Shown: positions 1 to 64,000 of the stretch, one piece after another
How positions within the stretch are numbered: the first letter of the stretch is position 1
Layout: each line of letters begins with the position of its first letter
From: Auritidibacter ignavus
Lineage (GTDB): Bacteria; Actinomycetota; Actinomycetes; Actinomycetales; Micrococcaceae
DNA length: 64,000 bases
Assembly: GCF_003703835.1 (NCBI RefSeq)
Contig: NZ_RDQR01000003.1
Location: forward strand, 1 to 64,000
Direction of reading: 5' to 3'
Notes under the pieces: model-generated
What the model saw: the letters and a program-made list of their open reading frames with translations, nothing else
What the model was told of the DNA's origin: nothing
The model's database searches: none
Program-made: the position numbers and the translations under genes

Positions 1-127
1 GCCAGCTAACCCAAGTTTTCGCGCTCAAACTAGCTGAGGCACGACACTGCAGCCACGCGACCTCTCGCGCTCACGATCTGTGAGGCACGACTTACCCTTC
101 GCGCTCAGTTTGACATGAGGCACTACG
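1..127. mobile_element. Right end of an unidentified insertion sequence (copy A)
   Basis: This stretch is identical, base for base by eye, to 57139-57265 inside the prophage. It begins with the last codons of the element's reading frame (stop TAA at 7-9) and holds three imperfect direct repeats built on a CGCGCTCA block followed about eight bases later by TGAGGCAC. Such repeated blocks near an end usually bind a transposase. Sequence identity between the copies stops after CACTACG at 127, which I take as the element's end. The rest of the element lies left of the window. I could not assign its family. Confidence 0.75.
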
Positions 128-181
128 GGATGAACGCGGTTCGGGCACGTCATCGTGCTCTTTGGTACCGCAGACAAGCAC

Positions 182-248
182 GGGGTCTGCTACTCACATG
201 ACCAGCAGACCCCTTGGCTCACTGACAGTCGATGACGTATCAGTGAGC
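182..248 (-). terminator. Two consecutive hairpins downstream of ectC
   Basis: A 10-bp perfect inverted repeat (182-191 with 204-213, GGGGTCTGCT arms) and a 9-bp one (217-225 with 240-248, GCTCACTGA arms) follow the ectC stop codon within 4 bases. Neither arm is followed by a clear T-run, so they may stabilise the 3' end or act with Rho rather than form a textbook intrinsic terminator. Confidence 0.45.
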
Positions 249-251
249 GGT

Positions 252-626
252 TTAGTAGGAGGAGTAACCGTCCTCGGTCAGCTCGTGCTTCTCGTTACCG
301 GTGATGGCCGGGTTGAAGATCGACACCAGGATCAAGTCCTCGTTGTCGCCGCCCTTCAGGGTGTGGGCATCGTGCTCGTCGAGCACGTAAATGGTCCCTT
401 CAGTGATCTTGTGCTCGGTACCGTCAGGCTCCACCACGGAACCGGAACCGCCGATGCAGTAGCAGGCCTCCAGGTGGTTGCGGTACTGCAGTTTGGAGGA
501 ACTGCCGGCCCGCACAACGGTATGGGCCACAGCAAATCCCATGTTGTCTTTGTCCACAAGCAGACGCTCGGAGGTTCCGCCACCCCATTCAACTTTTTCG
601 ACGTCGTCACGGCTACGAGTAAACAT
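252..626 (-). CDS. ectC: L-ectoine synthase, solitary copy
   Basis: EctC closes N-gamma-acetyl-diaminobutyrate to the compatible solute ectoine in the cytoplasm. The 124-residue cupin shows the family core: a QYRNHLEA segment with the metal-binding glutamate, then IYVLDEHDAHTL with the expected tyrosine and histidine, then FNPAITG. Length is close to the usual 125-135. The start is preceded by GGAGA at proper spacing. It stands alone: no ectA or ectB lies upstream, where RNase J is read on the same strand after a 189-base gap, and an IS end lies downstream. Alone it cannot make ectoine from aspartate semialdehyde. It could act on an imported or degradation-derived intermediate, or ectAB may be elsewhere. 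Confidence 0.9.
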   Translation of the reverse strand: MFTRSRDDVEKVEWGGGTSERLLVDKDNMGFAVAHTVVRAGSSSKLQYRNHLEACYCIGGSGSVVEPDGTEHKITEGTIYVLDEHDAHTLKGGDNEDLILVSIFNPAITGNEKHELTEDGYSSY

Positions 627-774
627 TATTCTCCTTCCGTTGTCGTCGCCCCGGGCGACAGGTCCGGCCCGGAGCGAACGCTTCTCTTTCTCACGTTAGG
701 GGCCGGTTCACGTGGTGTCAGTATCTGAACGACGTGTTTCAGACACTGTTTAAAACCACACAGCCTGCATTCAG

Positions 775-807
775 CACGTACCCGTTGAGATGGGCAACGG
801 GTACGTG
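775..807 (-). terminator. 12-bp hairpin after the RNase J gene
   Basis: Perfect 12-bp arms (775-786 and 796-807, CACGTACCCGTT and its complement) around a 9-base loop, 8 bases past the RNase J stop codon. No strong T-run follows on the minus strand. It most likely ends or protects the RNase J transcript. The remaining gap to 627 should hold the ectC promoter; I see no confident -35/-10 pair. Confidence 0.5.
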
Positions 808-815
808 GGATCTGG

Positions 816-2507
816 TTAGGCCTCAATAATGATCGGCACGATCATTGGACGACGGCGTAGTTTGCGGTTCACCCACGATCCGATCGCTCGACGCATGACT
901 TGCTGTAGCTGGTGATTGGTGTGCTTCTTATCGGAAGCGGCTGCCTCTTCCAGGGCTTTGATGATCTTGGGTTTGACCGATTCAAAGACGGTGTCATCTT
1001 CGGCCACACCTCGGGCGTGAATGTCGGGTCCGGAGACAATCTTTCCGGTTTGCCGGTTGATCACCGCAATCACCGAGATAAAGCCTTCTTCGCCCAACAC
1101 CCGACGGTCCTTGAGATCTGCGTCGGTGATTTCGCCAATGGACTTACCGTCGACGTAGACATAGCTGCAGTCGATTTCGCCCACAATCTCGGCATGACCG
1201 TCTTTGAGGTCGACCACAGAACCGTCTTCGGCCAGAATCACCTTCTCGGTGGGAACCCCGGTGGCTTCGGCGATCCGACCGTTGGCGATCAGGTGGCGGA
1301 CTTCCCCGTGGATCGGCATCACGTTGCGGGGTCGAACAATGTTGTAGCTATAGAGTAGTTCCCCTTGTGAAGCGTGGCCAGAGACGTGCACCTGGGCGTT
1401 GCCCTTGTGCACCACTTCGGCACCGAGTTTCATCAGGCCGTTGATCACCCGGAATACGGAGTTTTCGTTACCAGGGATCAGCGAGGACGCCAGCACGACC
1501 AAGTCCTCGGGCTGGATTTGGACCTGGTGGTCGCCGTTCGCCATCCGGGATAGGGCAGCCATGGGCTCGCCCTGGGAGCCGGTCGACATCAACACAATGC
1601 GGTTGTCGGGGTAGTCATCGACCTTCTTCATGTCGATAACGGTGTTGTCTGGGATGTTGAGGTAGCCCAAGTGGGCAGCGATTCCCATATTCCGCACCAT
1701 CGAGCGACCGACGAAGGCCACTTTGCGCTGGTGCATCGCCGCGGCATCAAGGACCTGTTGGACACGGTGGACGTGGGAGGAGAAGCTAGCGACAATAATG
1801 CGTCGTTGTGCGCGTCCGAACAGCGATTCTAGCACCGGGCCGATGTCTTTTTCGGTGGTGGTAAAGCCGGGAACTTCGGCGTTGGTGGAATCAGTCATGA
1901 ACAAGTCCACGCCTTCTTCACCCAATCGAGCGAAAGCGCGCAGGTCGGTGATGCGACCGTCAAGGGGCAACTGGTCCATCTTAAAGTCACCGGTGTGCAA
2001 CACGGTGCCCGCCTCCGAGCGGATAAACAGCGCCAAGGCGTCGGGAATCGAGTGATTGACGGCGACGAATTCGAGTTCGAAGGGCCCGAGCTGTTCGAGC
2101 TGACCTTCCGTGACAGCCAGCGTGTAAGGAGTGATGCGGTGCTCTTCGAGTTTGGCTTCAATCAGGGCCAGGGTCAATTGCGAGCCCACCAGGGGGATAT
2201 CGTCTTTCATCCGCAACAGGTAGGGTACCGCGCCGATGTGATCTTCGTGGCCGTGGGTGAGGACGATGCCGACCACATCGTCAAGACGATCGCGGATGTA
2301 GTCAAAATCTGGCAGGATCAGGTCAACACCGGGTTGTACTTCTTCAGGAAAGAGCACACCACAGTCAACGATGAGTAGTTTTCCGTTGAGCTCGAAGACG
2401 GTCATGTTGCGGCCAACATCGCCGAGCCCGCCCAGTGGCACAATGCGCATGGTTCCGCCAGGCAGTTGAGGAGGATGAGACAGCACTACTTGCTGTTCGT
2501 GGGGCAT
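816..2507 (-). CDS. rnj: Ribonuclease J
   Basis: A 563-residue metallo-beta-lactamase/beta-CASP ribonuclease for mRNA turnover and rRNA maturation. The zinc motif HGHEDH is at residues 85-90, inside VLTHGHEDHIGAVPYLL. Further on are the HTGDFK and MTDSTNAEVPG segments, the beta-CASP STGSQGEP motif and HVSGHASQGE. The C-terminal domain ends in a basic RKLRRRPMI segment. Length matches actinobacterial RNase J. AAAGGAC lies just before the ATG. dapA is immediately upstream with a 21-base gap on the same strand, the common actinobacterial dapA-rnj pair, so the two are probably cotranscribed. Confidence 0.95.
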   Translation of the reverse strand: MPHEQQVVLSHPPQLPGGTMRIVPLGGLGDVGRNMTVFELNGKLLIVDCGVLFPEEVQPGVDLILPDFDYIRDRLDDVVGIVLTHGHEDHIGAVPYLLRMKDDIPLVGSQLTLALIEAKLEEHRITPYTLAVTEGQLEQLGPFELEFVAVNHSIPDALALFIRSEAGTVLHTGDFKMDQLPLDGRITDLRAFARLGEEGVDLFMTDSTNAEVPGFTTTEKDIGPVLESLFGRAQRRIIVASFSSHVHRVQQVLDAAAMHQRKVAFVGRSMVRNMGIAAHLGYLNIPDNTVIDMKKVDDYPDNRIVLMSTGSQGEPMAALSRMANGDHQVQIQPEDLVVLASSLIPGNENSVFRVINGLMKLGAEVVHKGNAQVHVSGHASQGELLYSYNIVRPRNVMPIHGEVRHLIANGRIAEATGVPTEKVILAEDGSVVDLKDGHAEIVGEIDCSYVYVDGKSIGEITDADLKDRRVLGEEGFISVIAVINRQTGKIVSGPDIHARGVAEDDTVFESVKPKIIKALEEAAASDKKHTNHQLQQVMRRAIGSWVNRKLRRRPMIVPIIIEA

Positions 2508-2528
2508 GAAGGTCCTTTCGGAAAAATA

Positions 2529-3443
2529 TCAGAATGAAATATTTGTTTCGGCCAGGTCTGTACGGATGGCCTTGAGGTCTTCTTCGGTGGCCTCGGTAAG
2601 AGGCAGGCGCACGGTCGCCGATGAAATCAAGCCCTGACCGGCCAGGATGGCCTTCGAGGCGACGGCGCCCTGGTGGTGGGACATCACCGCGCGCTGGACC
2701 GGGTCGAGTTGAAAATGCAGTGCTCGGGCAGTAAGCAGGTCGCCCTCGTTCAAGGCGTCCACCATCGCACGGTAAGTCCCCGGGGCAATGTGAGCGCTGA
2801 CCGAGATCACGCCAACAGCACCGGCAGCCATCAGCGGGAAAGTCATCAAATCGTCGCCGGAATAGACAAACAGGTCTGTTTCAGCCAGTATTGTGGTGGT
2901 CGATTGGTAGTCGCCCTTGGCATCTTTAAGCGCCAAAATATTGGGGTGATCGGCCAGAGCGACGATGGTCTCAGCGGCAATGGGACGCACCGAACGTCCG
3001 GGAATGTCGTAGAGGATCACTGGCACGTCAGTCGCCGAGGCCACGGTTTCAAAGTGTGCTTTGATACCGGCCTGCACTGGCTTGTTGTAGTAGGGAGTCA
3101 CCAGCAACAACCCGTCAACGCCGGTGGCCGCAGCACGTCGAGAAAGTTCGGCTGAATGAGCCGTGTCGTTCATCCCGGTTCCGGCGATAATTTTGCACCT
3201 GTCGCCGACAGCTTCTTTGACTACCTGGTACATCAGCACGTTTTCATCATCCGTCAGCGTCGAAATCTCACCGGTGGTTCCGGTCACCACGAGTCCGTTG
3301 ACTCCAGAATCCACCAAATGCGTGGCAAGTTTTTGAGCGGAGTCGGCATCCACCTGACCGTCGGCGGTGAATGGTGTCACCATAGCAACCAGGGTGGTAC
3401 CGAAAACGTCTTCTGCTTGCTGACTCAAATCGCTCATGGACAT
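2529..3443 (-). CDS. dapA: 4-hydroxy-tetrahydrodipicolinate synthase
   Basis: DapA condenses pyruvate with aspartate semialdehyde, the first committed step to diaminopimelate and lysine. The 304-residue TIM-barrel protein has GTTGE at 55-59, YYNKP at 118-122, YDIPGR with the catalytic tyrosine at 145, and the Schiff-base lysine at about 173 in ALKDAKGD. Full length. Two ATG codons lie close together at the start (MSMSD); either is possible. It heads a unit with rnj. dapB lies about 1.9 kb further left-to-right in the window, separated by a divergent membrane-protein gene, so the lysine pathway genes are clustered but not one operon. Confidence 0.95.
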   Translation of the reverse strand: MSMSDLSQQAEDVFGTTLVAMVTPFTADGQVDADSAQKLATHLVDSGVNGLVVTGTTGEISTLTDDENVLMYQVVKEAVGDRCKIIAGTGMNDTAHSAELSRRAAATGVDGLLLVTPYYNKPVQAGIKAHFETVASATDVPVILYDIPGRSVRPIAAETIVALADHPNILALKDAKGDYQSTTTILAETDLFVYSGDDLMTFPLMAAGAVGVISVSAHIAPGTYRAMVDALNEGDLLTARALHFQLDPVQRAVMSHHQGAVASKAILAGQGLISSATVRLPLTEATEEDLKAIRTDLAETNISF

Positions 3444-3593
3444 AGCTTACCTGTGACGCACGCGGGGTACATCATTGCCGTACCGTCACTCTGTAAAGTT
3501 GTTCACGGCATCAGGTATTTCATCGTCACGCTGTCCCAGCATCCAGGCGGACCTTAAGAGGTGACGATCTAGACACAGGATGAGCACCCAACT

Positions 3594-4841
3594 ATGGCTT
3601 CTTCTTCCTCAACCACGGGTTCGCCCTTTGGGCTCCGGCAACGACTGACCGGTATCGATGTCGCCCGCGCACTGGCGATTCTTGGCATGATTGCCGTTCA
3701 CGTCTACCCGCTGAACGTCACGGATGCAGCCACCGGCCGTATCGTCCCCAGTTGGGTCGGGTGGATCGCGGCGGGGTCGTCTTCGGTGCTGTTCTGCGTT
3801 GTGGCGGGTGTTTCGGTGGTGTTGCTCAGTCGCAACGCGTCGACGGTGGGTTTCGGACAGATCGTGATTCGTTTGCTGTTACGAGCCACCGTGTTGGTAT
3901 TGCTGGGTTTGACCCTGGGCCAGCTGGATTCCGGGGTTGCCGTGATCCTGGTGCACTACGGGGTGCTTTTCGTCATTGCCATCGCCTTCCTGAAGCTCTC
4001 GGCCAAGGTCTTGGGTGTGCTGGCGGTCAGCTGGTTGGTGCTGATGCCACTGCTGTTCGGAGTGCTCAACCGGTTCCTCCAGGCGGCTATGGGCCGAGTG
4101 GAGTACGTCAACAACTTTCGGCTATGGTCCAACCCGAATTTCATCACGTTGTTGGAGCAACCGGGTGTCACGCTCTGGGACGTGCTGGTCTCGGGCTACT
4201 ATCCGGTGCTCGTGTGGACCGGTTTCTTACTGCTGGGCATGTTTATCGCCAAGATGGACCTGCGGTCCTTTCCGGTGCATCTGTTGCTCTTCGGCGCGGG
4301 ATTGCTGGTGGCTGGTCTGACACGTGCCGCCGGCTATGGGCTCGCATCGAATCCGGAGCGGCTCCGGCGGTGGAGCGAGCTGAGCTTCACCGACCCGGCC
4401 GAGGCCCCGGCTGCCGCACTGACCGGGTCGGGTATGGTCACTCAGTACCTTGTCGGTGATCCTTCCTGGTATGTGATGGTCGCTCCGCATTCCACGGCTC
4501 CCCTCGATGTGATCTCCACGGCCGGGATTGCCGTGGCGGTGATCGGGTTGTGTCTCATCCTCACCCAGCACACAGCGGGTCTGGGCGATAAGGTCCTCTA
4601 TCCGCTGATCGGCGCCGGAGCCATTCCCCTGACCCTGTACGTCGCTCACGTGCTGGTCATGGCGGTGTTGGGCGATGAGGCCGGCTCCGAATGGACCGTG
4701 TTGCTGATCCAATGGGGCGCGTGCTTGATTCTGGGCACTGCACTTCGGATCGTGGGCTGGCGTGGCCCGTTGGAATTCCTCATACACGCGGTGTCCACGC
4801 ATTTAATTGTGCTCAACCCGCCGGCTAAAGACTCCCGCTAG
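3594..4841 (+). CDS. Multi-pass membrane protein, DUF1624/DUF418-like
   Basis: A 415-residue integral membrane protein with about ten hydrophobic segments. The N-terminal signature GIDVARALAILGMIAVH is typical of the DUF1624/acyltransferase-3-like superfamily that includes heparan-alpha-glucosaminide acetyltransferase relatives. The C-terminal part resembles DUF418 (GAIPLTLYVAHVLVMAVL). Members are thought to move acyl groups across or at the membrane, but the substrate here is unknown. It is one of few plus-strand genes in the host part, divergent from dapA across a 150-base gap and convergent with the small TPR protein. Confident on family, not on function. Confidence 0.75.
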   Translation: MASSSSTTGSPFGLRQRLTGIDVARALAILGMIAVHVYPLNVTDAATGRIVPSWVGWIAAGSSSVLFCVVAGVSVVLLSRNASTVGFGQIVIRLLLRATVLVLLGLTLGQLDSGVAVILVHYGVLFVIAIAFLKLSAKVLGVLAVSWLVLMPLLFGVLNRFLQAAMGRVEYVNNFRLWSNPNFITLLEQPGVTLWDVLVSGYYPVLVWTGFLLLGMFIAKMDLRSFPVHLLLFGAGLLVAGLTRAAGYGLASNPERLRRWSELSFTDPAEAPAAALTGSGMVTQYLVGDPSWYVMVAPHSTAPLDVISTAGIAVAVIGLCLILTQHTAGLGDKVLYPLIGAGAIPLTLYVAHVLVMAVLGDEAGSEWTVLLIQWGACLILGTALRIVGWRGPLEFLIHAVSTHLIVLNPPAKDSR

Positions 4842-4870
4842 ACCTTCTCACGGCACAGTGCCCCCATGGC

Positions 4871-5314
4871 TCAGTCGTGCCCGGCTTCCATCTTGATGGC
4901 CTTATTCAGCGCTTGTCGGGCACGACGTCGGTCACCGGCGGCATCATAGGCCAGTCCCAGGCGGAACCAGCTCCGCCAGTTCTCCGGATCGTTCTGGGTT
5001 TCTATTCGGTAGATCTCGAAATCCTCATCGGCAGCAGCCTGATCGATCTTGTTGTATTTTCCCCGCGGGAGGTCATCGACCGGCAAGCCACCTTCCTGGT
5101 CGAGAATTTTCGCCAACCGTTCGGTCCCGACCCCAAAACGCCATTCTCTCATCAACGCCCAGATCCCGAACAGGAGCATGACGATCACGGCCCAGCCGAT
5201 CAGGTTGGCCAGGGTGGACTGGGAACTGATGAACCCGATCGCAGACGTCAATCCCAGGAAAATGAAAAGCAAGGCCAACACAATCAGTGCGATGGCCGCA
5301 ATCTTATTCTTCAT
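4871..5314 (-). CDS. Small membrane protein with C-terminal TPR-like motif
   Basis: A 147-residue protein. Residues 1-60 hold two hydrophobic helices (KIAAIALIVLALLFIFLGL and a second around WAVIVMLLFGIWAL). A soluble tail ends in WRSWFRLGLAYDAAGDRRRARQALNKAI, which reads as one tetratricopeptide repeat. It lies 32 bases downstream of dapB on the same strand and is probably cotranscribed; similar small proteins are commonly found beside dapB in Micrococcales. The role is unknown; a TPR suggests a protein-binding partner. Confidence 0.7.
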   Translation of the reverse strand: MKNKIAAIALIVLALLFIFLGLTSAIGFISSQSTLANLIGWAVIVMLLFGIWALMREWRFGVGTERLAKILDQEGGLPVDDLPRGKYNKIDQAAADEDFEIYRIETQNDPENWRSWFRLGLAYDAAGDRRRARQALNKAIKMEAGHD

Positions 5315-5346
5315 CGAGACTACTTTTACCTCAACTGACTCAGGTT

Positions 5347-6108
5347 TTAGTGCAGATCTAAATACGCATCCAACCCGTAGCTCAGCCCCGGGTTATCTGC
5401 TACCTGTCGCAAGCCGAGCAAAACACCGGGCATATAGGAGCTACGGTCGAAGGCATCGTGTCGCAAGACCAGCTGTTGCCCGGGACTACCCAGCAGCACC
5501 TCTTGGTGGGCTTCAAGCCCCGCCAGCCGGACCGCGTGGACGTGAATGTCGTCAATGGTCGCCCCGCGAGCACCGTGGGGATCCTGTTCGGTGGCATCGG
5601 GGCTGGGTGGAAGCTCGTGCTCGGCGCGGGCCTGGGCAATCATTGACGCCGTGCGGGTGGCAGTTCCGGAGGGAGCATCAACTTTATGAGGGTGATGCAT
5701 TTCGATAATTTCAACCGAGTCGAAGTACCGTGCAGCTTGAGTGGCAAACTGGGTGGCCAGCACTGAGCCGATCGAAAAATTCGGAGCAATCAGCACTCCC
5801 ACATCGGGGTGGTCCCCCAACTGTTGTTGGAGACGGTCCCGCTTCTCATCGGACCACCCGGAGGTTCCCACGACGGTGTGCAGGTCGTGTTCGACAGCGA
5901 ACTGAACCACTGATTCAGACACCGACGGGACCGTGAGGTCCAACACGTGGGTGGCCTCGGAGTCAAGAATTTCTTCCAGCTGAGACTTTGAGTTCAGTTG
6001 AGCCACCAGGCGCATGTCCGGGGCTGCCTCGATGGCAGCCCCGGCATGCTGGCCCATTTTTCCGGTCGCGCCCACCAGGGCCACGTGAATATCTGTCTGT
6101 GAGGTCAT
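5347..6108 (-). CDS. dapB: 4-hydroxy-tetrahydrodipicolinate reductase
   Basis: DapB reduces the DapA product with NAD(P)H on the way to diaminopimelate and lysine. Starting at the ATG at 6108 gives 253 residues beginning MTSQTDIHVALVGATGKMG, with the Rossmann motif GATGKMG at 13-19 right at the N-terminus, as in the family. The active-site segment MHHPHKVDAPSGTA is at about 137-150. A longer reading to 6153 is open, but only the shorter start has a GGGG-rich site just upstream and the family's N-terminus. It follows the sodium/alanine symporter gene with a 48-base gap. Confidence 0.94.
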   Translation of the reverse strand: MTSQTDIHVALVGATGKMGQHAGAAIEAAPDMRLVAQLNSKSQLEEILDSEATHVLDLTVPSVSESVVQFAVEHDLHTVVGTSGWSDEKRDRLQQQLGDHPDVGVLIAPNFSIGSVLATQFATQAARYFDSVEIIEMHHPHKVDAPSGTATRTASMIAQARAEHELPPSPDATEQDPHGARGATIDDIHVHAVRLAGLEAHQEVLLGSPGQQLVLRHDAFDRSSYMPGVLLGLRQVADNPGLSYGLDAYLDLH

Positions 6109-6156
6109 GTCCCCCACTCTAGTGGCCGGGACTGGATGGGCGCTGACAGACACTGT

Positions 6157-7710
6157 TTAGAAGCGGTCAGTCTCGCTGAAGCTTCCGCGGCCGTCAGACT
6201 GGCCTGCAGAATAAGAGTGGGTTGGGGATTCCTCAGCCCCGAGCTGGTAGAACGGCTCGGTGAGGTTGTCGTGACGCCATGCCTGCCACCACGACACATG
6301 GCTCATCTGCCGGTCGATGTCTTCGGCCGAGGAGTCCATGCGCGGGTCGATCTGCAGGTAGCGCTTGGTTTCTCGTGCAATCAGTCCCGACATCGCCAGC
6401 AGGCCGATGATGTTCGGCACAGCCATCAAACCGTTGGTCAGGTCCGAGAAATCCCACACGATTTCCAGTGGCAAAGTACACCCCAGATAAATCACGATGC
6501 AGAACAGCACGCGGTAGGGCATCACCCAAGCGCGACCCAGCAGGCGTTCCACATTGCGCTCGCCGTAATAGGACCAGGCCAGCATGGTGGAATAGGCGAA
6601 CAGGATCAGACCGATGGTGACGATCAGGTGGCCCCAGTTACCGGGAAGCCCTTCGGTGAAGGCGTTAGCGGTCATGATGGCGGCTTCTTGGCGTTCTCCG
6701 GCCTGCCAGGCTCCGGTGGTAATCAGCACCAGACCGGTGCAGGTCACCACAATGATGGTGTCGATAAAGGTCTGGGTCATCGAGACCAGGCCCTGGCGGA
6801 CCGGGTGAGTGGTCTTGGCAGCTGCCGCGGCAATCGCGGCCGAGCCCATCCCCGACTCGTTCGAGAAAATACCGCGAGCCACACCGTACTGGATGGCAAT
6901 AATCATCGCCGAGCCGGCGAAACCACCCACCGCAGAGGTTCCGGTGAAGGCATCGGTGAACACCATGCCAAGGGCCTCGGGAAGCTGACCGACGTTAGCG
7001 ATCAGCAGCCACAGTGAGCCCAGCACGTAGAAGACAATCATCACCGGCACCAGGGCGGAGGTGACATTCCCAATGGATTTAATACCGCCTAGCAAGACCA
7101 CTAGCGTCAGAACCGTCAGGATCAGTCCGGTGATCCACGGTTCAACGTTGAACGAGTTCTCCACGTTGGAGGCAATGGAATTGCCCTGAGTCATATTGCC
7201 AATGCCGAAGGACGCGAAGAACGCAAAGATCGCGAACAGCAAGCCCAAGACTTTGCCGTACCAGCTTCCCAGTCCCCGTTCCAGGTAGTAGGCCGGGCCA
7301 CCGGACTTTTCGCCCTTCGCATCATTGGTGCGGTAGAGCACACCCAAAAAGGCTTCGGAGTACTTAGTTGCCATACCCAATAGTGCGGTGACCCACATCC
7401 AAAACAAGGCGCCGGGTCCACCGATTGATAACGCCGTGGCCACCCCGACGATATTTCCGGTCCCCACTGTCGCTGCTAGCGCTGTGGTGAGCGCCTGGAA
7501 CTGGGAGATATCTCCGTCATCAGAGTCGTCTTTACGCTGGACGAATCCCAGCTTCAGGGCGCGTCCCAGCGTTCGGAATTGAAGACCGCCGTAACGTACG
7601 GTCAGGTAGAGACCCGAGAGCAAAAGTAAGGGCATCAGAAAAAATGGTCCCCAGACAAAGTCTCGAATCGCCACGATCACTTCATGGATGGAATTGATCA
7701 GAGCGTCCAT
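6157..7710 (-). CDS. Alanine/glycine:cation symporter (AGCS family)
   Basis: A 517-residue membrane transporter of the AGCS (AlsT/DagA) family, which takes up alanine or glycine with sodium. Family landmarks are FFLMPLLLLSGLYLTVRYGGLQFRTL near the N-terminus, then LAATVGTGNIVGVATAL, SGGPAYYLERGLG, and GVARGIFSNESGMGSA. About ten membrane helices, full length, with a polar serine-rich tail. It lies between the M16 peptidase gene (30 bases upstream) and dapB on the same strand. A link with alanine supply for peptidoglycan is an inference from context only. Confidence 0.9.
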   Translation of the reverse strand: MDALINSIHEVIVAIRDFVWGPFFLMPLLLLSGLYLTVRYGGLQFRTLGRALKLGFVQRKDDSDDGDISQFQALTTALAATVGTGNIVGVATALSIGGPGALFWMWVTALLGMATKYSEAFLGVLYRTNDAKGEKSGGPAYYLERGLGSWYGKVLGLLFAIFAFFASFGIGNMTQGNSIASNVENSFNVEPWITGLILTVLTLVVLLGGIKSIGNVTSALVPVMIVFYVLGSLWLLIANVGQLPEALGMVFTDAFTGTSAVGGFAGSAMIIAIQYGVARGIFSNESGMGSAAIAAAAAKTTHPVRQGLVSMTQTFIDTIIVVTCTGLVLITTGAWQAGERQEAAIMTANAFTEGLPGNWGHLIVTIGLILFAYSTMLAWSYYGERNVERLLGRAWVMPYRVLFCIVIYLGCTLPLEIVWDFSDLTNGLMAVPNIIGLLAMSGLIARETKRYLQIDPRMDSSAEDIDRQMSHVSWWQAWRHDNLTEPFYQLGAEESPTHSYSAGQSDGRGSFSETDRF

Positions 7711-7740
7711 GCCGGTCCTTTAGTGTGAGTGTTTAACTGT

Positions 7741-9063
7741 TTATCGGTTGTCCGGCCCGACACTGATCTGTGTTCTGGGCGAGTCCGCCAGCAGCCGGGC
7801 CATCCCAACGACTTCGTCCGCTGAGACACCTGTGATTCTAGCCACAGAACCGTCTAAGTCAATGTATTGACCCGTGACGAGTTCGGCGCGTCCGAGTCGT
7901 GACATCCGTGCTTCGGTGTTTTCTAGTCCCAACACCACGTTTCCTGCGATTTGACCGTGGGCTCGTTCGAGCTCATCGGCGGTGACGCCTTTCTGCGCGA
8001 GCGTGTCGAGTTCTGTGCTCATGACCTCAATGACCTCGTCGGCTTTAGCTGGATGGCATCCGGCATACATTCCGAAGTAGCCCAGATCAGAGTAGCTGGC
8101 AGCAAAAGAATAGGTCGAGTAGGCCAGGCCACGCCGTTCTCGGATTTCTTGGAACAACCGAGAGGTCATCCCGCCACCGAGAATGACGTTCATCACCGTC
8201 ATCGCGAACCGGCGTGGATCCACGGTATTCAGGCCCCGGCCACCGACCATCACCGCGGTTTGTTCTACTGGACGGGTAAGCGTGAGGCGTTCGGTGTTCA
8301 TGACCGGGAATTCAGCGTGGTGGTCGCGACGCGGTGCCGGGGTCTGGATCAGGTTGCTTTCCGGACTCATCCATCCACTACGGCTCAGTGCGGCAGAAAC
8401 CGTTTGCACCAGTTCTTTGTGGTCAAGCCCTCCGGCTGCGGTAATCACGAGTTGCTCGGGGCGGTACCACCGGTTGTAGTGGCTTACCATGTCCTCGCGA
8501 CTGATGGAGTTGATCACCTCGGGGGTGCCACCGATGGACCGGCCGAGCGGGTGTCCGGGCAAGACCTGTTCGGCCAGGGATTCGTGGACCACATAAGCCG
8601 GGTCGTCGCTGTCGACGGCGAGTTCTTCGAGGATGACTCCGCGCTCGGTATCCATCTGCTCTGACTCGAGCAGTGGTGCGGTCACCATATCTGTGAGAAT
8701 GTCTACCGCCATAGCGAGGTTGGTGTTGATCACCCGGGCGTGGTAACAGGTGGACTCTTTCGCGGTCGCAGCATTGACATCTCCACCGACCCGGTCGAAA
8801 GCTTCGGAAATATCCCACCCGGTGTAATTCGCACTGCCCTTGAACAGCAGGTGCTCAAGAAAGTGGGTTGACCCGTATCCTGATGGCTGTTCATCCCGCG
8901 AGCCCACCCCGATCCAAAATCCGATGGAAACGGCTTTTTGTCCGGGCATCACTTCGGTCAGGATACGCACACCGTTGTCGAGGACGGTGCGTTCAACGAG
9001 GTTACCTCCCCCACCGTTATAGATCACACCGGAGTACTGCGGGTCAATATCGATGGTGGCCAT
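7741..9063 (-). CDS. M16 family zinc peptidase (insulinase type)
   Basis: A 440-residue protein from the ATG at 9063. The reading frame stays open upstream to 9333, but that part overlaps the end of the decayed ATP-grasp gene and does not look like peptidase. The inverted zinc motif HFLEH is at 67-71, followed by LLFKGS and, about 75 residues later, the distal glutamate region ERGVILEELAVDSDDP. The C-terminal M16 domain contains RGLAYSTYSF. Actinobacterial genomes usually place this gene right after pnp, as here. It is cytoplasmic by absence of a signal peptide. The substrate is not known. Confidence 0.9.
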   Translation of the reverse strand: MATIDIDPQYSGVIYNGGGGNLVERTVLDNGVRILTEVMPGQKAVSIGFWIGVGSRDEQPSGYGSTHFLEHLLFKGSANYTGWDISEAFDRVGGDVNAATAKESTCYHARVINTNLAMAVDILTDMVTAPLLESEQMDTERGVILEELAVDSDDPAYVVHESLAEQVLPGHPLGRSIGGTPEVINSISREDMVSHYNRWYRPEQLVITAAGGLDHKELVQTVSAALSRSGWMSPESNLIQTPAPRRDHHAEFPVMNTERLTLTRPVEQTAVMVGGRGLNTVDPRRFAMTVMNVILGGGMTSRLFQEIRERRGLAYSTYSFAASYSDLGYFGMYAGCHPAKADEVIEVMSTELDTLAQKGVTADELERAHGQIAGNVVLGLENTEARMSRLGRAELVTGQYIDLDGSVARITGVSADEVVGMARLLADSPRTQISVGPDNR

Positions 9064-9073
9064 GCTGGGTAGT

Positions 9074-9798
9074 TTAGTGCCTGACTCCAGCCGGCAGTTC
9101 AAGTTCGAGCACCCGGTAGAATCCGGCGTCATCGATGACTGCATCCACCCGGGCATAGGTCGGGATGGTGCCCCACCGATCAGTGACGCTCGCGATAGCA
9201 TCCTGCCCCAAGCGCACCTGATCTGCGGTAGCCTGCCACGGCGTGTTGGTTTCCTCGGCAAACAGCGTGCCGATGATCGCTCCCGTTTCGGGAATGCTGA
9301 CCCGCTTATTGGCAACGTGGCTAAATTCTCCAATGATGAATACCAGTAGCCATTCTCCCTCGGTGGCTACCGGCTCAAGGGCTGGTGTGGTGGAACCGTG
9401 AGACGTACCGACTCCCCGCGCCCATGGCAGGTTTAATCACCACGACAGACTGCGGATGGCCACCGAGTGTTTCCCCGGGCTCGATCACCGTGGTGGGGAT
9501 TATAGCCACCCCGTCGTCCACCGGATCATCTCGGTCGGATTGGCCAGGGTGCTGGCCTGGCTAACGTGATCCGGCCAGGCGAGGAAGTCCTCTCGTCGGT
9601 CACTGTAGTCCCAGGTTGAACCCAACACCACCACGTCGAAGTGCACCAGTCGACGTGTGCGTTATCCCAGTTCACCACCTGGAACCGGTGGCCAAGTTGT
9701 TCGCCGGCTACGATCATCGGGGATTCGTCCTCATCTAGTCCGTGCGCGACAACGGCCCCCACCCATACCGGGTGCGGGGCCGTCATCGTGTCGGTCAA
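9074..9798 (-). pseudogene. Decayed ATP-grasp family gene
   Basis: Two pieces of one protein family appear in different frames. The N-terminal piece (from 9798) reads IWVGAVVAHGLDEDESP-like sequence and continues after a frame change near 9640 as VVLGSTWDYSDRREDFLAW. The C-terminal piece, ending at TAA 9074-9076, reads LVFIIGEFSHVANKRV and later RVDAVIDDAGFYRVLELE, the end of an ATP-grasp fold with its acidic metal ligands. The central ATP-binding part is largely missing or scrambled, so about 240 of an expected 290 residues remain. Relatives are RimK/cycloserine-ligase-like proteins. It sits between pnp and the M16 gene; presumably nonfunctional. Confidence 0.7.
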
Positions 9799-9807
9799 AG
9801 CCGGGAA

Positions 9808-12027
9808 TTAGTCCTCATCGGACTCTTCGGTAACCGGGATCAGTGACAGCTTGCCACGGTCATCGACTTTGGTGATTTCGACCTGAATCTTTTGGCCAAC
9901 ACCTACGACGTCTTCAACATCTGCGACACGCTTGCCGTCGTTGAGCTTGCGCAACTCGGAGATGTGTAGCAGACCGTCCTTACCGGGGGTCAGCGAGATG
10001 AACGCGCCGAAGCTGGTGGTCTTCACGACCGTACCCAGGTAGCGTTCCCCGACCTCGGGAACCTGCGGGTTAGCGATGCTGTTGATCGCACCCCGGGCCG
10101 CTTCTGCGGCAGCGCCCTCGGTGGCACCGATCAGCACCGTACCGTCATCTTCGATACTGATTTCAGCGCCGGTGTCTTCCTGGATGGTGTTGATCATCTT
10201 GCCCTTCGGCCCGATGACCTCACCGATTTTATCGACCGGGATCTGTACGGTGAGGATCCGCGGAGCGTAGGGACTCATCTCGTCGGGGCCGTCGATGGCC
10301 GAGTCGATCACCGACAGGATGTGCAACCGCGCCTCGCGAGCCTGGGTCAGGGCGGCAGCCAGCACCGAGGCGGGAATACCGTCCAGCTTGGTGTCCAGCT
10401 GGATGGCGGTAACGAACTCGGAGGTACCGGCAACCTTGAAGTCCATGTCACCGAACGCATCTTCAGCGCCGAGGATGTCGGTCAGGGCAGCATAGCGCGT
10501 TTCACCGTCGACGGTGTCGGAGACCAGCCCCATGGCGATACCGGCCACGGGAGCTTTCAGTGGCACGCCGGCGTTGTACAACGCCAGGGTCGAGGCACAC
10601 ACCGAGCCCATAGAGGTCGAGCCGTTGGAGCCCAGTGCCTCGGAGACCTGACGGATCGCATAGGGGAACTCTTCGCGGGAGGGGATGACCGGCACCAGAG
10701 CGCGTTCGGCCAGGGCGCCGTGCCCAATCTCGCGACGCTTGGGCGAACCCACACGGCCGGTTTCACCGGTGGAGTAGGGCGGGAAGTTGTAGTGGTGGAT
10801 GTAGCGCTTATTGGTGACCGGGTTCAGCGAATCAATCTGTTGCTCCATCTTGAGCATATTCAGGGTCGTCACGCCCATGATCTGGGTTTCGCCACGTTCG
10901 AAAATGGCCGAGCCGTGCACGCGTGGCAGGACCTCCACCTCGGCAGTCAGCTTGCGGATGTCGGTCAGACCACGACCGTCGATCCGGACCTGGTCCTTCA
11001 GGATGCGCTGGCGTACTACCTGTTTGGTGACTGCACCGTAGGCCTTAGCGATTTCATCGGCACGCTCTTCGAACTCCCGGCCTTCACCGGTCAGTTCTTC
11101 CACGACTTCCTCGCGGTAAGCGTTGTCGGCCGACTCACGCTCGTGCTTATCGGCAATGGTGTAGATCTCACCCAATCGCGTGGAGGCCAGTTTCTCCACA
11201 GCCTGGTAGGCGTCTTCTTGGTAGTCAATGAACAGTGGCACATCAACGGGATCTTTCTGAGCCCGTTCGCGCAGGTCGGCCTGCGCCTCACACAGGGCGC
11301 GGATGAAGGGTTTGGCAGCTTCCAGACCGTCAGCGACGACCTCTTCGGTGGGGGCCTGAGCGCCCTGTTCTTTGACCAATTTCCACACGTGGTCGGTGGC
11401 TTCGGCTTCGACCATCATGATCGCAATGTCGTCATCGACCAGACGACCGGCGACCGCCATGTTGAACACGGCGTCGTCCAGTTGGGAGTGCTTCGGGAAG
11501 GCAATCCACTGGCGCTCTCCGGAGCCGTTGTCCATCAGCGCCATACGCACGCCACCGATCGGGCCGGAGAAGGGCATGCCGGACAGGCTGGTGGACATCG
11601 AGGCCGCGTTGATGGCCACGGTGTCGTAGAGCTCATCGGGGGCGATGGAGGTCACGGTGACCACGACCTGGACCTCGTTGCGGATGCCCTTCTTAAAGGC
11701 CGGTCGTAACGGGCGGTCAATGAGACGGCAGGTCAGAATCGCATCGGTGGAGGGACGACCCTCACGACGGAAAAACGAGCCGGGGATCTCGCCCTTGGCG
11801 TATTGACGCTCCTCGACGTCGACGGTCAGCGGGAAGAAGTCGAAACCTTCGCGCGGGCTATTGCCCACCGCGGTGGCCGAGAGCATCGACGTCTCATCAT
11901 CGATGTAGACCATGGCCGACCCAGCAGCCTGCTGGGCCAACCGGCCGGTTTCAAAGCGCACCGTGCGCTTGCCGTAGGCGCCGTTGTCAATCACGGCTTC
12001 GGAAAACTTAATTTCAGGACCCTCCAT
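9808..12027 (-). CDS. pnp: Polyribonucleotide nucleotidyltransferase
   Basis: PNPase degrades RNA 3' to 5' with phosphate and can also add tails. From the ATG at 12027 (preceded by GGAGA) it has 739 residues: a first RNase PH domain, an alpha-helical linker, a second RNase PH domain with the catalytic [19 protein letters not shown] segment, a KH domain ([13 protein letters not shown]) and an S1 domain ([20 protein letters not shown]). Full length and intact. rpsO lies upstream on the same strand, the conserved rpsO-pnp pair; a hairpin between them probably ends part of rpsO transcription. Confidence 0.96.
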
Positions 12028-12247
12028 GGGTCTCCTTTCGTGGTTTTCCACCTCAAGGCCTACCCCAGTCGGTCTTCGATCGAAGCCCTCGGATGCTGTG
12101 GGATAACCCACCGGTACGATACCGGTAGGACACCGCGGTTCCGAAAGCCACTGTCGAGGACCGCACACGAACGTGGCTGACCTATCAGTGGAGTTTCAGG
12201 GTTATTGACTTATCAGCATCGGCCTACTGTGGCCTGACACAACGAAA

Positions 12248-12274
12248 GCGGCGACTTGATCCCAAGTTCGCCGC
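12248..12274 (-). terminator. Hairpin between rpsO and pnp
   Basis: GCGGCGACTT (48-57 of line 12241) pairs with the nearly perfect complement at 12264-12274, with one bulged base, around a short loop. On the minus strand it is followed by CTTTCGTT, a weak T-rich tail. It starts about 15 bases after the rpsO stop and is likely an attenuating terminator. Confidence 0.6.
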
Positions 12275-12289
12275 CTTCGGTCAGATAGA

Positions 12290-12559
12290 TCACTTACGCA
12301 GTCCCAGTCGCTCGATCAAGGAGCGGTAGCGCTCAATGTCGACTTTCTGCAGGTACTGCAACATGCGACGACGCCGACCCACCAGAGCCATCAGGCCACG
12401 GCGAGTGTGGTGGTCGTGCTTGTGCTCTTTCAAGTGCTCAGTCAGATCCGAGATACGACGGGTCAGCACGGCAACCTGAACTTCAGGAGAACCGGTGTCA
12501 CCTTCGTGAGTCGCGTATTCTTGGATGATCTGCTGTTTAACTTCAGGGGCTAATGCCAT
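12290..12559 (-). CDS. rpsO: 30S ribosomal protein S15
   Basis: An 89-residue protein of the usual S15 length that binds 16S rRNA in the platform of the small subunit. It carries the family segments [29 protein letters not shown] and [17 protein letters not shown] lies just before the ATG. It precedes pnp on the same strand, the order found across bacteria. The 119 bases upstream, before the MFS gene stop, should contain its promoter. Confidence 0.97.
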
Positions 12560-12678
12560 GATAAAAACTCCTTGGAGTGTGCCGCGTTCAAGGACAACAC
12601 TGCCAACCCGTGGGTTGCCAGCCAGTGCCCGCCACCGCGGACCGCAGCAAGCACCGGAATCAGTCTAACAGGTTTGTG

Positions 12679-13899
12679 TTACATTCCCCCACGCGGTATC
12701 CTGCCACGGTGGTACCGGCCGTGCACGAACCAATAGATCCCCAGGCTGGCCAGCATCAGACCGACGCCGGTTGCATACAGCAGACGATACCCCGAGTAGG
12801 TAATCAACGATCCCAGCAACACTGGAGCGAGCGCCACCCCGGAGTCCAGCGCGAGAAAGTGGGTTGAGGTGGCCATCGAGACGCGTTCTGGTGTGGCCCG
12901 TTGGACTCCGACCACTTGCAAACAAGGCACAGCACCGCCAAATCCGCATCCGACCAGAGTCCCGGCGAGCACTACGGCCCAGAGGTCTTGGGTGAGGGCA
13001 AGGAGTCCTAGGCCTGCCGCAAAACACAGCAACAGAGCTGGTATGACCGAGTTTTCACCACGCCGGTCTTGTAAGCGCCCAGCAAAGAGCCGGACCAGCA
13101 ACATCGCCACGGAGAACACTGCGAAGAAGATCGAGGCGCTGGCCGGTTCACCGGTGGAGATCATAAACGGTGTCAGATAGGTCATCACCACCGAGTATCC
13201 AAGTCCGCACAACAACACCACCCCGGCAACAGGTAACGCATCCAGGTCGACGATGGTATCGAACCGGACACCGCGCAACGTCTCTCGCTCGGTGGCTGAG
13301 ATCTCCGGTTCGGGGACCTTAAGGATCAAGACCGCGACCAACGACAAGACCGACAACGCCCCGGTATAAGTAAACATCCACACCGGGTCAACCGACAGGC
13401 TCATCGGCACCGCGAGCAACGGACCAATCCCATTGGCGATGGTCCCCGAAATCCCAAAGTAGCCGATTCCTTCCGCGAGACGGTGGGCGGGAATCAACGA
13501 AATCGCCACGGCTGTAATGGCGGTATTAATCAGGCCGAAGGCCAGCCCGTGGATCAGTCGCACCGTAATCAGTAGAGGGTAGTTTATCGCCAGCAAGTAG
13601 AGCCCCGAGCAGGCTCCAAAGACGATCAGTCCCACTATCAGCACGCGCCGTCTACCGATCACGTCAATGTATTTCCCGAAGGCCAGCCGGGCCAGCGCTG
13701 CTCCCAGGACGTAGGCGCCCGCTGCGAAGCCGGCAGCGGTCTCCTCAACGGCGAACATGCGAATCGCATAGACCGCCATGAAGGTCATCAACGAGATGAA
13801 AACCAAAGAGACGAACAGCTGAACGCCAATGGTCAGCACGTAGGCGGGAGTAAACAGCCGTGGTGATGGTTCGATGGTGTGTGCCCCCTGAATAACCAC
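12679..13899 (-). CDS. Major facilitator superfamily transporter
   Basis: A 406-residue protein with about 12 hydrophobic segments. The MFS loop motif appears as FGKYIDVIGRRRVLI after the second helix and again, weaker, as LFAGRLQDRRGEN in the second half. It looks most like exporter-type MFS proteins of the YfcJ/arabinose-efflux group. The start at 13899 would be GTG (VVIQ); no good ribosome site is obvious. No neighbour suggests a substrate. Flanked by rpsO and the AI-2E family gene on the same strand with gaps of over 100 bases, so it is probably its own unit. Confidence 0.8.
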   Translation of the reverse strand: MVIQGAHTIEPSPRLFTPAYVLTIGVQLFVSLVFISLMTFMAVYAIRMFAVEETAAGFAAGAYVLGAALARLAFGKYIDVIGRRRVLIVGLIVFGACSGLYLLAINYPLLITVRLIHGLAFGLINTAITAVAISLIPAHRLAEGIGYFGISGTIANGIGPLLAVPMSLSVDPVWMFTYTGALSVLSLVAVLILKVPEPEISATERETLRGVRFDTIVDLDALPVAGVVLLCGLGYSVVMTYLTPFMISTGEPASASIFFAVFSVAMLLVRLFAGRLQDRRGENSVIPALLLCFAAGLGLLALTQDLWAVVLAGTLVGCGFGGAVPCLQVVGVQRATPERVSMATSTHFLALDSGVALAPVLLGSLITYSGYRLLYATGVGLMLASLGIYWFVHGRYHRGRIPRGGM

Positions 13900-14013
13900 A
13901 CATCCGCGCGTGGGTCTACTCTTGGCTATTGACGCCAGAAGCTGACGGGCCAGACTGGATCTGAGGGCGGGCTACGGTGTCCAGCGGAGCCACCCCGTTG
14001 CCGTGGCTACTTA

Positions 14014-15207
14014 TTAAATGAGTGAATCCTCTTTGTTCACCGTTTCAGCGTCCTTGGCGGCTTTGCGCTTGTCATGCTCTTTCTTGCGCTCTTTTTTCGC
14101 CTGTCGCTCGCGTTCCTTATTTTCTTCGGCGACGCGGCGGATCTGATGCTGGGCCTGGTCGACTTTGTCATTTTCTCCGTCACGTCCGGTCCAGACCTTG
14201 ATGACTGCCCAAATCACCGCCACCAGAGGAACCGCTAGAATTGCGCCGATAATACCGGCCAGCACCGTACCACCGGTCAGGGCCATCAAGATGATCAATG
14301 CGTGCAGTTTCAGAGTCTGCGACATCACTACCGGTTGCAGGAAGTTGCCTTCGAGCTGGTTGACCAAAATAACCGCGGCCAACACGATGATCGCCACCAC
14401 CGGGCCGTTGGCGACCAGGGCAATCAGGGTGGCCAAAATGCCCGCCAGCGTAGCACCAACCATGGGGATGAACGAGCCCAGGAAGACCACCACACCCAGC
14501 GGGATAGCCAGTGGAACCTGCAAGATCAACAGCGCGATAGTAATACCAACGGCGTCCACGGCCGCCACGATCGCGGTGCCACGGATGTATCCGCCGAATG
14601 TCCGCTGGGCGCGGTCACCGGAGGCGATCCACTTATCGCGGAAGTGCTCGGGCGTCCAGGAGACGAAGAAGGCCCAAATCCGGTCGCCGTCTTTTAGGAA
14701 GAAGAACAGGATCACCAGGAAGAGCACCAGCCCGGTGACAAAACTTCCGGCCGCACTGATCGTGTTGACGGCACCGGTGCCGAATTGTGGGGAGGTTAAG
14801 AAGCTCTGAATGGAGTTCAGCAGGCTATCGACCTGTTCCTGTCGGAGTTCCAGATCGACATCGCCAAGCAGCTCATCAGCCCAGGCACGCAACTGATTGA
14901 AACCGTTGATGGCCTGATTGACCAGGGTTTCCCACTCGCTCATCACCGAGAACACCAAAGCGGTTCCGACACCGCCGAGCACTAGCAACGAGCCTAAGAA
15001 CACGGACCAGGCGGCCAGCATGCTATTCATCACCGTGCGACAGAGTCGCACCAGTGGCCACAGCGCGCAGGCGATGATCAGGGCTAGCAAGGTCGGGATG
15101 ACGATCAGGGTCAGCTGGAGCATCGCGAAGATCACCGCGATGGCGACAATACCGATCAGCAGGATTTGGGCTGCCGGATACTGGTGCGTCCAAAGACGTC
15201 GGTCCAA
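14014..15207 (-). CDS. AI-2E family transporter, probable frameshift near the start
   Basis: A membrane protein of the AI-2E/PerM family, with 397 residues in the main frame: about eight helices, the LFFFLKDGDRIW segment and a basic, Lys/Glu-rich tail (KERERQAKKERKKEHDKRK). In its own frame it can start only at a TTG at 15207. A second frame begins at the ATG at 15305 and codes for 49 residues that look like the missing N-terminus (a Ser/Thr/Ala-rich lead, then DVFGRTSIRQP), ending where the main frame takes over with AAQILLIG. One missing base near 15165-15185 explains this. Function may be lost; a sequencing error is the alternative. Substrates in this family are varied and often unknown. 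Confidence 0.75.
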   Translation of the reverse strand: MDRRLWTHQYPAAQILLIGIVAIAVIFAMLQLTLIVIPTLLALIIACALWPLVRLCRTVMNSMLAAWSVFLGSLLVLGGVGTALVFSVMSEWETLVNQAINGFNQLRAWADELLGDVDLELRQEQVDSLLNSIQSFLTSPQFGTGAVNTISAAGSFVTGLVLFLVILFFFLKDGDRIWAFFVSWTPEHFRDKWIASGDRAQRTFGGYIRGTAIVAAVDAVGITIALLILQVPLAIPLGVVVFLGSFIPMVGATLAGILATLIALVANGPVVAIIVLAAVILVNQLEGNFLQPVVMSQTLKLHALIILMALTGGTVLAGIIGAILAVPLVAVIWAVIKVWTGRDGENDKVDQAQHQIRRVAEENKERERQAKKERKKEHDKRKAAKDAETVNKEDSLI

Positions 15208-15363
15208 AGCTGTTTCAGGGAGAATCTGGGGATTCGCGTTGAGGTCTCCGCGGCTGGTTGAGCAGTCTCCGAGGCGTGTTCCGAGGAGTTACTGGTGTGT
15301 GTCATGCACTGATCCTGCTGGTATCCGGGTTGATCGACATCACGACTATAGTACGTCCTGTGA

Positions 15364-16212
15364 TCAGTCGCTAGCAGGCGATCTCCGGTGTACTTGGGTG
15401 CGCCAAGCGCTGGTCACATACGGGACGGCGATAGATTCCTCAGGCCGGTAGCCCAGATGCTGATGCAGATACCAGTCGAGGTTGTGGTGCATACGTTGGC
15501 GCTGTGTGTCGGTGGTGCGCATATAAAAGGATCGGGTCTGCATCAGCTGGTGAAGTTCTTGTGGTCCTAAGACGTCGTTCCAGTGCCACCATCGCCCTTC
15601 AGCGGGACGAAACGGCGGGACCAGTGCAGGGCTGAGCTCAACCGGGTGAACATCTCCGGCGTGCATGATCCGGGTCAAGCGGTGGACCCAGGGAATGGAG
15701 GTATCCAGCTGGTGGTGGACGATACCCAGTACGCCGGTGGGTTTCAACAGGGACGCTACCATTGTGCAGAGTTGGTCCGGGTCGAACCAGTGCCATGACT
15801 GGGCGGCCACGATCAGTGTTTGATCGCCGAGCCGTCGAGCGAGGTCCGGGTCATGACGGACCCGGTGGTCCAGGTCTTCGACGCTGAGTTGCAACACCTG
15901 CGCCTGGGGTAGTCGTTGGGAGAGAAACGCTGCCATCGACTCGGCCGGTTCCACAGCGGTGACGGTGAAACCATAGTCGACCAGCACCTGGGTGAACAGT
16001 CCGGTTCCGGCACCGAGGTCAAGAGCTGAGGCAGAAACCTGTAAGGGCTGGTCCTGCTCCTCCAGGAGAAAATCAATGATCTCTGGGAAATATCCGGGTC
16101 GCACCGAGTGGTAGGTCTGGGCGCTGGTGGAATGGTAGGAGGTACCGAAGGCGTGTCGCCTGTTGGTGTCGATGCGTGGCGCTGACTGCGGGCGAGACGG
16201 TGTATCAGCCAT
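15364..16212 (-). CDS. SAM-dependent methyltransferase (class I)
   Basis: From the ATG at 16212 it has 282 residues. Motif I is ALDLGAGTGLFTQVL, followed by an acidic end of strand 2 in TAVEPAESM, and AAQSWHWFD in the later motif. It matches the family of small-molecule methyltransferases annotated as class I SAM-dependent or methyltransferase type 11. The substrate is unknown. Its start overlaps the end of ribF by 8 bases, so it is translationally linked to the ribF end of the truB-ribF operon. Confidence 0.85.
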   Translation of the reverse strand: MADTPSRPQSAPRIDTNRRHAFGTSYHSTSAQTYHSVRPGYFPEIIDFLLEEQDQPLQVSASALDLGAGTGLFTQVLVDYGFTVTAVEPAESMAAFLSQRLPQAQVLQLSVEDLDHRVRHDPDLARRLGDQTLIVAAQSWHWFDPDQLCTMVASLLKPTGVLGIVHHQLDTSIPWVHRLTRIMHAGDVHPVELSPALVPPFRPAEGRWWHWNDVLGPQELHQLMQTRSFYMRTTDTQRQRMHHNLDWYLHQHLGYRPEESIAVPYVTSAWRTQVHRRSPASD

Positions 16213-17182
16213 CGACGGCATCAACGGCTAGGGACCGGCCTTCCAAAACAGCTTGGGCTTGAGCCACGTCCTGACCCATTTGGGCGATGAGCTTCTCCAC
16301 ACCTTCGAAGGCGACCATGCCCCGAAGCCGGGCGACGAATTCCACGGTGACGATTTGTCCGTACAGGTCGAAGTCTTCTACGCGCTCTTCTTCGGGCCGG
16401 TTCATGATGTGGGCTTCCACGGTCCGTTGGACCCCTTCAAAAGTCGGGTTCGAACCCACGGAGATCGCGGTGGGCCAGCGGTGGTGATCTTGATCAATAA
16501 ACCATCCCGCGTAGACGCCATCGGCTGGAATCATACCCTGTGCCTCATCGCTGAGGTTGGCGGTGGGAAAACCCAGTTCGCGGCCGCGTGCTTCGCCGTG
16601 AACAACTTCGCCACAGACTTCATGCGGTCGCCCCAGGATGGTGGCGGCGTCGGCAACTCTGCCTTCAGACAGGGCCTGGCGGACACTGGTGGAGGACCAC
16701 CGCGAGTCAGTGCCGACTTCGGGGACTTCTACCACCTCAAATCCGTACGTCGCCCCGAGCTCTCGCAACGTCGTGATATCACCGGCGTTAGCCTTGCCGA
16801 AGCGACAATCGGATCCCACCACGACAACCTGGGCGTTAAAGGTTTCGACCAGGGTGGTGCGCACGTATTCCTCTGGCGATTGGCTCGCGAAGTTCAGCGT
16901 GTAGTGCACCACGCACGTGGCGTCGGCACCGGCCCGTTGAATCAGGTTCAGCCGTTGCGGCAACGAAACAATAGGCACCAGGGGTTCTTCGGGATGGTGC
17001 ACCAGTCTGGGGTGCGGATCAAAGGTCAGCACCACCGCTTGGAGTCCGCGGTCACGGGCGGTGTCAACGGTTGCTGTGAGCACCTCTTGGTGACCCCGGT
17101 GTACCCCGTCGAAGTTGCCCATGGTCACCGCCGAGGGCGGTTGTTCGGCCGGCACCGCTGCCAGTCCTTGCCAAGCCTCCAC
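16205..17182 (-). CDS. ribF: Bifunctional riboflavin kinase/FAD synthetase
   Basis: RibF turns riboflavin into FMN and then FAD in the cytoplasm. The 325-residue protein has an N-terminal adenylyltransferase domain (VTMGNFDGVHRGHQEVL at about 19-35, then RWSSTSVRQAL) and a C-terminal kinase domain (GRELGFPTANL with the PTAN motif, then VGSNPTFEG). Normal length. It follows two small membrane-protein genes and truB on the minus strand; truB-ribF adjacency is typical of actinobacteria. Confidence 0.95.
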   Translation of the reverse strand: MEAWQGLAAVPAEQPPSAVTMGNFDGVHRGHQEVLTATVDTARDRGLQAVVLTFDPHPRLVHHPEEPLVPIVSLPQRLNLIQRAGADATCVVHYTLNFASQSPEEYVRTTLVETFNAQVVVVGSDCRFGKANAGDITTLRELGATYGFEVVEVPEVGTDSRWSSTSVRQALSEGRVADAATILGRPHEVCGEVVHGEARGRELGFPTANLSDEAQGMIPADGVYAGWFIDQDHHRWPTAISVGSNPTFEGVQRTVEAHIMNRPEEERVEDFDLYGQIVTVEFVARLRGMVAFEGVEKLIAQMGQDVAQAQAVLEGRSLAVDAVDG

Positions 17183-17196
17183 TATTTGAGCGCCCC

Positions 17197-17715
17197 CTAT
17201 CGCCGTTGTGCTGAGACTACCGCCTCAGTGGTCTGGACGGTGTCAGCCTGGTGCGAGTCTGCGTTTTTCGGTGCGTGCTTGACCAGCCAGAACAGCCCCA
17301 CGAAAGGCAGGATCAACGGAATATAGCCGTAACCCTCACCGAAGTGGCTCCAGATGGAAGCATGTTGAAATAGTTCCGGCTGTACGTAGGACCAAATCCC
17401 CACGCCGATCACGCCCACCAGTTCCACGGTTACTGCCACCATAGCCACGATCCAGGCTTTTTTGCCGGGAATCGCCAGAGCAATGGTCGCCACGACATAG
17501 ACCAGTGCGGAAAAACCTGACAACGCATAAGAGATCGGGGCTTCGTCGAACTTGGTGATGATCTGGTAGCTGGCACGGGCCATGGCAGAGAAGGCAAACA
17601 CACCGTAGACAGCGATGATCAAACGACCGATCCCTTTATGACGGCGGTCCCATCGGGGCGACTTGGGGGCCGTTGAACGGTTCCCGACTGTGTTTGCAAT
17701 TGAATCCACGTGCAT
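17197..17715 (-). CDS. Predicted four-helix membrane protein
   Basis: From the ATG at 17715 it has 172 residues and four hydrophobic segments, with HFGEGYGYIPLILPFVGLFWL near the C-terminus. A short basic N-terminal part (PKSPRWDRRHKG) precedes the first helix. The start codon overlaps the stop of the upstream membrane-protein gene in a TGATG arrangement, which supports this start over the one at 17730. Homologues sit in this operon position in many Micrococcales, but I know of no assigned function. It may form a complex with its overlapping partner. Confidence 0.75.
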   Translation of the reverse strand: MHVDSIANTVGNRSTAPKSPRWDRRHKGIGRLIIAVYGVFAFSAMARASYQIITKFDEAPISYALSGFSALVYVVATIALAIPGKKAWIVAMVAVTVELVGVIGVGIWSYVQPELFQHASIWSHFGEGYGYIPLILPFVGLFWLVKHAPKNADSHQADTVQTTEAVVSAQRR

Positions 17716-18080
17716 CAATCTCCATACCATGCGTGCCAGATGACCTGCATGCGATGAATCATCACCAAAACGGTGGGGCCCATGGCTCCCAGCACCAGGT
17801 TAGACCATCGTGACTTATCGGTAATGGCCCAGAAAAAGGCCACCACTGGCAGTATAAGGGCGACCACGAGATAGCCCCAGAATTCCCAGAGTGGACCTTG
17901 GATCTCCACCGGTGAGATCGCCGCATAAATGCCGTAAATGACCAAGAAAATTTCGACGGCGCCGACCGAGAGGATCGACAAATCATCCGGAAACGTGCGG
18001 ATTATTGTCATCACAACACAGATCGCTAGGGAGCCCAGACAGATCGCTGTCGCTACCCAGAACCAAGCGTCCAGGACCAT
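17715..18080 (-). CDS. Small membrane protein paired with the next gene
   Basis: A 121-residue protein with four predicted helices and almost no soluble part. It starts in the TGATG overlap with the truB stop and ends in a TGATG overlap with the downstream membrane protein, so three consecutive genes are translationally coupled. No domain is recognised. The coupling suggests that the two membrane proteins are made in equal amounts and act together. Confidence 0.75.
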   Translation of the reverse strand: MVLDAWFWVATAICLGSLAICVVMTIIRTFPDDLSILSVGAVEIFLVIYGIYAAISPVEIQGPLWEFWGYLVVALILPVVAFFWAITDKSRWSNLVLGAMGPTVLVMIHRMQVIWHAWYGD

Positions 18081-19045
18081 CAGGCCTCACCTTCTGTGTG
18101 GATGCGATAATCGGTGACGAACACTACCTGAGGCTTGGCCCCGTAACCGGTTTTGGTACGAGCGTTTTCGATCAGCGCGATCACGGTGTCGCCACCATGG
18201 CGAGCTGCGTAGCATCGGTCGTCGTCATTGGGGCTAACCAGTCGCCCGAAACTCAGCGCTTCCGCCTCGTGGTCGCAGACTTCACGGACCGGGAACAGCT
18301 CGGAACAGGCCTGTGATAGCTCACAGTAGTCAAACCGACTTCCCAGCTGTTCTATGGTGTGGGCCTTATCGATAGTAAAGGGTCCCACCCGGGTGCGGCG
18401 CAGCGCGATCAGGTGCCCGCCAGTGTTCAAAGACTCGCCCAAGTCCCTGGCGAGAGCCCGGATATAGGTACCCGAAGAGCAATCTATAGCGACCTCGATA
18501 TCAAGAATCTTTCCCTTGTCGAGACGATGAACTCCGGTGACCTTGAACCGAGATACGGTGACCCGACGTGCCGGTAGCTCGATCTTTTCACCGTCACGCA
18601 CGCGCTGATAGGCTCGTTTGCCACCAACCTTGATGGCAGACACTGCCGAAGGGATCTGATCGATTTCCCCCGTCAGTTCTGCGATGGCGACCTCAAGACG
18701 GTCTCGAGTGACCGCGTTGGCGTATCTGCGATGAATGACCTCACCGTCAGCATCATCGGTCGTGGTATTGACACCGAGCCGGATGGTTGCGGCATAGGTC
18801 TTGTTCGTACCGGTGATGTGGGTCAAAAGGCGGGTGGCTTTATTGAACCCCACGACCAGTAAGCCTGTAGCCATCGGGTCCAAGGTTCCTGCGTGACCGA
18901 CTTTCCGCGTCCCAGCGAGTTTGCGTAGCTTGGCCACCACATCATGAGAGGTCCAGCCGGTCGGTTTGTCCACCAGCACCAGACCCGAGACGCTTCGTCC
19001 CGGGGCCTGGGAGGTGTTGGAAGCGGAGGTGGAGAAGCTCACCAC
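18080..19045 (-). CDS. truB: tRNA pseudouridine(55) synthase
   Basis: TruB makes pseudouridine 55 in the T-loop of all tRNAs. The 321-residue protein has GLVLVDKPTGWTSHDVV at the N-terminus and the catalytic aspartate at about 56 in GHAGTLDPMATGLL, followed by GKRAYQRVRDGE and the C-terminal SSGTYIRALARDLG. Full length. rbfA ends 3 bases upstream on the same strand. It lies in the rimP-to-ribF operon. Confidence 0.96.
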   Translation of the reverse strand: MVSFSTSASNTSQAPGRSVSGLVLVDKPTGWTSHDVVAKLRKLAGTRKVGHAGTLDPMATGLLVVGFNKATRLLTHITGTNKTYAATIRLGVNTTTDDADGEVIHRRYANAVTRDRLEVAIAELTGEIDQIPSAVSAIKVGGKRAYQRVRDGEKIELPARRVTVSRFKVTGVHRLDKGKILDIEVAIDCSSGTYIRALARDLGESLNTGGHLIALRRTRVGPFTIDKAHTIEQLGSRFDYCELSQACSELFPVREVCDHEAEALSFGRLVSPNDDDRCYAARHGGDTVIALIENARTKTGYGAKPQVVFVTDYRIHTEGEA

Positions 19046-19048
19046 CCG

Positions 19049-19486
19049 TCAGTCTCCTGACCGGTGGTGGTCCGACGTGCGGTACGGATTCGCCTCGCCA
19101 GCGTACTGCGACTCGTCTCGGTTAGCGGCCAGTTCTTCATCACGAGCGCGCGCAGCACGCAGGATATCTTCCAGGTGTGCTGCGGCCTCCGGCACCGTAT
19201 CCGGCACCAATTCCAGGGTCGGGACCAAACGGATGTTGAGTCCTCGACCCATTTCTCGGCGTAGCATGCCCCGGTGTTCGGTCATCGCCGCGTGACCGGC
19301 AGCGACCGTGTCCTCGTCGCCGTAAACGGTGTAGTAGACAGTGGCTTGTTGCAGGTCATTGGTGACTTTGGCGTCAGTAATGGTCACGTTTTCCACGCGA
19401 TCATCTTTCACAGTTTTTTGCAGGGCTTCAGCCAAAATGACTTTGATCCGCTGAGCCAAACGTGCCGGACGGTTGTTATTTGCCAT
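19049..19486 (-). CDS. rbfA: 30S ribosome-binding factor A
   Basis: RbfA helps the late maturation of 16S rRNA and cold adaptation. From the ATG at 19486 it has 145 residues: a KH-type fold starting RPARLAQRIKVILAEAL, then VENVTITDAKVTNDLQ. The acidic and polar C-terminal tail is longer than in enterobacteria, as usual in actinobacteria. A GAGAGG site lies upstream. It lies between infB and truB. Confidence 0.94.
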   Translation of the reverse strand: MANNNRPARLAQRIKVILAEALQKTVKDDRVENVTITDAKVTNDLQQATVYYTVYGDEDTVAAGHAAMTEHRGMLRREMGRGLNIRLVPTLELVPDTVPEAAAHLEDILRAARARDEELAANRDESQYAGEANPYRTSDHHRSGD

Positions 19487-19525
19487 CGGCGACAACCTCT
19501 CTCATGCTGTGTTGTCTAGGGATCC

Positions 19526-19579
19526 CCCCTCCGACCCGGCCACTGCCATTGTGCGCTCACAGTCTCCGGGTCGGGGAGG
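19526..19579 (-). terminator. Hairpin between infB and rbfA
   Basis: CCGACCCGG (19531-19539) pairs with CCGGGTCGG (19566-19574), and the G/C-rich flanks add further partly matched pairs, around a 26-base loop. It begins shortly after the infB stop. No T-run follows, and rbfA lies only about 40 bases on, so it may modulate readthrough or stabilise the infB mRNA end rather than stop transcription. Confidence 0.4.
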
Positions 19580-19591
19580 AGATCGGCAGGA

Positions 19592-22378
19592 CTAGCTCCG
19601 TGGCTTTTCCTGCATTTCGTAGTTTTCAATCACGTCATCGACCTTGATGTCGTTGAATTTGCCCAGGCCGATACCGCATTCGTAGCCGTCACGAACCTCG
19701 GTCACGTCATCGGTGAACCGGCGCAACGACTCGATACTGATATTGTCGGTGACCACCGCGCCGTCGCGGACCAAACGTGCCGATGCGTTGCGCTTAATGA
19801 CACCGGACTGCACCAGAGAACCGGCAATGGTACCGGCCTTGGAGGAACGGAAGATCTCGCGGACCTCGGCACGACCCAGCACGACTTCTTCGTACTCGGG
19901 CTTGAGCATACCGCGCAAAGCATTTTCAATATCATCAATCGCGTCGTAAATGACCGTGTAAAAGCGCATATCCACGCCTTCGGCATCGGCCAGTTCGGTC
20001 ACCCGCTCGGCAGGGCGAACGTTGAAACCAATGATGATCGCGTTGTCGACGGTGGCCAGGTTGACGTCGTTCTGGGTAATCGCACCCACGCCGCGGTGGA
20101 TCACTCGCAACTGGACCTCGTCTTCGCCACCCACGTCGATCTTCATCAACGAGTCTTCCAGCGCTTCCACTGGACCGGAGGCGTCGGACTTGATGATCAG
20201 GTTCAAGGTATCCAACTTGCCCTCGGCGACCGCCTGGTCGAATTCTTCCAAGGTGATCCGCTTGCGACGACGTGCCAACTGGGCGTTACGCTTGGCAGCT
20301 TCGCGCTTCTCAGCGATTTGACGGGCGGTGCGCTCTTCGTCGGTAACCAAGAAGTTGTCACCGGCCCGTGGCACGTTCGACAAGCCCAACACCTGGACCG
20401 GAGTCGACGGCTTGGCTTCGGAGACATTCTGACCGTCATCGCCAAACATGGCACGCACACGCCCGTAGGCGTCACCGCAAACCATGTTGTCTCCCACCCG
20501 CAAGGTACCGGACTCAACCAGGACGGTGGCCACCGCACCACGGCCCTTATCCAGGTTGGCTTCAATAGCCACACCGCGGGCGTCCTTATCCGGGTTTGCC
20601 TTGAGCTCCAGAGTCGCATCTGCGGTCAGCAACACAGCTTCGAGTAGCTGGTCGATACCCATCTTCTGCAACGCCGAAACCTCAACGAACATGGTTTCGC
20701 CACCGTATTCCTCGGGCACCAGCCCGTACTCCGACAGCTCACCACGGATCCGGTCGGGGTTGGCCTCGGGCTTATCCACCTTGTTGATGGCCACCACAAT
20801 GGGCACATCAGCTGCCTGAGCGTGGTTGAGCGCTTCAACGGTTTGCGGCATCACACCATCGTCAGCGGCGACGACGAGCACGGCGATGTCGGTGACTTCA
20901 GCACCGCGAGCACGCATGGCCGTAAACGCCTCGTGACCCGGGGTGTCGATGAAGGTGATGGCACGCTGGTCGCCTTCAAGCTCCACATCGATCTGGTACG
21001 CACCAATGTGCTGAGTAATACCACCGGCTTCGCCTTCCCGAACCCTCGAGGAACGGATGGCATCCAGCAGCCGAGTCTTACCATGGTCGACGTGACCCAT
21101 CACGGTCACCACCGGCGGACGAGGATCCTGGTCCTCCTCATCTTCTGCGGCCTCTTCCGCTTCTAGATTGATGTCAAAGGACTCGAGGATTTCCTTGTCT
21201 TCGTCCTCGGGCGAGACGATCTGGACCTTGTACCCCAGTTCGTCACCGAGCACACCGAAGGTGTCCTCGTCCAGAGACTGGTTGGCGGTCGCCATCTCGC
21301 CTAGGTGGAACATCACGGTCACCAGTGCTGCCGGATCGGCACCAATTTTCTCGGCCAAATCGGCAATGGAAGAGCCGCGACGTAGCCGAATGACGGTGTT
21401 GCCATCGCCTTTGGGGACTTTGACACCACCGATCACTGGTGCTTGTTGCTCTACTTCTTGACGCTTTTGACGCTTCTTCGCCCGACGACGTCCTGCCCGG
21501 CCTCCTCGACCGAATGCGCCCTGAGCGTTGCCGTGACCGCCTGGACGACGGCCACCGCCGCCACCAGAACGACGGCCCCCCGGATGTCCCGGGCCCTTGT
21601 GTTGACTCGGCGGGGCCGGACGATCAATGTGTCCGGGCATCATCGCCGGTGAGGGACGCAAATTCGACGGCTTCGGCGCCGGCGAATCCTGGCGACTTGG
21701 CTTGGGTGCAGACCGCGGTTTATTACCACGGGGCATACCGGGCTTGGGGGCAGCTCCGCCACGAGGACGGGGACGTGGCCCACCCGGACGTTCTTCGGAA
21801 GACCGCATTCCTTGCTGGGGTGCGAAGGGGTTATTGCCCGGACGCGGCGCTCCGGGCCGAGGTGCCGGACGCGGTGCGGGGCGCGGGGTGGCGGCACCCT
21901 TCGGGCTAAACGGATTATTGCCCGGACGCGGTGCCGGTTTCTTCCCAGAACCCCCCGGCTTTCCGGGTTTGGGGGCTGCCCCAGGACGCGGAGTCGGCGC
22001 GGCCGGCTTCGGTTTGGATTGGGACGGCTTGGGAGCCTCGGGAGCCTGGGATGCCTGCTCCTTTGACTTCTGCGCGGTCGGCTCAGTGCTCGGTCCCGCA
22101 GTGGTGGTCTTCTTCTGGCCTGGCTTGGTGGCCGGCTTCTTCGCCGGAGCAGATGGCTTGGCGGCCGGCTTTTTGGGCGCGGGCTTCTGGGCAGGCTTAG
22201 GCTTGTCCTCGGACGAAGCGTCGTCTTTGAATTCGGCCTTCAGCCGTTTCACGACTGGGGGTTCAATGGTTGACGATGCGGAGGAGACGAACTCCCCCAT
22301 GTCTTCCAATTTGGCAAGGGCCTCTTTCGAGGTGATCCCAAGTTGCTTGGCAACTTCGTGGACGCGTAGTTTCGCCAC
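19592..22378 (-). CDS. infB: Translation initiation factor IF-2
   Basis: IF-2 is the GTPase that places initiator tRNA on the 30S subunit. I use the GTG at 22378, preceded by AGGAGA, which begins (V)[20 protein letters not shown], the conserved N-terminus; upstream codons to 22534 are not family-like. The product has 928 residues: an N-terminal IF2-N helix domain, a long Pro/Lys/Gly/Ala-rich linker (about 75-330) typical of actinobacteria, then the G domain with GHVDHGKT at about 423-430, DTPGHE and NKVDKP, and domains II to IV. ylxR lies just upstream. Confidence 0.96.
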
Positions 22379-22559
22379 GACTCTCCTGTTCTGGACGAAT
22401 CGCGGCGGCGGGCGGGTGCTCAGCGCGTCCGGATTCGTACCATCGTTGTGTGGGGCTCTAATCTTGGGCACGCCACGACAGTTTGGTGTCGTAGCATGCT
22501 GTGTGAGCATGTCTTTTTGGTCATGGTTGGGCACTCATCGTGTGCTCACCGGGTATCCA

Positions 22560-22874
22560 TCAGATCTTCGACCCGCTTTCTTGTCCTTGGTTTAGTTCAC
22601 CCAGCACCTTGGAAAACTCCGCTTCGACCGCACGCAGTGACTCGGCATTGACGCGAGTCCGAAAAGCGCGGTGAAAAGCACCGGATTTTACAGCACGTCG
22701 CACGCACTGTGTGTTGGGGTGTATCCACGCCCCACGTCCCGGGAGTTTTCGTTGCCAGTCCACCACCACGAATCGGGTATCCGCGGTCATGTCGCAGGCG
22801 CAACGCACCAGGTTAGGAGTCTCTTGTTGTGCTCGGCATCCGATGCACGTTCGCACCGGAAGACGTGAACCCAT
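22560..22874 (-). CDS. ylxR: YlxR family RNA-binding protein
   Basis: A 104-residue protein of the DUF448/YlxR family, always found between nusA and infB. It carries PVRTCIGCR at the N-terminus and GRGAWIHPNTQCVRRAVKSGAF, the GRGA(Y/W) signature. YlxR relatives are described as nucleoid- or RNase P-associated regulators in Firmicutes; the role in actinobacteria is not settled. The C-terminus is longer than the minimal family. The gap of about 180 bases to infB has no gene. Confidence 0.9.
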   Translation of the reverse strand: MGSRLPVRTCIGCRAQQETPNLVRCACDMTADTRFVVVDWQRKLPGRGAWIHPNTQCVRRAVKSGAFHRAFRTRVNAESLRAVEAEFSKVLGELNQGQESGSKI

Positions 22875-22948
22875 GGTTCTCCCATCTCATGGAGCACAAA
22901 AAGACATACTATAGTTTAGCGGTTTTGAAAATATTTTGTCGCCGGTTT

Positions 22949-23944
22949 CTAGTCCGGGGTCACCGCCAAAGGGTCAGTGGTTCCCGACTCCCCCATAATA
23001 TCAATGCGCCATCCAGTCAATTTGGCCGCCAGACGAGCATTTTGTCCTTCTTTGCCAATAGCTAAAGACAGTTGGTAATCCGGAACGATCACACGTGCTG
23101 AGCGGGTGGCTTCATCAACCATCGGCACCGAGGAAACCTTGGCGGGGCTCAGCGCGTTCGCAACGAACTTGGCTGGTTCCTCTGAGGCGTCAATGATGTC
23201 GATTTTTTCGTCGTTCAGTTCGGTCATGACCGCTCTGACGCGCGAGCCGAGTTCACCAATGCACGCGCCTTTAGCGTTCAACCCGGCCTGCTTGGCCCGC
23301 ACTGCTATCTTGGAGCGGTGCCCGGCTTCACGAGCAAGAGCAACGATCTCTACTGACCCGTCAGCGATTTCGGGAACTTCTAGCTCAAACAGCTTGGCCA
23401 CCAGCTGCGGATGCGAGCGCGAAACCGTCACCGACGGTCCTTTGGTACCACGGGTGACCGAAACAACATAGCACCGTAGGCGTTTGCCGTGCACGTACTC
23501 TTCCCCGGGAACCTGTTCTGCTGGCGGCAACACTGCTTCAATCGACCCGAGATCGACCTGAATCATATGGGGGTTTTTACCCTGTTGGATGACGCCGGAT
23601 ACCAGCTGGTCTTGTTTGTCTTTGAACTCACCTAAAATTTGGGTGTCTTCTGCATCGCGCAACCGTTGCAGGATGACCTGGCGGGCAGTTGAGGCCGCGA
23701 CGCGACCAAAGTCATTGGGGGTGTCGTCGAATTCCCCGATGGCGTTGTTGTTTTCATCGAACTCGGTGGCCCAGATCGTCACCTTGCCGGTCTTCAGATC
23801 AATTTCAGCACGGGATTTCGAGATCGCCCCCGGAGACTTCTGATAGGCCAGATAGAGGGCCTGTTCGATGGTTGGCACCAGCTGTTCAAGCGGAATATCG
23901 CGTTCCTTCTCCAACATCCGCAGTGCGCTTATATCGATGTCCAT
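22949..23944 (-). CDS. nusA: Transcription termination/antitermination factor NusA
   Basis: NusA binds RNA polymerase and nascent RNA and tunes pausing, termination and rRNA antitermination. The 331-residue protein has the N-terminal polymerase-binding domain (about 1-120), an S1 domain and two KH domains with [12 protein letters not shown] and [19 protein letters not shown]. It lacks the acidic C-terminal repeats of E. coli NusA, as usual in actinobacteria. It follows rimP with a 74-base gap. Confidence 0.95.
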
Positions 23945-24018
23945 CTCTGCCTCCGGTCTTCTCGATCATTCACTTATCTCGTGCCTGGGATGCGACGTCC
24001 CACAGACCACCAGCATGC

Positions 24019-24594
24019 CTAGGCCTGTTTTAACTTTACCTGGACCTGAGCGTCGGTAATGTCGTCGAATGAGTAGTGAGCACGCTCCCCCACCTTCTCC
24101 GGCATACCTTTCTTGGCGCCCGGAATGATCAAAGTCAGTTCGACTCCGGTGTCGTCCACATCATCAATACGCGCGCGTTGCCGACCCGGCTGGCCTGTTA
24201 ACTCGGCTTCCACCGTGCGACCGAGATTGCGCTGCCAGTGGTGAGGACGCACCAGCGGTCGCCCCACCCCGGGAGTGGAAACTTCCAGCTGGTAGGCGTC
24301 GTCACCGATCTCCGGCAACGGGCCGGTATAGGCGTCCAAAGCGTCTGAGACTACTTGCGAGGAGGTAGCGATCTCATCCAGGCTAAGACCCTCGGTGCCG
24401 GTCCGAGCATCAATCACGACAGTGAGAACTTTGGACCCCGGGGTCCCGGTGACCTCCACATCTTCCACCCAGACCTGTTGATCGGTCAGCGCCGTGGCGA
24501 TCAGCTGTTCAAGTGGGCTTCGCATCTCGACCGTTTTTTCTGAAACGTCTTCCGAGGACTCAGCATGCGTGCGAGCAAAGAACCGTGATGCCAT
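24019..24594 (-). CDS. rimP: Ribosome maturation factor RimP
   Basis: RimP supports early 30S assembly. The 191-residue protein has the N-terminal alpha/beta domain ending in YQLEVSTPGVGRPLVRPHHWQRNLGR, the family signature, and a C-terminal SH3-like domain. The N-terminus is about 30 residues longer than in E. coli; an internal start (near MRSPLEQLI) is possible. It is the first gene of the rimP-nusA-ylxR-infB operon. Divergent from the 234-residue plus-strand gene across about 140 bases, where the operon promoter should lie. Confidence 0.92.
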   Translation of the reverse strand: MASRFFARTHAESSEDVSEKTVEMRSPLEQLIATALTDQQVWVEDVEVTGTPGSKVLTVVIDARTGTEGLSLDEIATSSQVVSDALDAYTGPLPEIGDDAYQLEVSTPGVGRPLVRPHHWQRNLGRTVEAELTGQPGRQRARIDDVDDTGVELTLIIPGAKKGMPEKVGERAHYSFDDITDAQVQVKLKQA

Positions 24595-24736
24595 CAGGGA
24601 TGGACCTCCGAAAGGTTGTCGGCTGTTATCTGTGGTGTCGTCTGTGGCGTGCTCAATATCGTGCGCAATCTTAAACCTTAGCCCTCTGGGACAGCAATAC
24701 GCACAGTTGAGTGGTAAACGTGGAAGAATCTGAGCT

Positions 24737-25441
24737 GTGAAATCCTCCGCATCGACACAATCGTCTCGTTGGCGTTACGTGGTAATCCCCCTCACCGTGG
24801 CAGCCACCTTGGTGATCCTGATTCTGGGATGGTGGGGCATTCGTAGCCTCTTCGCGCCCGGGCCATTCTCTTTCCCGCTGTTTGCGCCACCGCGGGATGC
24901 CACCGAAATCGTGGAGAAGTACCAGCGTCTCGCCGAGCAAGGCGAAGAACCGGAGGACTATCGTGCTCTGTGGGACACCGCTTCCACCGTGACCGGTGAA
25001 GAATGCGACGGTGATTGGGTCGAGCAAGTTCAAGACCTCGGCCGAGAGCACCGAGCACTCGCTCGTCTGACAGAATTTCTCTCCGCCCGCGTCGAGGCAC
25101 CTGAGAGCGCCTCTACGGAGGATGAGCAACAAGACTGGACTAACGCGGTGATTGATCTTGATTTAACTGCCGAATCTTCCAGTATGGCGATGACCGCCGG
25201 TCTACCAACTGAATGCGTGGCTTACCCAGAACACCCAGAGGTAGTTGACCAACAGCTACGGGAAGACTCCTCGCCGACGATGACAGTCCTGCACGAGCCG
25301 GCGGAAAGCCTCAAGGCGCAGTGGACGCGCGCCTGGGAGGAGGCCAGCACCCCGGCTCAGGAACAACTTGCTGAGGCCGGGCTCTGGGAATCAATGGTGT
25401 TCGAACAGAAGCTATCGGAGCTGGCCGAACTCACCGCCTAG
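24737..25441 (+). CDS. Membrane-anchored protein of unknown function
   Basis: A 234-residue protein with one N-terminal membrane helix (YVVIPLTVAATLVILILGWW, about 14-33), then a mostly acidic, alpha-helical extracytoplasmic part with a single cysteine pair (GEECDG and PTECVA). No domain is recognised. Divergent from rimP and convergent with proS. Proteins of this size in this place are seen in related actinobacteria, but I do not know a function. Confidence 0.65.
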   Translation: MKSSASTQSSRWRYVVIPLTVAATLVILILGWWGIRSLFAPGPFSFPLFAPPRDATEIVEKYQRLAEQGEEPEDYRALWDTASTVTGEECDGDWVEQVQDLGREHRALARLTEFLSARVEAPESASTEDEQQDWTNAVIDLDLTAESSSMAMTAGLPTECVAYPEHPEVVDQQLREDSSPTMTVLHEPAESLKAQWTRAWEEASTPAQEQLAEAGLWESMVFEQKLSELAELTA

Positions 25442-25500
25442 GGGGCACAGGGGCACAGGACCGACCGGCAGTTACTCTCCGGGCCGAGAGAGTGATCTCT

Positions 25501-27342
25501 TTACTGCTTGTTCTGGTTGTCCGACCGCGTCGAGAGCCCCTGCGCGACGATGTCGACGACAGCAGAAACCGCTTGATCAACCGGCAGGTCCTGACGGGTG
25601 TCGTCACGACGGTCTTTGAACTCAACCGTGCCTTGGGCAAGACCGCGTCCGACCACCAGGATGAGTGGTACACCGACCAACTCAGAGTCGGAGAATTTCA
25701 CGCCGGCCGAAACTTTCTTGCGATCGTCGTAGAGTACCTCGATGCCTGAGGCTTCGAGGTCGGCGACGAGTTTTTCGGCGGTATCGAAGATGTCTTGGTC
25801 CTTGCCGGTGGCCACCACATGGACGTGGGCGGGGGCAACATTCAGTGGCCAGATCAGGCCACGGTCATCGTGGTGTGCTTCGGCGATCGCTGCCACCGCG
25901 CGGGTGACACCGATGCCATAAGAGCCCATCGTGACCACGACCTGTTTGCCGTTCTCGTCCAGCACTTTCAGGTCCAGGGCTTCAGTGTATTTACGACCCA
26001 GCTGGAAAATGTGGCCCATTTCCATACCGCGACGAGTGTGTAATGGTCCGGATCCATCCGGGGCCTCGTCTCCATCTTGAACCACAGTGGCTTCCACGAC
26101 CGCGTCCCAGGTGAAGTCGCGTCCTGCGACCAGGTCGAAGACGTGGTGCTGCGTCTGATTAGCGCCAGTAATCCAGCGGGTCCCGGGGACAATGCGGGGG
26201 TCGACGAAGAACGGCACCCCGGAGGGTGCCTCTGCACCCAACAGCTGGGTCACGGTCTCGCCTGCCACGGTGGCGGGGCCGATGTATCCGGGCACCAGAT
26301 GGGGGTTCTTGGCCAAATCATCTGCAGTGGCCGGTTCCAGTTGAGGTTCACCAGTGAGCGGAAGAGCCTCGGCAATCGTGGATTCCAAACGCTTGACGTC
26401 GACGTCGCGGTCGCCAGGAACAGCGACGACGAAGGGTAGACGTTGATCACCATCGATGGCAACCAATACCACACATTTCAGTGTATCGGAGGCGTCCCAG
26501 GCACCGGACTCGCGCGGCACCAGATGATTAGCGACCTCGACCAGAGCCTCGATGGTGGTGGACTCCGGGGTCTCTTTCACCTCAGCTGCCGGCACATCCG
26601 AGTAGTCTTCAGGCTCAGGAGCCACGGTAGTTACCGCTTCCACGTTGGCCCGGTAGCCCCCGTCGGATTCCACAAAAGTGTCCTCACCGATGGGGGAAGG
26701 GTGCAGGAATTCCTCAGACCGAGAACCGCCCATGGCACCGGCGGTGGCTTGAACTGCTACGACGGGCAGACCGAGTCGCTGGAAGATCCGAAAGTAGGCA
26801 CCGCGGTGGGCTTCATAGGCCTCATCGAGCCCAGCTTCATCAATGGTGAAGGAGTAGGAATCTTTCATCACGAACTCCCGCACCCGCAGGAGACCAGCTC
26901 GCGGGCGAGCTTCGTCGCGATATTTGGTTTGGATCTGGTACAGGTAGACCGGCAGATCCTTATATGAGGCGTAGTGATCCTTAACCAGCAGAGTGAACAG
27001 CTCTTCGTGGGTGGGAGCCAACAGGTAGTCGGCGTCCTTGCGGTCTTTGACCCGGAAGATATTGTCGCCGTAGTCGTCCCAGCGACCGGTCGCTTCATAC
27101 GGCTCTTTGGGTAGCAAAGCTGGGAAGAAGACTTCCTGAGCGCCAATGGCGTTCATTTCGTCGCGAATGATCTGTTCGACTTTAGTCTTGACGCGCACAC
27201 CCAACGGCAACCAGGTGTAACCACCAGGTGCAGCCCGGCGGATAAAACCGGCCCGGACGAGTAGCTTGTGGCTGGCGACTTCGGCATCAGCCGGGTCGTC
27301 ACGCAAGGTACGCAAGAACAAGTGGGACATGCGCAAGGGCAC
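25501..27342 (-). CDS. proS: Prolyl-tRNA synthetase
   Basis: ProS charges tRNA-Pro. The 613-residue bacterial-type class II enzyme has motif 1 in [14 protein letters not shown], motif 2 around [21 protein letters not shown] (about 135-155), an editing insertion domain in the middle ([19 protein letters not shown]), motif 3 in [15 protein letters not shown], and a C-terminal anticodon-binding domain. Length is normal. The start [17 protein letters not shown] matches the family. It is downstream of the two lipoprotein genes (70-base gap), rather than directly of the GNAT gene as in many relatives. Confidence 0.96.
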
Positions 27343-27412
27343 AGCACGGCTCCAATCACGGTGAGAGCGTCAGGACATTCTGAGATCTGGGGAAAGTCTA
27401 CCCCAGCGGAGT

Positions 27413-28312
27413 CTAGTCAGCGGGGGCCTTGAGTTCCTCGGCCAGCTGGTCAATAGCACTCAGTTCCTCAGCGTAGGCGCGCGGTGGCACGCTGAGAGCA
27501 ACGGTGAGACGGCTACCGTCCTGGACCCAGACCGTAGAGGTACCCACGTGACCGAGGACTTCCTGATCGTCACCGCTGAGCGGGACCGCTGCTGGGGAAT
27601 CTTCCGAGCTCTGGCCCGCAGGGCTGAGTGTGTACTCGGGTTCAGGGGTGTTTTCATCGTCCGTGGCAGATTCAGACTCGTCCTCGGATGCCTCATCGGT
27701 GACAGACTCCCCCGCAGCGGACTCACCCTGGCCATAATCTTCCAGATACACCGCAAACGCCTGGTCAGTGTGATGGGTGAGTTCTTCGAAGGTGATCTCG
27801 CGTTCTAAGGCCGGGCTCCCTTGGGGCTCAAAAAGGGCTCTCTGGCACGAGCTGGCGAATTCTCGGACCTGGTCGGTGTACCGCTTGGCTTCATCGGCAT
27901 CGTCGAACTCGATGACCGCGAGTTGCCGAAAGTCAAAATTACCGGGCTCGGAGGCATCGACGTGTGTCCCGGTCACCGCCACGACGTCCTCGGCTGAGGG
28001 CAAGTCAGGCTTAGGGACGGGGCTTTCATCGCTTCCCCCGCTGACGCACTCACCTGTGGTGCCCAGCACATTCACGTAATCAATGGCGGCTTCCCCATCG
28101 ACCACCTCGGCGCCGGGTCCCAGCACCTCGTTCAGGGTTTCGGCGATCTGGTCCTCGGTAATCGCAACCTCAGCGGTGTCTGTCGGCGACGGACCGTCTT
28201 CGGGCTGAAAGTCGTCTCGGCACCCGGACAACGTCAAGATGCCAACCATCGTCAGCGCAAGAATCCAGGTAGCGCGCTGTAACCGGGGCCTGTGTTCCGA
28301 GCTATGGTGCAT
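27413..28312 (-). CDS. Lipoprotein with acidic linker, paralogue of upstream gene
   Basis: A 299-residue exported lipoprotein. The signal helix (TWILALTMVGILTLSGC) ends in the lipobox LSGC, so the mature protein starts at about Cys31 and is tethered outside the cell. A Ser/Asp/Glu-rich linker with many Thr/Pro (about 200-245) precedes the last domain, ending VPPRAYAEELSAIDQL. The protein shares layout with the upstream neighbour: a lipobox, a C...C pair around an EFDDADEAKRYTDQVREFASSCQ motif, an acidic linker and a C-terminal domain. The start overlaps the stop of that gene by 11 bases. Function unknown. Confidence 0.75.
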   Translation of the reverse strand: MHHSSEHRPRLQRATWILALTMVGILTLSGCRDDFQPEDGPSPTDTAEVAITEDQIAETLNEVLGPGAEVVDGEAAIDYVNVLGTTGECVSGGSDESPVPKPDLPSAEDVVAVTGTHVDASEPGNFDFRQLAVIEFDDADEAKRYTDQVREFASSCQRALFEPQGSPALEREITFEELTHHTDQAFAVYLEDYGQGESAAGESVTDEASEDESESATDDENTPEPEYTLSPAGQSSEDSPAAVPLSGDDQEVLGHVGTSTVWVQDGSRLTVALSVPPRAYAEELSAIDQLAEELKAPAD

Positions 28313-29315
28313 GGTTCTCCTGCTCCGTCGCGATTTCGGGCAGCTGATCTACGATCTTAGTCAAGATCTCCACCAGACGAGACTGTTCCACAGGATGATC
28401 GACCGTGACCACCAGTACGTGATGATTTTCTTGTCCCAGGGCTGTGGTGGTCGTGGTTTGTGCTTCCAACCGAGGTTGTAGTTGCGGGGCGGCGCTGGGC
28501 ATTTCCTCGGCCGGTGTGGGAAGCGTTTCGACGGCGTCGGCAGTATCTGCCTGGTCTTGGGCTTCGTCAAGATCAACCACGGTCGTGCTGTTGATCAACA
28601 GAGTTTCATCGAATTCAGTGGCCAGCTGTTGAAGTTCCTCACCCACCTGGGCGGGATCGGCGGTGGGCGACGGTGCTACCGATTCGCCTCCGTCTCCACC
28701 GGTGGCGGTTTGGTCCTCGGTGGGTTCGTCCTCGACCTGCTCGCCGGCGAGCTCGGGGTTGGAGAAATCGCTGACCGCGGTCGTGACCTCCGCTTCGATG
28801 TCCTCGTCAAGGTCCACGAGATAGGTGGGACACTCCTTGGCAACCTGGCGACGAGCTGTCAGATAATCTTCGGCCTCAGCCTCGGATTCAAATTCGATGA
28901 TGGACGCCGACGTGGAGAGGGTCTCAGCGTCTTGTTCGGTAACCACGCCTAAGGTAGCGGTGGTGTTGGCCAACAGCTGTTCGTCAAAGGTGGTCTGGCA
29001 AGAAGCAGGCGAAATCTCGTGTTCTTCCAAGGCGCGTTCTTCCTCAATCAGCGCCTGCCGAGCCTGGTCCCCGTCGAGCGTCACCGCCTGATCTCCCAGG
29101 GCGTGACGAATGACCTGCAGCGACGCGTCTGAATCGGATTCAGCAGACGGTGACTGACTGGCACTGGCAGTGTCAGACGGTGTGGCCTGCGCACGTTCAG
29201 CCTCGTCGTCACCGCCGGCGCAACCGGCCAGCGCTAGCGCACACACCGCCCATAACGTTAGGTGTCCCGCTCTGCCTAGGGCCACACCACTGCCTTCCTC
29301 TTCACGTTCTGTCAC
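28302..29315 (-). CDS. Lipoprotein with acidic linker
   Basis: A 337-residue lipoprotein: a signal helix ending in ALAGC (about residues 25-33), then a Ser/Ala/Asp-rich stretch. A folded part contains FESEAEAEDYLTARRQVAKECPTYL, matching the EFDDADEAKRYTDQV...C segment of the downstream protein. A low-complexity acidic linker and a C-terminal domain with HHVLVVTVDHPVEQSRLVEILT follow. The two genes look like an old tandem duplication. It is first in a lipoprotein-lipoprotein-proS unit. No known family identified. Confidence 0.75.
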   Translation of the reverse strand: MTEREEEGSGVALGRAGHLTLWAVCALALAGCAGGDDEAERAQATPSDTASASQSPSAESDSDASLQVIRHALGDQAVTLDGDQARQALIEEERALEEHEISPASCQTTFDEQLLANTTATLGVVTEQDAETLSTSASIIEFESEAEAEDYLTARRQVAKECPTYLVDLDEDIEAEVTTAVSDFSNPELAGEQVEDEPTEDQTATGGDGGESVAPSPTADPAQVGEELQQLATEFDETLLINSTTVVDLDEAQDQADTADAVETLPTPAEEMPSAAPQLQPRLEAQTTTTTALGQENHHVLVVTVDHPVEQSRLVEILTKIVDQLPEIATEQENHAP

Positions 29316-29430
29316 GAGCTGTTTGCACGCTGTTTTTGACCTGTTTTGGAGTTCTCAGGTCGAAGCACATACTTCTCTCACTGTAGCCGAGTTTGTCCGG
29401 TATGGAGAACAGTGCAGGGCGCCGAAACGA

Positions 29431-30351
29431 TCAGAACAACACCGTGGCGAACTCTCCGGTAACCTCGAACCCGACGTTACGGTAGGTCTTCAGCGCCGCC
29501 ACATTGAAATCGTTGACGTAGAGCGAGACGACCGGGGCTAGGGTCAGGCTGTGAGCGACCACCGCTGACATCAGAGTGCTGGCCTCACCGCGACCACGCA
29601 AATGCTCGGGGATCCACACACCTTGAATTTGAATGCAGTCGTTGGTGACCACCCCCAGGTCTGCTTTGAACAGAACCTCTCCACCGATTCGGCGACCGGG
29701 GGTCTTCACCAGGCACCATCCGGATTCGATCAATTGTCGGACCCGGGCTCGGTAGGAGTTGGGGCTGTCCTTCATCGGTGAGTATCCGAGCTCTTCTGTG
29801 AACATCTCCACGGCAGCGGGAAAGACCGTGTTGAAGTCACCAGCTTGGGCGACCCGCACGTCGGGGTCGACCGGTACCGCAGAGAGGCTCCGGGTGGTCA
29901 TCAGCGGTTGTGACGTTCGAATGGCGCGGGGTTGTTGCAACCCATACGACAGGCTAGACCAGATTCCGTGCACCGCGTCCCGCGGCCCGAAGATCGACCC
30001 ATAGCGTCGGCCCAAGCACCGGATGGCCGTGCCCAGGATTTCTCCATAAAATTCATTGACCGCGACCGGGACGATATTGGACCCAACCCACACCGCACAC
30101 CGGAGCTCATTCGGGTCGTGCTCGTCATCGATACCCAGAAATAGCCCGCGATGCAGGTCACGTCCAGGCCCAGCACCACGGCCGCCGTCGAGCAACGATT
30201 GGACATAGCAGTGAGCCACCGGGTCGCTGGCAACCAGTCGGGATAAGGCCTCGGTGTCGTCGTCGGAAAGGATCCGAACCATATCGCCGGTGGTCCGAGA
30301 CAGCTGGTCTTCGGTGTCCAATAGCCAACGCATCTGCCGGGCAAATCTCAT
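29431..30351 (-). CDS. GNAT acetyltransferase with DUF4081 N-terminal domain
   Basis: A 306-residue protein: an N-terminal DUF4081-like domain (about 25-140, GILD-type start RILSDDDTEALSRLVASDPVAHCYV) and a C-terminal GNAT domain with the acetyl-CoA loop IQGVWIPEHLRGRGEAS. It ends NDFNVAALKTYRNVGFEV, the GNAT motif B. In many actinobacteria this gene follows ispG and precedes proS; here the place of ispG is missing and rseP lies directly upstream (52 bases). The acetyl acceptor is unknown. Confidence 0.85.
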   Translation of the reverse strand: MRFARQMRWLLDTEDQLSRTTGDMVRILSDDDTEALSRLVASDPVAHCYVQSLLDGGRGAGPGRDLHRGLFLGIDDEHDPNELRCAVWVGSNIVPVAVNEFYGEILGTAIRCLGRRYGSIFGPRDAVHGIWSSLSYGLQQPRAIRTSQPLMTTRSLSAVPVDPDVRVAQAGDFNTVFPAAVEMFTEELGYSPMKDSPNSYRARVRQLIESGWCLVKTPGRRIGGEVLFKADLGVVTNDCIQIQGVWIPEHLRGRGEASTLMSAVVAHSLTLAPVVSLYVNDFNVAALKTYRNVGFEVTGEFATVLF

Positions 30352-30403
30352 CTCTGGTATCCCTTCGACTGATACGAACGGCTCAAGGTGGTTCAGGCAG
30401 GCG

Positions 30404-31744
30404 CTAGTTGAGCGTCACCGGTTTGAAGATATCGGCCACTATCAACAGTACGCCCATGCCTAACAGGGCCACCGCAACGACGTAAGTCAGGGGCAATAGT
30501 CGTGAAATGTCGAAGGTAGGCGGGCGTGGTCTACCCCGGAGCTTGGCCCAGAGTTTGCGCCCACCATCCCAAAGCGCACCCACCACATGGCCACCGTCCA
30601 AGGGCAAGAGCGGAATCAGGTTGAAGGCCATGAGGGCAATATTAACCCCGGCGATCAGCGAGACCAGCATGGCCACCCGGTCCTGCAGGGGTATCTCGTC
30701 CATGGCTGCCGCCTCGCCGGCAATGCGACCGACTCCCACCACCGACATCGGACCGTTGGGGTCACGTTCCCCGTCGGTAATCAGCACTTGGGCGGTATCC
30801 CATAGCCGAACCGGCAAGACTACGATCACGCGGAAGGTGGCTTCCAATTGCTGTCCAATGACCGGGAAGGTCTGGGTGACCGGTTGTTGCACTCGTTCTA
30901 CCTGCGATCCCATTCCCACGAATCCGACCTGGTGCGTGACAAGGTCGCCGGATTCGTCGGTTTCGGTGCGTCCTAGGTCGTCGACCACCGGGCGTTCGGT
31001 CAGCACCGGGGTAATCTCGGTGTCATGTTGTTGTCCCTCGCGCTCGTAGGTCATGGGCGTGGAGTCTCCGGCTCGTTGTCGGATCAAGCCGGTGAGTTCG
31101 TCCCAGGATTCCACCGCGACCCCGTTGAAGGAGGTAATCGTGTCACCGGGTTGTAGTCCGGCGGCGTAGGCCGGCCCATCTGGGTCATTGTCGTCGCATT
31201 CGGCGATCTCGTCCTGGGTGGCCGCGACTTGTACTGCCTGCACACACCGGTAGACCTCAGAAACCGTGGTGGTGGCGGTGTTCACCCCGAAGCTAGTGAT
31301 TAAAATCCCGGTCAGAACCACCGCAATCAACAAATTCATCGCCGGACCGCCCAACATGATGATGATCCGTTTCCATACCGGTAGCTGGACGAACAACCGG
31401 TTCTCATCTCCGGGGCGAATCTCAGCCGCGGAGATCTCCCGGGCCTGTTGGGACATTTGTTGGAAGACGCCGGTCGACGAGGTTTTCGGCTTCTCGCCCG
31501 GGGCTTGGGGCGGGTACATCCCGATCATGGCCACGTAGCCACCCAGGGGAATGGCTTTGACCCCATATTCGGTCTCGCCACGGCGGATGGAGAACAGTGT
31601 CTTTCCAAAACCCACCATGTACTGGGTGACACGTACTCCGAAGAGTTTGGCCGGAACCAGGTGCCCGATCTCGTGCAACGCAATAGAGAGGATAATCCCC
31701 ACGGCAATGGCCAAAACACCGAGGGTGAAAGCCAAAATCTCCAC
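30404..31744 (-). CDS. rseP: Site-2 protease RseP/Rip1 family
   Basis: A 446-residue intramembrane zinc metalloprotease that cuts membrane-bound anti-sigma factors and other membrane proteins. The HEIGH zinc motif is at 24-28 in the first helix, a PDZ domain with AGLQPGDTITSFNGVAV is in the middle, and the third zinc ligand lies in NLIPLLPLDGGHVVGALWD. About four membrane helices, full length. It is read on the minus strand. dxr, its usual upstream partner in actinobacteria, is absent, and a 430-base gap without gene precedes it. Confidence 0.93.
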   Translation of the reverse strand: MEILAFTLGVLAIAVGIILSIALHEIGHLVPAKLFGVRVTQYMVGFGKTLFSIRRGETEYGVKAIPLGGYVAMIGMYPPQAPGEKPKTSSTGVFQQMSQQAREISAAEIRPGDENRLFVQLPVWKRIIIMLGGPAMNLLIAVVLTGILITSFGVNTATTTVSEVYRCVQAVQVAATQDEIAECDDNDPDGPAYAAGLQPGDTITSFNGVAVESWDELTGLIRQRAGDSTPMTYEREGQQHDTEITPVLTERPVVDDLGRTETDESGDLVTHQVGFVGMGSQVERVQQPVTQTFPVIGQQLEATFRVIVVLPVRLWDTAQVLITDGERDPNGPMSVVGVGRIAGEAAAMDEIPLQDRVAMLVSLIAGVNIALMAFNLIPLLPLDGGHVVGALWDGGRKLWAKLRGRPRPPTFDISRLLPLTYVVAVALLGMGVLLIVADIFKPVTLN

Positions 31745-32173
31745 GGAGTACTCCTCTCATTTCTCATTGGGTTGTTTCTCACAAGGTTGTCTGCACGCGC
31801 TATCCAAGGGATAGTTCACCGGCCTATTATGCCGGTCAAACCTGTGAAGTGGGCTCGGATGAACGGTTGAATCCTCGTCGAGGCAGTGCTAGAGGCACAA
31901 TGTCATCAGCTAGCACAGCCGCCAACTCCGCGACCACACACCCCCTAGCGGAACATCGCCGTCCACCCGGCCGGGCCGACCACGTTGAGTTCCTCAGACG
32001 AGGCAAGCGAACACCATCTGATGCGTGCCCGGCTGTGCTACCAGAAGACAGTTGTACCGCATTGGCCCAAGAGCTCGCGCCCAACGTGAGTGCTGTGCGG
32101 TTTGCAGGATCGGCACATCCCACGGTGGAAGAATGTAGAGTGGTGGGACTACCAGAGACCAGGAGGCAGTTGC
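31745..32173. other. 429-base gap upstream of rseP; no convincing gene
   Basis: Open frames exist on both strands (for example 31849-32187 plus and 31836-32123 minus), but none has family-like residues, a ribosome site or a helix pattern. The region should contain the promoters of rseP (minus) and of the small GNAT gene (plus, with AGGAGGCA before its ATG). In related genomes dxr would be expected here; I see no trace of it. Confidence 0.5.
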
Positions 32174-32644
32174 ATGATTCTTCGTGAGGTACGGACCGAG
32201 GACCTCGATGAGTTCTTTGTCCACCAGCAGGATACCTTGGCCAATCTGATGGCCGCCTTTGCGCCTCGCAATCCCCAGGATCGTGGCGTCTTCGATTTCC
32301 ACTGGAATAGCTTGCTTCACGATGAGAACACCATCGTTCGCACCATCGAGGAGAACGGTCAGGTGGCCGGTGCGTTGATCTGTTTGAACATCGACGAGAT
32401 TCCGGAGCTGTCGTTCTGGACAGCCCGGGAGTTCTGGGACCAGGGCATCACCACTGCGGCGGTGGACCAGTTCCTGGAGGATTTCCAACAGCGCCCCATC
32501 CGCGCCATGGTTCCGGCTGACAACGCCGGGTCACAGAAGGTACTCACCCGACGTGGTTTCGAAAAGATTGGTGAAGAGCAGTCCTTCTCAAATGCTCGCG
32601 CTGAGATTATCACGGAGGACGTGCTAGAGCTCAACCAACCCTAA
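32174..32644 (+). CDS. GNAT family N-acetyltransferase
   Basis: A 156-residue single-domain GNAT protein from the ATG at 32174, preceded by AGGAGGCA. The landmarks are MILREVRTEDLDEFF at the N-terminus, REFWDQGITTAAVDQFLEDF as motif A (a weakened acetyl-CoA loop), and DNAGSQKVLTRRGFEKIGEE at the end. It resembles RimJ/L-type transferases. The substrate is unknown. One of the few plus-strand genes; convergent with the DivIVA-like gene. Confidence 0.8.
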   Translation: MILREVRTEDLDEFFVHQQDTLANLMAAFAPRNPQDRGVFDFHWNSLLHDENTIVRTIEENGQVAGALICLNIDEIPELSFWTAREFWDQGITTAAVDQFLEDFQQRPIRAMVPADNAGSQKVLTRRGFEKIGEEQSFSNARAEIITEDVLELNQP

Positions 32645-32709
32645 CCAGTCCTTGCGCCTGGTGGTTGCCTGGCGATCAGCTGGGACTGGGTCATGCCTTG
32701 ATCAACCTT

Positions 32710-33288
32710 CTAGCTGAGGTTGATCAGCAATTCGATTCCAGCTTGCACAAAGGCATCAACCTCGGCCTCTTCGTAACCCTTCTTACCTTTAGCGGCGCGG
32801 AAGGTCGTGGCTCGAAGCTGTTGGGCAGTGACCGTATCGCGATCGGTAAAGTGAGCAAAAAGGGTCTCACATACCGCGTCGACATCTTCAACACGGTAGC
32901 TGATGGCCTTTGATTTCTTGGGGCGACGGAAACGTTCCCCGGCTGGGCGCTGAAGGCGACCCATCAGTTCCCGGATGGAGTCATCAAGGTAGCTGTTCCA
33001 CGCTTCCAGGCCATGGCTCTCAATAAATTCATCTCGTTCGGCCCGTCGGAATGCGTCCTCGAGACGGTCCAAGACCTTGTCGACCTGATGGGGTGCATAC
33101 CCGCCTTTGACCGCGGCGAAGGAGACATCACGCACGTCGTTGGCCGCCATGAATTCATTCCCGTCATAAGCAGAACGCGCCCGCGCGATAAATTCATCAA
33201 CCTGGTTCGGCTGGTAACCATAGGCTTTTTTCTCCACCCGAGTAAAAGGAGAACTCTCGTGCTCGGTTCGTGCAGCCCGTCGGCCCAT
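32710..33288 (-). CDS. DivIVA-domain repeat protein
   Basis: A 192-residue protein from the ATG at 33288, preceded by AAGGAT; the in-frame ATG at 33327 has no ribosome site. Four units of the form hydrophobic-x-x-G-Y-x-x-x-x-VD-x-hydrophobic can be seen: KKAYGYQPNQVDEFI, VKGGYAPHQVDKVLDRL, AISYRVEDVDAVCETL and GKKGYEEAEVDAFVQ. These are the DivIVA-domain membrane-binding motif. There is no long coiled coil, so it is not Wag31 itself. A link to polar growth or division is inferred from the motif. It lies 50 bases downstream of cdsA. Confidence 0.8.
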   Translation of the reverse strand: MGRRAARTEHESSPFTRVEKKAYGYQPNQVDEFIARARSAYDGNEFMAANDVRDVSFAAVKGGYAPHQVDKVLDRLEDAFRRAERDEFIESHGLEAWNSYLDDSIRELMGRLQRPAGERFRRPKKSKAISYRVEDVDAVCETLFAHFTDRDTVTAQQLRATTFRAAKGKKGYEEAEVDAFVQAGIELLINLS

Positions 33289-33338
33289 GGTTGTATCCTT
33301 CCTGACGGATGTGAGTTGCTCGGTCATCTACTCGTAGC

Positions 33339-34472
33339 CTAGGGCAAAAGAACCACGAACAGCGCGAACGCCACTGGAGCACCAAAAACGAGGGAGTCCA
33401 ACCGGTCCATCACTCCCCCGTGCCCGGGCAACGTGTTGCCCATGTCTTTGACACCGAGATCGCGTTTGACCATCGAGGCCGCAAAATCGCCAGTAGTGGC
33501 TACCACGACCATGACGAGGCCGACAATCACCGACCGCCAGACTTCCAAGTCAAGCATGAACCAGCCAGCCCCAATCGAGACCAGGACGGCTCCGACCAAA
33601 GAACCCGCGAAACCTTCCCAGGATTTTTTCGGTGAGATCTGTGGCGCCATCGGGTGTTTGCCAAACAAGGCTCCGACGATGTACCCGAAGGTGTCATTGG
33701 CAACGACGGCCAATAGGAACAATGCGACCATATAGTTGCCCTCGGGCTCCTGCATCAACACGACCCCGAACGAGAGCATAAAGGGGACCCAAAGCACGAT
33801 GAATCCGGTGGTCATTGCCGCGGCTAGGGGCCGGTAGGGATCACTGACTACAGTCCAAAACACCGCAAGGATCATCGTCCCGAACAGGGCGAACACCATA
33901 GCGTCGATGCCACCAAAATACGCCGAAATGGGCATCGCAAGGGCCCCGACCCAGAGCGGTACCAAAGGTACCTCAATCTTGTAGGGGCGATACAACCGGG
34001 ACATTTCCCAAGTGCCCACCAGCAACAGGAGTGAGATGAGCACCATCACCACCACGGGAACCCAGAAGATCCCGATGATGGCTGCGACGAGCAGAACCGC
34101 ACCGACGGCAATCGCTGCCGGAAGGTTACGACCAGCCGTCGATTGTTTGGGTTCTTCTAGCTCGGCTGGACGTTCCGAGACGGTGGTAGGTGCCACCATG
34201 GGATCGTTGTCAACGTAGGTGGCGGGCTCGGCTGTCTCGGGGTCTGTGTCATTGGACTCACCGCGTTCAGCACCAACCGTCTCGGGAAGAGCCCGTTGGT
34301 GCTCGATTTCGGCTTGGGCGGCTTCCAGAGCCTTGCGTTCTTTCCGGGTTTGGGGAATGATCCGGCCGGTTTCCGGGTCCCGGACCAAATTCTCGAAGCC
34401 CTCAAGCTCGGTAATAACCGGCTCCTCACCTGGTGAGGATCCGGTGTTGCCTGTGGGGTCTTGTTGGCTCAT
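33339..34472 (-). CDS. cdsA: Phosphatidate cytidylyltransferase
   Basis: CdsA makes CDP-diacylglycerol from phosphatidic acid and CTP, the branch point to phospholipids. The 377-residue protein (ATG at 34472) has about 100 polar N-terminal residues, then about eight helices. The signature is SMVKRDLGVKDMGNTLPGHGGVMDRLDSL near the C-terminus, with the S-x-x-KR-x-x-x-KD-x-x-x-x-x-PGHGG pattern. The charged N-terminal extension is common in actinobacteria. A GTG at 34481 would add three residues. It follows frr in the rpsB-tsf-pyrH-frr-cdsA order. Confidence 0.94.
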   Translation of the reverse strand: MSQQDPTGNTGSSPGEEPVITELEGFENLVRDPETGRIIPQTRKERKALEAAQAEIEHQRALPETVGAERGESNDTDPETAEPATYVDNDPMVAPTTVSERPAELEEPKQSTAGRNLPAAIAVGAVLLVAAIIGIFWVPVVVMVLISLLLLVGTWEMSRLYRPYKIEVPLVPLWVGALAMPISAYFGGIDAMVFALFGTMILAVFWTVVSDPYRPLAAAMTTGFIVLWVPFMLSFGVVLMQEPEGNYMVALFLLAVVANDTFGYIVGALFGKHPMAPQISPKKSWEGFAGSLVGAVLVSIGAGWFMLDLEVWRSVIVGLVMVVVATTGDFAASMVKRDLGVKDMGNTLPGHGGVMDRLDSLVFGAPVAFALFVVLLP

Positions 34473-34492
34473 GTGGTGCACGTTAGAGGTGC

Positions 34493-35050
34493 TTAGACCT
34501 CCATGAGGTCCTGTTCTTTGTTCTTGGCCATCTCTTCAACCTGGTCCACGTACTTACGGGTCAGGTCATCAAGTTCTTTCTCACCACGTTTGCCTTCGTC
34601 TTCGCCGATTTCGCCGTCGTTAACCATCTTCTCGAGGGTTTCTTTGGCTTTGCGACGGGAATTACGTATCGAGACCTTGTGATCTTCGGCCTTTGATTTA
34701 ACCAGCTTCACATATTCGGCTCGACGCTCAGCGGTCAACTCCGGCATGACAATCCGGATCACTTTGCCGTCATTGGAGGGATTAGCTCCCACCTCGGAGT
34801 CAGACAGGGCTTTTTCGATCTCACGCAGGGCGGATACGTCATAAGGTGCAATCAGCAGGGTACGGGCATCCTGTGCGGTGAAGGAGGCAAGTTGTTGCAA
34901 GGGGGTGGGAGTACCGTAGTAGTCGACCAGAACCTTGGCAAAAAGACCAGGTGTGGCTCGACCGGTGCGCACCGAGGCAAAGTCCTCGGAGGTGGCCTCC
35001 AGGGTTCGTTCCATCGCGGCCTTGGCGTCATTGAGTACTTCGCTGGTCAC
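34493..35050 (-). CDS. frr: Ribosome recycling factor
   Basis: Frr splits the post-termination ribosome together with EF-G. The 185-residue protein has the usual length and the segments VRTGRATPGLFAKVLVDYYGTPTPLQQLA, then RIVMPELTAERRAEYVKLVKSKAE and VSIRNSRRKAKETL. GGAGA lies before the start. It is between pyrH and cdsA on the minus strand. Confidence 0.97.
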   Translation of the reverse strand: MTSEVLNDAKAAMERTLEATSEDFASVRTGRATPGLFAKVLVDYYGTPTPLQQLASFTAQDARTLLIAPYDVSALREIEKALSDSEVGANPSNDGKVIRIVMPELTAERRAEYVKLVKSKAEDHKVSIRNSRRKAKETLEKMVNDGEIGEDEGKRGEKELDDLTRKYVDQVEEMAKNKEQDLMEV

Positions 35051-35170
35051 GGAATCTCCTTCAACATTATGAACTTGCCCAACCGGCTCCGGTTGGGCGA
35101 ACTTAATCGCCTGATTACCATCTTAGGACAGCTTAGGTGCAGTCACCGTCGTGTTGATACGGCGGGGCGG

Positions 35171-35953
35171 TTATGACTCCACCGTAGTACCGATGCGTTC
35201 ACCGAGCAGTGCTTTGGTGACGTTACCCTTTTGCTCCATGCCAAAAACCATCATTGGCAAATTATTATCTTTGCACATCGTCATTGCGGTGAGATCCATC
35301 ACTCGGATATTTCTCATGATGGCTTCGTCGTAGCTGAGGTGGTCAAAGAGCTGAGCATCGGGGTTCGTCTTGGGATCGGCCGTGTAGACACCGTCCACAC
35401 CGGACTTGGCCATGAGCACCTCGTCAGCACCGACTTCTAGGGCCCGTTGGGCCGCGACAGTGTCGGTGGAAAAGTACGGCAGACCGGTACCGGCGCCGAA
35501 AATTACCACACGGCCTTTTTCCATGTGTCGCACCGCGCGCTGAGGAATGTACGGTTCAGCAACCTGTGACATGTGAATCGCAGACTGAACCCGGCAATCC
35601 ACGCCAGTTTGCAACAAGAAATCCTGTAAGGCCAGGGCATTCATCACAGTGCCGAGCATACCCATGTAGTCGGCACGCCGGCGTTCCATGCCGTTCTCGG
35701 ATAGTTCGGCTCCACGGAAGAAATTACCGCCTCCGACAACGATGGCAATCTGGACCTGGTCAGAGGCCGCCGCAATTTGTTCGGCCACGAACCGAACCGT
35801 TGTGGGATCAACCCCCACGGAGCCACCGCCGAAGACTTCACCGGAGAGTTTCAAGAGCACCCGACGCCTCCGGGTCGAAGGGTCAGATTCTGCAGATCTC
35901 GGCCCATCTTGGAGGCCTCCGGGAATATTAATAGCCGGGGTGGGTTCGGTCAT
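35171..35953 (-). CDS. pyrH: Uridylate kinase
   Basis: PyrH phosphorylates UMP to UDP for nucleotide synthesis. From the ATG at 35953 it has 260 residues: a polar N-terminal extension of about 30, then [14 protein letters not shown] with the phosphate-binding lysine, [10 protein letters not shown], and [23 protein letters not shown], the family's nucleotide region. The site AGGAGG lies upstream. It is downstream of tsf with an 18-bp perfect hairpin between, so expression may partly come from its own promoter. Confidence 0.95.
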
Positions 35954-36024
35954 GGTCTCCTCCTGCAATGGTTCACCGGATCTGAACGAAGTCAGCGATA
36001 TTAATGAAAAAGTTTGGGGCAGTC

Positions 36025-36064
36025 AGAAGGGGTGAACACTTAGTTATAAGTGTTCACCCCTTCT
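36025..36064 (-). terminator. 18-bp perfect hairpin after tsf
   Basis: Arms 36025-36042 and 36047-36064 are perfect complements around a 4-base loop (GTTA). It begins 12 bases after the tsf stop. On the minus strand a T-run (CTTTTT) follows only about 15 bases beyond the stem. It is a strong stop or a 3'-end stabiliser for the rpsB-tsf transcript. Confidence 0.75.
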
Positions 36065-36075
36065 GCTGTTCATGC

Positions 36076-36912
36076 TTAGGCGCCGACGCGGAAGCGTGCG
36101 AACTGCACGGCTTCGGTGCCGGCTTCTTCCAGTACCTTACCCACAGTGGTCTTGGAATCTTTAGCGAATGGCTGATCCACCAGCACGACATCCTTGTAAT
36201 AGCCGTTCAATCGACCATTGACGATCTGCTCCATGGCCTTTTCCGGCTTGTTCTCAGCACGAGCGGTGTCCTTAGCCACGCGACGCTCATTCTCAACGGT
36301 TTCGGCCGGAACTTCGTCACGGGTCAGGTAAGTCGGAGACAGAGCTGCAATGTGAACTGCAACGTCGTGAGCTGCTTCCTGAGCCTTCTCGTCATCGGTG
36401 GAGACAGCCATGAGCACACCGACCTGGGCTGGCAGGTCTTTACTGGTCTTGTGCAAGTATGCGTCAACGTACGCACCGGAAACCCGGGCGACACGACGAA
36501 CCGCGACCTTTTCACCCAGGGTGGCAGCCTCCTCGGTGACGTATTCGCCCAGGGTCTTACCATCGTACTCAGCGGCCAGCAATGCCTCAGCGTCATCGGC
36601 TCCACTGGAAACGGCGACCTCGAGGACGTTGTTAGCCAGATCGATGAACTTCTGGTTCTTGGCCACAAAGTCGGTCTCGCAGTTGATCTCGACCATCACG
36701 CCTTCGCCGTCGTTGACAGTAGCGACGATCAGACCTTCAGCAGCGGAACGACCTTCACGCTTGGTCGCGCCCTTCAAACCCTTGATCCGAATGATTTCCA
36801 TGGCTTTCTGGGCGTCGCCTTCGGCTTCATCCAGGGCCTTCTTGACATCCATCATGCCTGCACCGGTACGTTCGCGCAGGTCCTTGATATCAGCGGCAGT
36901 GTAGTTGGCCAT
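36076..36912 (-). CDS. tsf: Elongation factor Ts
   Basis: EF-Ts recycles EF-Tu-GDP to the GTP form. The 278-residue protein starts MANYTAADIKDLRERTGAGMMDVKKAL, the conserved N-terminal UBA-like domain, and has CETDFVAKNQKF, the core that contacts EF-Tu. Length fits actinobacterial EF-Ts. It follows rpsB by 60 bases on the minus strand. Confidence 0.97.
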   Translation of the reverse strand: MANYTAADIKDLRERTGAGMMDVKKALDEAEGDAQKAMEIIRIKGLKGATKREGRSAAEGLIVATVNDGEGVMVEINCETDFVAKNQKFIDLANNVLEVAVSSGADDAEALLAAEYDGKTLGEYVTEEAATLGEKVAVRRVARVSGAYVDAYLHKTSKDLPAQVGVLMAVSTDDEKAQEAAHDVAVHIAALSPTYLTRDEVPAETVENERRVAKDTARAENKPEKAMEQIVNGRLNGYYKDVVLVDQPFAKDSKTTVGKVLEEAGTEAVQFARFRVGA

Positions 36913-36972
36913 TCAGTAATCCCATCCTTAGGTTTCTGAGTTATTGGTGGTGAGTAGGTCGAAAGGTCAATC

Positions 36973-37854
36973 TCACTCGGAGTCAGTCTGAGACTGAGGT
37001 GCTGGCGCGGTAGCCTGATCCTCAGTCGTGGCCGGCTGCGTTGCGGTCTCGGCGGGTTGCTCGGCCTGTGCCTTCTGTTTGGTCTCAGTCTGTTCACCGA
37101 GGAGCAGGTCACGTTCCCACTCAGCCATCGGCTCTTCACCGCCGGCCTCTCCCTGCTTGCCCTGATTGCGTGCCAGTAGACCATCGGCCACAGCGTCTGC
37201 AACCACGCGGGTCAGCAATGCCACTGAGCGGATCGCGTCGTCGTTGCCCGGAATCGGGTAGGTGACTTCGTCCGGATCGCAGTTGGTGTCGAGGATTGCG
37301 ACCACGGGAATGCCAAGTTTCTTGGCCTCGTCCACAGCCAGGTGTTCTTTCTTAGTGTCAACGATCCAGACCGCAGAAGGGGTGCGACTCATGTTGCGGA
37401 TACCACCAAGGTTAGCCTGCAACTTCTGCATTTCGCGCTGTAGCAGCAACAGTTCCTTCTTGGTGTGGCCGGACCCGGCAACATCTTCGTAGTCGATTTC
37501 TTCCAGTTCCTTCATGCGATTGACACGCTTAGAAACGGTCTGGAAGTTCGTCAGCATACCGCCAAGCCAGCGGTGGTTGACGTAGGGCATCCCGACCCGG
37601 GTTGCCTGCTCAGCAATGGCCTCCTGGGCCTGCTTCTTGGTTCCTACAAACAGGATGGAACCGCCGTGTGCCACGGTTTCTTTAACGAAGTCGTAGGCGC
37701 GGTCGATGTAAGACAGCGATTGCTGCAGATCAATGATGTAGATGCCGTTGCGCTCGGTGAAGATGAAACGCTTCATCTTCGGGTTCCAACGGCGAGTTTG
37801 GTGTCCAAAGTGAACACCAGAGTCCAGCATTTCACGCATCGTAACGACGGGCAT
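36973..37854 (-). CDS. rpsB: 30S ribosomal protein S2
   Basis: S2 joins the 30S head late and is needed for S1 binding. The 293-residue protein begins [27 protein letters not shown] with the family's GVHFGHQ, then [10 protein letters not shown] and [19 protein letters not shown]. About 60 residues at the C-terminus are a low-complexity extension rich in Gln, Ala, Thr and Glu, common in actinobacterial S2. AAAGGAG lies before the start, next to a leader hairpin. Confidence 0.96.
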
Positions 37855-37868
37855 GTCGCTCCTTTACC

Positions 37869-37899
37869 GTCAGCCTTCGCGGCCTGCGCCGAGGCTGAC
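37869..37899 (-). promoter_or_regulatory. Hairpin in the rpsB 5' leader
   Basis: GTCAGCCT (37869-37876) pairs with AGGCTGAC (37892-37899) around a 15-base G/C-rich loop. In the rpsB mRNA this hairpin ends only a few bases before the ribosome site. Ribosomal-protein leaders often carry such structures for feedback by the encoded protein; that this one does so for S2 is inference. Confidence 0.4.
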
Positions 37900-38130
37900 A
37901 TTTTTCTTGTCTATCGGTTACTTAGCACCACAACCGGTTGGTCGGCGCTCCTGGCACGACGGCGGTTTCCCGACACAACACCAGCACCCCGTGATGGGGA
38001 CCGAAGGGGTTATGTTGTCTGACTAGACACTCACATCGTGCGCGAAGTCAGTACCATCGCAGGCTGATTTGCCGGCCTGGATACTACTGCTTGTATCAGC
38101 ATACCGTATTTTCCCGTGGCCCTAACCGCG

Positions 38131-38895
38131 TCAGGAGCGACCATGCCAGTGTTTTTCCTCCACGAGCCGATAGCCGATTCCCCGCACCGTTTCGAAGCGG
38201 TCCGCACCGAGTTTATTGCGTAAGTACCGAACGTAGACGTCGACCACGTTGGAGCTACCTGTAAAGCCCTCGCCCCAGACTCTACTTAGTAACACATCTC
38301 TGGTGAGCGCCTGCCCGGGGTTGCGGAAGAATAATTCTGCCAGGGCGAACTCGCGCGGTGAGAGATCAACCGGCTTGCCGTCCACAGTGACCAAATGTCG
38401 GGTGGAATCGATAACGACTTCGGCGTGACTGACCACGTCGTGACCTTGTGCGTCGTGGACGGTGTTGCCGGCATGGGGCGAGGCGGTTGGCTGATCGTGC
38501 GGGGCGCCCGCTGCTTGCTCACGATTCTCCCGGTCTCGAAGTCGCAACCGGATGCGAGCCACCAGTTCGGGGAAACGGAACGGTTTGGGAACATAATCGT
38601 CGGCCCCGGACGTCAATCCCTGGACGGTCGCTGCCCCAGAGGTTCGTGCTGTGAGAATAATGACAGGAAGATCCGAAAATCTGAGTCGAATTTGTTCAAG
38701 AACCTCGAAGCCATCCATATCGGGCAGTCCCAGATCGAGGATGATCAAATCCCACTCTTCGGTGCGCACCAGCGCGAGACCCTTGGCGCCGGTGGCAGCG
38801 ACTACCGGGTCAAATCCCTCAGCCGACAGACCGTTGAATACAAAATCCGAAATACGTGGCTCATCTTCAATCACGAGAATACGGGCTACTGTCAT
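38131..38895 (-). CDS. OmpR-family response regulator
   Basis: A 254-residue DNA-binding regulator. The receiver domain (about 1-120) has the acidic pair EDE, the phosphorylated aspartate at 54 in [12 protein letters not shown], and the lysine in [10 protein letters not shown]. The C-terminal winged helix has [22 protein letters not shown] and [14 protein letters not shown] linker of about 35 residues rich in Pro, His and Asp joins them. Its start overlaps the histidine kinase stop by 4 bases, so the pair is one unit. Its target genes are unknown. Confidence 0.93.
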
Positions 38896-40415
38896 TCGGT
38901 GCTCTCCTGACGCGAGGAACTGGTGGTGAACAAGGTTTTGCCTGAGCCGGAGGGATAGGGCAATGACATCGTAAAAGTCGATCCGACATCGAGCTGAGAC
39001 CGGACAGAGACCACGCCACGGTGTGCACGAACTATCTCTTGAACAATGGTCAGTCCGAGCCCGGGCCCTTCGGTGCCGGAAGCGTTACGGGCTCGACCGA
39101 AACGTTCGAAGATCGTGCTCAGATCGTCGACGGCGATCCCCGCACCATAGTCAGTAATCCAGAGATCGAGGCTACGGTCGAGAACCTCGCCACTGTCTAA
39201 GCGCTCGACCAGGCGCGAGCCCAGCGTGATTTCACTATCGGGTTCAGAGTGTTTGACGGCATTCTCGGCGAGTTGTAACCACGCTTGAGTGATGCGGTGT
39301 TCATCTAAGGGATAGATCACGTCGGCGGTTTCGGCTACGCTCCAGGTACGCGTGCCCAGCTGTTCGGATTTTCGGGCGACATCATGAGTCAGCGTGGCTA
39401 CGTCTACGGGTATCGGTTGCACGAAATCTGGGCGGTTTGAGGTAGCTAGCGTCATTAGGTCTTCAGTGAGCCGGGTGGCTCGTTCAAGCTCGTGCAGAGA
39501 AATGTCGCGTACTCTCTCCACGTCGTCGGGATTGTCACTTTTCATCAGTTCCAAATTTCCCTGAATGATGGTCATCGGGGTACGAATTTCGTGACCCACA
39601 TCGTCGAGTAGCTGTCGTTGGGACGAGAAACTGTCTTGAAGACGATCGAGCATGGCATTGACGTCTTGAGAGAGACGAGCAACGTCATCGTCACCAGTCA
39701 CCGGCGCTCGGCGATCAAGGTCCTCGTCGGACGAGATCTTGGCCGCGGTGGCTTGAAGTTGCCGGAGTGGTGCAAGAAGTCTGCCAATCAGCACCCAACC
39801 GGCAACAGCGATCAATACGACCACCACGCCAGCGGTAATGCCGAAAGTCATAAAAGTTCGGTTGACTTCCTGCAGGCTTGCTCGCTGGTCTTGTGCAACC
39901 ACCAATACTGACGGCTCGGGGTCTTCAGAAAAAGACACCGGAATGGAGACCACCCGGTACGTAGTCAGCTCGGTCCGCACGGTTTCCAACGTTACCGCGG
40001 TGAATTCTGCTGATTGAACGCGACGTTCGAGCAAGGACACGAGTTCTGGGTCGTGTTCCAGGCGGGTGGGCACAGATTCATGAGCGGTCCAGACCACCCC
40101 GTTCCGGTTCAGGCCCAGCATGCCTTCATGGGCTTCGGGCATGTGCCGAGCCATGGCTACGTAGATCAGCTGGTCTGACTCGTTAAAGGGCTCTCCCGTT
40201 TCAGGGTCTACACCCTGTTCGGCCAAGATACGCACTTCGTGAACGGTTCGGGTCAGCCCGTCGTCCATGCGCTGAAGATAGGCGCCACGCTGCAAGAGAT
40301 AGGACAATGCCCCCGTCAGGCTCAGCGCTAGTAGGGTCATGGCGATCAAAAACAGCACCACTCGGGTGCGGACCGAGAGCCGTTTCCAAGCTGGTGCTTG
40401 CTGCTCTTTGTTCAC
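38892..40415 (-). CDS. Sensor histidine kinase
   Basis: A 507-residue membrane kinase: a first helix at about 18-40, an extracytoplasmic sensor domain of about 140 residues, a second helix around 185-205, a HAMP domain ([16 protein letters not shown]), the H box [12 protein letters not shown], the N box [11 protein letters not shown], and the G boxes [14 protein letters not shown] and [13 protein letters not shown]. All catalytic parts are present. The small acidic-tailed membrane protein lies 6 bases upstream on the same strand, so three genes form one unit. Its signal is unknown. Confidence 0.93.
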
Positions 40416-40421
40416 GCTGGC

Positions 40422-40841
40422 CTAGTCGTCGTCATCATCGTCCTCATCATCCCCGTCTTCATCGTCATCATCATCGTCATCATCATCGTCTGGCTGGTAG
40501 GGCGAAGGTGCCGGTGGGCCAACGTTCTTCGGGCTCACTTCGTTTACTTCGGTATTGCCGGGTGTTTCTGTTGGCTGAGCTTCGGACGAGAGGTTCTGAG
40601 AAGAACCGGTGATCTTAGATGAGGTCGCGGGCACGGGTCCAGATGATTCGTCGGCGACGGCTTGGGATGGGCGGTGTTGAGAGGAGGTGGGGGTCTGATT
40701 CACGGAAATCGGAGGACTGAGTTCCACCTCATCCGAGCCACCAGAGAGATTGACCCAGAGCATGCCCAAACCGATGATCACGGCGGCCAGCGCTACCGCC
40801 GACCCACCCCATAGCAGGGCTGTCCTTCCACCTGTTGACAT
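40422..40841 (-). CDS. Membrane protein with poly-aspartate tail
   Basis: A 139-residue protein with one N-terminal helix (TALLWGGSAVALAAVIIGLGMLWV, about 7-30), a Ser/Thr/Pro-rich linker, and a final stretch of about 22 almost pure Asp/Glu/Gly residues. The DNA of the tail is a GAT/GAC triplet run, prone to length change. With the tail outside the cell it may bind divalent cations. Being first in a unit with a sensor kinase and regulator, it may be an accessory sensor or a target. Neither is shown. I found no family. Confidence 0.7.
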   Translation of the reverse strand: MSTGGRTALLWGGSAVALAAVIIGLGMLWVNLSGGSDEVELSPPISVNQTPTSSQHRPSQAVADESSGPVPATSSKITGSSQNLSSEAQPTETPGNTEVNEVSPKNVGPPAPSPYQPDDDDDDDDDDEDGDDEDDDDDD

Positions 40842-41002
40842 GATGCCTATTCTGTCGTTTTTTCGTGAGACCTCAATGAGAATGTGCGCTCACCGTGTCC
40901 TCATCATGACATATCTACACTCTCCCGGGGAACAAGACTTTCCTCATCCACAGTTCCCTTTCTTGCTGGATCCAAGTACTGGTGGCGGACGATGCTACGG
41001 AT

Positions 41003-41671
41003 ATGACGACGACACAACGTTTTTGTTCCGAAGTTCCACGGCGAGACCAACGTGCTCCCGGGCGTCGTGAAATCGGCAGACGACTCCTTGGGCTACTCGC
41101 GATGATCTGGCTGATGGGGTTGTTTCCGGCTGCGACGGTGCTCGCCACTCCCCACTACTCCCCTGTGTCGAGATCGCCTCTGACTGTGTTGCCAGCAGAC
41201 ACTCAATGGGACCCACCGGTTCCCGGCGCGAGTCCGCAGGACATTGTCACCAGTTTTGATCCACCGACTGCCCCGTGGTCCGCTGGCCACCGTGGGATAG
41301 ATCTCGTTGCTCCATCGGGCACCGTGGTCGCTCCCGCTCACGGGCGGGTGACGGTGGCTCAGAAAGTGGTGGACCGACATGTCGTGACAGTTGAGCACCC
41401 CAATGGTCTGTTGTCATCGTTCGAACCGGTGGTGACCGAGCTCGAGGTCGGAGAAACGGTGCAGACCGGGGATGTCATCGGGGAGATTGAACCGGGCGTG
41501 GACCACTGTGATGTTTCGTGCGTGCACTGGGGGGTGCGAGTTCCCGATGGATGGCGCATTGGCTCGACGCTTCGAGATCGCTATATCGATCCGTCATTGT
41601 TGCTGGGATGGCAACGGCCGTCGGTGTTATGGCCACTCGACCATGATCCGCCGGTCGCGCCGGAACACTGA
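41003..41671 (+). CDS. M23 family peptidase (LytM type), exported
   Basis: A 222-residue exported protein (ATG at 41003; a GTG at 40982 would add 7). After a basic start (RRDQRAPGRREIGRR) comes a signal helix LLGLLAMIWLMGLFPAATVLA. The M23 domain has HRGIDLVAPSGTVVAPAHGRV, with the first zinc ligands, and CVHWGVRVPDGW at the end, with the HxH-like pair lacking the usual second histidine before W (SCVHWG). Members cut peptidoglycan cross-bridges or act as amidase activators. It is commonly near rpsB in actinobacteria. Confidence 0.85.
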   Translation: MTTTQRFCSEVPRRDQRAPGRREIGRRLLGLLAMIWLMGLFPAATVLATPHYSPVSRSPLTVLPADTQWDPPVPGASPQDIVTSFDPPTAPWSAGHRGIDLVAPSGTVVAPAHGRVTVAQKVVDRHVVTVEHPNGLLSSFEPVVTELEVGETVQTGDVIGEIEPGVDHCDVSCVHWGVRVPDGWRIGSTLRDRYIDPSLLLGWQRPSVLWPLDHDPPVAPEH

Positions 41672-41672
41672 G

Positions 41673-42797
41673 TCACGCACCGCGGCGACGCTGGTCATGA
41701 ACGCGGTAAGCCAGATCGATGAGTCGACGGGCCGAATCCTCCCAGCGGTAGCACTGCGATTGCTCTCGCGCTGCAACCGAGGCCCGCGCGAAGTGTTCGG
41801 GCTGGTTGAGCGTGATAGCGGCCTGTGCAAAGTCAGAGAGCCAGTCCGAGTCCTGCAGATCGATAAAGTGGGCGTGCGGTCCTTCCCCAGCGATATCCCG
41901 GAATATCTCGATATCGGAAACAATCACCGGGGTTCCTTCTTCCATTGCTTCGGCCAGTGGCAAGCCGAAACCCTCGGTACGAGACAATGTCACGAGGGCG
42001 GTGGCAGTGCGCAAGAGCTGGTGATATTCCTCTTCGGATGTACCGTGATGCAGGATCACCTGTTCGGACCCAACCCCGGCCTCAGCAGCGACAGCAGCCA
42101 ATTCTTCTTCCCGTTGTGGTGAAATTTTTGACAATAGATGTAGCTGATACTCAGGGAGTTCTGCCATGGCCCGGACGAGCTCGTTGACATTTTTGTAGTC
42201 CATGAACGAGCCCATATAGACCAATGATTTATCCGGTTGCTGGTGTGGATCACGGGGCTGGGAAACCTCATGGGCCGCATTGGAGATCACGGTGATGGGA
42301 CGAGTGGTTAGCCGGTGTTTGCGCATGAGCCGTTGCGTGGTACGCGACACCGTCGCCACGGCATCCGCTCTGTTCAGCACCAGCCGTTGCGGCCAGTAGG
42401 CCAGGTGATAGAGTCGCCACAGTCCACGCACCGGGGCGGGCAAATCATGTGGCGGGGTGCGGTGTTGATAATAAATCAGGTCGTGCAGGGTGAGAATCAG
42501 CCCGTAGTTCCTCCCCCACGACCCCATGGTCTGCATAGGGGAAAACACCACATCGGGTTCTAATGCGTTGATCCGTCGAGCAATGAATGGTTCGGCCGGA
42601 GACGTCGGTGCGGGCATGAGCTCCCACGGGACATTATTGGGCAGGAGCTTGAGCTGTGCGGTATCGCTGATGAGCATGGAAACAGGATGCTGGGCGGCCA
42701 CCGCTTCGATCAGGGAGGACCCGTACCGAGAAATCCCGTCGTGGAAATCGGTGCGGGTGTATCGAGCGTCCATCACCAGCCTCAACGTTGTGGTCAT
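41673..42797 (-). CDS. GT4-type glycosyltransferase
   Basis: A 374-residue protein from the ATG at 42797 (the frame stays open to 42848, but the shorter start gives the family's MTTTLRLVMDARY). It has a GT-B fold: TLHDLIYYQHR in the N-terminal half and, in the C-terminal half, YMGSFMDYKNV, HHGTSEEEYHQLL and the EGFGLPLAEAMEEGTPVIVSD motif, the nucleotide-sugar site. It is the last host gene before the prophage. Donor and acceptor are unknown; convergent with the M23 peptidase, one base apart. Confidence 0.85.
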   Translation of the reverse strand: MTTTLRLVMDARYTRTDFHDGISRYGSSLIEAVAAQHPVSMLISDTAQLKLLPNNVPWELMPAPTSPAEPFIARRINALEPDVVFSPMQTMGSWGRNYGLILTLHDLIYYQHRTPPHDLPAPVRGLWRLYHLAYWPQRLVLNRADAVATVSRTTQRLMRKHRLTTRPITVISNAAHEVSQPRDPHQQPDKSLVYMGSFMDYKNVNELVRAMAELPEYQLHLLSKISPQREEELAAVAAEAGVGSEQVILHHGTSEEEYHQLLRTATALVTLSRTEGFGLPLAEAMEEGTPVIVSDIEIFRDIAGEGPHAHFIDLQDSDWLSDFAQAAITLNQPEHFARASVAAREQSQCYRWEDSARRLIDLAYRVHDQRRRGA

Positions 42798-42883
42798 GGG
42801 CTTCCTTCCCTCGATGACGTTCTCCCCACGAAAAGGTACCTGGCTCACACCTGATCAGATTGGTTGCCTGGTGAGATGGCAAT

Positions 42884-42931
42884 TGGTGGGGCGTGTGGGA
42901 CTTGAACCCACGACAAAAGGATTATGAGTCC
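42884..42931 (-). other. Phage attachment site: 3' half of a CAT-anticodon tRNA
   Basis: Read on the minus strand, the segment has the anticodon loop CTCATAA flanked by GGA/TCC, a variable loop, a T-arm with GTGGG/CCCAC around TTCAAGT, the acceptor strand ACGCCCC, and A-CCA. The matching 5' acceptor strand GGGGCGT and a D-arm are absent further along (42932 on), so only the 3' half is here. GACTCATAATC in the anticodon arm is typical of tRNA-Ile2; elongator tRNA-Met is the alternative. The integrase lies 110 bases away. The intact tRNA should be at the other end of the prophage, outside the window. Confidence 0.8.
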
Positions 42932-43041
42932 GTGTCAACCCATTTCACGTGGTTACACTACCACCCAAAACCGCACCATTCCGCGAAATTTGTTTCACTG
43001 ACATGCAGGCGTGTTCGGGCTTGTTCCACCTGTGGTTCCAC

Positions 43042-44403
43042 CTACAACCCCCGAGCTTCACGCCACGCATCCAACCCCACCACATTCCCCTCAGACGGTG
43101 GTGGCGAGGACGGCGCAGGATCAGGTGCCAACAACGAGTCGGCCACCCGGTCCACTGCATCCACCCGCAGCTCATCCAACACGTGCTGATACCGCTTCAA
43201 CATCGACACTTGCGACCACCCCATGATCTCCATGACCACCCTGGGGTCCACGCCTTGGACCAGCAGCATGGTCGCAGCGGTGTGCCGTAAATCTTTCACC
43301 GTCCCCGTTGTCACCCCGGCCTGCTTCAACAGGTCCTTGAACAACGCCCAATCCTGGCGACTATTCGGCGGCCGCCCATTCCGCTGTTTGAACACCAGGT
43401 CGTACTCTTGGCCGTCTGGGGCAGTCCAGGTCGCCCGGTGGCCGTCTTGGACCTCCCACAACCGGTGACGCTCCCACTGAGCCACCAACGCCCGATAGAT
43501 CACCTCTGGCATCGGCAACCCACGAATACTTGTTTCGGTCTTCGGCTCCCCCAAAAACAGCCCACCACCAAACCGTTGTGGGCAGTCCGCGCCACGCCGC
43601 TTCCTGCACGACGGGCCATCCTTGGTTTGGTTGCACCCGTGTTGCCACGACAACCGGAACAACTTCCGGTCCACCCTGATCCGCTTCTGCTCCAAAAACA
43701 CCCGGTCCCAGGCCAACCCCAGCACCTCTGACTGGCGTGGACCCAACAGGGTGCCAATCAGCCACCTGGCCGGATTCTCACTATCCTGGATCACCGCCAG
43801 TAGCCTCTTGGCCTGGGGTACAGTCAACGACTCCCCCGACCTCGACATGTTCTGCGACTTCATCGCCTTCGGTACGGTCGCTAAATCTGCTGGGTTGTGC
43901 CCCAGAACCCCACGCCGGACCGCCTCACCCAGCCCCTTGCGCAGGATGTTGTGAAACTGGCGCACCGTAGAGATCGTGAGTCCAGCATCCCGCATGGACC
44001 GGTACTGACGCTCCAGGTCCTCCGGTTTCAGCTTGGACAACACGATCTTGCCGACCCTGGGCTTGTCCACGTAGGTGCGGACCTTGGACCGGTACCCCTT
44101 CAGCGTCAGCGCTTCCAGATCTTCCGCCAACTCACGTTTCTGCAGATAATGCTCCATCCACGCCGACAAGGTCATGTTCGCGTCCACGGTGGTGACCCGC
44201 CCGGCCTCATAATCCCGCACCAGCCGGGCAATCTCCCGCCGACACGCTGCAGCAGACTCCGCTGTCACGGTTCGCCGGTTCCGGGTGCCGTCGGCCTTGT
44301 ACCCAAGCATGACCGTGGACCTCCACATCCCGGGCCGAACCTCTTTCGGCTCGGACCCCTCCCCATCGAGCCGTTTACGTTTCTTCTGTGCATCCTTGCT
44401 CAT
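43042..44403 (-). CDS. Tyrosine-type site-specific integrase
   Basis: A 453-residue integrase that recombines phage attP with the tRNA attB. The N-terminal part has an arm-binding fold and a SAM-like core-binding domain (about 70-170). The catalytic domain has TLLGPRQSEVLGL (first arginine), DLRHTAATMLLVQ (second arginine with LRHT) and the nucleophile in GWSQVSMLKRYQHV. An insert of about 40 residues with Cys/Trp lies after the first arginine box (DGPSCRKRRGADCPQR). It overlaps the ImmA-like gene by 4 bases and sits next to the att site. Confidence 0.93.
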   Translation of the reverse strand: MSKDAQKKRKRLDGEGSEPKEVRPGMWRSTVMLGYKADGTRNRRTVTAESAAACRREIARLVRDYEAGRVTTVDANMTLSAWMEHYLQKRELAEDLEALTLKGYRSKVRTYVDKPRVGKIVLSKLKPEDLERQYRSMRDAGLTISTVRQFHNILRKGLGEAVRRGVLGHNPADLATVPKAMKSQNMSRSGESLTVPQAKRLLAVIQDSENPARWLIGTLLGPRQSEVLGLAWDRVFLEQKRIRVDRKLFRLSWQHGCNQTKDGPSCRKRRGADCPQRFGGGLFLGEPKTETSIRGLPMPEVIYRALVAQWERHRLWEVQDGHRATWTAPDGQEYDLVFKQRNGRPPNSRQDWALFKDLLKQAGVTTGTVKDLRHTAATMLLVQGVDPRVVMEIMGWSQVSMLKRYQHVLDELRVDAVDRVADSLLAPDPAPSSPPPSEGNVVGLDAWREARGL

Positions 44404-44816
44404 AGTGTTTTCCCTATCTCCGCGTTAATGCTGCCTAACCGTTGCTGTTGTTTGAAGGTCAGCCCGTCCAACCGGTCCGCCAACACCAACCGAGTCACCC
44501 CCAGTTCGTCGGCGAGCTCATCAATCGTGGCAGCCCACCGCCAAGACTCCTCCAAGGTCTCGAACGGGATGAGCAGTTTCGCGGTCACAGCACGGACGCG
44601 GGCTTCGACTAAGGATGGCTGGCAGGTGGTGTGCCCGCAGGCGATGTGGACGAGTTCGTGCATCACCGCACACCGGTACTCGGTTTGATTCATCCGGGGG
44701 TCAACCCAGATGTGAGTGCCATCGGTGGCGGCGGGGATATGGTCGGCTGGTCTACGGTGGATCACTCTGACATGGGGCGCGAAGGACTGAAGAATTCGTT
44801 CAACCATGCCCACCAT
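44400..44816 (-). CDS. ImmA/IrrE-type metallopeptidase
   Basis: A 138-residue protein with the zinc motif HELVH at 53-57 (CAVMHELVHIACGH) and a following acidic residue region. ImmA-type peptidases cut the phage or ICE repressor to start induction. It overlaps the integrase start by 4 bases (ATGA). In the ImmR-ImmA pair the two genes usually touch; here a DUF3800 gene and an RNA candidate lie between this gene and the HTH repressor. Confidence 0.85.
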   Translation of the reverse strand: MVGMVERILQSFAPHVRVIHRRPADHIPAATDGTHIWVDPRMNQTEYRCAVMHELVHIACGHTTCQPSLVEARVRAVTAKLLIPFETLEESWRWAATIDELADELGVTRLVLADRLDGLTFKQQQRLGSINAEIGKTL

Positions 44817-44896
44817 GCTGGCTGTTAGCTAGGACACGATAAAATGAAGCAGCAACCAAAAGCGTGTGACCGCGCGGGGCCCAAAGTGTTATACTG

Positions 44897-44980
44897 GGAT
44901 CACCGAGGCCCTTGACGCGAATAGTCGCCGTATGGTTGGCGTTCCCACAATCGTGGGATAGCACCAAGGGCCGACTTTTT
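44897..44980 (+). ncRNA. Candidate small structured RNA next to DUF3800 gene
   Basis: On the plus strand an 8-bp outer stem pairs GGCCCTTG (44907-44914) with CAAGGGCC (44965-44972). Inside are GCGA/TCGC (44917-44928, or the alternative CGCC/GGCG 44926-44941) and a strong TCCCAC/GTGGGA hairpin (44943-44958, loop AATC). Five T's follow at 44976-44980. A -10-like TATACT at 44890-44895 and a 4-of-6 -35 (GTGACC, 44866-44871, 18-base spacer) precede it. No frame codes for protein. It ends at the stop codon of the convergent DUF3800 gene. Structured RNAs beside DUF3800 genes have been reported from comparative work; membership of a named class is inference. Confidence 0.6.
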
Positions 44981-45614
44981 ATCTCGTGAAATTCCAGTAC
45001 GTGCCCTGCGGCTGATACGTCCGAGGTCGAATCCGCAACAAATGCTTGTCGTCACTGGGTTTATTCGTTCGGATACACCGATTCACCGCACCAGCAGCCA
45101 TATCTGCCAACTGGATCCCAGCGTTGAATTTTGAATCATCGAACTTCACCGCCCGGATCGTTCCAGGACTCTCCCGGTTGACCATTCGCATCAAGTACGC
45201 CTCGTCTTCGATACCGAACCCTTTCGTGTCGTGACCATCAATAACGATCTTTGCGTCGCGGATCTGGTCGTAGTTCTTCGTCAACAACATCCTGATCGCA
45301 TAGCTTTTGAGTGCGGCTGGGCTGCTACGCAACTTATGGCTATAGATCTTGCTCTTGTCAAAGAAGATCACCCGAAGGTGGTAATCAATATGATCCGTGC
45401 AGTTAAAGAAGCAGTCCTTGACGCGTTCTTTGGTCTTCGCATATTTGAACTCAGGCTTGTGCCGATTATGCGCCAAACATTCTTCTATCGCCCGTTTGAG
45501 CGCTTCGATCTGGAATGGGTCACGGAATACAGCAGCAGCCATAACTAGATGGCTTGATGCTCCATGCTCGAACTTGAAACCGCCGTCGCCGGAGTCGTCG
45601 ATAAAAACGTGCAC
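44979..45614 (-). CDS. DUF3800 family protein
   Basis: A 211-residue protein with the DUF3800 pattern: an N-terminal acidic FIDDSGDGG (about 4-12), a second acidic strand IVIDGHDTKG, and NAGIQLADMAAGAVNRCIR near the C-terminus. The spaced aspartates resemble an RNase H-like catalytic fold. The start is GTG at 45614, only 3 bases after the stop of the HTH repressor, so the two are translationally coupled and should be expressed in the lysogen. Function is not established for the family; a nuclease or toxin-like role is an inference. Confidence 0.85.
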   Translation of the reverse strand: MHVFIDDSGDGGFKFEHGASSHLVMAAAVFRDPFQIEALKRAIEECLAHNRHKPEFKYAKTKERVKDCFFNCTDHIDYHLRVIFFDKSKIYSHKLRSSPAALKSYAIRMLLTKNYDQIRDAKIVIDGHDTKGFGIEDEAYLMRMVNRESPGTIRAVKFDDSKFNAGIQLADMAAGAVNRCIRTNKPSDDKHLLRIRPRTYQPQGTYWNFTR

Positions 45615-45617
45615 AGG

Positions 45618-46208
45618 CTAGTCCCCGCCGTCCTGGTTTTCTTCGCCGAGCCCATCAAAGAACTCATCGTCCTGATCAGCTTGGATCGGCATGTTTGGGT
45701 GTGCCGCTAAGAATTCTGGATCCAGCGACGGGATCTTCTGTTCAGACTCAGAACTTTGGGTGTCATTGTCCGGGCTATCGACAGCACGGAGGTCTGGGCG
45801 GTTGGGTTCTTGGGCTCGTTTGCGGAGTTCATTTCGTAGCCTTTCAATCTCACGATTGGTTTTCAGAAAGGCACGTGCCGCATAAATCAGAGCTTCACGC
45901 TGGTCTTGGTCCAGTTCATCAACATCTGGTGGGAGTTGGTCTGCGAATTTCGCGGCCACATATTTACGGCCTGCAGCTTCATACACCCGCTCTTCGGAGA
46001 GGCCGGCCAGGAAGGCCAGCGCTTCGAGAGTTTTTGCCTGCGGCTTGGACCGGTAGATCCCTGCCACGATTCGGTCAAAGGTAGTTGGTGACATGGTCTT
46101 GCCAGCGCGCTCAGCGATTCGTTGCATCTGTCGTCCGCCGACGCCGTCGTGGCGTTGCTGGGCGATCAGCGCGATGTCTCGCAGTGATTCGTTTTGGCTC
46201 GTGCTCAT
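45618..46208 (-). CDS. Phage immunity repressor-like HTH protein
   Basis: From the ATG at 46208 (GAGGAC upstream) it has 196 residues. The N-terminal part (about 5-75) reads as an HTH DNA-binding domain: RQMQRIAERAGKTMSPTTFDRIVAG then LEALAFLAGLSEERVYEAAG. The middle has a helix-rich segment (REALIYAARAFLKTNREIERLRNEL) fit for dimerisation; the tail is acidic and may be the ImmA target. Position divergent from a Cro-like gene with palindromic sites between supports a lysogeny repressor. An alternative is a middle-phase regulator. Confidence 0.75.
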   Translation of the reverse strand: MSTSQNESLRDIALIAQQRHDGVGGRQMQRIAERAGKTMSPTTFDRIVAGIYRSKPQAKTLEALAFLAGLSEERVYEAAGRKYVAAKFADQLPPDVDELDQDQREALIYAARAFLKTNREIERLRNELRKRAQEPNRPDLRAVDSPDNDTQSSESEQKIPSLDPEFLAAHPNMPIQADQDDEFFDGLGEENQDGGD

Positions 46209-46227
46209 GTCCTCAACTTTCCCGGTA

Positions 46228-46336
46228 CTGGTACTAGTAATACCAGCGCAAAGTGAAAAGTAATTATTACCAGGTCGGCTACTTCCCTTGCATTGTATGG
46301 CATCCACGGCCATTAGTAATACTTGCAGTGCCAATT
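46228..46336. promoter_or_regulatory. Operator-like repeats between repressor and Cro-like genes
   Basis: A palindrome CTGGTA-7-TACCAG lies at 46228-46246. Related half-sites AGTAATAC occur at 46236-46243 and 46315-46322, and TTATTACCAG at 46264-46273. Two or three similar sites spread over about 110 bases between divergent regulatory genes match a phage lysis-lysogeny switch. Confidence 0.6.
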
Positions 46337-46377
46337 GCGGCATGCTACAGTTGTTTTCACCGAAGAAAGAGGGCACA

Positions 46378-46746
46378 ATGGTTTATACACAGCAACCAAG
46401 AGTTACTCCACTGAAGAAGAAGTGGAGCCGACCAAAGGAAAGAATTGCAGGGCACACCTACATGAAAGTACGCGACTATGAGCTCATGAGAGAGCTCAGA
46501 GAAGAGCAGGGCCTAACGCAAACCCAGCTAGCGGTTCTCTCGAAATGCAGTCAGGCCACGATTAGCGCCATCGAGAACGAAAACCTCACGACGATCAGTG
46601 TGGACCTTGGCACTCACCTGGCTTACTGGTTGGGGCGTCGTCCGCGTGAACTTTTTGACGAGTTCGACGACCGTGAAGTTGCTGCGGTCAAAGTGAAAAT
46701 TGATACACGCCGCACTCGTCACCGTAAAGCGGAGCCAGCAGCATGA
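46378..46746 (+). CDS. Cro-like XRE-family regulator
   Basis: A 122-residue protein from the ATG at 46378 (AAGAGG upstream). The HTH is at about 34-90: MRELREEQGLTQTQLAVLSKCSQATISAIENENL, the classic XRE helix-turn-helix. A basic N-terminal lead (KKKWSRPKERIAG) and basic tail (DTRRTRHRKAE) surround it. First gene of the rightward early operon; it should repress the divergent lysogeny promoter. Confidence 0.85.
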   Translation: MVYTQQPRVTPLKKKWSRPKERIAGHTYMKVRDYELMRELREEQGLTQTQLAVLSKCSQATISAIENENLTTISVDLGTHLAYWLGRRPRELFDEFDDREVAAVKVKIDTRRTRHRKAEPAA

Positions 46747-46877
46747 CAACACCGAAAAGCGGCCTAGGGCTTCTAGCTTCCGCATATAAGGCCACGTTTG
46801 GCAGCGGACTGGTGACCGACTTTGAGTCGGTTGTCGCTGTCGCCTATCAAAAGATTGACCCCCACCGTGCCGGGTAG
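46743..46877 (+). CDS. Small early phage protein
   Basis: A 44-residue protein whose ATG overlaps the Cro-like stop in ATGA. It reads MTTPKSGLGLLASAYKAT and ends DPHRAG before TAG at 46875-46877. The overlap and lack of gap to the following gene support translation. No family recognised. Confidence 0.5.
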   Translation: MTTPKSGLGLLASAYKATFGSGLVTDFESVVAVAYQKIDPHRAG

Positions 46878-46912
46878 GGGCCAAAACAGTCAACTCGAAA
46901 AAGGAGTATCTG

Positions 46913-47233
46913 ATGTCTACTTTACCACTTGAATATGCCACCGAAGCCAGAGATACGTACATCCGAAGCGCACGGGCTCGGACTGTTGTGCTTCACCAGC
47001 TCAACGATGTGCGTCGTGACCCGGCCGCGCTTGCCTCCTCGGGCGTGACGACCGAGGAGGTCCAATCCGCATTTGAGACGGTATGGAAGGTCTCCGCGTT
47101 CTATGAATCCAAGCTCTGGCTTGAGGCCAACGAGGAACGCAAAGCCAACGACCGGATTGTTGAGCCGTTGCGGCGTGCAGTGTCTGGTGACGCCTCCCCG
47201 GTAGCGCCCCTGCCTGACGAAGAGGACGACTGA
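46913..47233 (+). CDS. Hypothetical early phage protein
   Basis: A 106-residue, mainly helical protein with AAAGGAG upstream. The C-terminal part is acidic (PLPDEEDD). The stop overlaps the next start in TGATG, so it is coupled to the excisionase-like gene. No domain recognised. Confidence 0.65.
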   Translation: MSTLPLEYATEARDTYIRSARARTVVLHQLNDVRRDPAALASSGVTTEEVQSAFETVWKVSAFYESKLWLEANEERKANDRIVEPLRRAVSGDASPVAPLPDEEDD

Positions 47234-47436
47234 TGACCGCCACCCTCTCCCCTGATCTGCTTGAGGTTCGTTGCTACACGGTTCGTGAGGTAGCCGAACA
47301 CCTCGGGACCTCCCCCGGGTTTGTTTATAAGGAGATCCACGCTGGACGTCTCACCGCCGTGAATCTTGGGACCGGTAGCAAGTTCCGTGTTCGCCACTGC
47401 GACCTCATCGAATATCTCGATTCCCATGCCCATTAA
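47233..47436 (+). CDS. Excisionase-like HTH DNA-binding protein
   Basis: A 67-residue MerR/Xis-type winged HTH: YTVREVAEHLGTSPGFVYKEIHAGRLTAVNLGTGSKFRV, the layout of helix_turn_helix_17 proteins. Starts in a TGATG overlap with the upstream stop. In many actinophages such a gene is the directionality factor for the integrase, but in some it is just a regulator; the distance from the integrase leaves both open. Confidence 0.75.
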   Translation: MTATLSPDLLEVRCYTVREVAEHLGTSPGFVYKEIHAGRLTAVNLGTGSKFRVRHCDLIEYLDSHAH

Positions 47437-47449
47437 GAGGAGCACCACC

Positions 47450-47575
47450 ATGACTGAACCTATACCTACTGATGGTCTGGCCGAGATGCTTGAACGGTTT
47501 CAGAAACAGGGCGTGGACTTTCAGACCGCGTTCAACATGATGAACCGTCAACTCGGCGGTAACTTCCCCGCCTAA
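47450..47575 (+). CDS. Small early phage protein
   Basis: A 41-residue protein with a strong GAGGAG site before the ATG at 47450. It has an amphipathic helix (LAEMLERFQKQGVDFQTAFNMM) and ends GGNFPA. No family recognised. Confidence 0.55.
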   Translation: MTEPIPTDGLAEMLERFQKQGVDFQTAFNMMNRQLGGNFPA

Positions 47576-47696
47576 CACTTAGGCAAAACTCTCTCTCATT
47601 ATTTCACGCCGCCTTTTGGCGTACCCAGGTTCTAAGTCCGTGCCACTACTGGGGTGGTTTCTCGGCAAGCAAATGCTGAAAGGAGCGTCTATTGGC

Positions 47697-48149
47697 ATGT
47701 CCAAAAATAGTTCAACTGGGTTCTGGGATGTTTACCGAACCATAAAAAAGACCGCTAAACAAGAGGGTCTGAAGCTGTCGTCCAAGAAGGTTTTCAATAT
47801 CAGCAACTATTACATGCGGTTACTTGAGGATGCCGTTAAAGAGGATGAGGAATTGCAATGCGATTTTGATCCGACGACGTATAAGGATCCGACTGGTGAT
47901 GCGGCCGTCAAGCATTGGTTCCGGTTGATGGCTAGAAGTTTAGTCACCCAGGCAATACGTGCGTCGATCTGTAGCGCGGCAATGGTCACGGATAAAGGCA
48001 TCGTCCGGTGTGACCAGCCCGCCGTCCACGTTCCTGGTTGGGACACGGACAACCCGGTCTGTGAGCACCACATGGAGCAATTAACGAAAAATAACTACCA
48101 CAGAAAAAAGAAGAAGCCCGGTTCGGGAACACCGGGCATTTTGGTTTAA
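47697..48149 (+). CDS. Hypothetical phage protein
   Basis: A 150-residue protein from the ATG at 47697 (AAGGAG about 11 bases upstream; the frame stays open back to a TTG at 47616). Residues near the C-terminus have a Cys/His set (SICSAAMV, VRCDQPAVH, PVCEHHMEQL) that may hold one zinc. The tail is basic (KKKKPG). No family recognised. Its base use is richer in A/T than the host part. Confidence 0.55.
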   Translation: MSKNSSTGFWDVYRTIKKTAKQEGLKLSSKKVFNISNYYMRLLEDAVKEDEELQCDFDPTTYKDPTGDAAVKHWFRLMARSLVTQAIRASICSAAMVTDKGIVRCDQPAVHVPGWDTDNPVCEHHMEQLTKNNYHRKKKKPGSGTPGILV

Positions 48150-48164
48150 GAAAGGAAAACCAAG

Positions 48165-48965
48165 ATGCAACATATTATACCGCATACTAACGAATCACCA
48201 TTTGATGCGATCAAGCAGACCGACGAACACGGTAATGAGTGGTGGTCAGCACGTGACCTGATGGAAGTCATGGGTTACCCCACCTGGCAACACTTCCGTC
48301 CAGTGATTGAACGTGCTATGAGCGCATCAGCGAATCAAGGTCACACCCCCGAAACCCTTTTCAAGGTCAACCGTGAAAAGTCTGGTGGCCGTCCACGTGA
48401 AGACTATTTGATGTCACGGTTCGCTTGCTATCTGGTCGCCATGAACGGCGACCCGCGAAAACCAGAAGTTGCTGGCGCTCAGTCGTATTTCGCGATTCAG
48501 ACTCGTGTTGCTGAGACTCAGATTCCTCAGCAGATTGAGATGTCTGAGGATGAGATCTTGCATCGGGCATTAGAGATCTCTGCTGGCCGGGTGAAGGCTC
48601 TGGAAGCGAAGGTTGAGCAGGACGCCCCGAAAGTTGATTATCACGACACGTTTGTTGCTGATGAGGACCTGCTGTCTTTCCGCACTGTGGCGAGTGATTT
48701 GAAGATCGGTGAGCAGCAATTACGGCAGATGTTGATGGGTGCTGGATGGATTTATGCTCAGCACACTTCACGTTGGTCGCAGTCGAAGCAGAAAAAGATC
48801 CCGATTACCCGGTATAGCGCGTATGCGGAGAAGAAGAACTGCTTCCAAGCCGTGCTGCATCATGATGTGCCGCGTTTCCGTGGCGAGGTGATGCACACGT
48901 TGAAGATCACTCCGGCTGGCGCGTCTGCTATTGCACGTCTTGTGGAGAGAAAGAAGGCAGCATGA
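48165..48965 (+). CDS. Phage antirepressor with BRO-like and KilA-C domains
   Basis: A 266-residue protein. The N-terminal domain (about 1-110) with WWSARDLMEVMGYPTWQHFRPVIERAM and YFAIQTRV resembles P1-type/DinD-BRO antirepressor domains. The C-terminal domain with LLSFRTVASDLKIGEQQLRQMLMGAGWIY and GEVMHTLKITPAG is the KilA-C/ANT domain (pfam phage antirepressor KilAC). Such proteins block the prophage repressor during induction. Its stop overlaps the next ATG. Confidence 0.85.
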   Translation: MQHIIPHTNESPFDAIKQTDEHGNEWWSARDLMEVMGYPTWQHFRPVIERAMSASANQGHTPETLFKVNREKSGGRPREDYLMSRFACYLVAMNGDPRKPEVAGAQSYFAIQTRVAETQIPQQIEMSEDEILHRALEISAGRVKALEAKVEQDAPKVDYHDTFVADEDLLSFRTVASDLKIGEQQLRQMLMGAGWIYAQHTSRWSQSKQKKIPITRYSAYAEKKNCFQAVLHHDVPRFRGEVMHTLKITPAGASAIARLVERKKAA

Positions 48966-49111
48966 AAGGAAACAACCTAATGGGTGAGATTGACCAGATC
49001 ATCGAGCGCATGGAGCAAGGGGAGATCAGCCACGCGACGGCGGAAGAGCTGATCCTTTTCGCACAAGAACGTGAAGACGACGCTAGACGACGCCGGGAAG
49101 GAATCGCATAA
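48962..49111 (+). CDS. Small phage protein
   Basis: A 49-residue helical protein (MGEIDQIIERMEQGEISHATAEELILFAQ), ATG overlapping the antirepressor stop. The basic/acidic C-terminus (EREDDARRRREG) and the tight overlaps support a real gene. No function known. Confidence 0.55.
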   Translation: MKGNNLMGEIDQIIERMEQGEISHATAEELILFAQEREDDARRRREGIA

Positions 49112-49273
49112 ATGGAACTGTTCTTTTACATCATCCTCTCCATTCTTACTATCTCAGTGTTGTGGAGTGCGACTGAACTCCACTTGTTACGGCGCCGGAT
49201 AGACACAACCGTTGACCGGGCAAGACGGCGCCAACAACGCTCACCCAAACTATTCGACCAGGAAACACAATGA
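49112..49273 (+). CDS. Small phage membrane protein
   Basis: A 53-residue protein starting at ATG 49112 directly after the previous stop. A single membrane helix (FFYIILSILTISVLW) is followed by a basic tail (RRRIDTTVDRARRRQQR). The stop overlaps the nuclease gene start (ATGA). Function unknown. Confidence 0.55.
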   Translation: MELFFYIILSILTISVLWSATELHLLRRRIDTTVDRARRRQQRSPKLFDQETQ

Positions 49274-50202
49274 GCCAATGGACAGAATCCTCGACCCCAG
49301 CATTCGTAACCGCAACCAACAAGTCGAAGCAGACGACGATCCCAGAAACGAGCACGGATATGACCGAGATAATTCATAACTTGCCGGCAGAAGAATACTT
49401 CGCTAACCCAGCATTCGGCAGCACCTCAATACGATATTTATCTGACCCAGAAATCAGCCTCCAAGAAGTCAAACATCTACTCGAACAGGATGAGCACAAG
49501 AAAGAGTATGACGTCGGCACGTTGGCTCACGCACTCATTTTGGAAGGCTCAATGGATCACCTCATCGTCGAGGTCGATGCCGACGACTACCGGACAAAAG
49601 CGGCACGAGAAGCACGCAACGCAGCCTACGCCGCAAATAAGATCCCAGTGAACAATTCGGAATGGGCCACGATCATAGATCCTATTGTCCAGATGCAGCA
49701 AGCCGTCATGGGACACGACATCGCTAAAGACTTGCTGACAGGGCACTCGCCAGAGGTGAGCTTGTTTTGGGAACAAGAAGGTATGCCAATGAAAGCCCGC
49801 ATCGACGCGCTCCATGAGGGTCGGAAACTCGCAGTGGATTTGAAAACGGTTCGCTCAGCAAGACCAAATGACTTCAAACGACAAATCTCCGACCTCGCCT
49901 ACTACATTCAAGCATCCCACTACCTCAACGGATTAGAGACTGTCACCGGAGACAAGTACGACTGGTTATTCGTGGCAGTCAGCAAGTCTGAACCATGTGT
50001 TGTGTCAGTTCATCGGTTGAGCCCAGATGCACTCACTGAAGGAGCTATCCGTATTGGTCATGCCATCGACCGCTACAAGGCCGCACAAGAGCGCGGGTGG
50101 ACTGGTTATGAGGAAATATTCACCCAAGAACTCACGCCCTGGGAGTCCATGAAAAATGAGTCCCTGCTGGATGACGAAATCTTTGTAGGAGGTGCAGCAT
50201 GA
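49270..50202 (+). CDS. PD-(D/E)XK nuclease-like recombination exonuclease
   Basis: A 310-residue protein with the pattern of phage RecE/YqaJ-type nucleases: an N-terminal YDVGTLAHALILE helix, MPMKARIDALHEGRKLAVDLKTVRSA with the catalytic D-x-K core (IDAL...DLKT), and DLAYYIQASHYLNGL. These degrade one strand from double-strand ends for annealing recombination. The gene after it overlaps by 4 bases and SSB follows, so it opens a recombination cassette. Confidence 0.8.
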   Translation: MSQWTESSTPAFVTATNKSKQTTIPETSTDMTEIIHNLPAEEYFANPAFGSTSIRYLSDPEISLQEVKHLLEQDEHKKEYDVGTLAHALILEGSMDHLIVEVDADDYRTKAAREARNAAYAANKIPVNNSEWATIIDPIVQMQQAVMGHDIAKDLLTGHSPEVSLFWEQEGMPMKARIDALHEGRKLAVDLKTVRSARPNDFKRQISDLAYYIQASHYLNGLETVTGDKYDWLFVAVSKSEPCVVSVHRLSPDALTEGAIRIGHAIDRYKAAQERGWTGYEEIFTQELTPWESMKNESLLDDEIFVGGAA

Positions 50203-50774
50203 ATTTGGATATGAGTGGCACGATAGTTGCCAAATCTGACCAAATCAATGCTTCCGACATTACTCAGCCGACGATCATCACTATCACCGATGTTAAGGTG
50301 AAAAAGGGTGACGATCAGCCGGTTTGGATCACCGTGGCTGAATACCCTAAACGCTATTTCAAACCAGGGCTGACTGTTCGCCGGATTCTTGCCCACCTGT
50401 GGGGAAACGACGGGGCGGCATATATTGGCCGGCAAATCGAAATCTACAACGATTCAACCGTGAAATGGGGAGGCCAAGAAGTCGGTGGCATTCGTGTCTC
50501 GCGCATGAGTCACATAGATAAGCCCGAAGTATTGGCTCTGCCTGAGGGGCGCGGCAAGTGGAAAGACTTCTATGTTGAACCACTCCCCCAACAACCGCAG
50601 CAACAGCCTCAGCAGTCCCCACAGGCTGCCCCTGATTGGGATGAGGCGATCTCTGACTGCCAGGGCAACACTGACGATCTGCGGGCCTTATGGACGCAAG
50701 CACAAGAAACCGGCGCCCCACAAGAAGTCCTCAACAAGATTCAAGCAGTAGCACAACAAGGAGACCAACAGTAA
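50199..50774 (+). CDS. Unknown protein in the recombination cassette
   Basis: A 191-residue protein between a RecE-like nuclease and SSB, with 4-base and 1-base overlaps on the two sides. The N-terminal 115 residues look like one beta-rich fold (TIITITDVKVKKGDDQPVWITV, AAYIGRQIEIYND), then a Gln/Pro-rich linker (PQQPQQQPQQSPQ) and a helical tail. The position is that of a single-strand annealing protein (RecT, Erf, Beta), but I see no signature of those. The role is therefore unknown. Confidence 0.65.
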   Translation: MNLDMSGTIVAKSDQINASDITQPTIITITDVKVKKGDDQPVWITVAEYPKRYFKPGLTVRRILAHLWGNDGAAYIGRQIEIYNDSTVKWGGQEVGGIRVSRMSHIDKPEVLALPEGRGKWKDFYVEPLPQQPQQQPQQSPQAAPDWDEAISDCQGNTDDLRALWTQAQETGAPQEVLNKIQAVAQQGDQQ

Positions 50775-51199
50775 TGGCGAACGTCAGTTTTCGAGGCAAT
50801 GTCGGCAAGGTGTTCGGCCTCAAGCGTTCCCAAGACGGCAAACCGCGCTTCCAGTTCAGCGTTGCGGAAAGTCATGGCCGGTTCGACCAGCACAATCAAT
50901 GGCAAGACACTGGAACGACATGGTGGAACGTGACCGTATTCGGGAAACAGTCCGAGAACCTGGCAGACATTATCCAGGAAGGCCAGAAGCAACAAGTCGT
51001 GGTTACTGGGCGCTCGCAAACTCGACGGTACGAGCACAACGGTGAGCAGCGCGAATCATTAGACGTTGCGGCTGATCATGTTGGGTTAGTCCACCGGGCT
51101 AACCAGCCTCAGTCGTCCCCTGCTGCTAACTGGAACAACGCGCCAGAAAACGCATGGGCAGGTGGCGGACAACAGCAAGGTGGCAACCCTCCTTTCTGA
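50774..51199 (+). CDS. ssb: Single-strand DNA-binding protein
   Basis: A 141-residue protein from the ATG at 50774, which overlaps the upstream TAA. The OB fold is at about 1-110 (SFRGNVGKVFGL, WWNVTVFGKQSENLADI, VVVTGRSQTRRYEHNGEQRESLDV). The tail is Gln/Asn/Gly-rich but ends GGNPPF, echoing the usual SSB tip although without the DDDIPF acidic residues. It belongs to the phage recombination/replication set. Confidence 0.88.
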   Translation: MANVSFRGNVGKVFGLKRSQDGKPRFQFSVAESHGRFDQHNQWQDTGTTWWNVTVFGKQSENLADIIQEGQKQQVVVTGRSQTRRYEHNGEQRESLDVAADHVGLVHRANQPQSSPAANWNNAPENAWAGGGQQQGGNPPF

Positions 51200-51222
51200 C
51201 CCGTAGCACTACGAATTAGTCA

Positions 51223-51247
51223 AGACACCTTTTCGGGTGTCTTTTTT
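51223..51247 (+). terminator. Intrinsic terminator after ssb
   Basis: AGACACC (51223-51229) pairs with GGTGTCT (51236-51242) around a short loop, followed by a run of T to 51247. A clear Rho-independent terminator 24 bases after the ssb stop. Confidence 0.85.
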
Positions 51248-51308
51248 ATTACCCAAGGCCCGGTCAGACGCATTGTTTGGCCGGGCCTCACTTGCACCTA
51301 GGAGACCA

Positions 51309-51449
51309 ATGACGAATACCACCCTTGAATGGCGGGAGCAGCCCAGCAGAGACTCAGCAGACTGTCAGCGCGGTTGCTGCAAAACAATCTACAACGTTTG
51401 TTACGCCCGATACCAGTGCCGATGCCATCAGATTGCGGTGCTCAAATGA
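51309..51449 (+). CDS. Small cysteine-rich phage protein
   Basis: A 46-residue protein with AGGAGA before the ATG at 51309. It has six cysteines in its second half (DCQRGCCKTIYNVCYARYQC and RC), likely a zinc-binding or disulfide-stapled fold. It lies after a terminator and in ATGA overlap with a further tiny frame. No family recognised. Confidence 0.55.
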   Translation: MTNTTLEWREQPSRDSADCQRGCCKTIYNVCYARYQCRCHQIAVLK

Positions 51450-51520
51450 TCTGGTACTGCGGGCCAGCTTGTGAGCCCCTCGTGAAATTCTCGACCTCCG
51501 AAGAAAAGGAGCTGGCATGA
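51446..51520 (+). CDS. Possible 24-residue phage peptide
   Basis: A 24-residue frame (MIWYCGPACEPLVKFSTSEE...) starting in ATGA overlap with the cysteine-rich gene. It has a C-x-x-x-C pair near the start. It may be translated, but size and lack of family make it doubtful. An intrinsic terminator follows at 51534. Confidence 0.3.
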   Translation: MIWYCGPACEPLVKFSTSEEKELA

Positions 51521-51533
51521 ATGTTGAATTCAT

Positions 51534-51566
51534 CCCCGCCTTCTCATGAAGGACGGGGTTTGTATT
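51534..51566 (+). terminator. Intrinsic terminator
   Basis: CCCCGCCTT (51534-51542) pairs with AAGGACGGGG (51549-51558, one bulged A), loop CTCATG, followed by a T-rich tail. Ends the short unit that starts after ssb. Confidence 0.8.
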
Positions 51567-51622
51567 TTATGCGAAGACTACCACTGGCAAACAGAAATCT
51601 TTTCACAACTTAAGGACAACAA

Positions 51623-51814
51623 ATGACCAACCCGCAGAAACCTATTGACCCTGCGTACAGCCTGAAATCTGCTGAAACTATCGGGGAACACGTGTCTCAG
51701 ATCGCCATCGACGGGATGGGCGAATACGCCGTATTCACCAACACAAACCCCGAACTTTTGGCTCAACAACTCAGAGACATCGCAAACCACATCGAAGAAG
51801 AAAACCAGCCATGA
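51623..51814 (+). CDS. Small phage protein
   Basis: A 63-residue protein with AAGGAC before the ATG. It has an even mix of strands and helices (GEYAVFTNTNPELLAQQLRDIANHIEEE). No family recognised. It precedes dut by 24 bases on the same strand. Confidence 0.6.
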   Translation: MTNPQKPIDPAYSLKSAETIGEHVSQIAIDGMGEYAVFTNTNPELLAQQLRDIANHIEEENQP

Positions 51815-51838
51815 CCCACACGCCTTCGAGGAGAGCCC

Positions 51839-52267
51839 ATGCAGTTACCAATTAAAAAGTTAAACCCGGACGCGAAACTTCCAACACGTGGCTCAGCCGA
51901 TTCAGCTGGGCTTGATTTATATGCGCTAGGGTCCACCAGGATCGCGTCAGGAGCACGCGTAGCTGTCCCAACAGGTATTGCAGCATCAATACCTCACGGG
52001 CACGTTGGGATGCTGTTTATCCGGTCAGGACACGCACTAAAACACGGGTTGTCCCTCGCTAACGGAACCGGCGTTGTGGACGCAGACTACCGTGGCGAAA
52101 TTATGGCAGTCGTCCATAACACTGGCATGCAACCGTACACCATCCACGACGGTGAACGATTCTGCCAACTCGTAATCCAAGAATACGTTCACGCCCTTGT
52201 GGTCGAAACCTACTCGATGAGTGGCACAGACAGAGGGGGTGCCGGTTTTGGGTCAACAGGTCAATGA
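51839..52267 (+). CDS. dut: dUTP diphosphatase
   Basis: A 142-residue trimeric dUTPase that keeps uracil out of phage DNA and makes dUMP. Motifs in order: DSAGLDLY (motif 1, about 22-29), FIRSGHALKHGLSLANGTGVVDADYRGEI (motifs 2 and 3, with a histidine in place of the usual SS of RSS), GERFCQLVIQ (motif 4) and RGGAGFGSTG (motif 5, at the C-terminus). GAGGAGAG lies before the start. Confidence 0.93.
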   Translation: MQLPIKKLNPDAKLPTRGSADSAGLDLYALGSTRIASGARVAVPTGIAASIPHGHVGMLFIRSGHALKHGLSLANGTGVVDADYRGEIMAVVHNTGMQPYTIHDGERFCQLVIQEYVHALVVETYSMSGTDRGGAGFGSTGQ

Positions 52268-52274
52268 ACTCAGC

Positions 52275-52685
52275 ATGGACCGGGTGACAACTTCAAATGA
52301 CAAGATGACTGAATACGAGCTGTTTGTGACGGCCCCACATGAAGGAGGCAAGCCGTTATGGATAAACGCGAATCAACGCCAACACTGGGCCGTGAAAGCA
52401 AAAAACACGAAGCTATGGCGCCAAGCAACAGCACTTAGAGCGCGTCAAATGAAACTCCCAACAGGGCTAAAACGCGCTCACATCACCGTGCACGTCCACA
52501 AGAGCAACAGGCGCACCTACGACGTACACAACCTCTACGGAACAGCAAAAGCCGCCATTGACGGGCTCATTGACTACGGCGTCCTGCCAGATGACACGAA
52601 TGCTCACCTGACCGGACCAGACATGCGAGAAGGCGATCCACGACCCATCGCAGGAATCACCATCACCATCAAGGAGACGACATGA
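52275..52685 (+). CDS. RusA-like Holliday junction resolvase
   Basis: From the ATG at 52275 it has 136 residues; an ATG at 52305 is also possible. The RusA pattern is clear: KPLWINANQRQHWAVKAKNTKLWR at the N-terminus, then RRTYDVHNLYGTAKAAIDGLIDYGVLPDDTNAHLTG, with the acidic DVHNL...D residues that bind magnesium. It resolves recombination junctions in phage DNA before packaging. Its stop overlaps the next start. Confidence 0.85.
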   Translation: MDRVTTSNDKMTEYELFVTAPHEGGKPLWINANQRQHWAVKAKNTKLWRQATALRARQMKLPTGLKRAHITVHVHKSNRRTYDVHNLYGTAKAAIDGLIDYGVLPDDTNAHLTGPDMREGDPRPIAGITITIKETT

Positions 52686-52942
52686 TCAACTTTATTTACC
52701 GCCTGAAATTCAAAGGCGCCCTATCAGCAACGAAGACAGTGCGTCTGTCAGAGCTTCGGGAGTACGTCAAATCGTTGGAACACCTGGACGATGACCAGAT
52801 CATTCAGCTAGTTGATGACGCTGTGGAAGCGCACACGCCAGTGAACGACTCGAAGTCAACCGGCAATTCAATCGGCATCGCCTTGCACTGCGAGTCCTTC
52901 CCACCCCGTGACCACCTTGGCAGATTCGCCAAACGGAAATAA
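52682..52942 (+). CDS. Hypothetical phage protein
   Basis: An 86-residue protein with a 4-base ATGA overlap with rusA. N-terminal part FIYRLKFKGALSATKTVRLSELREYVK, and an acidic helix LDDDQIIQLVDDAVEAH. No family recognised. A terminator lies 21 bases after. Confidence 0.6.
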   Translation: MINFIYRLKFKGALSATKTVRLSELREYVKSLEHLDDDQIIQLVDDAVEAHTPVNDSKSTGNSIGIALHCESFPPRDHLGRFAKRK

Positions 52943-52963
52943 GCACACACCATATTCAAGCTG

Positions 52964-52992
52964 ACCGCCCAATGAGGCGGTTGTTTTGTTTA
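52964..52992 (+). terminator. Intrinsic terminator
   Basis: ACCGCC (52964-52969) pairs with GGCGGT (52976-52981), loop CAATGA, followed by T-rich TGTTTTGTTT. Confidence 0.8.
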
Positions 52993-53044
52993 ACAGCTGG
53001 GGTCAGCACACGTTGGCCCCAGCTACCTTACCTAAGAGGCGTTT

Positions 53045-53416
53045 ATGTCTCACGAATCATTCCACTCCCGCGCTGGCGATTACTTCGGGACCTGTCCTGT
53101 GACTGGCAAACGCGGGTACACCAGCCGCAAACAAGCACGCCGAGCCAGACAAGGCAGTGGTCACGTCCACGGTAACCCCTACAAGTGCCGACACTGTGGA
53201 CTTTTTCACCTCGGCAGGTACAAGGCAGCGAAAACCCGCGACGAATACCGGGGCATGGTTGATCGGGGTTATGTTCACGTGAACACCGCGAGGAAAGAGC
53301 TCGGGGTCAGTCTGAACGTCTTGTTGCTTGCCCTCGACCACCTGGGCGTCACCCCAGAAAACAGCCATATACCTGCCAGTGTTCTACACCAACTCAAACA
53401 GCTCACCTACCGGTGA
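53045..53416 (+). CDS. Hypothetical phage protein with zinc-ribbon
   Basis: A 123-residue protein. Cys pairs TCPVTGKR and YKCRHCGLFHLG with intervening basic residues (SRKQARRARQ) form a zinc-ribbon-like knuckle. The C-terminal half has an HTH-like helical stretch (NTARKELGVSLNVLLLALDHLGVTPE). It may bind DNA. It lies after a terminator, in front of the replication genes. Confidence 0.65.
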   Translation: MSHESFHSRAGDYFGTCPVTGKRGYTSRKQARRARQGSGHVHGNPYKCRHCGLFHLGRYKAAKTRDEYRGMVDRGYVHVNTARKELGVSLNVLLLALDHLGVTPENSHIPASVLHQLKQLTYR

Positions 53417-53425
53417 GGAGCCAAC

Positions 53426-53626
53426 ATGAGCCGCGAAAAGTACAACCTAAAACTCAGCGTTGACCTAGACGACAACACCACATTTGGAGACATCAGGAAA
53501 TTCGTAGAAGCACTCAAGGGAATGCCAGACGACATGCCCACATTCTTCGCAAACGAAATGTCAAACGAAGGACCAGAACTACTCGGATACCTAGACCAAG
53601 CGCAGGAAGGACTCAGCAATGGCTAA
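53426..53626 (+). CDS. Small phage protein
   Basis: A 66-residue acidic protein (LSVDLDDNTTFGDIRKFVEALKGMPDDM), 8-base overlap with the next gene. No family recognised. Tight packing and its ribosome site (GAGGAG) support it. Confidence 0.6.
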   Translation: MSREKYNLKLSVDLDDNTTFGDIRKFVEALKGMPDDMPTFFANEMSNEGPELLGYLDQAQEGLSNG

Positions 53627-54365
53627 GATGCGCGGGATCAAGCCGGAGACTTTCACTGACGACAAGATCCTGCAAATCTCACCATTAGCACGCTGGCTAT
53701 TCATCGGCATGTGGACTCAAGCGTGCGATAACGGGCACGTCGAAGATAACCCGGTGCAACTCAAAGTCCGGTTACTTCCAATGGATAACTGCGACGTGAA
53801 AGAGCTTGTTGATGAGCTAGTCAATATCGGGCTGGTGAAGCGGATTGAAGGACACTTGTCGATCCCGAACCTTCCTCATCATCAGAAGATCGACCGCAGA
53901 TTCTTAGTTTTCTGTGAAGCGTGTGAGTTCGACCCTGATGTGAAGTTCTACCCAAAAGACAAGCTGGCACGCTCACCGAGCAAACGACGTGCAAGCAAGG
54001 CGGAAGACGAAGGTAAAGACACCCGCTCGTCGGGCGCTCGTCGTGCACTCGTCGATGAAGGTGAAGGTGAAGGTGAAGGTGAAGGTGAGAGAGGCGCGCA
54101 GTCCAAGCCTTCCCGCAAAACCCGCATCCCAGACGACTGGGAACCTACCGACTCTCACAAGAAGCGTGGGGCAGAGAAGAACCTGAACCTCGCAGAAGAA
54201 GCTGAGAAGTTCAAGAACTGGGCAATAGCCAATGACCGTAAATACGTGGACTGGAACCGGGCGTTTAGTAACTGGCTGATCAACGCACGACCTCAACCCT
54301 CAAGATCTTCAGGGGATGACTCATGGCACAAACTGATGAACTGGAACAAGCAGAACTCGGCCTGA
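53619..54365 (+). CDS. Phage replication initiator-like protein
   Basis: A 248-residue protein. The N-terminal part (about 1-110) reads as a winged-helix (FTDDKILQISPLARWLFIGMWTQACDNGHVEDNPVQLKVRLLPMDNCDVKELVDELVNIGLVKRIEGHLSIPN), as in replication initiators of actinophages. The linker carries a GE dipeptide run coded by about five GAAGGT hexamers (54056-54088). The C-terminal part (KKRGAEKNLNLAEEAEKFKNWAIANDRKYVDWNRAFSNWL) is a domain seen beside DnaB helicases. It overlaps the helicase gene by 43 bases. Confidence 0.75.
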   Translation: MAKMRGIKPETFTDDKILQISPLARWLFIGMWTQACDNGHVEDNPVQLKVRLLPMDNCDVKELVDELVNIGLVKRIEGHLSIPNLPHHQKIDRRFLVFCEACEFDPDVKFYPKDKLARSPSKRRASKAEDEGKDTRSSGARRALVDEGEGEGEGEGERGAQSKPSRKTRIPDDWEPTDSHKKRGAEKNLNLAEEAEKFKNWAIANDRKYVDWNRAFSNWLINARPQPSRSSGDDSWHKLMNWNKQNSA

Positions 54366-55594
54366 TCGGGGCAACACTCAACAGTGCTGGACGAGCGTTC
54401 ACCGAACTGGACTTTGACCCGACAGACTTCCGTCACCCCGTCATGGAACAAGTCTGGCGGGTCATGCAGAAAATGGTCCAAGACGGGAAACCAGTAGACC
54501 AGGTGACACTCATACACGCTCTAGCGAACAGTGACATGCCGGTAGAGCCATCGCTGATCCACAAGGCTGTAGAGGTCGCACCATCCCCTGCTTCAGCGAA
54601 CTACTACGCGGGCATCGTCGCTGAGCACGCGGCCCGTAGGAGGCTAGCAACCGTGGGCCGGTCGATCATCGACCTAGCAGGCCAGCCCGGTAGCGTGGAC
54701 GCGCTCATCGATGAGGCGAGAAAAAAACTCGACAACACGACCCGCGTGAACATCACTAGCCCGGTTCAGTACGTGTGGGAAACGATGGGCGACACGGTAG
54801 CAACGTTCACGGAGGGTGACACGTTCATTGAGACCCCGTGGCCGTCCTTGAACCGGATCATCGGCGGGCTAAGGCCAGGAGCGGTATACACGGTCGGCTC
54901 AAGGCCAGGTGTCGGCAAATCCGTGTTGGGTATCGAACTAGGGTTAGTGATGGCACAACACGGCGGTGTTGCGCTGTTCAGTCTTGAGATGTCCCAGGAT
55001 GACGTAAACAAGCGGATTCTGGCTAATCAGAAGCAGATACCGATGAACCGGCTCATGTCGCCGTCTGAGCTCACGGACGTCGATTATCGGAAGATCGCGG
55101 AATGGCGTAACGAGTTCAGGCGGCCTTTCGCGGTGAATAAGTCGCCGCAGGTCACCATCGGGGAGATACGCCGGTTTGCCAGGAATGTGGATCGTCGTGA
55201 CCCTCTGGCCGGTGTCGTGGTGGACTATCTGCAACTGATGGGGCAAGCGCCGAACGACAAGCGGGCCAGGCAGGAGTTTGTTTCCGACATGTCCCGGAAC
55301 CTGAAATTGCTAGCTATGGAACTCGATGTGCCCGTGGTCATGCTCAGCCAGCTCAACCGTGAACTTGAAGGTAGAAATAACGGCATGCCGAAACTCTCCG
55401 ATTTGCGCGAGTCGGGGTCGATCGAACAAGACAGCGACGTGGTACTGCTCCTCCACCGCGACATCGTAGACGAGGGGAAAGCTCACGAACTCCAAATGAT
55501 CGTCGCCAAAAACCGCCACGGCGCACCAGGAGGACTCACACTCGACTTCGCAGGCCACTACAGCAAACTCAGAGAACCACATGGAGGATTCTAA
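54323..55594 (+). CDS. DnaB-like replicative helicase
   Basis: A 423-residue helicase. An N-terminal DnaB helical domain (about 1-110) and a RecA-like domain with Walker A SRPGVGKS, ALFSLEMSQDDVNKRILA, Walker B GVVVDYLQLM, and MLSQLNRELEGRNNGMPKLSDLRESGSIEQDSD, the DnaB-4 signature. It unwinds phage DNA. The start overlaps the initiator gene. Slightly shorter than cellular DnaB (about 450). Confidence 0.92.
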   Translation: MAQTDELEQAELGLIGATLNSAGRAFTELDFDPTDFRHPVMEQVWRVMQKMVQDGKPVDQVTLIHALANSDMPVEPSLIHKAVEVAPSPASANYYAGIVAEHAARRRLATVGRSIIDLAGQPGSVDALIDEARKKLDNTTRVNITSPVQYVWETMGDTVATFTEGDTFIETPWPSLNRIIGGLRPGAVYTVGSRPGVGKSVLGIELGLVMAQHGGVALFSLEMSQDDVNKRILANQKQIPMNRLMSPSELTDVDYRKIAEWRNEFRRPFAVNKSPQVTIGEIRRFARNVDRRDPLAGVVVDYLQLMGQAPNDKRARQEFVSDMSRNLKLLAMELDVPVVMLSQLNRELEGRNNGMPKLSDLRESGSIEQDSDVVLLLHRDIVDEGKAHELQMIVAKNRHGAPGGLTLDFAGHYSKLREPHGGF

Positions 55595-55905
55595 TGACCA
55601 CTTTTCGCGACAACGGCGGGAAACTCCCGGCAGGACTCGACTACTTCCACAACCTACTCAGCCCGCCAGGACCATTCATGAGACTGCTCAAACATAAACG
55701 TCGGCCCATCGTCAAAGTGCGACGCATCTGGCGCGGACCAAACCCCATCACTGGGCAAACATTCTCAACCTGGTATTGGCAATGCAAACTATGCGACCAC
55801 CACATGAACCCCCGCGACGTTGGCAGCACCTACTACGGCGAACTCTGCTTCACCTGGGCCGACGCTCAGGCCGACGCCGCCGAGGACCTACCCGGGGCGG
55901 CCTGA
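55594..55905 (+). CDS. Hypothetical phage protein
   Basis: A 103-residue protein whose start overlaps the helicase stop (TAATG). It has a CKLCDHHMN cluster near the middle, perhaps a zinc site, in a Trp/Tyr-rich region (FSTWYWQCKLC). No family recognised. The following 116 bases (55906-56021) hold two short frames (QEITEDLSTILD... and DLIHQVAEETA...) that look like one decayed small gene. Confidence 0.6.
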   Translation: MTTFRDNGGKLPAGLDYFHNLLSPPGPFMRLLKHKRRPIVKVRRIWRGPNPITGQTFSTWYWQCKLCDHHMNPRDVGSTYYGELCFTWADAQADAAEDLPGAA

Positions 55906-56021
55906 CACACAGGAAATCACCGAGGACCTGTCCACAATCCTTGACACAGCCCAGCCTGCGTAGACCTCATCCACCAAGTCGCCGAAGAAACAGCCACCAC
56001 ACCAACGGAGGATTCTAAACA

Positions 56022-56645
56022 GTGACTACTGACACTCTCGACCTTCTCCACCAACTCACCAGAACACACAAAACCACCATCGAGAACGACGACGGAACAC
56101 GCCAATACGTCGAAGTACACTCCTACCTCGCCCAACTCCAAGACGCCATCACCGGCAAATCACGCGGAAGAGGCGGCAACCAAACCAGCGCACCACTCAG
56201 CACAAACGCACTCGACCTCTGGCACGAAATCGCAGAAACCACGCTGCAACACTGGCCAGGCTACGGGCGCCCACACCTCGCCAGAACCCCACTACACAGG
56301 CGCATCCAGCAATGGGCATCCGTCGCACTGAACTCCAACGACGAACACGACGAAGCCACCCTCAACAAGCACCTAGCCAGATGGGTCCGAGAGATCCAAG
56401 CACTCTTCGAACCAAGCGTCGAACTCAGCGCGCCATGCCCCGAATGCCACGAAACCTACGTCTGGAGACACGAAGCCGGCGAAAACATCAGGAAACGCTG
56501 CCTCACCTTCAACAAACACCGGGCCACCTGCATCAACTGCAAAACCACCTGGGAAGGCAAAGCATCAATGGCCAACCTCGCACGCATCATCAACCACGAC
56601 GCCCCCATCAACGGGACACCAGCACACACATCGCAAACCGAATAA
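56022..56645 (+). CDS. Hypothetical phage protein with zinc-ribbon
   Basis: A 207-residue protein starting at GTG 56022. The N-terminal half is helical. The C-terminal half has APCPECHETYVWRHEAGENIRKRC, a zinc ribbon completed by ATCINCKTTWEG. Proteins like this are common late in the early region of actinophages, without known function. An intrinsic terminator follows. Confidence 0.65.
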   Translation: MTTDTLDLLHQLTRTHKTTIENDDGTRQYVEVHSYLAQLQDAITGKSRGRGGNQTSAPLSTNALDLWHEIAETTLQHWPGYGRPHLARTPLHRRIQQWASVALNSNDEHDEATLNKHLARWVREIQALFEPSVELSAPCPECHETYVWRHEAGENIRKRCLTFNKHRATCINCKTTWEGKASMANLARIINHDAPINGTPAHTSQTE

Positions 56646-56706
56646 AAATCTGCTATAGTAGTGAGTGCCCCGGTGAAGTGTCTGATTTTCCGAGAGCAAC
56701 ACAGAA

Positions 56707-56736
56707 ACCCCGACCGTTTTGGTCAGGGGGTTTTTT
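56707..56736 (+). terminator. Intrinsic terminator
   Basis: ACCCCGACC (56707-56715) pairs with GGTCAGGGGGT (56721-56731, one extra base) around a TTTT-rich loop, then six T's. Ends the early operon. A -10-like TATAGT lies about 50 bases before, so a short RNA cannot be excluded. Confidence 0.8.
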
Positions 56737-56818
56737 GTTTAAGCCCGGCCCCACCGGATACGCAAACCACAAGGGCCGGGCACAAAACCTGCAACCTGAG
56801 AAAACCCTGGGCTAAACT

Positions 56819-57040
56819 GGCTCTTCACAATCGAGGGTGTAGACGGGGCTTGAATCCTCCGCTCTCGAGCAAGGACCTGGCGATGTAGTTGGTTGGGTTC
56901 CGGAAGCCCAGGGCGGATCCGCGCAGGTGTTCGAGTCGTCCGTTGATGGCCTCGGTGGGTCCGTTGGAGGTTCCGGGGCGGTCGAAGTAGGCCAGGATGT
57001 CTGCCGCCCTTTTCTTCAGCGTCCTACCCAGACCGGCTGA
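56819..57040 (-). pseudogene. ISL3-family element remnant (transposase C-terminus)
   Basis: On the minus strand codons from about 57038 to 56825 read LGRTLKKRAADILAYFDRPG, then GTSNGPTEAINGRLEHLRGSALGFRNPTNYIARSLLESGGF, the unmistakable C-terminus of ISL3 transposases. The stop is in the terminal inverted repeat, whose outer end GGCTCTTC at 56819 matches the family. About 350 N-terminal residues and the other end are missing. The cut is where the next IS remnant begins. Confidence 0.85.
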
Positions 57041-57265
57041 TCAGCCTGGCCAAAGACAAAACCCTCACCATCGCCGCCGACCTCGACAGCAAGCACCAGG
57101 CCCGGCAAAAACGCCGCACCACCGGCATCCGCACCAAAGCCAGCTAACCCAAGTTTTCGCGCTCAAACTAGCTGAGGCACGACACTGCAGCCACGCGACC
57201 TCTCGCGCTCACGATCTGTGAGGCACGACTTACCCTTCGCGCTCAGTTTGACATGAGGCACTACG
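57041..57265 (+). mobile_element. Right end of an unidentified insertion sequence (copy B)
   Basis: The plus strand carries the last 35 or so codons of a transposase-like protein (RLISLAKDKTLTIAADL then KHQARQKRRTTGIRTKAS), ending at TAA 57145-57147, followed by three imperfect repeats of CGCGCTCA...TGAGGCAC. 57139-57265 equals 1-127 at the window's start. The left part of the element is missing here: it is fused to an ISL3 remnant. Family not assigned. Confidence 0.7.
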
Positions 57266-57267
57266 CA

Positions 57268-57546
57268 ATGTCAGGACCGCTCTGGTCAGTATGGGAAGAC
57301 ATCGACATCTCAGATGACGCAGCAATGCAAGAGTACGATGAACTTGAAGCTCTCGTAGACAAATATGATAACGATATTGAACCCGGAGCCATCAAAGACG
57401 TATGGCTTATCTCCCAAGAAACAAGCCTCCCAGACGAGCTCACACGCCTCGGAATCAACGGAGGTAGTAGCTATATGGGCGGCACAGACGCACTCCCAGT
57501 CGAGATGGCAGAGTTTGACTTAGACTTCGAAGCCCCCACCAACTAA
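57268..57546 (+). CDS. Hypothetical acidic phage protein, possibly cut at its start
   Basis: A 92-residue frame from the ATG at 57268, two bases after the IS end. It has no ribosome site, so the true N-terminus may have been replaced by the IS. The protein is acidic (VWEDIDISDDAAMQEYDELEAL) and ends EFDLDFEAPTN. No family recognised. Confidence 0.5.
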   Translation: MSGPLWSVWEDIDISDDAAMQEYDELEALVDKYDNDIEPGAIKDVWLISQETSLPDELTRLGINGGSSYMGGTDALPVEMAEFDLDFEAPTN

Positions 57547-57672
57547 TACGACCCGACCCTTCCAGCAGGACCCCTCCTTATGGGCGGGGTCCACCCCATT
57601 TAAAAGGCCCCCTCTACCTGACGTGGTACCCCACCACAGGCATGCCACCCCCACCCTGCGAAAGGGGACCCC

Positions 57673-57828
57673 ATGCTCGTATGTGACGCCCACCCAGCAG
57701 AACGAGCCACCACAACCATCACCCTGCGCAGCGGCAAACAACTCACACTCTGCGGACACCACGCACGAACAGTCATCGAGCAGCTCATAGCGCAAGGCAA
57801 AACATTCAACGCCGAGAACCACAGCTGA
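57673..57828 (+). CDS. Small phage protein with C-x-x-x...CGHH motif
   Basis: A 51-residue protein, GGGGAC upstream of the ATG at 57673. The pattern VCDAHPAERATTTITLRSGKQLTLCGHHARTVIEQL (Cys-x-x-His then CGHH) is that of small DUF7455-like zinc proteins common in actinophages and actinobacteria. It lies 9 bases upstream of the HNH gene. Confidence 0.6.
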   Translation: MLVCDAHPAERATTTITLRSGKQLTLCGHHARTVIEQLIAQGKTFNAENHS

Positions 57829-57837
57829 CCACAGGAA

Positions 57838-58161
57838 GTGATGAGTATGAAACAAAACTCATCACGAACAGGAACAGCACGATGGCGACGAGTCAGGCAA
57901 CAGCGACTCGATCATGACTTCAACAACGGACTAACACACTGTCCAGACTGCGGAACGTTCCTTGACTGGGAATACAGTCGACGACCAAACAGCGCCGAAC
58001 CAGACCACATCATCCCGCACAGCCAAGGCGGGCCAGACGCGTTCGAAAACACGCGGACCATATGCCGCAACTGCAACCAGCGGTCAGGCGGCAAACTCGG
58101 CGCGAAACACGGGGTAATCGCAGTACGAAAAGTGGAGTACCAGACCGCCCTCGACTGGTAA
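57838..58161 (+). CDS. HNH endonuclease
   Basis: A 107-residue HNH nuclease: CPDCGTFLDW, then AEPDHIIPHSQGGPDAFENTRTICRNCNQRSGGKLG, with the DH pair, an asparagine and a histidine-equivalent N/H, and two CxxC zinc pairs. HNH genes next to terminase assist DNA cleavage at cos sites in several phages. Here the IS481 element now separates it from the small terminase. A short AT-rich stretch follows it. Confidence 0.88.
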   Translation: MMSMKQNSSRTGTARWRRVRQQRLDHDFNNGLTHCPDCGTFLDWEYSRRPNSAEPDHIIPHSQGGPDAFENTRTICRNCNQRSGGKLGAKHGVIAVRKVEYQTALDW

Positions 58162-58347
58162 AAAGATTTTGAAAGTTTTTCGAAAAAAGATAGGTTCTGG
58201 GTTGCCTTCTGGATTCGGGTGTGTTAGAAGCCCGCGCCCCGGCCCAGGGGGCACCCGGTCCCCGTCACACCAAATCTAGCGCCCCGGGCATAGTGATATA
58301 TTTTCAGCGTTTTCCACACGGCCCTGGGCGACAGGACACCGCTTAGG
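58162..58347. other. Non-coding stretch between HNH gene and IS481; candidate cos region
   Basis: 186 bases with an A-rich start (AAAGATTTTGAAAGTTTTTCGAAAA region), then a G/C-rich inverted patch (GGCCCAGGGGG near 58242). It lies just before the small terminase in the ancestral phage, the usual place for cos. I cannot point to the nick site. Confidence 0.35.
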
Positions 58348-59406
58348 TGTAGTTCCTCGGGAGGTTGTGAACACTCGCGGTAGGAAGAAGACCTCCGGTA
58401 CAGATGGGGTTTACCACAACACTCATCAATCCGGAGGTCTTCATGTCCCACCCTAATGCACCCCTGACGCCCGAAGGTCGCCGACGCCTGGCCGTGCTCA
58501 TCGTCGAGGAGGGGTGGAGGATTCGTCGAGCTGCCGAGCGATTCCAAGTGTCACCCGCTACCGCGTCGAAATGGGCGACACGGTATCGGGCCGGAGACCC
58601 GTTGACCGACCGCTCGTCTCGACCCCGGCGCTGTCCCAACCGACTGTCACCCCGGCGAGAACGCCGCATTATTGCGCTTCGGTTTACCCGGCGGTGGGGC
58701 CCACATCGGATCAGTTACCACCTGGGGATCGCTCGATCGACGGTGGGGCGGGTGTTAGCACGGTACAACATGCCACCACTGGCCTGGTTGGATCAGGCCA
58801 CCGGACTACCGATGCGCAAACTTTCGCCAGTGCGTTACGAGAAGGCCACCGCCGGGGAGCTGGTGCATGTCGACATCAAAAAACTCGGCCGGATCCCTGA
58901 TGGTGGCGGCCACCGGAAACTCGGGGCAGCTGGACGCAAGAACAACGGGTATGGCAACACAGGCCGCGGCTACGCCTACCTGCATCACGCGGTGGATGAC
59001 CACTCCCGGCTGGCCTATTCCGAGATCCTGCCCAATGAACGCCAAGACACCGCCGCCGCCTTCTGGCAACGCGCCCAAGCGTTCTTCACCGATGCTGGCA
59101 TCACCGTCACCGCGGTGATGACCGATAATGGCTCCTGCTACCGCTCACGCCTGTTCAACGACACGCTCGGCCCAGAGATCAAACACCGGTACACCAGACC
59201 CTATCGGCCGCAAACCAATGGCAAAGTTGAACGCTTCAACCGCACCCTAGCCCAAGAATGGGCCTACGCTGAAACCTACTACAGCGACGAAGCCCGAGCC
59301 GAGACCTATGCTGACTGGTTGCACTACTATAATCACCACCGACCCCACACCGGCATCGGAGGCTCAACGCCCGCCCAACGCGTTCACAACCTCACGGGGA
59401 ATTACA
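58348..59406 (+). mobile_element. Complete IS481-family insertion sequence
   Basis: Terminal inverted repeats begin TGTAGTTCC at 58348 and end in the complement GGAATTACA at 59406, with about 22 of 26 bases matching (GAGGTTGTGAAC inner part). CTTAGG stands directly before (58342-58347) and after (59407-59412): a 6-bp target duplication. It holds one transposase gene. Inserted between HNH and small terminase of the prophage. Confidence 0.92.
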
Positions 59407-59411
59407 CTTAG
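58443..59411 (+). CDS. IS481-family transposase
   Basis: A 322-residue transposase from ATG 58443, with GGAGGTCTTC upstream (an upstream ATG at 58404 would add 13). An N-terminal HTH (GWRIRRAAERFQVSPATASKWATRYRAG) is followed by a second HTH and an rve/DDE core: LVHVDIKKLGRI (first D), AVMTDNGSCYRS (second D), and NGKVERFNRTLAQEWAY (E). The stop codon TAG lies at 59409-59411 in the target duplication, outside the element proper; the last threonine also uses two target bases. Confidence 0.93.
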   Translation: MSHPNAPLTPEGRRRLAVLIVEEGWRIRRAAERFQVSPATASKWATRYRAGDPLTDRSSRPRRCPNRLSPRRERRIIALRFTRRWGPHRISYHLGIARSTVGRVLARYNMPPLAWLDQATGLPMRKLSPVRYEKATAGELVHVDIKKLGRIPDGGGHRKLGAAGRKNNGYGNTGRGYAYLHHAVDDHSRLAYSEILPNERQDTAAAFWQRAQAFFTDAGITVTAVMTDNGSCYRSRLFNDTLGPEIKHRYTRPYRPQTNGKVERFNRTLAQEWAYAETYYSDEARAETYADWLHYYNHHRPHTGIGGSTPAQRVHNLTGNYT

Positions 59412-59421
59412 GAGGTGCTGT

Positions 59422-59736
59422 ATGGCGGATAAGAAGCTTTTGAAAGCCGTTGACGGCGCATCGGTGCCTGACGGGTTGAGGGAGGCTCCTAAGACGATTT
59501 ACGAGGCTGCTGAGTCTGGTTCGCAGTTGGACCAGTTGATTGCTCTGCGTCGTCGGATTGCTGCCACCTTGGATGCTGATACGACTTTGGCGCGTGATTT
59601 GGCGTCTTTGTCGAAGCGGATGATGGAGGTCTCTAAGGAGATTGAGCAGTTGCAGGCGCAAGAAGCTGAGCGGGCTAAGGATGCGGAGGTGAAGGATGGG
59701 AACATTAGCACCATCTGGAACTCCGAAGCTATCTGA
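59422..59736 (+). CDS. Terminase small subunit-like protein
   Basis: A 104-residue helical protein from ATG 59422. Its ribosome site AGGAGG is made of GG from the target duplication plus AGG after it. It has helices DQLIALRRRIAATLDAD and SLSKRMMEVSKEIEQLQAQEAERA. It overlaps the large terminase by 41 bases, where small subunits normally are. No sequence signature proves the role. Confidence 0.75.
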   Translation: MADKKLLKAVDGASVPDGLREAPKTIYEAAESGSQLDQLIALRRRIAATLDADTTLARDLASLSKRMMEVSKEIEQLQAQEAERAKDAEVKDGNISTIWNSEAI

Positions 59737-61165
59737 GGTAGCTCGGCATCTTATCATGCCGGACGGAATTGTGTCGTCTGATTTCCCTTTGCTCGGTCCA
59801 CAGATCGAGCGTATGGGGACACCGTTGGATCGTTGGCAGCAGGGGTTGTGTCAGGCGATTCTGGCGAAGCGTGAGAATGGGATGTACGCCTGCGGTATCG
59901 GTGGGGCAGTGGTCAGCATTCCGCGTCAGGTTGGGAAGACGTACACGATTGGTGTTTTGATTTTTGCACTGTGTGCGATGAATCCGGACATGCTGGTGTT
60001 GTGGTCTGCTCACAGGGCTAGGACGCACCAGGAGACTTTCAAATCGATGGACACGATGTCGAAACGGTCTGGTGTCGCCGCGTATGTCAAACGGGTGTTG
60101 ACCGGGGCTGGTACGGAGGCTGTTGAATTTGCGAATGGTTCACGGGTTTTGTTTGGTGCTCGTGAGAATGGTTTCGGTCGTGGTTTTGCCAAGGTCGATG
60201 TGCTTGTGCTTGATGAGGCTCAGATCCTGACTGAGAAAGCCATGGAAGATATGGTTCCTGCGACGAACGCGGCTCCGAATGGGCTTGTGTTGATGATGGG
60301 CACTCCGCCTCGGCCTGGTGATCCTGGTGAGGTGTTTACGAGTCGGCGTGTTGATGCGCTGTCTGGTGACGACACTGACACGTTGTATGTGGAGTTCTCT
60401 GCTGATAAGAAGGCGAACCCTGATGACCGGGAGCAGTGGAAGAAAGCTAATCCGTCGTTCCCTGGTCGCACCACGGAGACAGCGATTCTTCGCGTCAAGA
60501 AGTTGCTCGGGTCTGTTGAGTCTTTCCTCCGTGAGGCTTTAGGGATTTGGGATGAAGAGCAGTTAGGCAAGAAGGCTGTTCAGTCTGAGGTGTGGGCAGC
60601 ACGTCATGGGTCGTCAGATCAGGTTGAGTTGGCGTCTGAGGGTCGTCGTGTTGTTGGTGTCAGGTTCACTCCTGATGGTTCGACGGTTGCTGTGGCTGGC
60701 GCGGTGAAACCGGATGATGAGTCGTTACCATTTGTGGTTGAAGCGATTGATCAGCGGTCTACGAGCGGGGGCACTCAGTGGCTGGTTGATTTCCTGGTTG
60801 AGCGGCATACGGATTTGGCGCAGATTGTGATTGATGGGAAGTCTGGTGTCGGGTATCTTGTGAACGCTCTCAGGGCTGAGGGTGTCTCTGCGAAAACGAT
60901 TTTGACGCCGACTACTGATGATGTGACAGCGGCTCATTCGATGATGGAGGCCGCTATTCGTGATGGTGGCCTGATACATACGGGCCAGGAGGCACTTGAT
61001 GGCCAGGTGGTTGCGGCTTTGAAACGAAAGATTGGTACTGCTGGCGGCTTTGGTTGGGAAGCTCCGGATGGTGGCAGTGTGGCTTCATTTGAGGCTGTGA
61101 CATTAGCGCACTGGGGTGCTCGTGTGACCAGGCGTAGACCAGGGAGGAAGGCGGTGATGTTGTGA
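59696..61165 (+). CDS. Terminase large subunit
   Basis: A 489-residue DNA-packaging motor/nuclease. Walker A: VSIPRQVGKTYT (about 75-86). Walker B: KVDVLVLDEAQIL. The C-terminal nuclease acidic residues fit in VGVRFTPDGSTVAVAG and QIVIDGKSGVGY. GGAGG lies before the ATG. Length normal for actinophages. It overlaps the small terminase and the portal gene. Confidence 0.92.
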   Translation: MGTLAPSGTPKLSEVARHLIMPDGIVSSDFPLLGPQIERMGTPLDRWQQGLCQAILAKRENGMYACGIGGAVVSIPRQVGKTYTIGVLIFALCAMNPDMLVLWSAHRARTHQETFKSMDTMSKRSGVAAYVKRVLTGAGTEAVEFANGSRVLFGARENGFGRGFAKVDVLVLDEAQILTEKAMEDMVPATNAAPNGLVLMMGTPPRPGDPGEVFTSRRVDALSGDDTDTLYVEFSADKKANPDDREQWKKANPSFPGRTTETAILRVKKLLGSVESFLREALGIWDEEQLGKKAVQSEVWAARHGSSDQVELASEGRRVVGVRFTPDGSTVAVAGAVKPDDESLPFVVEAIDQRSTSGGTQWLVDFLVERHTDLAQIVIDGKSGVGYLVNALRAEGVSAKTILTPTTDDVTAAHSMMEAAIRDGGLIHTGQEALDGQVVAALKRKIGTAGGFGWEAPDGGSVASFEAVTLAHWGARVTRRRPGRKAVML

Positions 61166-62607
61166 GCGATTTGAGCGTGCGGGACATCGCTAACTTGTCG
61201 ATTGTGAATGTCACCGATGATGAGATGGACACGATTCGTGCCCTGATTCGAGTGTGGCAGGATCGTTTGTCTCGGAACTTGGTCCGCACTGTTTATTATG
61301 ATGCTGAGCAGGCATTCAAGGATTTGAATCTGATGTTGCCGCCGCAGTTGAAGAATGCGAAGTTTTATATTGGGTGGGCGAATATGGCGGTCCGGAAGGC
61401 CGCTATCCGTTCGCAGTTTGATGGTCTCAGGTTGCCTGGGGAAGATGACCCTTTTGAGTTGTCTGAGATTCTGGGTCAGAACAGTTTTGGTTTGGAGTTT
61501 TCGCAGTCGGTTGTTTCGGCGTACAAGCATGGCGTGTCATTCGTGACGGTTGCTAGGGGCGCTCCCGGTGAGCCGGATGTTCAGATTCAGTCGCATGAAG
61601 CTGAATCTGCTGCGGCGTTGTGGGATTACCGGAACCGTCGCATCAAGGCTGGCATCACGATTTCAGAGCTCGACGAAAAGGGGCCGTCCCGGTTTGTTGT
61701 GTACCTGGATGATGTTGTGCTGATTTGTGAGCGCAACGATTCTGGTAAGTGGGCTGCTGAGCGGTCTGCTAATCCTGTTGGCCGTGCGTTGATGGTGCCG
61801 GTTACTTATGATCCGCAGACGAATAAGCCGTTTGGTCGGTCGCGGATTACGAATCCGGTGATGTCGCTAACGGATATGGCTGTGCGCGCCTATGTCCGGA
61901 TGGAAGGTAACGCCGAGTTATATAGCTCGCCGCAGTTGGCGATTGAGGGTATCGATCCTGAAGCGTTTGGGAATGTTTCGGAGCAGAAAAAGTTCAAGCT
62001 GGCGATGGACCGGCTTGTTGCGTTGACTCGTGATGAGGACGGCAACGCTCCGACTATCAAGCAGATGCAGCAGGCCACGATGACGCCGCATTCTGACATG
62101 TTGCGCACCGTGGCTATGGCTTTTAGCGGGGAGACGGGCATACCGCCGTCATCGTTGGGCATTATTCATGATCAGCCGTCGTCTGCTGAGGCGATTCGCG
62201 CGAATGAGCACGATTTGTTGATTGATGTCCAGTATCAGAATAAGTTCGTGTTGTCGTCTGCGGTGAAGCAGATTGCTCAGTATGCGGTGATGGTTCGTGA
62301 TGGCTTGTCAGAGCCGCCTGCTGAGTCGCACAAGTTGTCTACTGTATTCCTTGATCCTGAGTTCCGTTCGATGTCTGCTCGTGCTGACGCTGCGGTCAAG
62401 CTGGCTTCTATTCCGACACTTGCTGATTCAACCGTACTGCTCGAAGAAATCTTTGATGAGGGTCAGATTCAGCGGGTTAATGCGGACCGACGTAGTGCGA
62501 CTGTGGGTTCGTTCTTGAATCGCATATCGAGTCTTGAGCCGCGTTCTGTGCGTGCTCGTGCTGCTGCTGAAGCGGGCGTGGTGAATGCTGATGATGATTC
62601 CGTCTAG
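61162..62607 (+). CDS. Phage portal protein
   Basis: A 481-residue protein starting at GTG 61162, 4-base overlap with large terminase. Landmarks: FYIGWANMAVRKAAIRSQFDGLRLPG near the N-terminus, and FSGETGIPPSSLGIIHDQPSSAEAIRANEHDLLIDVQYQNKF, the SPP1/HK97-type portal stem region. Forms the dodecameric ring through which DNA enters the capsid. Base composition of codons is richer in T than the early genes. Confidence 0.9.
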   Translation: MSDLSVRDIANLSIVNVTDDEMDTIRALIRVWQDRLSRNLVRTVYYDAEQAFKDLNLMLPPQLKNAKFYIGWANMAVRKAAIRSQFDGLRLPGEDDPFELSEILGQNSFGLEFSQSVVSAYKHGVSFVTVARGAPGEPDVQIQSHEAESAAALWDYRNRRIKAGITISELDEKGPSRFVVYLDDVVLICERNDSGKWAAERSANPVGRALMVPVTYDPQTNKPFGRSRITNPVMSLTDMAVRAYVRMEGNAELYSSPQLAIEGIDPEAFGNVSEQKKFKLAMDRLVALTRDEDGNAPTIKQMQQATMTPHSDMLRTVAMAFSGETGIPPSSLGIIHDQPSSAEAIRANEHDLLIDVQYQNKFVLSSAVKQIAQYAVMVRDGLSEPPAESHKLSTVFLDPEFRSMSARADAAVKLASIPTLADSTVLLEEIFDEGQIQRVNADRRSATVGSFLNRISSLEPRSVRARAAAEAGVVNADDDSV

Positions 62608-63478
62608 CGTGTTGGGGTCGTATTCGTCGTTGCGGAAGGTTATTAGTGACGCTGCGATGGATGACCTGGACTCGTTGATGGTGTCGGTGTTGCCGGAGTC
62701 GCCACGTGTGCAGCGTGAGGCGTTGCGGGATGTTATGCCTGATTTGGGTGACCGGTATGTTGGTGCGACGTCGATGGTGGCAGCTGAGTTTTTTGATGAG
62801 CTGATGTCGTTGCAGGATGTGGCGAAACCGGTTCGTGCTGACACGTTGCTCGTGGAGGACCCGAACCGGTGGCGGTCGTTGGTGGATTGGTCTGCTGCTG
62901 ATTACGTGTTTGAGCGGCTGGGTGCTGATGCGGTGTTTTCCCGTCTTGCGGGCGGGTTGACGAAGATACTCACGGAAGCTGCGGCGGACACGATGATCGG
63001 GAACGCTGAACAACAACTCGATAACTTCTATAGCGCGCAGCGTGTCCCACAACCTGGCTGCTGTGCATTTTGCAGCATGTTGGCGTCTCGTGGTGCTGTT
63101 TATACTGAGCGGTCGGCTACTGGCGTTGTGGGGCGGGGTACGCCTATTGGGTCGCACCGGTTGGCGAAAGGGATTCGTCCTCGTGGATCACGGAAACTTG
63201 GTGAGCAGTTCCACGATTACTGTCGTTGTGAGGTTGTGATCCTGACCCAGGACAACCAGGCTGAGCTTTTGGCGATCCAAGAACAGCATCTCGCAGCGTA
63301 TGAGAATGCCGCTCAGAACGCAGACGAGGGCAGGTCGTTGGCATGGAAAGAGACCACGCTGAAAGACGGCACGACGAAGCGGACGCATCACTGGGTGAAA
63401 GACGGCCAAAAACACACTGCCGCGGATAAGACCAGTGACATCCTGGCCTCGATGCGCGCCGAACTCGGTATCAAATAG
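62585..63478 (+). CDS. MuF-like minor capsid protein
   Basis: A 297-residue protein overlapping the portal end by 23 bases. The MuF/gp7-like middle has QPGCCAFCSMLASRGAVYT and FHDYCRCEVV, the Cys/His pattern of this family. The C-terminal part (LKDGTTKRTHHWVKDGQKHTAADK) is a short acidic/basic tail. Function in head morphogenesis by family. Normal place between portal and scaffold. Confidence 0.85.
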   Translation: MLMMIPSSVLGSYSSLRKVISDAAMDDLDSLMVSVLPESPRVQREALRDVMPDLGDRYVGATSMVAAEFFDELMSLQDVAKPVRADTLLVEDPNRWRSLVDWSAADYVFERLGADAVFSRLAGGLTKILTEAAADTMIGNAEQQLDNFYSAQRVPQPGCCAFCSMLASRGAVYTERSATGVVGRGTPIGSHRLAKGIRPRGSRKLGEQFHDYCRCEVVILTQDNQAELLAIQEQHLAAYENAAQNADEGRSLAWKETTLKDGTTKRTHHWVKDGQKHTAADKTSDILASMRAELGIK

Positions 63479-63572
63479 ATCTTCCAGTGGACTCCCGCTG
63501 GTGAACGGCACCCGACCGTTATTTCGGGGTTTATCAATGCTGACGAGCTACGGAGAAAGGGTGTGATCAGCG

Positions 63573-64000
63573 TTGTCTGAAAACACTGGGAAGAACACCG
63601 CAGAAGCGGGAGAACAGCAACCAAACCAAGAGCAGACTGAGTCTACGTTCTCGCAGGAGGACGTGAACCGGATTGTTCAGGAACGGTTGCAACGAGAGAG
63701 AGACAAGTTTGCTGACTATGAGGATCTGAAGGCCGCTGCCCAGCGTGCTCAGGAACTTGAATCAGAGAACCAATCATTAGCAGATCGGGTAGCCGAGTTT
63801 GAGGCCAAGGAAGAGCAATCCAAGTTGATTGCTGAGGTGTCTGAAGCGACTGGTGTACCGGCTAATGCTTTGCGTGGCACGACCAAAGATGAGTTGGAAG
63901 CTCACGCGGAAGTGCTGAAGTCTCTTGTGCAATCCACTGGCCCTGTGATTCCCGGCCAGGAGAAAAGACCAAACAACGTTGAGGATAGCGAAGAGCGGAA
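63573..64000 (+). CDS. Scaffold protein, cut by the window end
   Basis: An open frame from a TTG at 63573 (GGAGAAAGG upstream) to the window end, at least 142 residues. It is acidic and helical (RIVQERLQRERDKFADYEDLKAAAQRAQELESENQSLADRVAEF, then EATGVPANALRGTTKDELEAHAEVLKS), the pattern of DUF4355-like phage scaffolds. Continues past 64000. Confidence 0.8.
   Translation, partial: MSENTGKNTAEAGEQQPNQEQTESTFSQEDVNRIVQERLQRERDKFADYEDLKAAAQRAQELESENQSLADRVAEFEAKEEQSKLIAEVSEATGVPANALRGTTKDELEAHAEVLKSLVQSTGPVIPGQEKRPNNVEDSEER

Follow-up and report, generated by a model that had tools for sequence, protein, structure and literature searches.

The exonuclease-X-ssb cassette and its prophage

The stretch of DNA that we analyzed, referred to here as the window, comprises 64,000 nt of Auritidibacter ignavus (contig NZ_RDQR01000003.1, positions 1 to 64,000 of the forward strand). 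Between an exonuclease gene and ssb it carries an ORF (50199-50774, plus strand, start codon ATG) for a protein of 191 aa, which we call X. The cassette lies in the early region of a prophage, with the following genes:

43042-44403, minus strand: integrase
48165-48965: antirepressor
49270-50202, plus strand: RecE/exonuclease VIII-type exonuclease, 310 aa (PHROG 412, E 4.3e-62; Pfam DUF3799, E 1.3e-24)
50199-50774, plus strand: X, a PHROG 11517 protein and putative annealing partner of the exonuclease (conserved family, exonuclease linkage)
50774-51199, plus strand: ssb, single-strand DNA-binding protein, 141 aa (Pfam SSB, PF00436, E 1.5e-17; PHROG 44, E 5.3e-23)
51839-52267: dUTPase
54323-55594: DnaB-type helicase

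The exonuclease ORF ends inside the start codon of X, in the motif ATGA, and the TAA stop codon of X (50772-50774) has one base in common with the ATG of ssb (50774-50776). Thus, the overlaps with a RecE-like nuclease and with ssb that were described in the initial annotation are borne out by the coordinates, at 4 nt and 1 nt, respectively. The 2.59-Mb genome contains a single copy of X (E ≤ 0.01).

Other features of this prophage and genome were also noted. A DUF3800 gene (44979-45614, minus strand) adjoins the prophage's integrase and lysogeny genes, and just 5' of the antirepressor gene there is an ORF of 177 aa (47616-48149, plus strand) with no Pfam family over the cut-off and a single PHROG match, at chance level. 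In IMG/VR, the prophage is recorded as UViG_2831686037, which begins near window position 44400 and, with a length of 34428 bp, extends beyond the end of the window; G+C content is 52-54% at 46-54 kb, compared to 56-62% before 44 kb of the window. A second exonuclease gene, of the YqaJ type, lies on another contig of the same genome (L187; G000:C51:50585-50989), and we did not find X in the 3.4-kb stretch around it.

A widespread phage family linked to an exonuclease

X matched PHROG 11517, a family of unknown function, with an E-value of 1.4e-50 (residues 3-150 on positions 2-148 of 188), and gave a weak match to PHROG 21613 (E 1.5e-5). It matched no Pfam or NCBIfam family above the cut-off and no Pfam model at E ≤ 0.2, the models for RecT, Erf, Rad52 and Sak included. 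A lone NCBIfam match to a luciferase-like family, below the cut-off, was judged to be due to chance and rejected as an identity for X; the matches to Kelch proteins, an Aca protein and others, found when the X sequence or the A2 profile was compared with the sequences of solved structures, were likewise chance matches.

Of 50,697 phage records, 184 contained relatives of X (164 from phages of Vibrio, Arthrobacter or Gordonia, with two Synechococcus phages in the remainder), as did at least 576 stretches in IMG/VR and 90 stretches of genome contigs; these numbers argue against a chance family. Both Actinomycetes and Alphaproteobacteria are represented, as are phages infecting Vibrio, other Gammaproteobacteria and Synechococcus. 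Alphaproteobacteria account for 42 of the 80 genome loci that we retained, Actinomycetes for 33 and Gammaproteobacteria for one, with four placed otherwise or poorly; two of the loci examined (L126 and L127) are from Rhodococcus, judging by their record titles. Wherever X is annotated in the phage records among the matches listed, it is called a "hypothetical" or "conserved hypothetical protein."

We examined the surroundings of X in 172 loci besides the window's own (79 from IMG/VR, 13 phage records and 80 genome contigs), which form 154 clusters at 90% identity, with a few loci repeating one phage. Since the loci were chosen by similarity to X (the best 80 of at least 576 IMG/VR stretches and the best 80 of 90 genome stretches), the sample is uneven and distant members are under-sampled. 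An exonuclease gene lay upstream, on the same strand and within 1.2 kb, in 170 of these 172 loci, and the two exceptions sit at record ends, where only 285 and 112 nt precede X. The upstream nuclease was of the YqaJ type in 126 loci and of the RecE type in 38, and in the other six a YqaJ gene was followed by one for a DnaQ-like exonuclease. The nuclease profiles used for these assignments were built from the neighbors of X themselves, with representatives verified by Pfam (YqaJ in L019 and L109; RNase_T in L072). A profile seeded on the window's own exonuclease detected a nuclease in the 1 kb upstream of X in just 32 of 159 loci, because the YqaJ type prevails among the relatives of X. The cassettes in which a DnaQ-like (RNase_T) gene stands between YqaJ and X are those of L072, L096, L137, L140, L143 and L165.

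The two genes are generally close together: the distance was 60 nt or less in 132 of the 170 loci and larger, up to 1116 nt, in 34, while in the other four it was negative and unreliable, the start of X having been placed too far upstream. With starts assigned by a motif rule, the exonuclease ORF overlapped that of X by 4 or 1 nt in 82 of the 170. In one further locus (L074), left outside the count by the start-motif filter, the YqaJ ORF ends where X starts. The locus contained an SSB-like ORF, at any position, in 38 of the 172 cases, and one immediately downstream of X in seven of 159, the window's own locus included, both counts being made with a narrow SSB profile. The constant neighbor of X is the exonuclease, not ssb.

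This linkage does not extend to all YqaJ nucleases. In a survey of Actinomycetes, YqaJ was found (E ≤ 1e-6) in 36 of 394 genomes, and in 30 of the loci (up to 3.4 kb each) the YqaJ profile derived from X loci matched the nuclease in 10 and X was present in four. These four were the ones with YqaJ scores above 300 bits; no X was found within the stretches around six YqaJ genes scoring 17-56 bits or around the 20 with no profile match. Thus, X is tied to one branch of YqaJ.

Across the family, X has also changed partners. In a quick maximum-likelihood phylogeny of X domains from 170 labeled loci, including that of the window (computed without branch support, with DnaQ loci counted as YqaJ), the distribution of YqaJ and RecE labels required at least 22 changes, compared to 30-39 (mean 36) in 50 shuffles of the labels. 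Thus, nuclease type partly follows the descent of X, yet it has been exchanged many times. Such exchange is seen in close relatives: X domains that are 95% identical stand beside a RecE-type nuclease in L068 and a YqaJ nuclease in L039, and those of L130 and L108, with different nuclease types, are 84% identical.

The annealase slot and the predicted structure of X

We approached the same cassette from the nuclease side, using nine loci among the 60 matches listed from 469 records related to the window's exonuclease. X followed the nuclease directly in two of the nine (L177 and L183) and was absent from the other seven (6.4-6.9 kb read). In those seven, the slot behind the nuclease was filled by RecT in L178 and L181 (PHROG 4171) and in L182 (Pfam); by ERF in L184, in the order exonuclease VIII, ERF, SSB; and, in L179, L180 and L185, by proteins of PHROG 3657 with weak RecT-like matches in their C-terminal parts. 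These last three, encoded behind RecE-type exonucleases (L179:3818-4930, L180:3801-5093 and L185:3945-5156), belong to a PHROG listed as being of "unknown function"; two are annotated as RecT or RecT-like and that of L180 as hypothetical. Their matches to the RecT family PHROG 4171 are weak and C-terminal, and Pfam gave nothing for L180; judging from these similarities, they are probably divergent RecT proteins. Thus, a single nuclease family is followed either by X or by a known or likely annealase.

If X occupies the place of an annealase, one expects the two to be exclusive, and this is what we found in the records tested. In 61 X-bearing records, comprising 13 phage genomes and, from the 80 IMG/VR loci, all 48 that lie on contigs of at least 30 kb (the window's viral contig included), there was no match to RecT, ERF, Rad52 or SSAP_Sak, and AAA_24 (Sak4 type) gave three fragments below the cut-off and nothing above it; some of these contigs may be fragments, and the search was confined to these five families. 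Control genomes were positive for each of the five (5, 1, 2, 1 and 14 of 14).

X itself showed no match at E ≤ 1 to the models for RecT/Redbeta (PF03837), Erf (PF04404), the Rad52 SSAP superfamily (PF04098 and PF06378) or bacterial SSB (PF00436). Comparison of X by hhalign with five RecT or RecT-like slot proteins gave a probability of 0.9%, and with an alignment of 41 SSB rows, 0.2%. The statement in the initial annotation that X lacks RecT, Erf and Beta signatures therefore holds for both the profile searches and the comparison with RecT-type proteins.

We modeled X with AlphaFold2, using 68 sequences, and obtained a pLDDT of 91.8 and a pTM of 0.69 for the full protein, and of 92.3 and 0.82 for residues 1-131. 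The model confirmed the beta-rich fold and the Gln/Pro linker that had been read from the sequence, and delimits three parts:

50199-50591, plus strand: residues 1-131, conserved basic OB-like beta domain (model and alignment A4)
50592-50636, plus strand: residues 132-146, Gln/Pro-rich linker (sequence; mean pLDDT 68 for residues 131-140)
50637-50768, plus strand: residues 147-190, three-helix C-terminal part (model; net charge)

The modeled strands (25-34, 42-46, 49-54, 79-85 and 97-103), with a helix at 58-68 and a hairpin at 110-117/120-128, run in the order strand-strand-strand-helix-strand-strand, which we take to be that of an OB fold. Foldseek found no match in the PDB at E ≤ 0.001. The best structural neighbor of the N-terminal domain was a ribosomal protein (Z 4.7, rmsd 2.4 over 55 residues), and the PRD1 SSB P12 aligned over 92 residues (Z 3.8, rmsd 4.5). 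What we take to be OB folds are abundant among the structural neighbors listed (RPA70N, HIN domains, eIF5A, a ligase and PRD1 SSB P12), and the model thus suggests a weak resemblance to the OB fold. The nuclease inhibitor or structural protein that the initial annotation had named as contrary outcomes of a fold search did not appear among the matches listed, where the resemblance was weak and of the OB type. No entry with a Rad52-type fold appeared among them either, OB-type domains being found instead, although absence from such a list is no test. For comparison, the accessible part of one account of the Rad52 SSAP superfamily describes a three-stranded antiparallel sheet with alpha3 packed across the sheet and alpha2 (PMC9870868). 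Eight matches to viral structures (BFVD) at E ≤ 0.001 had no informative name, and those beyond the close relatives of X, from Synechococcus phage S-CAM8 and others, are uncharacterized; a profile search of the S-CAM8 genome found nothing.

Ten positions were invariant in 68 diverse members of the family (S13, D14, Q15, D20, Q40, P41, W68, G77, G96 and G97), and basic or aromatic residues were conserved at K12, R52, F54, K55, R62, W68, R78, Y83, W90, R99 and R118 (window numbering). The mean net charge across the family is +4.3 for the N-terminal domain and -5.9 for the C-terminal part. The window's X departs from its family at position 58, with Leu where 94% of members have Lys, and at position 121, with Trp where 87% have Arg or Lys. 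A profile of the C-terminal part, run against the ORFs of the fetched loci, matched 115 X members and no other protein. The basic and aromatic residues and the split of charge fit a protein that, on the model, may bind ssDNA and dock on other proteins.

Candidate roles and relation to known systems

X is a real and conserved protein that probably functions in recombination. We further favor, with moderate confidence, the proposal that the phage exonuclease has in X its partner for single-strand annealing (ssDNA pairing), with a sequence unrelated to those of RecT or Erf, since both its linkage to the exonuclease and its place in the annealase slot point to a further kind of annealing partner. 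This reading is supported by the linkage, the exclusivity, the occupancy of the slot, the swapping of nucleases, and the OB-like fold with its conserved basic and aromatic residues; it is weakened by the lack of detectable homology to a known annealase, the weakness of the OB resemblance, and the non-basic Leu58 and Trp121. Thus, the part of the initial annotation that placed X in the annealase position of a recombination cassette stands, on the slot, on an exonuclease in 170 of 170 judgeable relatives and on exclusivity with RecT and Erf in the records tested, and the annealing itself is a candidate activity.

In the mechanism that we envisage, the exonuclease would resect double-stranded ends, and X, probably touching the exonuclease, would use its basic, OB-like N-terminal domain to coat the single strand thus exposed. 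X would then pair the covered strand with its complement, an activity suggested by the slot, the exclusivity and the fold, with the acidic helical C-terminal part docking on the exonuclease, SSB or both, and with SSB either assisting or being displaced during pairing. X would in this way take over the job of RecT, Redbeta or Erf.

The cassette resembles those of RecET, lambda Exo-Redbeta and Exo-Erf-SSB, in which the exonuclease gene likewise overlaps or abuts the next gene and ssb may follow, but no sequence relation of X to RecT or Erf was detected, and its predicted structure is an OB-like domain with a small helical tail. Gp2.5 of T7 is a small OB-type annealing SSB with an acidic C-terminal part, and X is also small and OB-like with an acidic C-terminal part; unlike Gp2.5, X accompanies YqaJ and RecE nucleases, and in the window it adjoins an ssb gene that starts at the last base of its stop codon. 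No match named Gp2.5 was found for X in the PHROG and Pfam searches, libraries that may hold no such model. The accessible text of a survey of SSAPs in Firmicutes and their phages describes seven families (RecA, Gp2.5, RecT/Redbeta, Erf, Rad52/22, Sak3 and Sak4) and gives the neighborhood of Gp2.5 as duf2800-gp2.5-polA, without ssb (PMC8093625).

The initial annotation had also called X a possible new annealing or loading partner, and here the idea proved to be partly in print. As far as its accessible text goes, a 2022 study of Vibrio phages lists three clusters (mmseq 297, 149 and 600) as putative SSAPs whose family is unknown, called from gene neighborhood, largely by position, with exonuclease neighbors for 297 and 600; mmseq 297 comprises 21 phages and is always adjacent to an exonuclease (PMC8766483). 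Clusters 297 and 600 thus resemble X in their position, and members of the wider superfamily beside exonucleases had already been proposed as SSAPs in Vibrio phages. Fifteen records with MG592 accessions (the Nahant Vibrio phage collection) carry X, among the matches listed, and in three of them (1.036.O, 1.284.A and 1.144.O) the neighbor is a "putative exodeoxyribonuclease 8," so that mmseq 297 is probably the Vibrio branch of X (PHROG 11517). The representative of mmseq 600, AUR82881.1, adjoins a YqaJ gene and belongs to PHROG 21613 (E 2e-17); in Vibrio phage 1.029.O its gene (L218:5937-6443) lies upstream of YqaJ, in the reverse order to that of X. Three X proteins weakly matched the PHROG 21613 profile, at 1.5e-5 to 6.5e-5, and from this profile similarity we take PHROG 21613 to be a distant sister of the X family. 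This link depends on the PHROG profile, since direct comparison of X with AUR82881.1 was weak (hhalign probability 0.7%; hmmsearch 7.7-8.3 bits). We found no publication naming the PHROG 11517 family, judging mostly by titles and the openings of abstracts, nor a description of its breadth, linkage, exclusivity, nuclease swapping or fold in the literature within reach, which excluded most subscription papers.

The main rival to annealing is that X is a mediator of the RecO kind, which would bind the resected strand, displace SSB and load the host RecA, leaving the pairing to the host. RecO consists of an OB domain and a helical domain and acts as both mediator and annealer, and X has a similar layout, with an OB-like domain and a helical part; X differs in having no Pfam match, in being phage-borne and in being tied to an exonuclease. 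A loader would also fit the ssb gene adjoining X in the window, and the lack of five phage annealase families in the 61 X records. Moreover, in Synechococcus phage Yong-M4-211, a gene annotated as "recombination enhancement function protein" (Ref) lies directly behind X (L006:7627-8121), and Ref is RecA-dependent, which fits the same reading. However, a comparison with the ORFs of the other loci found no relative of the Ref-annotated protein (E ≤ 1e-4), and at the other fetched loci whose nuclease is of the window's family, annealases or RecT-like proteins fill the slot. We consider a loader unlikely; since RecO itself anneals, the loader and annealase readings overlap.

We regard as improbable a role for X as an accessory subunit of the exonuclease (a clamp, a processivity factor or an end-recognition factor) or as a second SSB-like protector that does not pair strands. 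RecT and Erf are often present without an exonuclease, whereas X was not seen alone in the loci examined, and its linkage without exception wherever it could be judged, with overlaps of 4 or 1 nt in nearly half of the loci, would fit an accessory subunit too. Such a subunit would, however, have to serve the two nuclease families that X accompanies and between which it has been swapped; a protector would duplicate the SSB already present in 38 of the 172 loci, and an accessory role would leave the X phages without a recognized pairing protein.

Two further explanations appear very improbable. A regulator or inhibitor of a phage or host nuclease, like Gam or Abc, would suit the position next to a nuclease, but no inhibitor-type fold or family appeared among the matches listed, which is weak evidence, and the conserved basic and aromatic residues better suit nucleic-acid binding. 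An unrelated early-phage function, co-transcribed by accident, might be entertained since ~87% of PHROGs are without known function, but it is hard to reconcile with an exonuclease at every judgeable locus, across 154 clusters and more than one bacterial phylum.

If X is an annealing partner, it might be placed among the known classes as follows. We suggest, tentatively and as a possibility that falls somewhat short of probable, that X is the founder of a large class of phage annealases that has yet to be named, formed by PHROG 11517 and, as a distant sister, 21613. Its members would be OB-like and independent of the Rad52-type, RecA-type and Gp2.5 proteins, and RecT or Erf could take their place next to the same exonucleases, and vice versa. 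Many actinobacterial, alphaproteobacterial and vibrio phages and prophages carry an exonuclease and X, with no recognizable annealase in the records tested. If X is their annealase, this would explain how these phages recombine and would add a protein family for recombineering, and the problem of annealing beside an exonuclease would have been solved with yet another protein.
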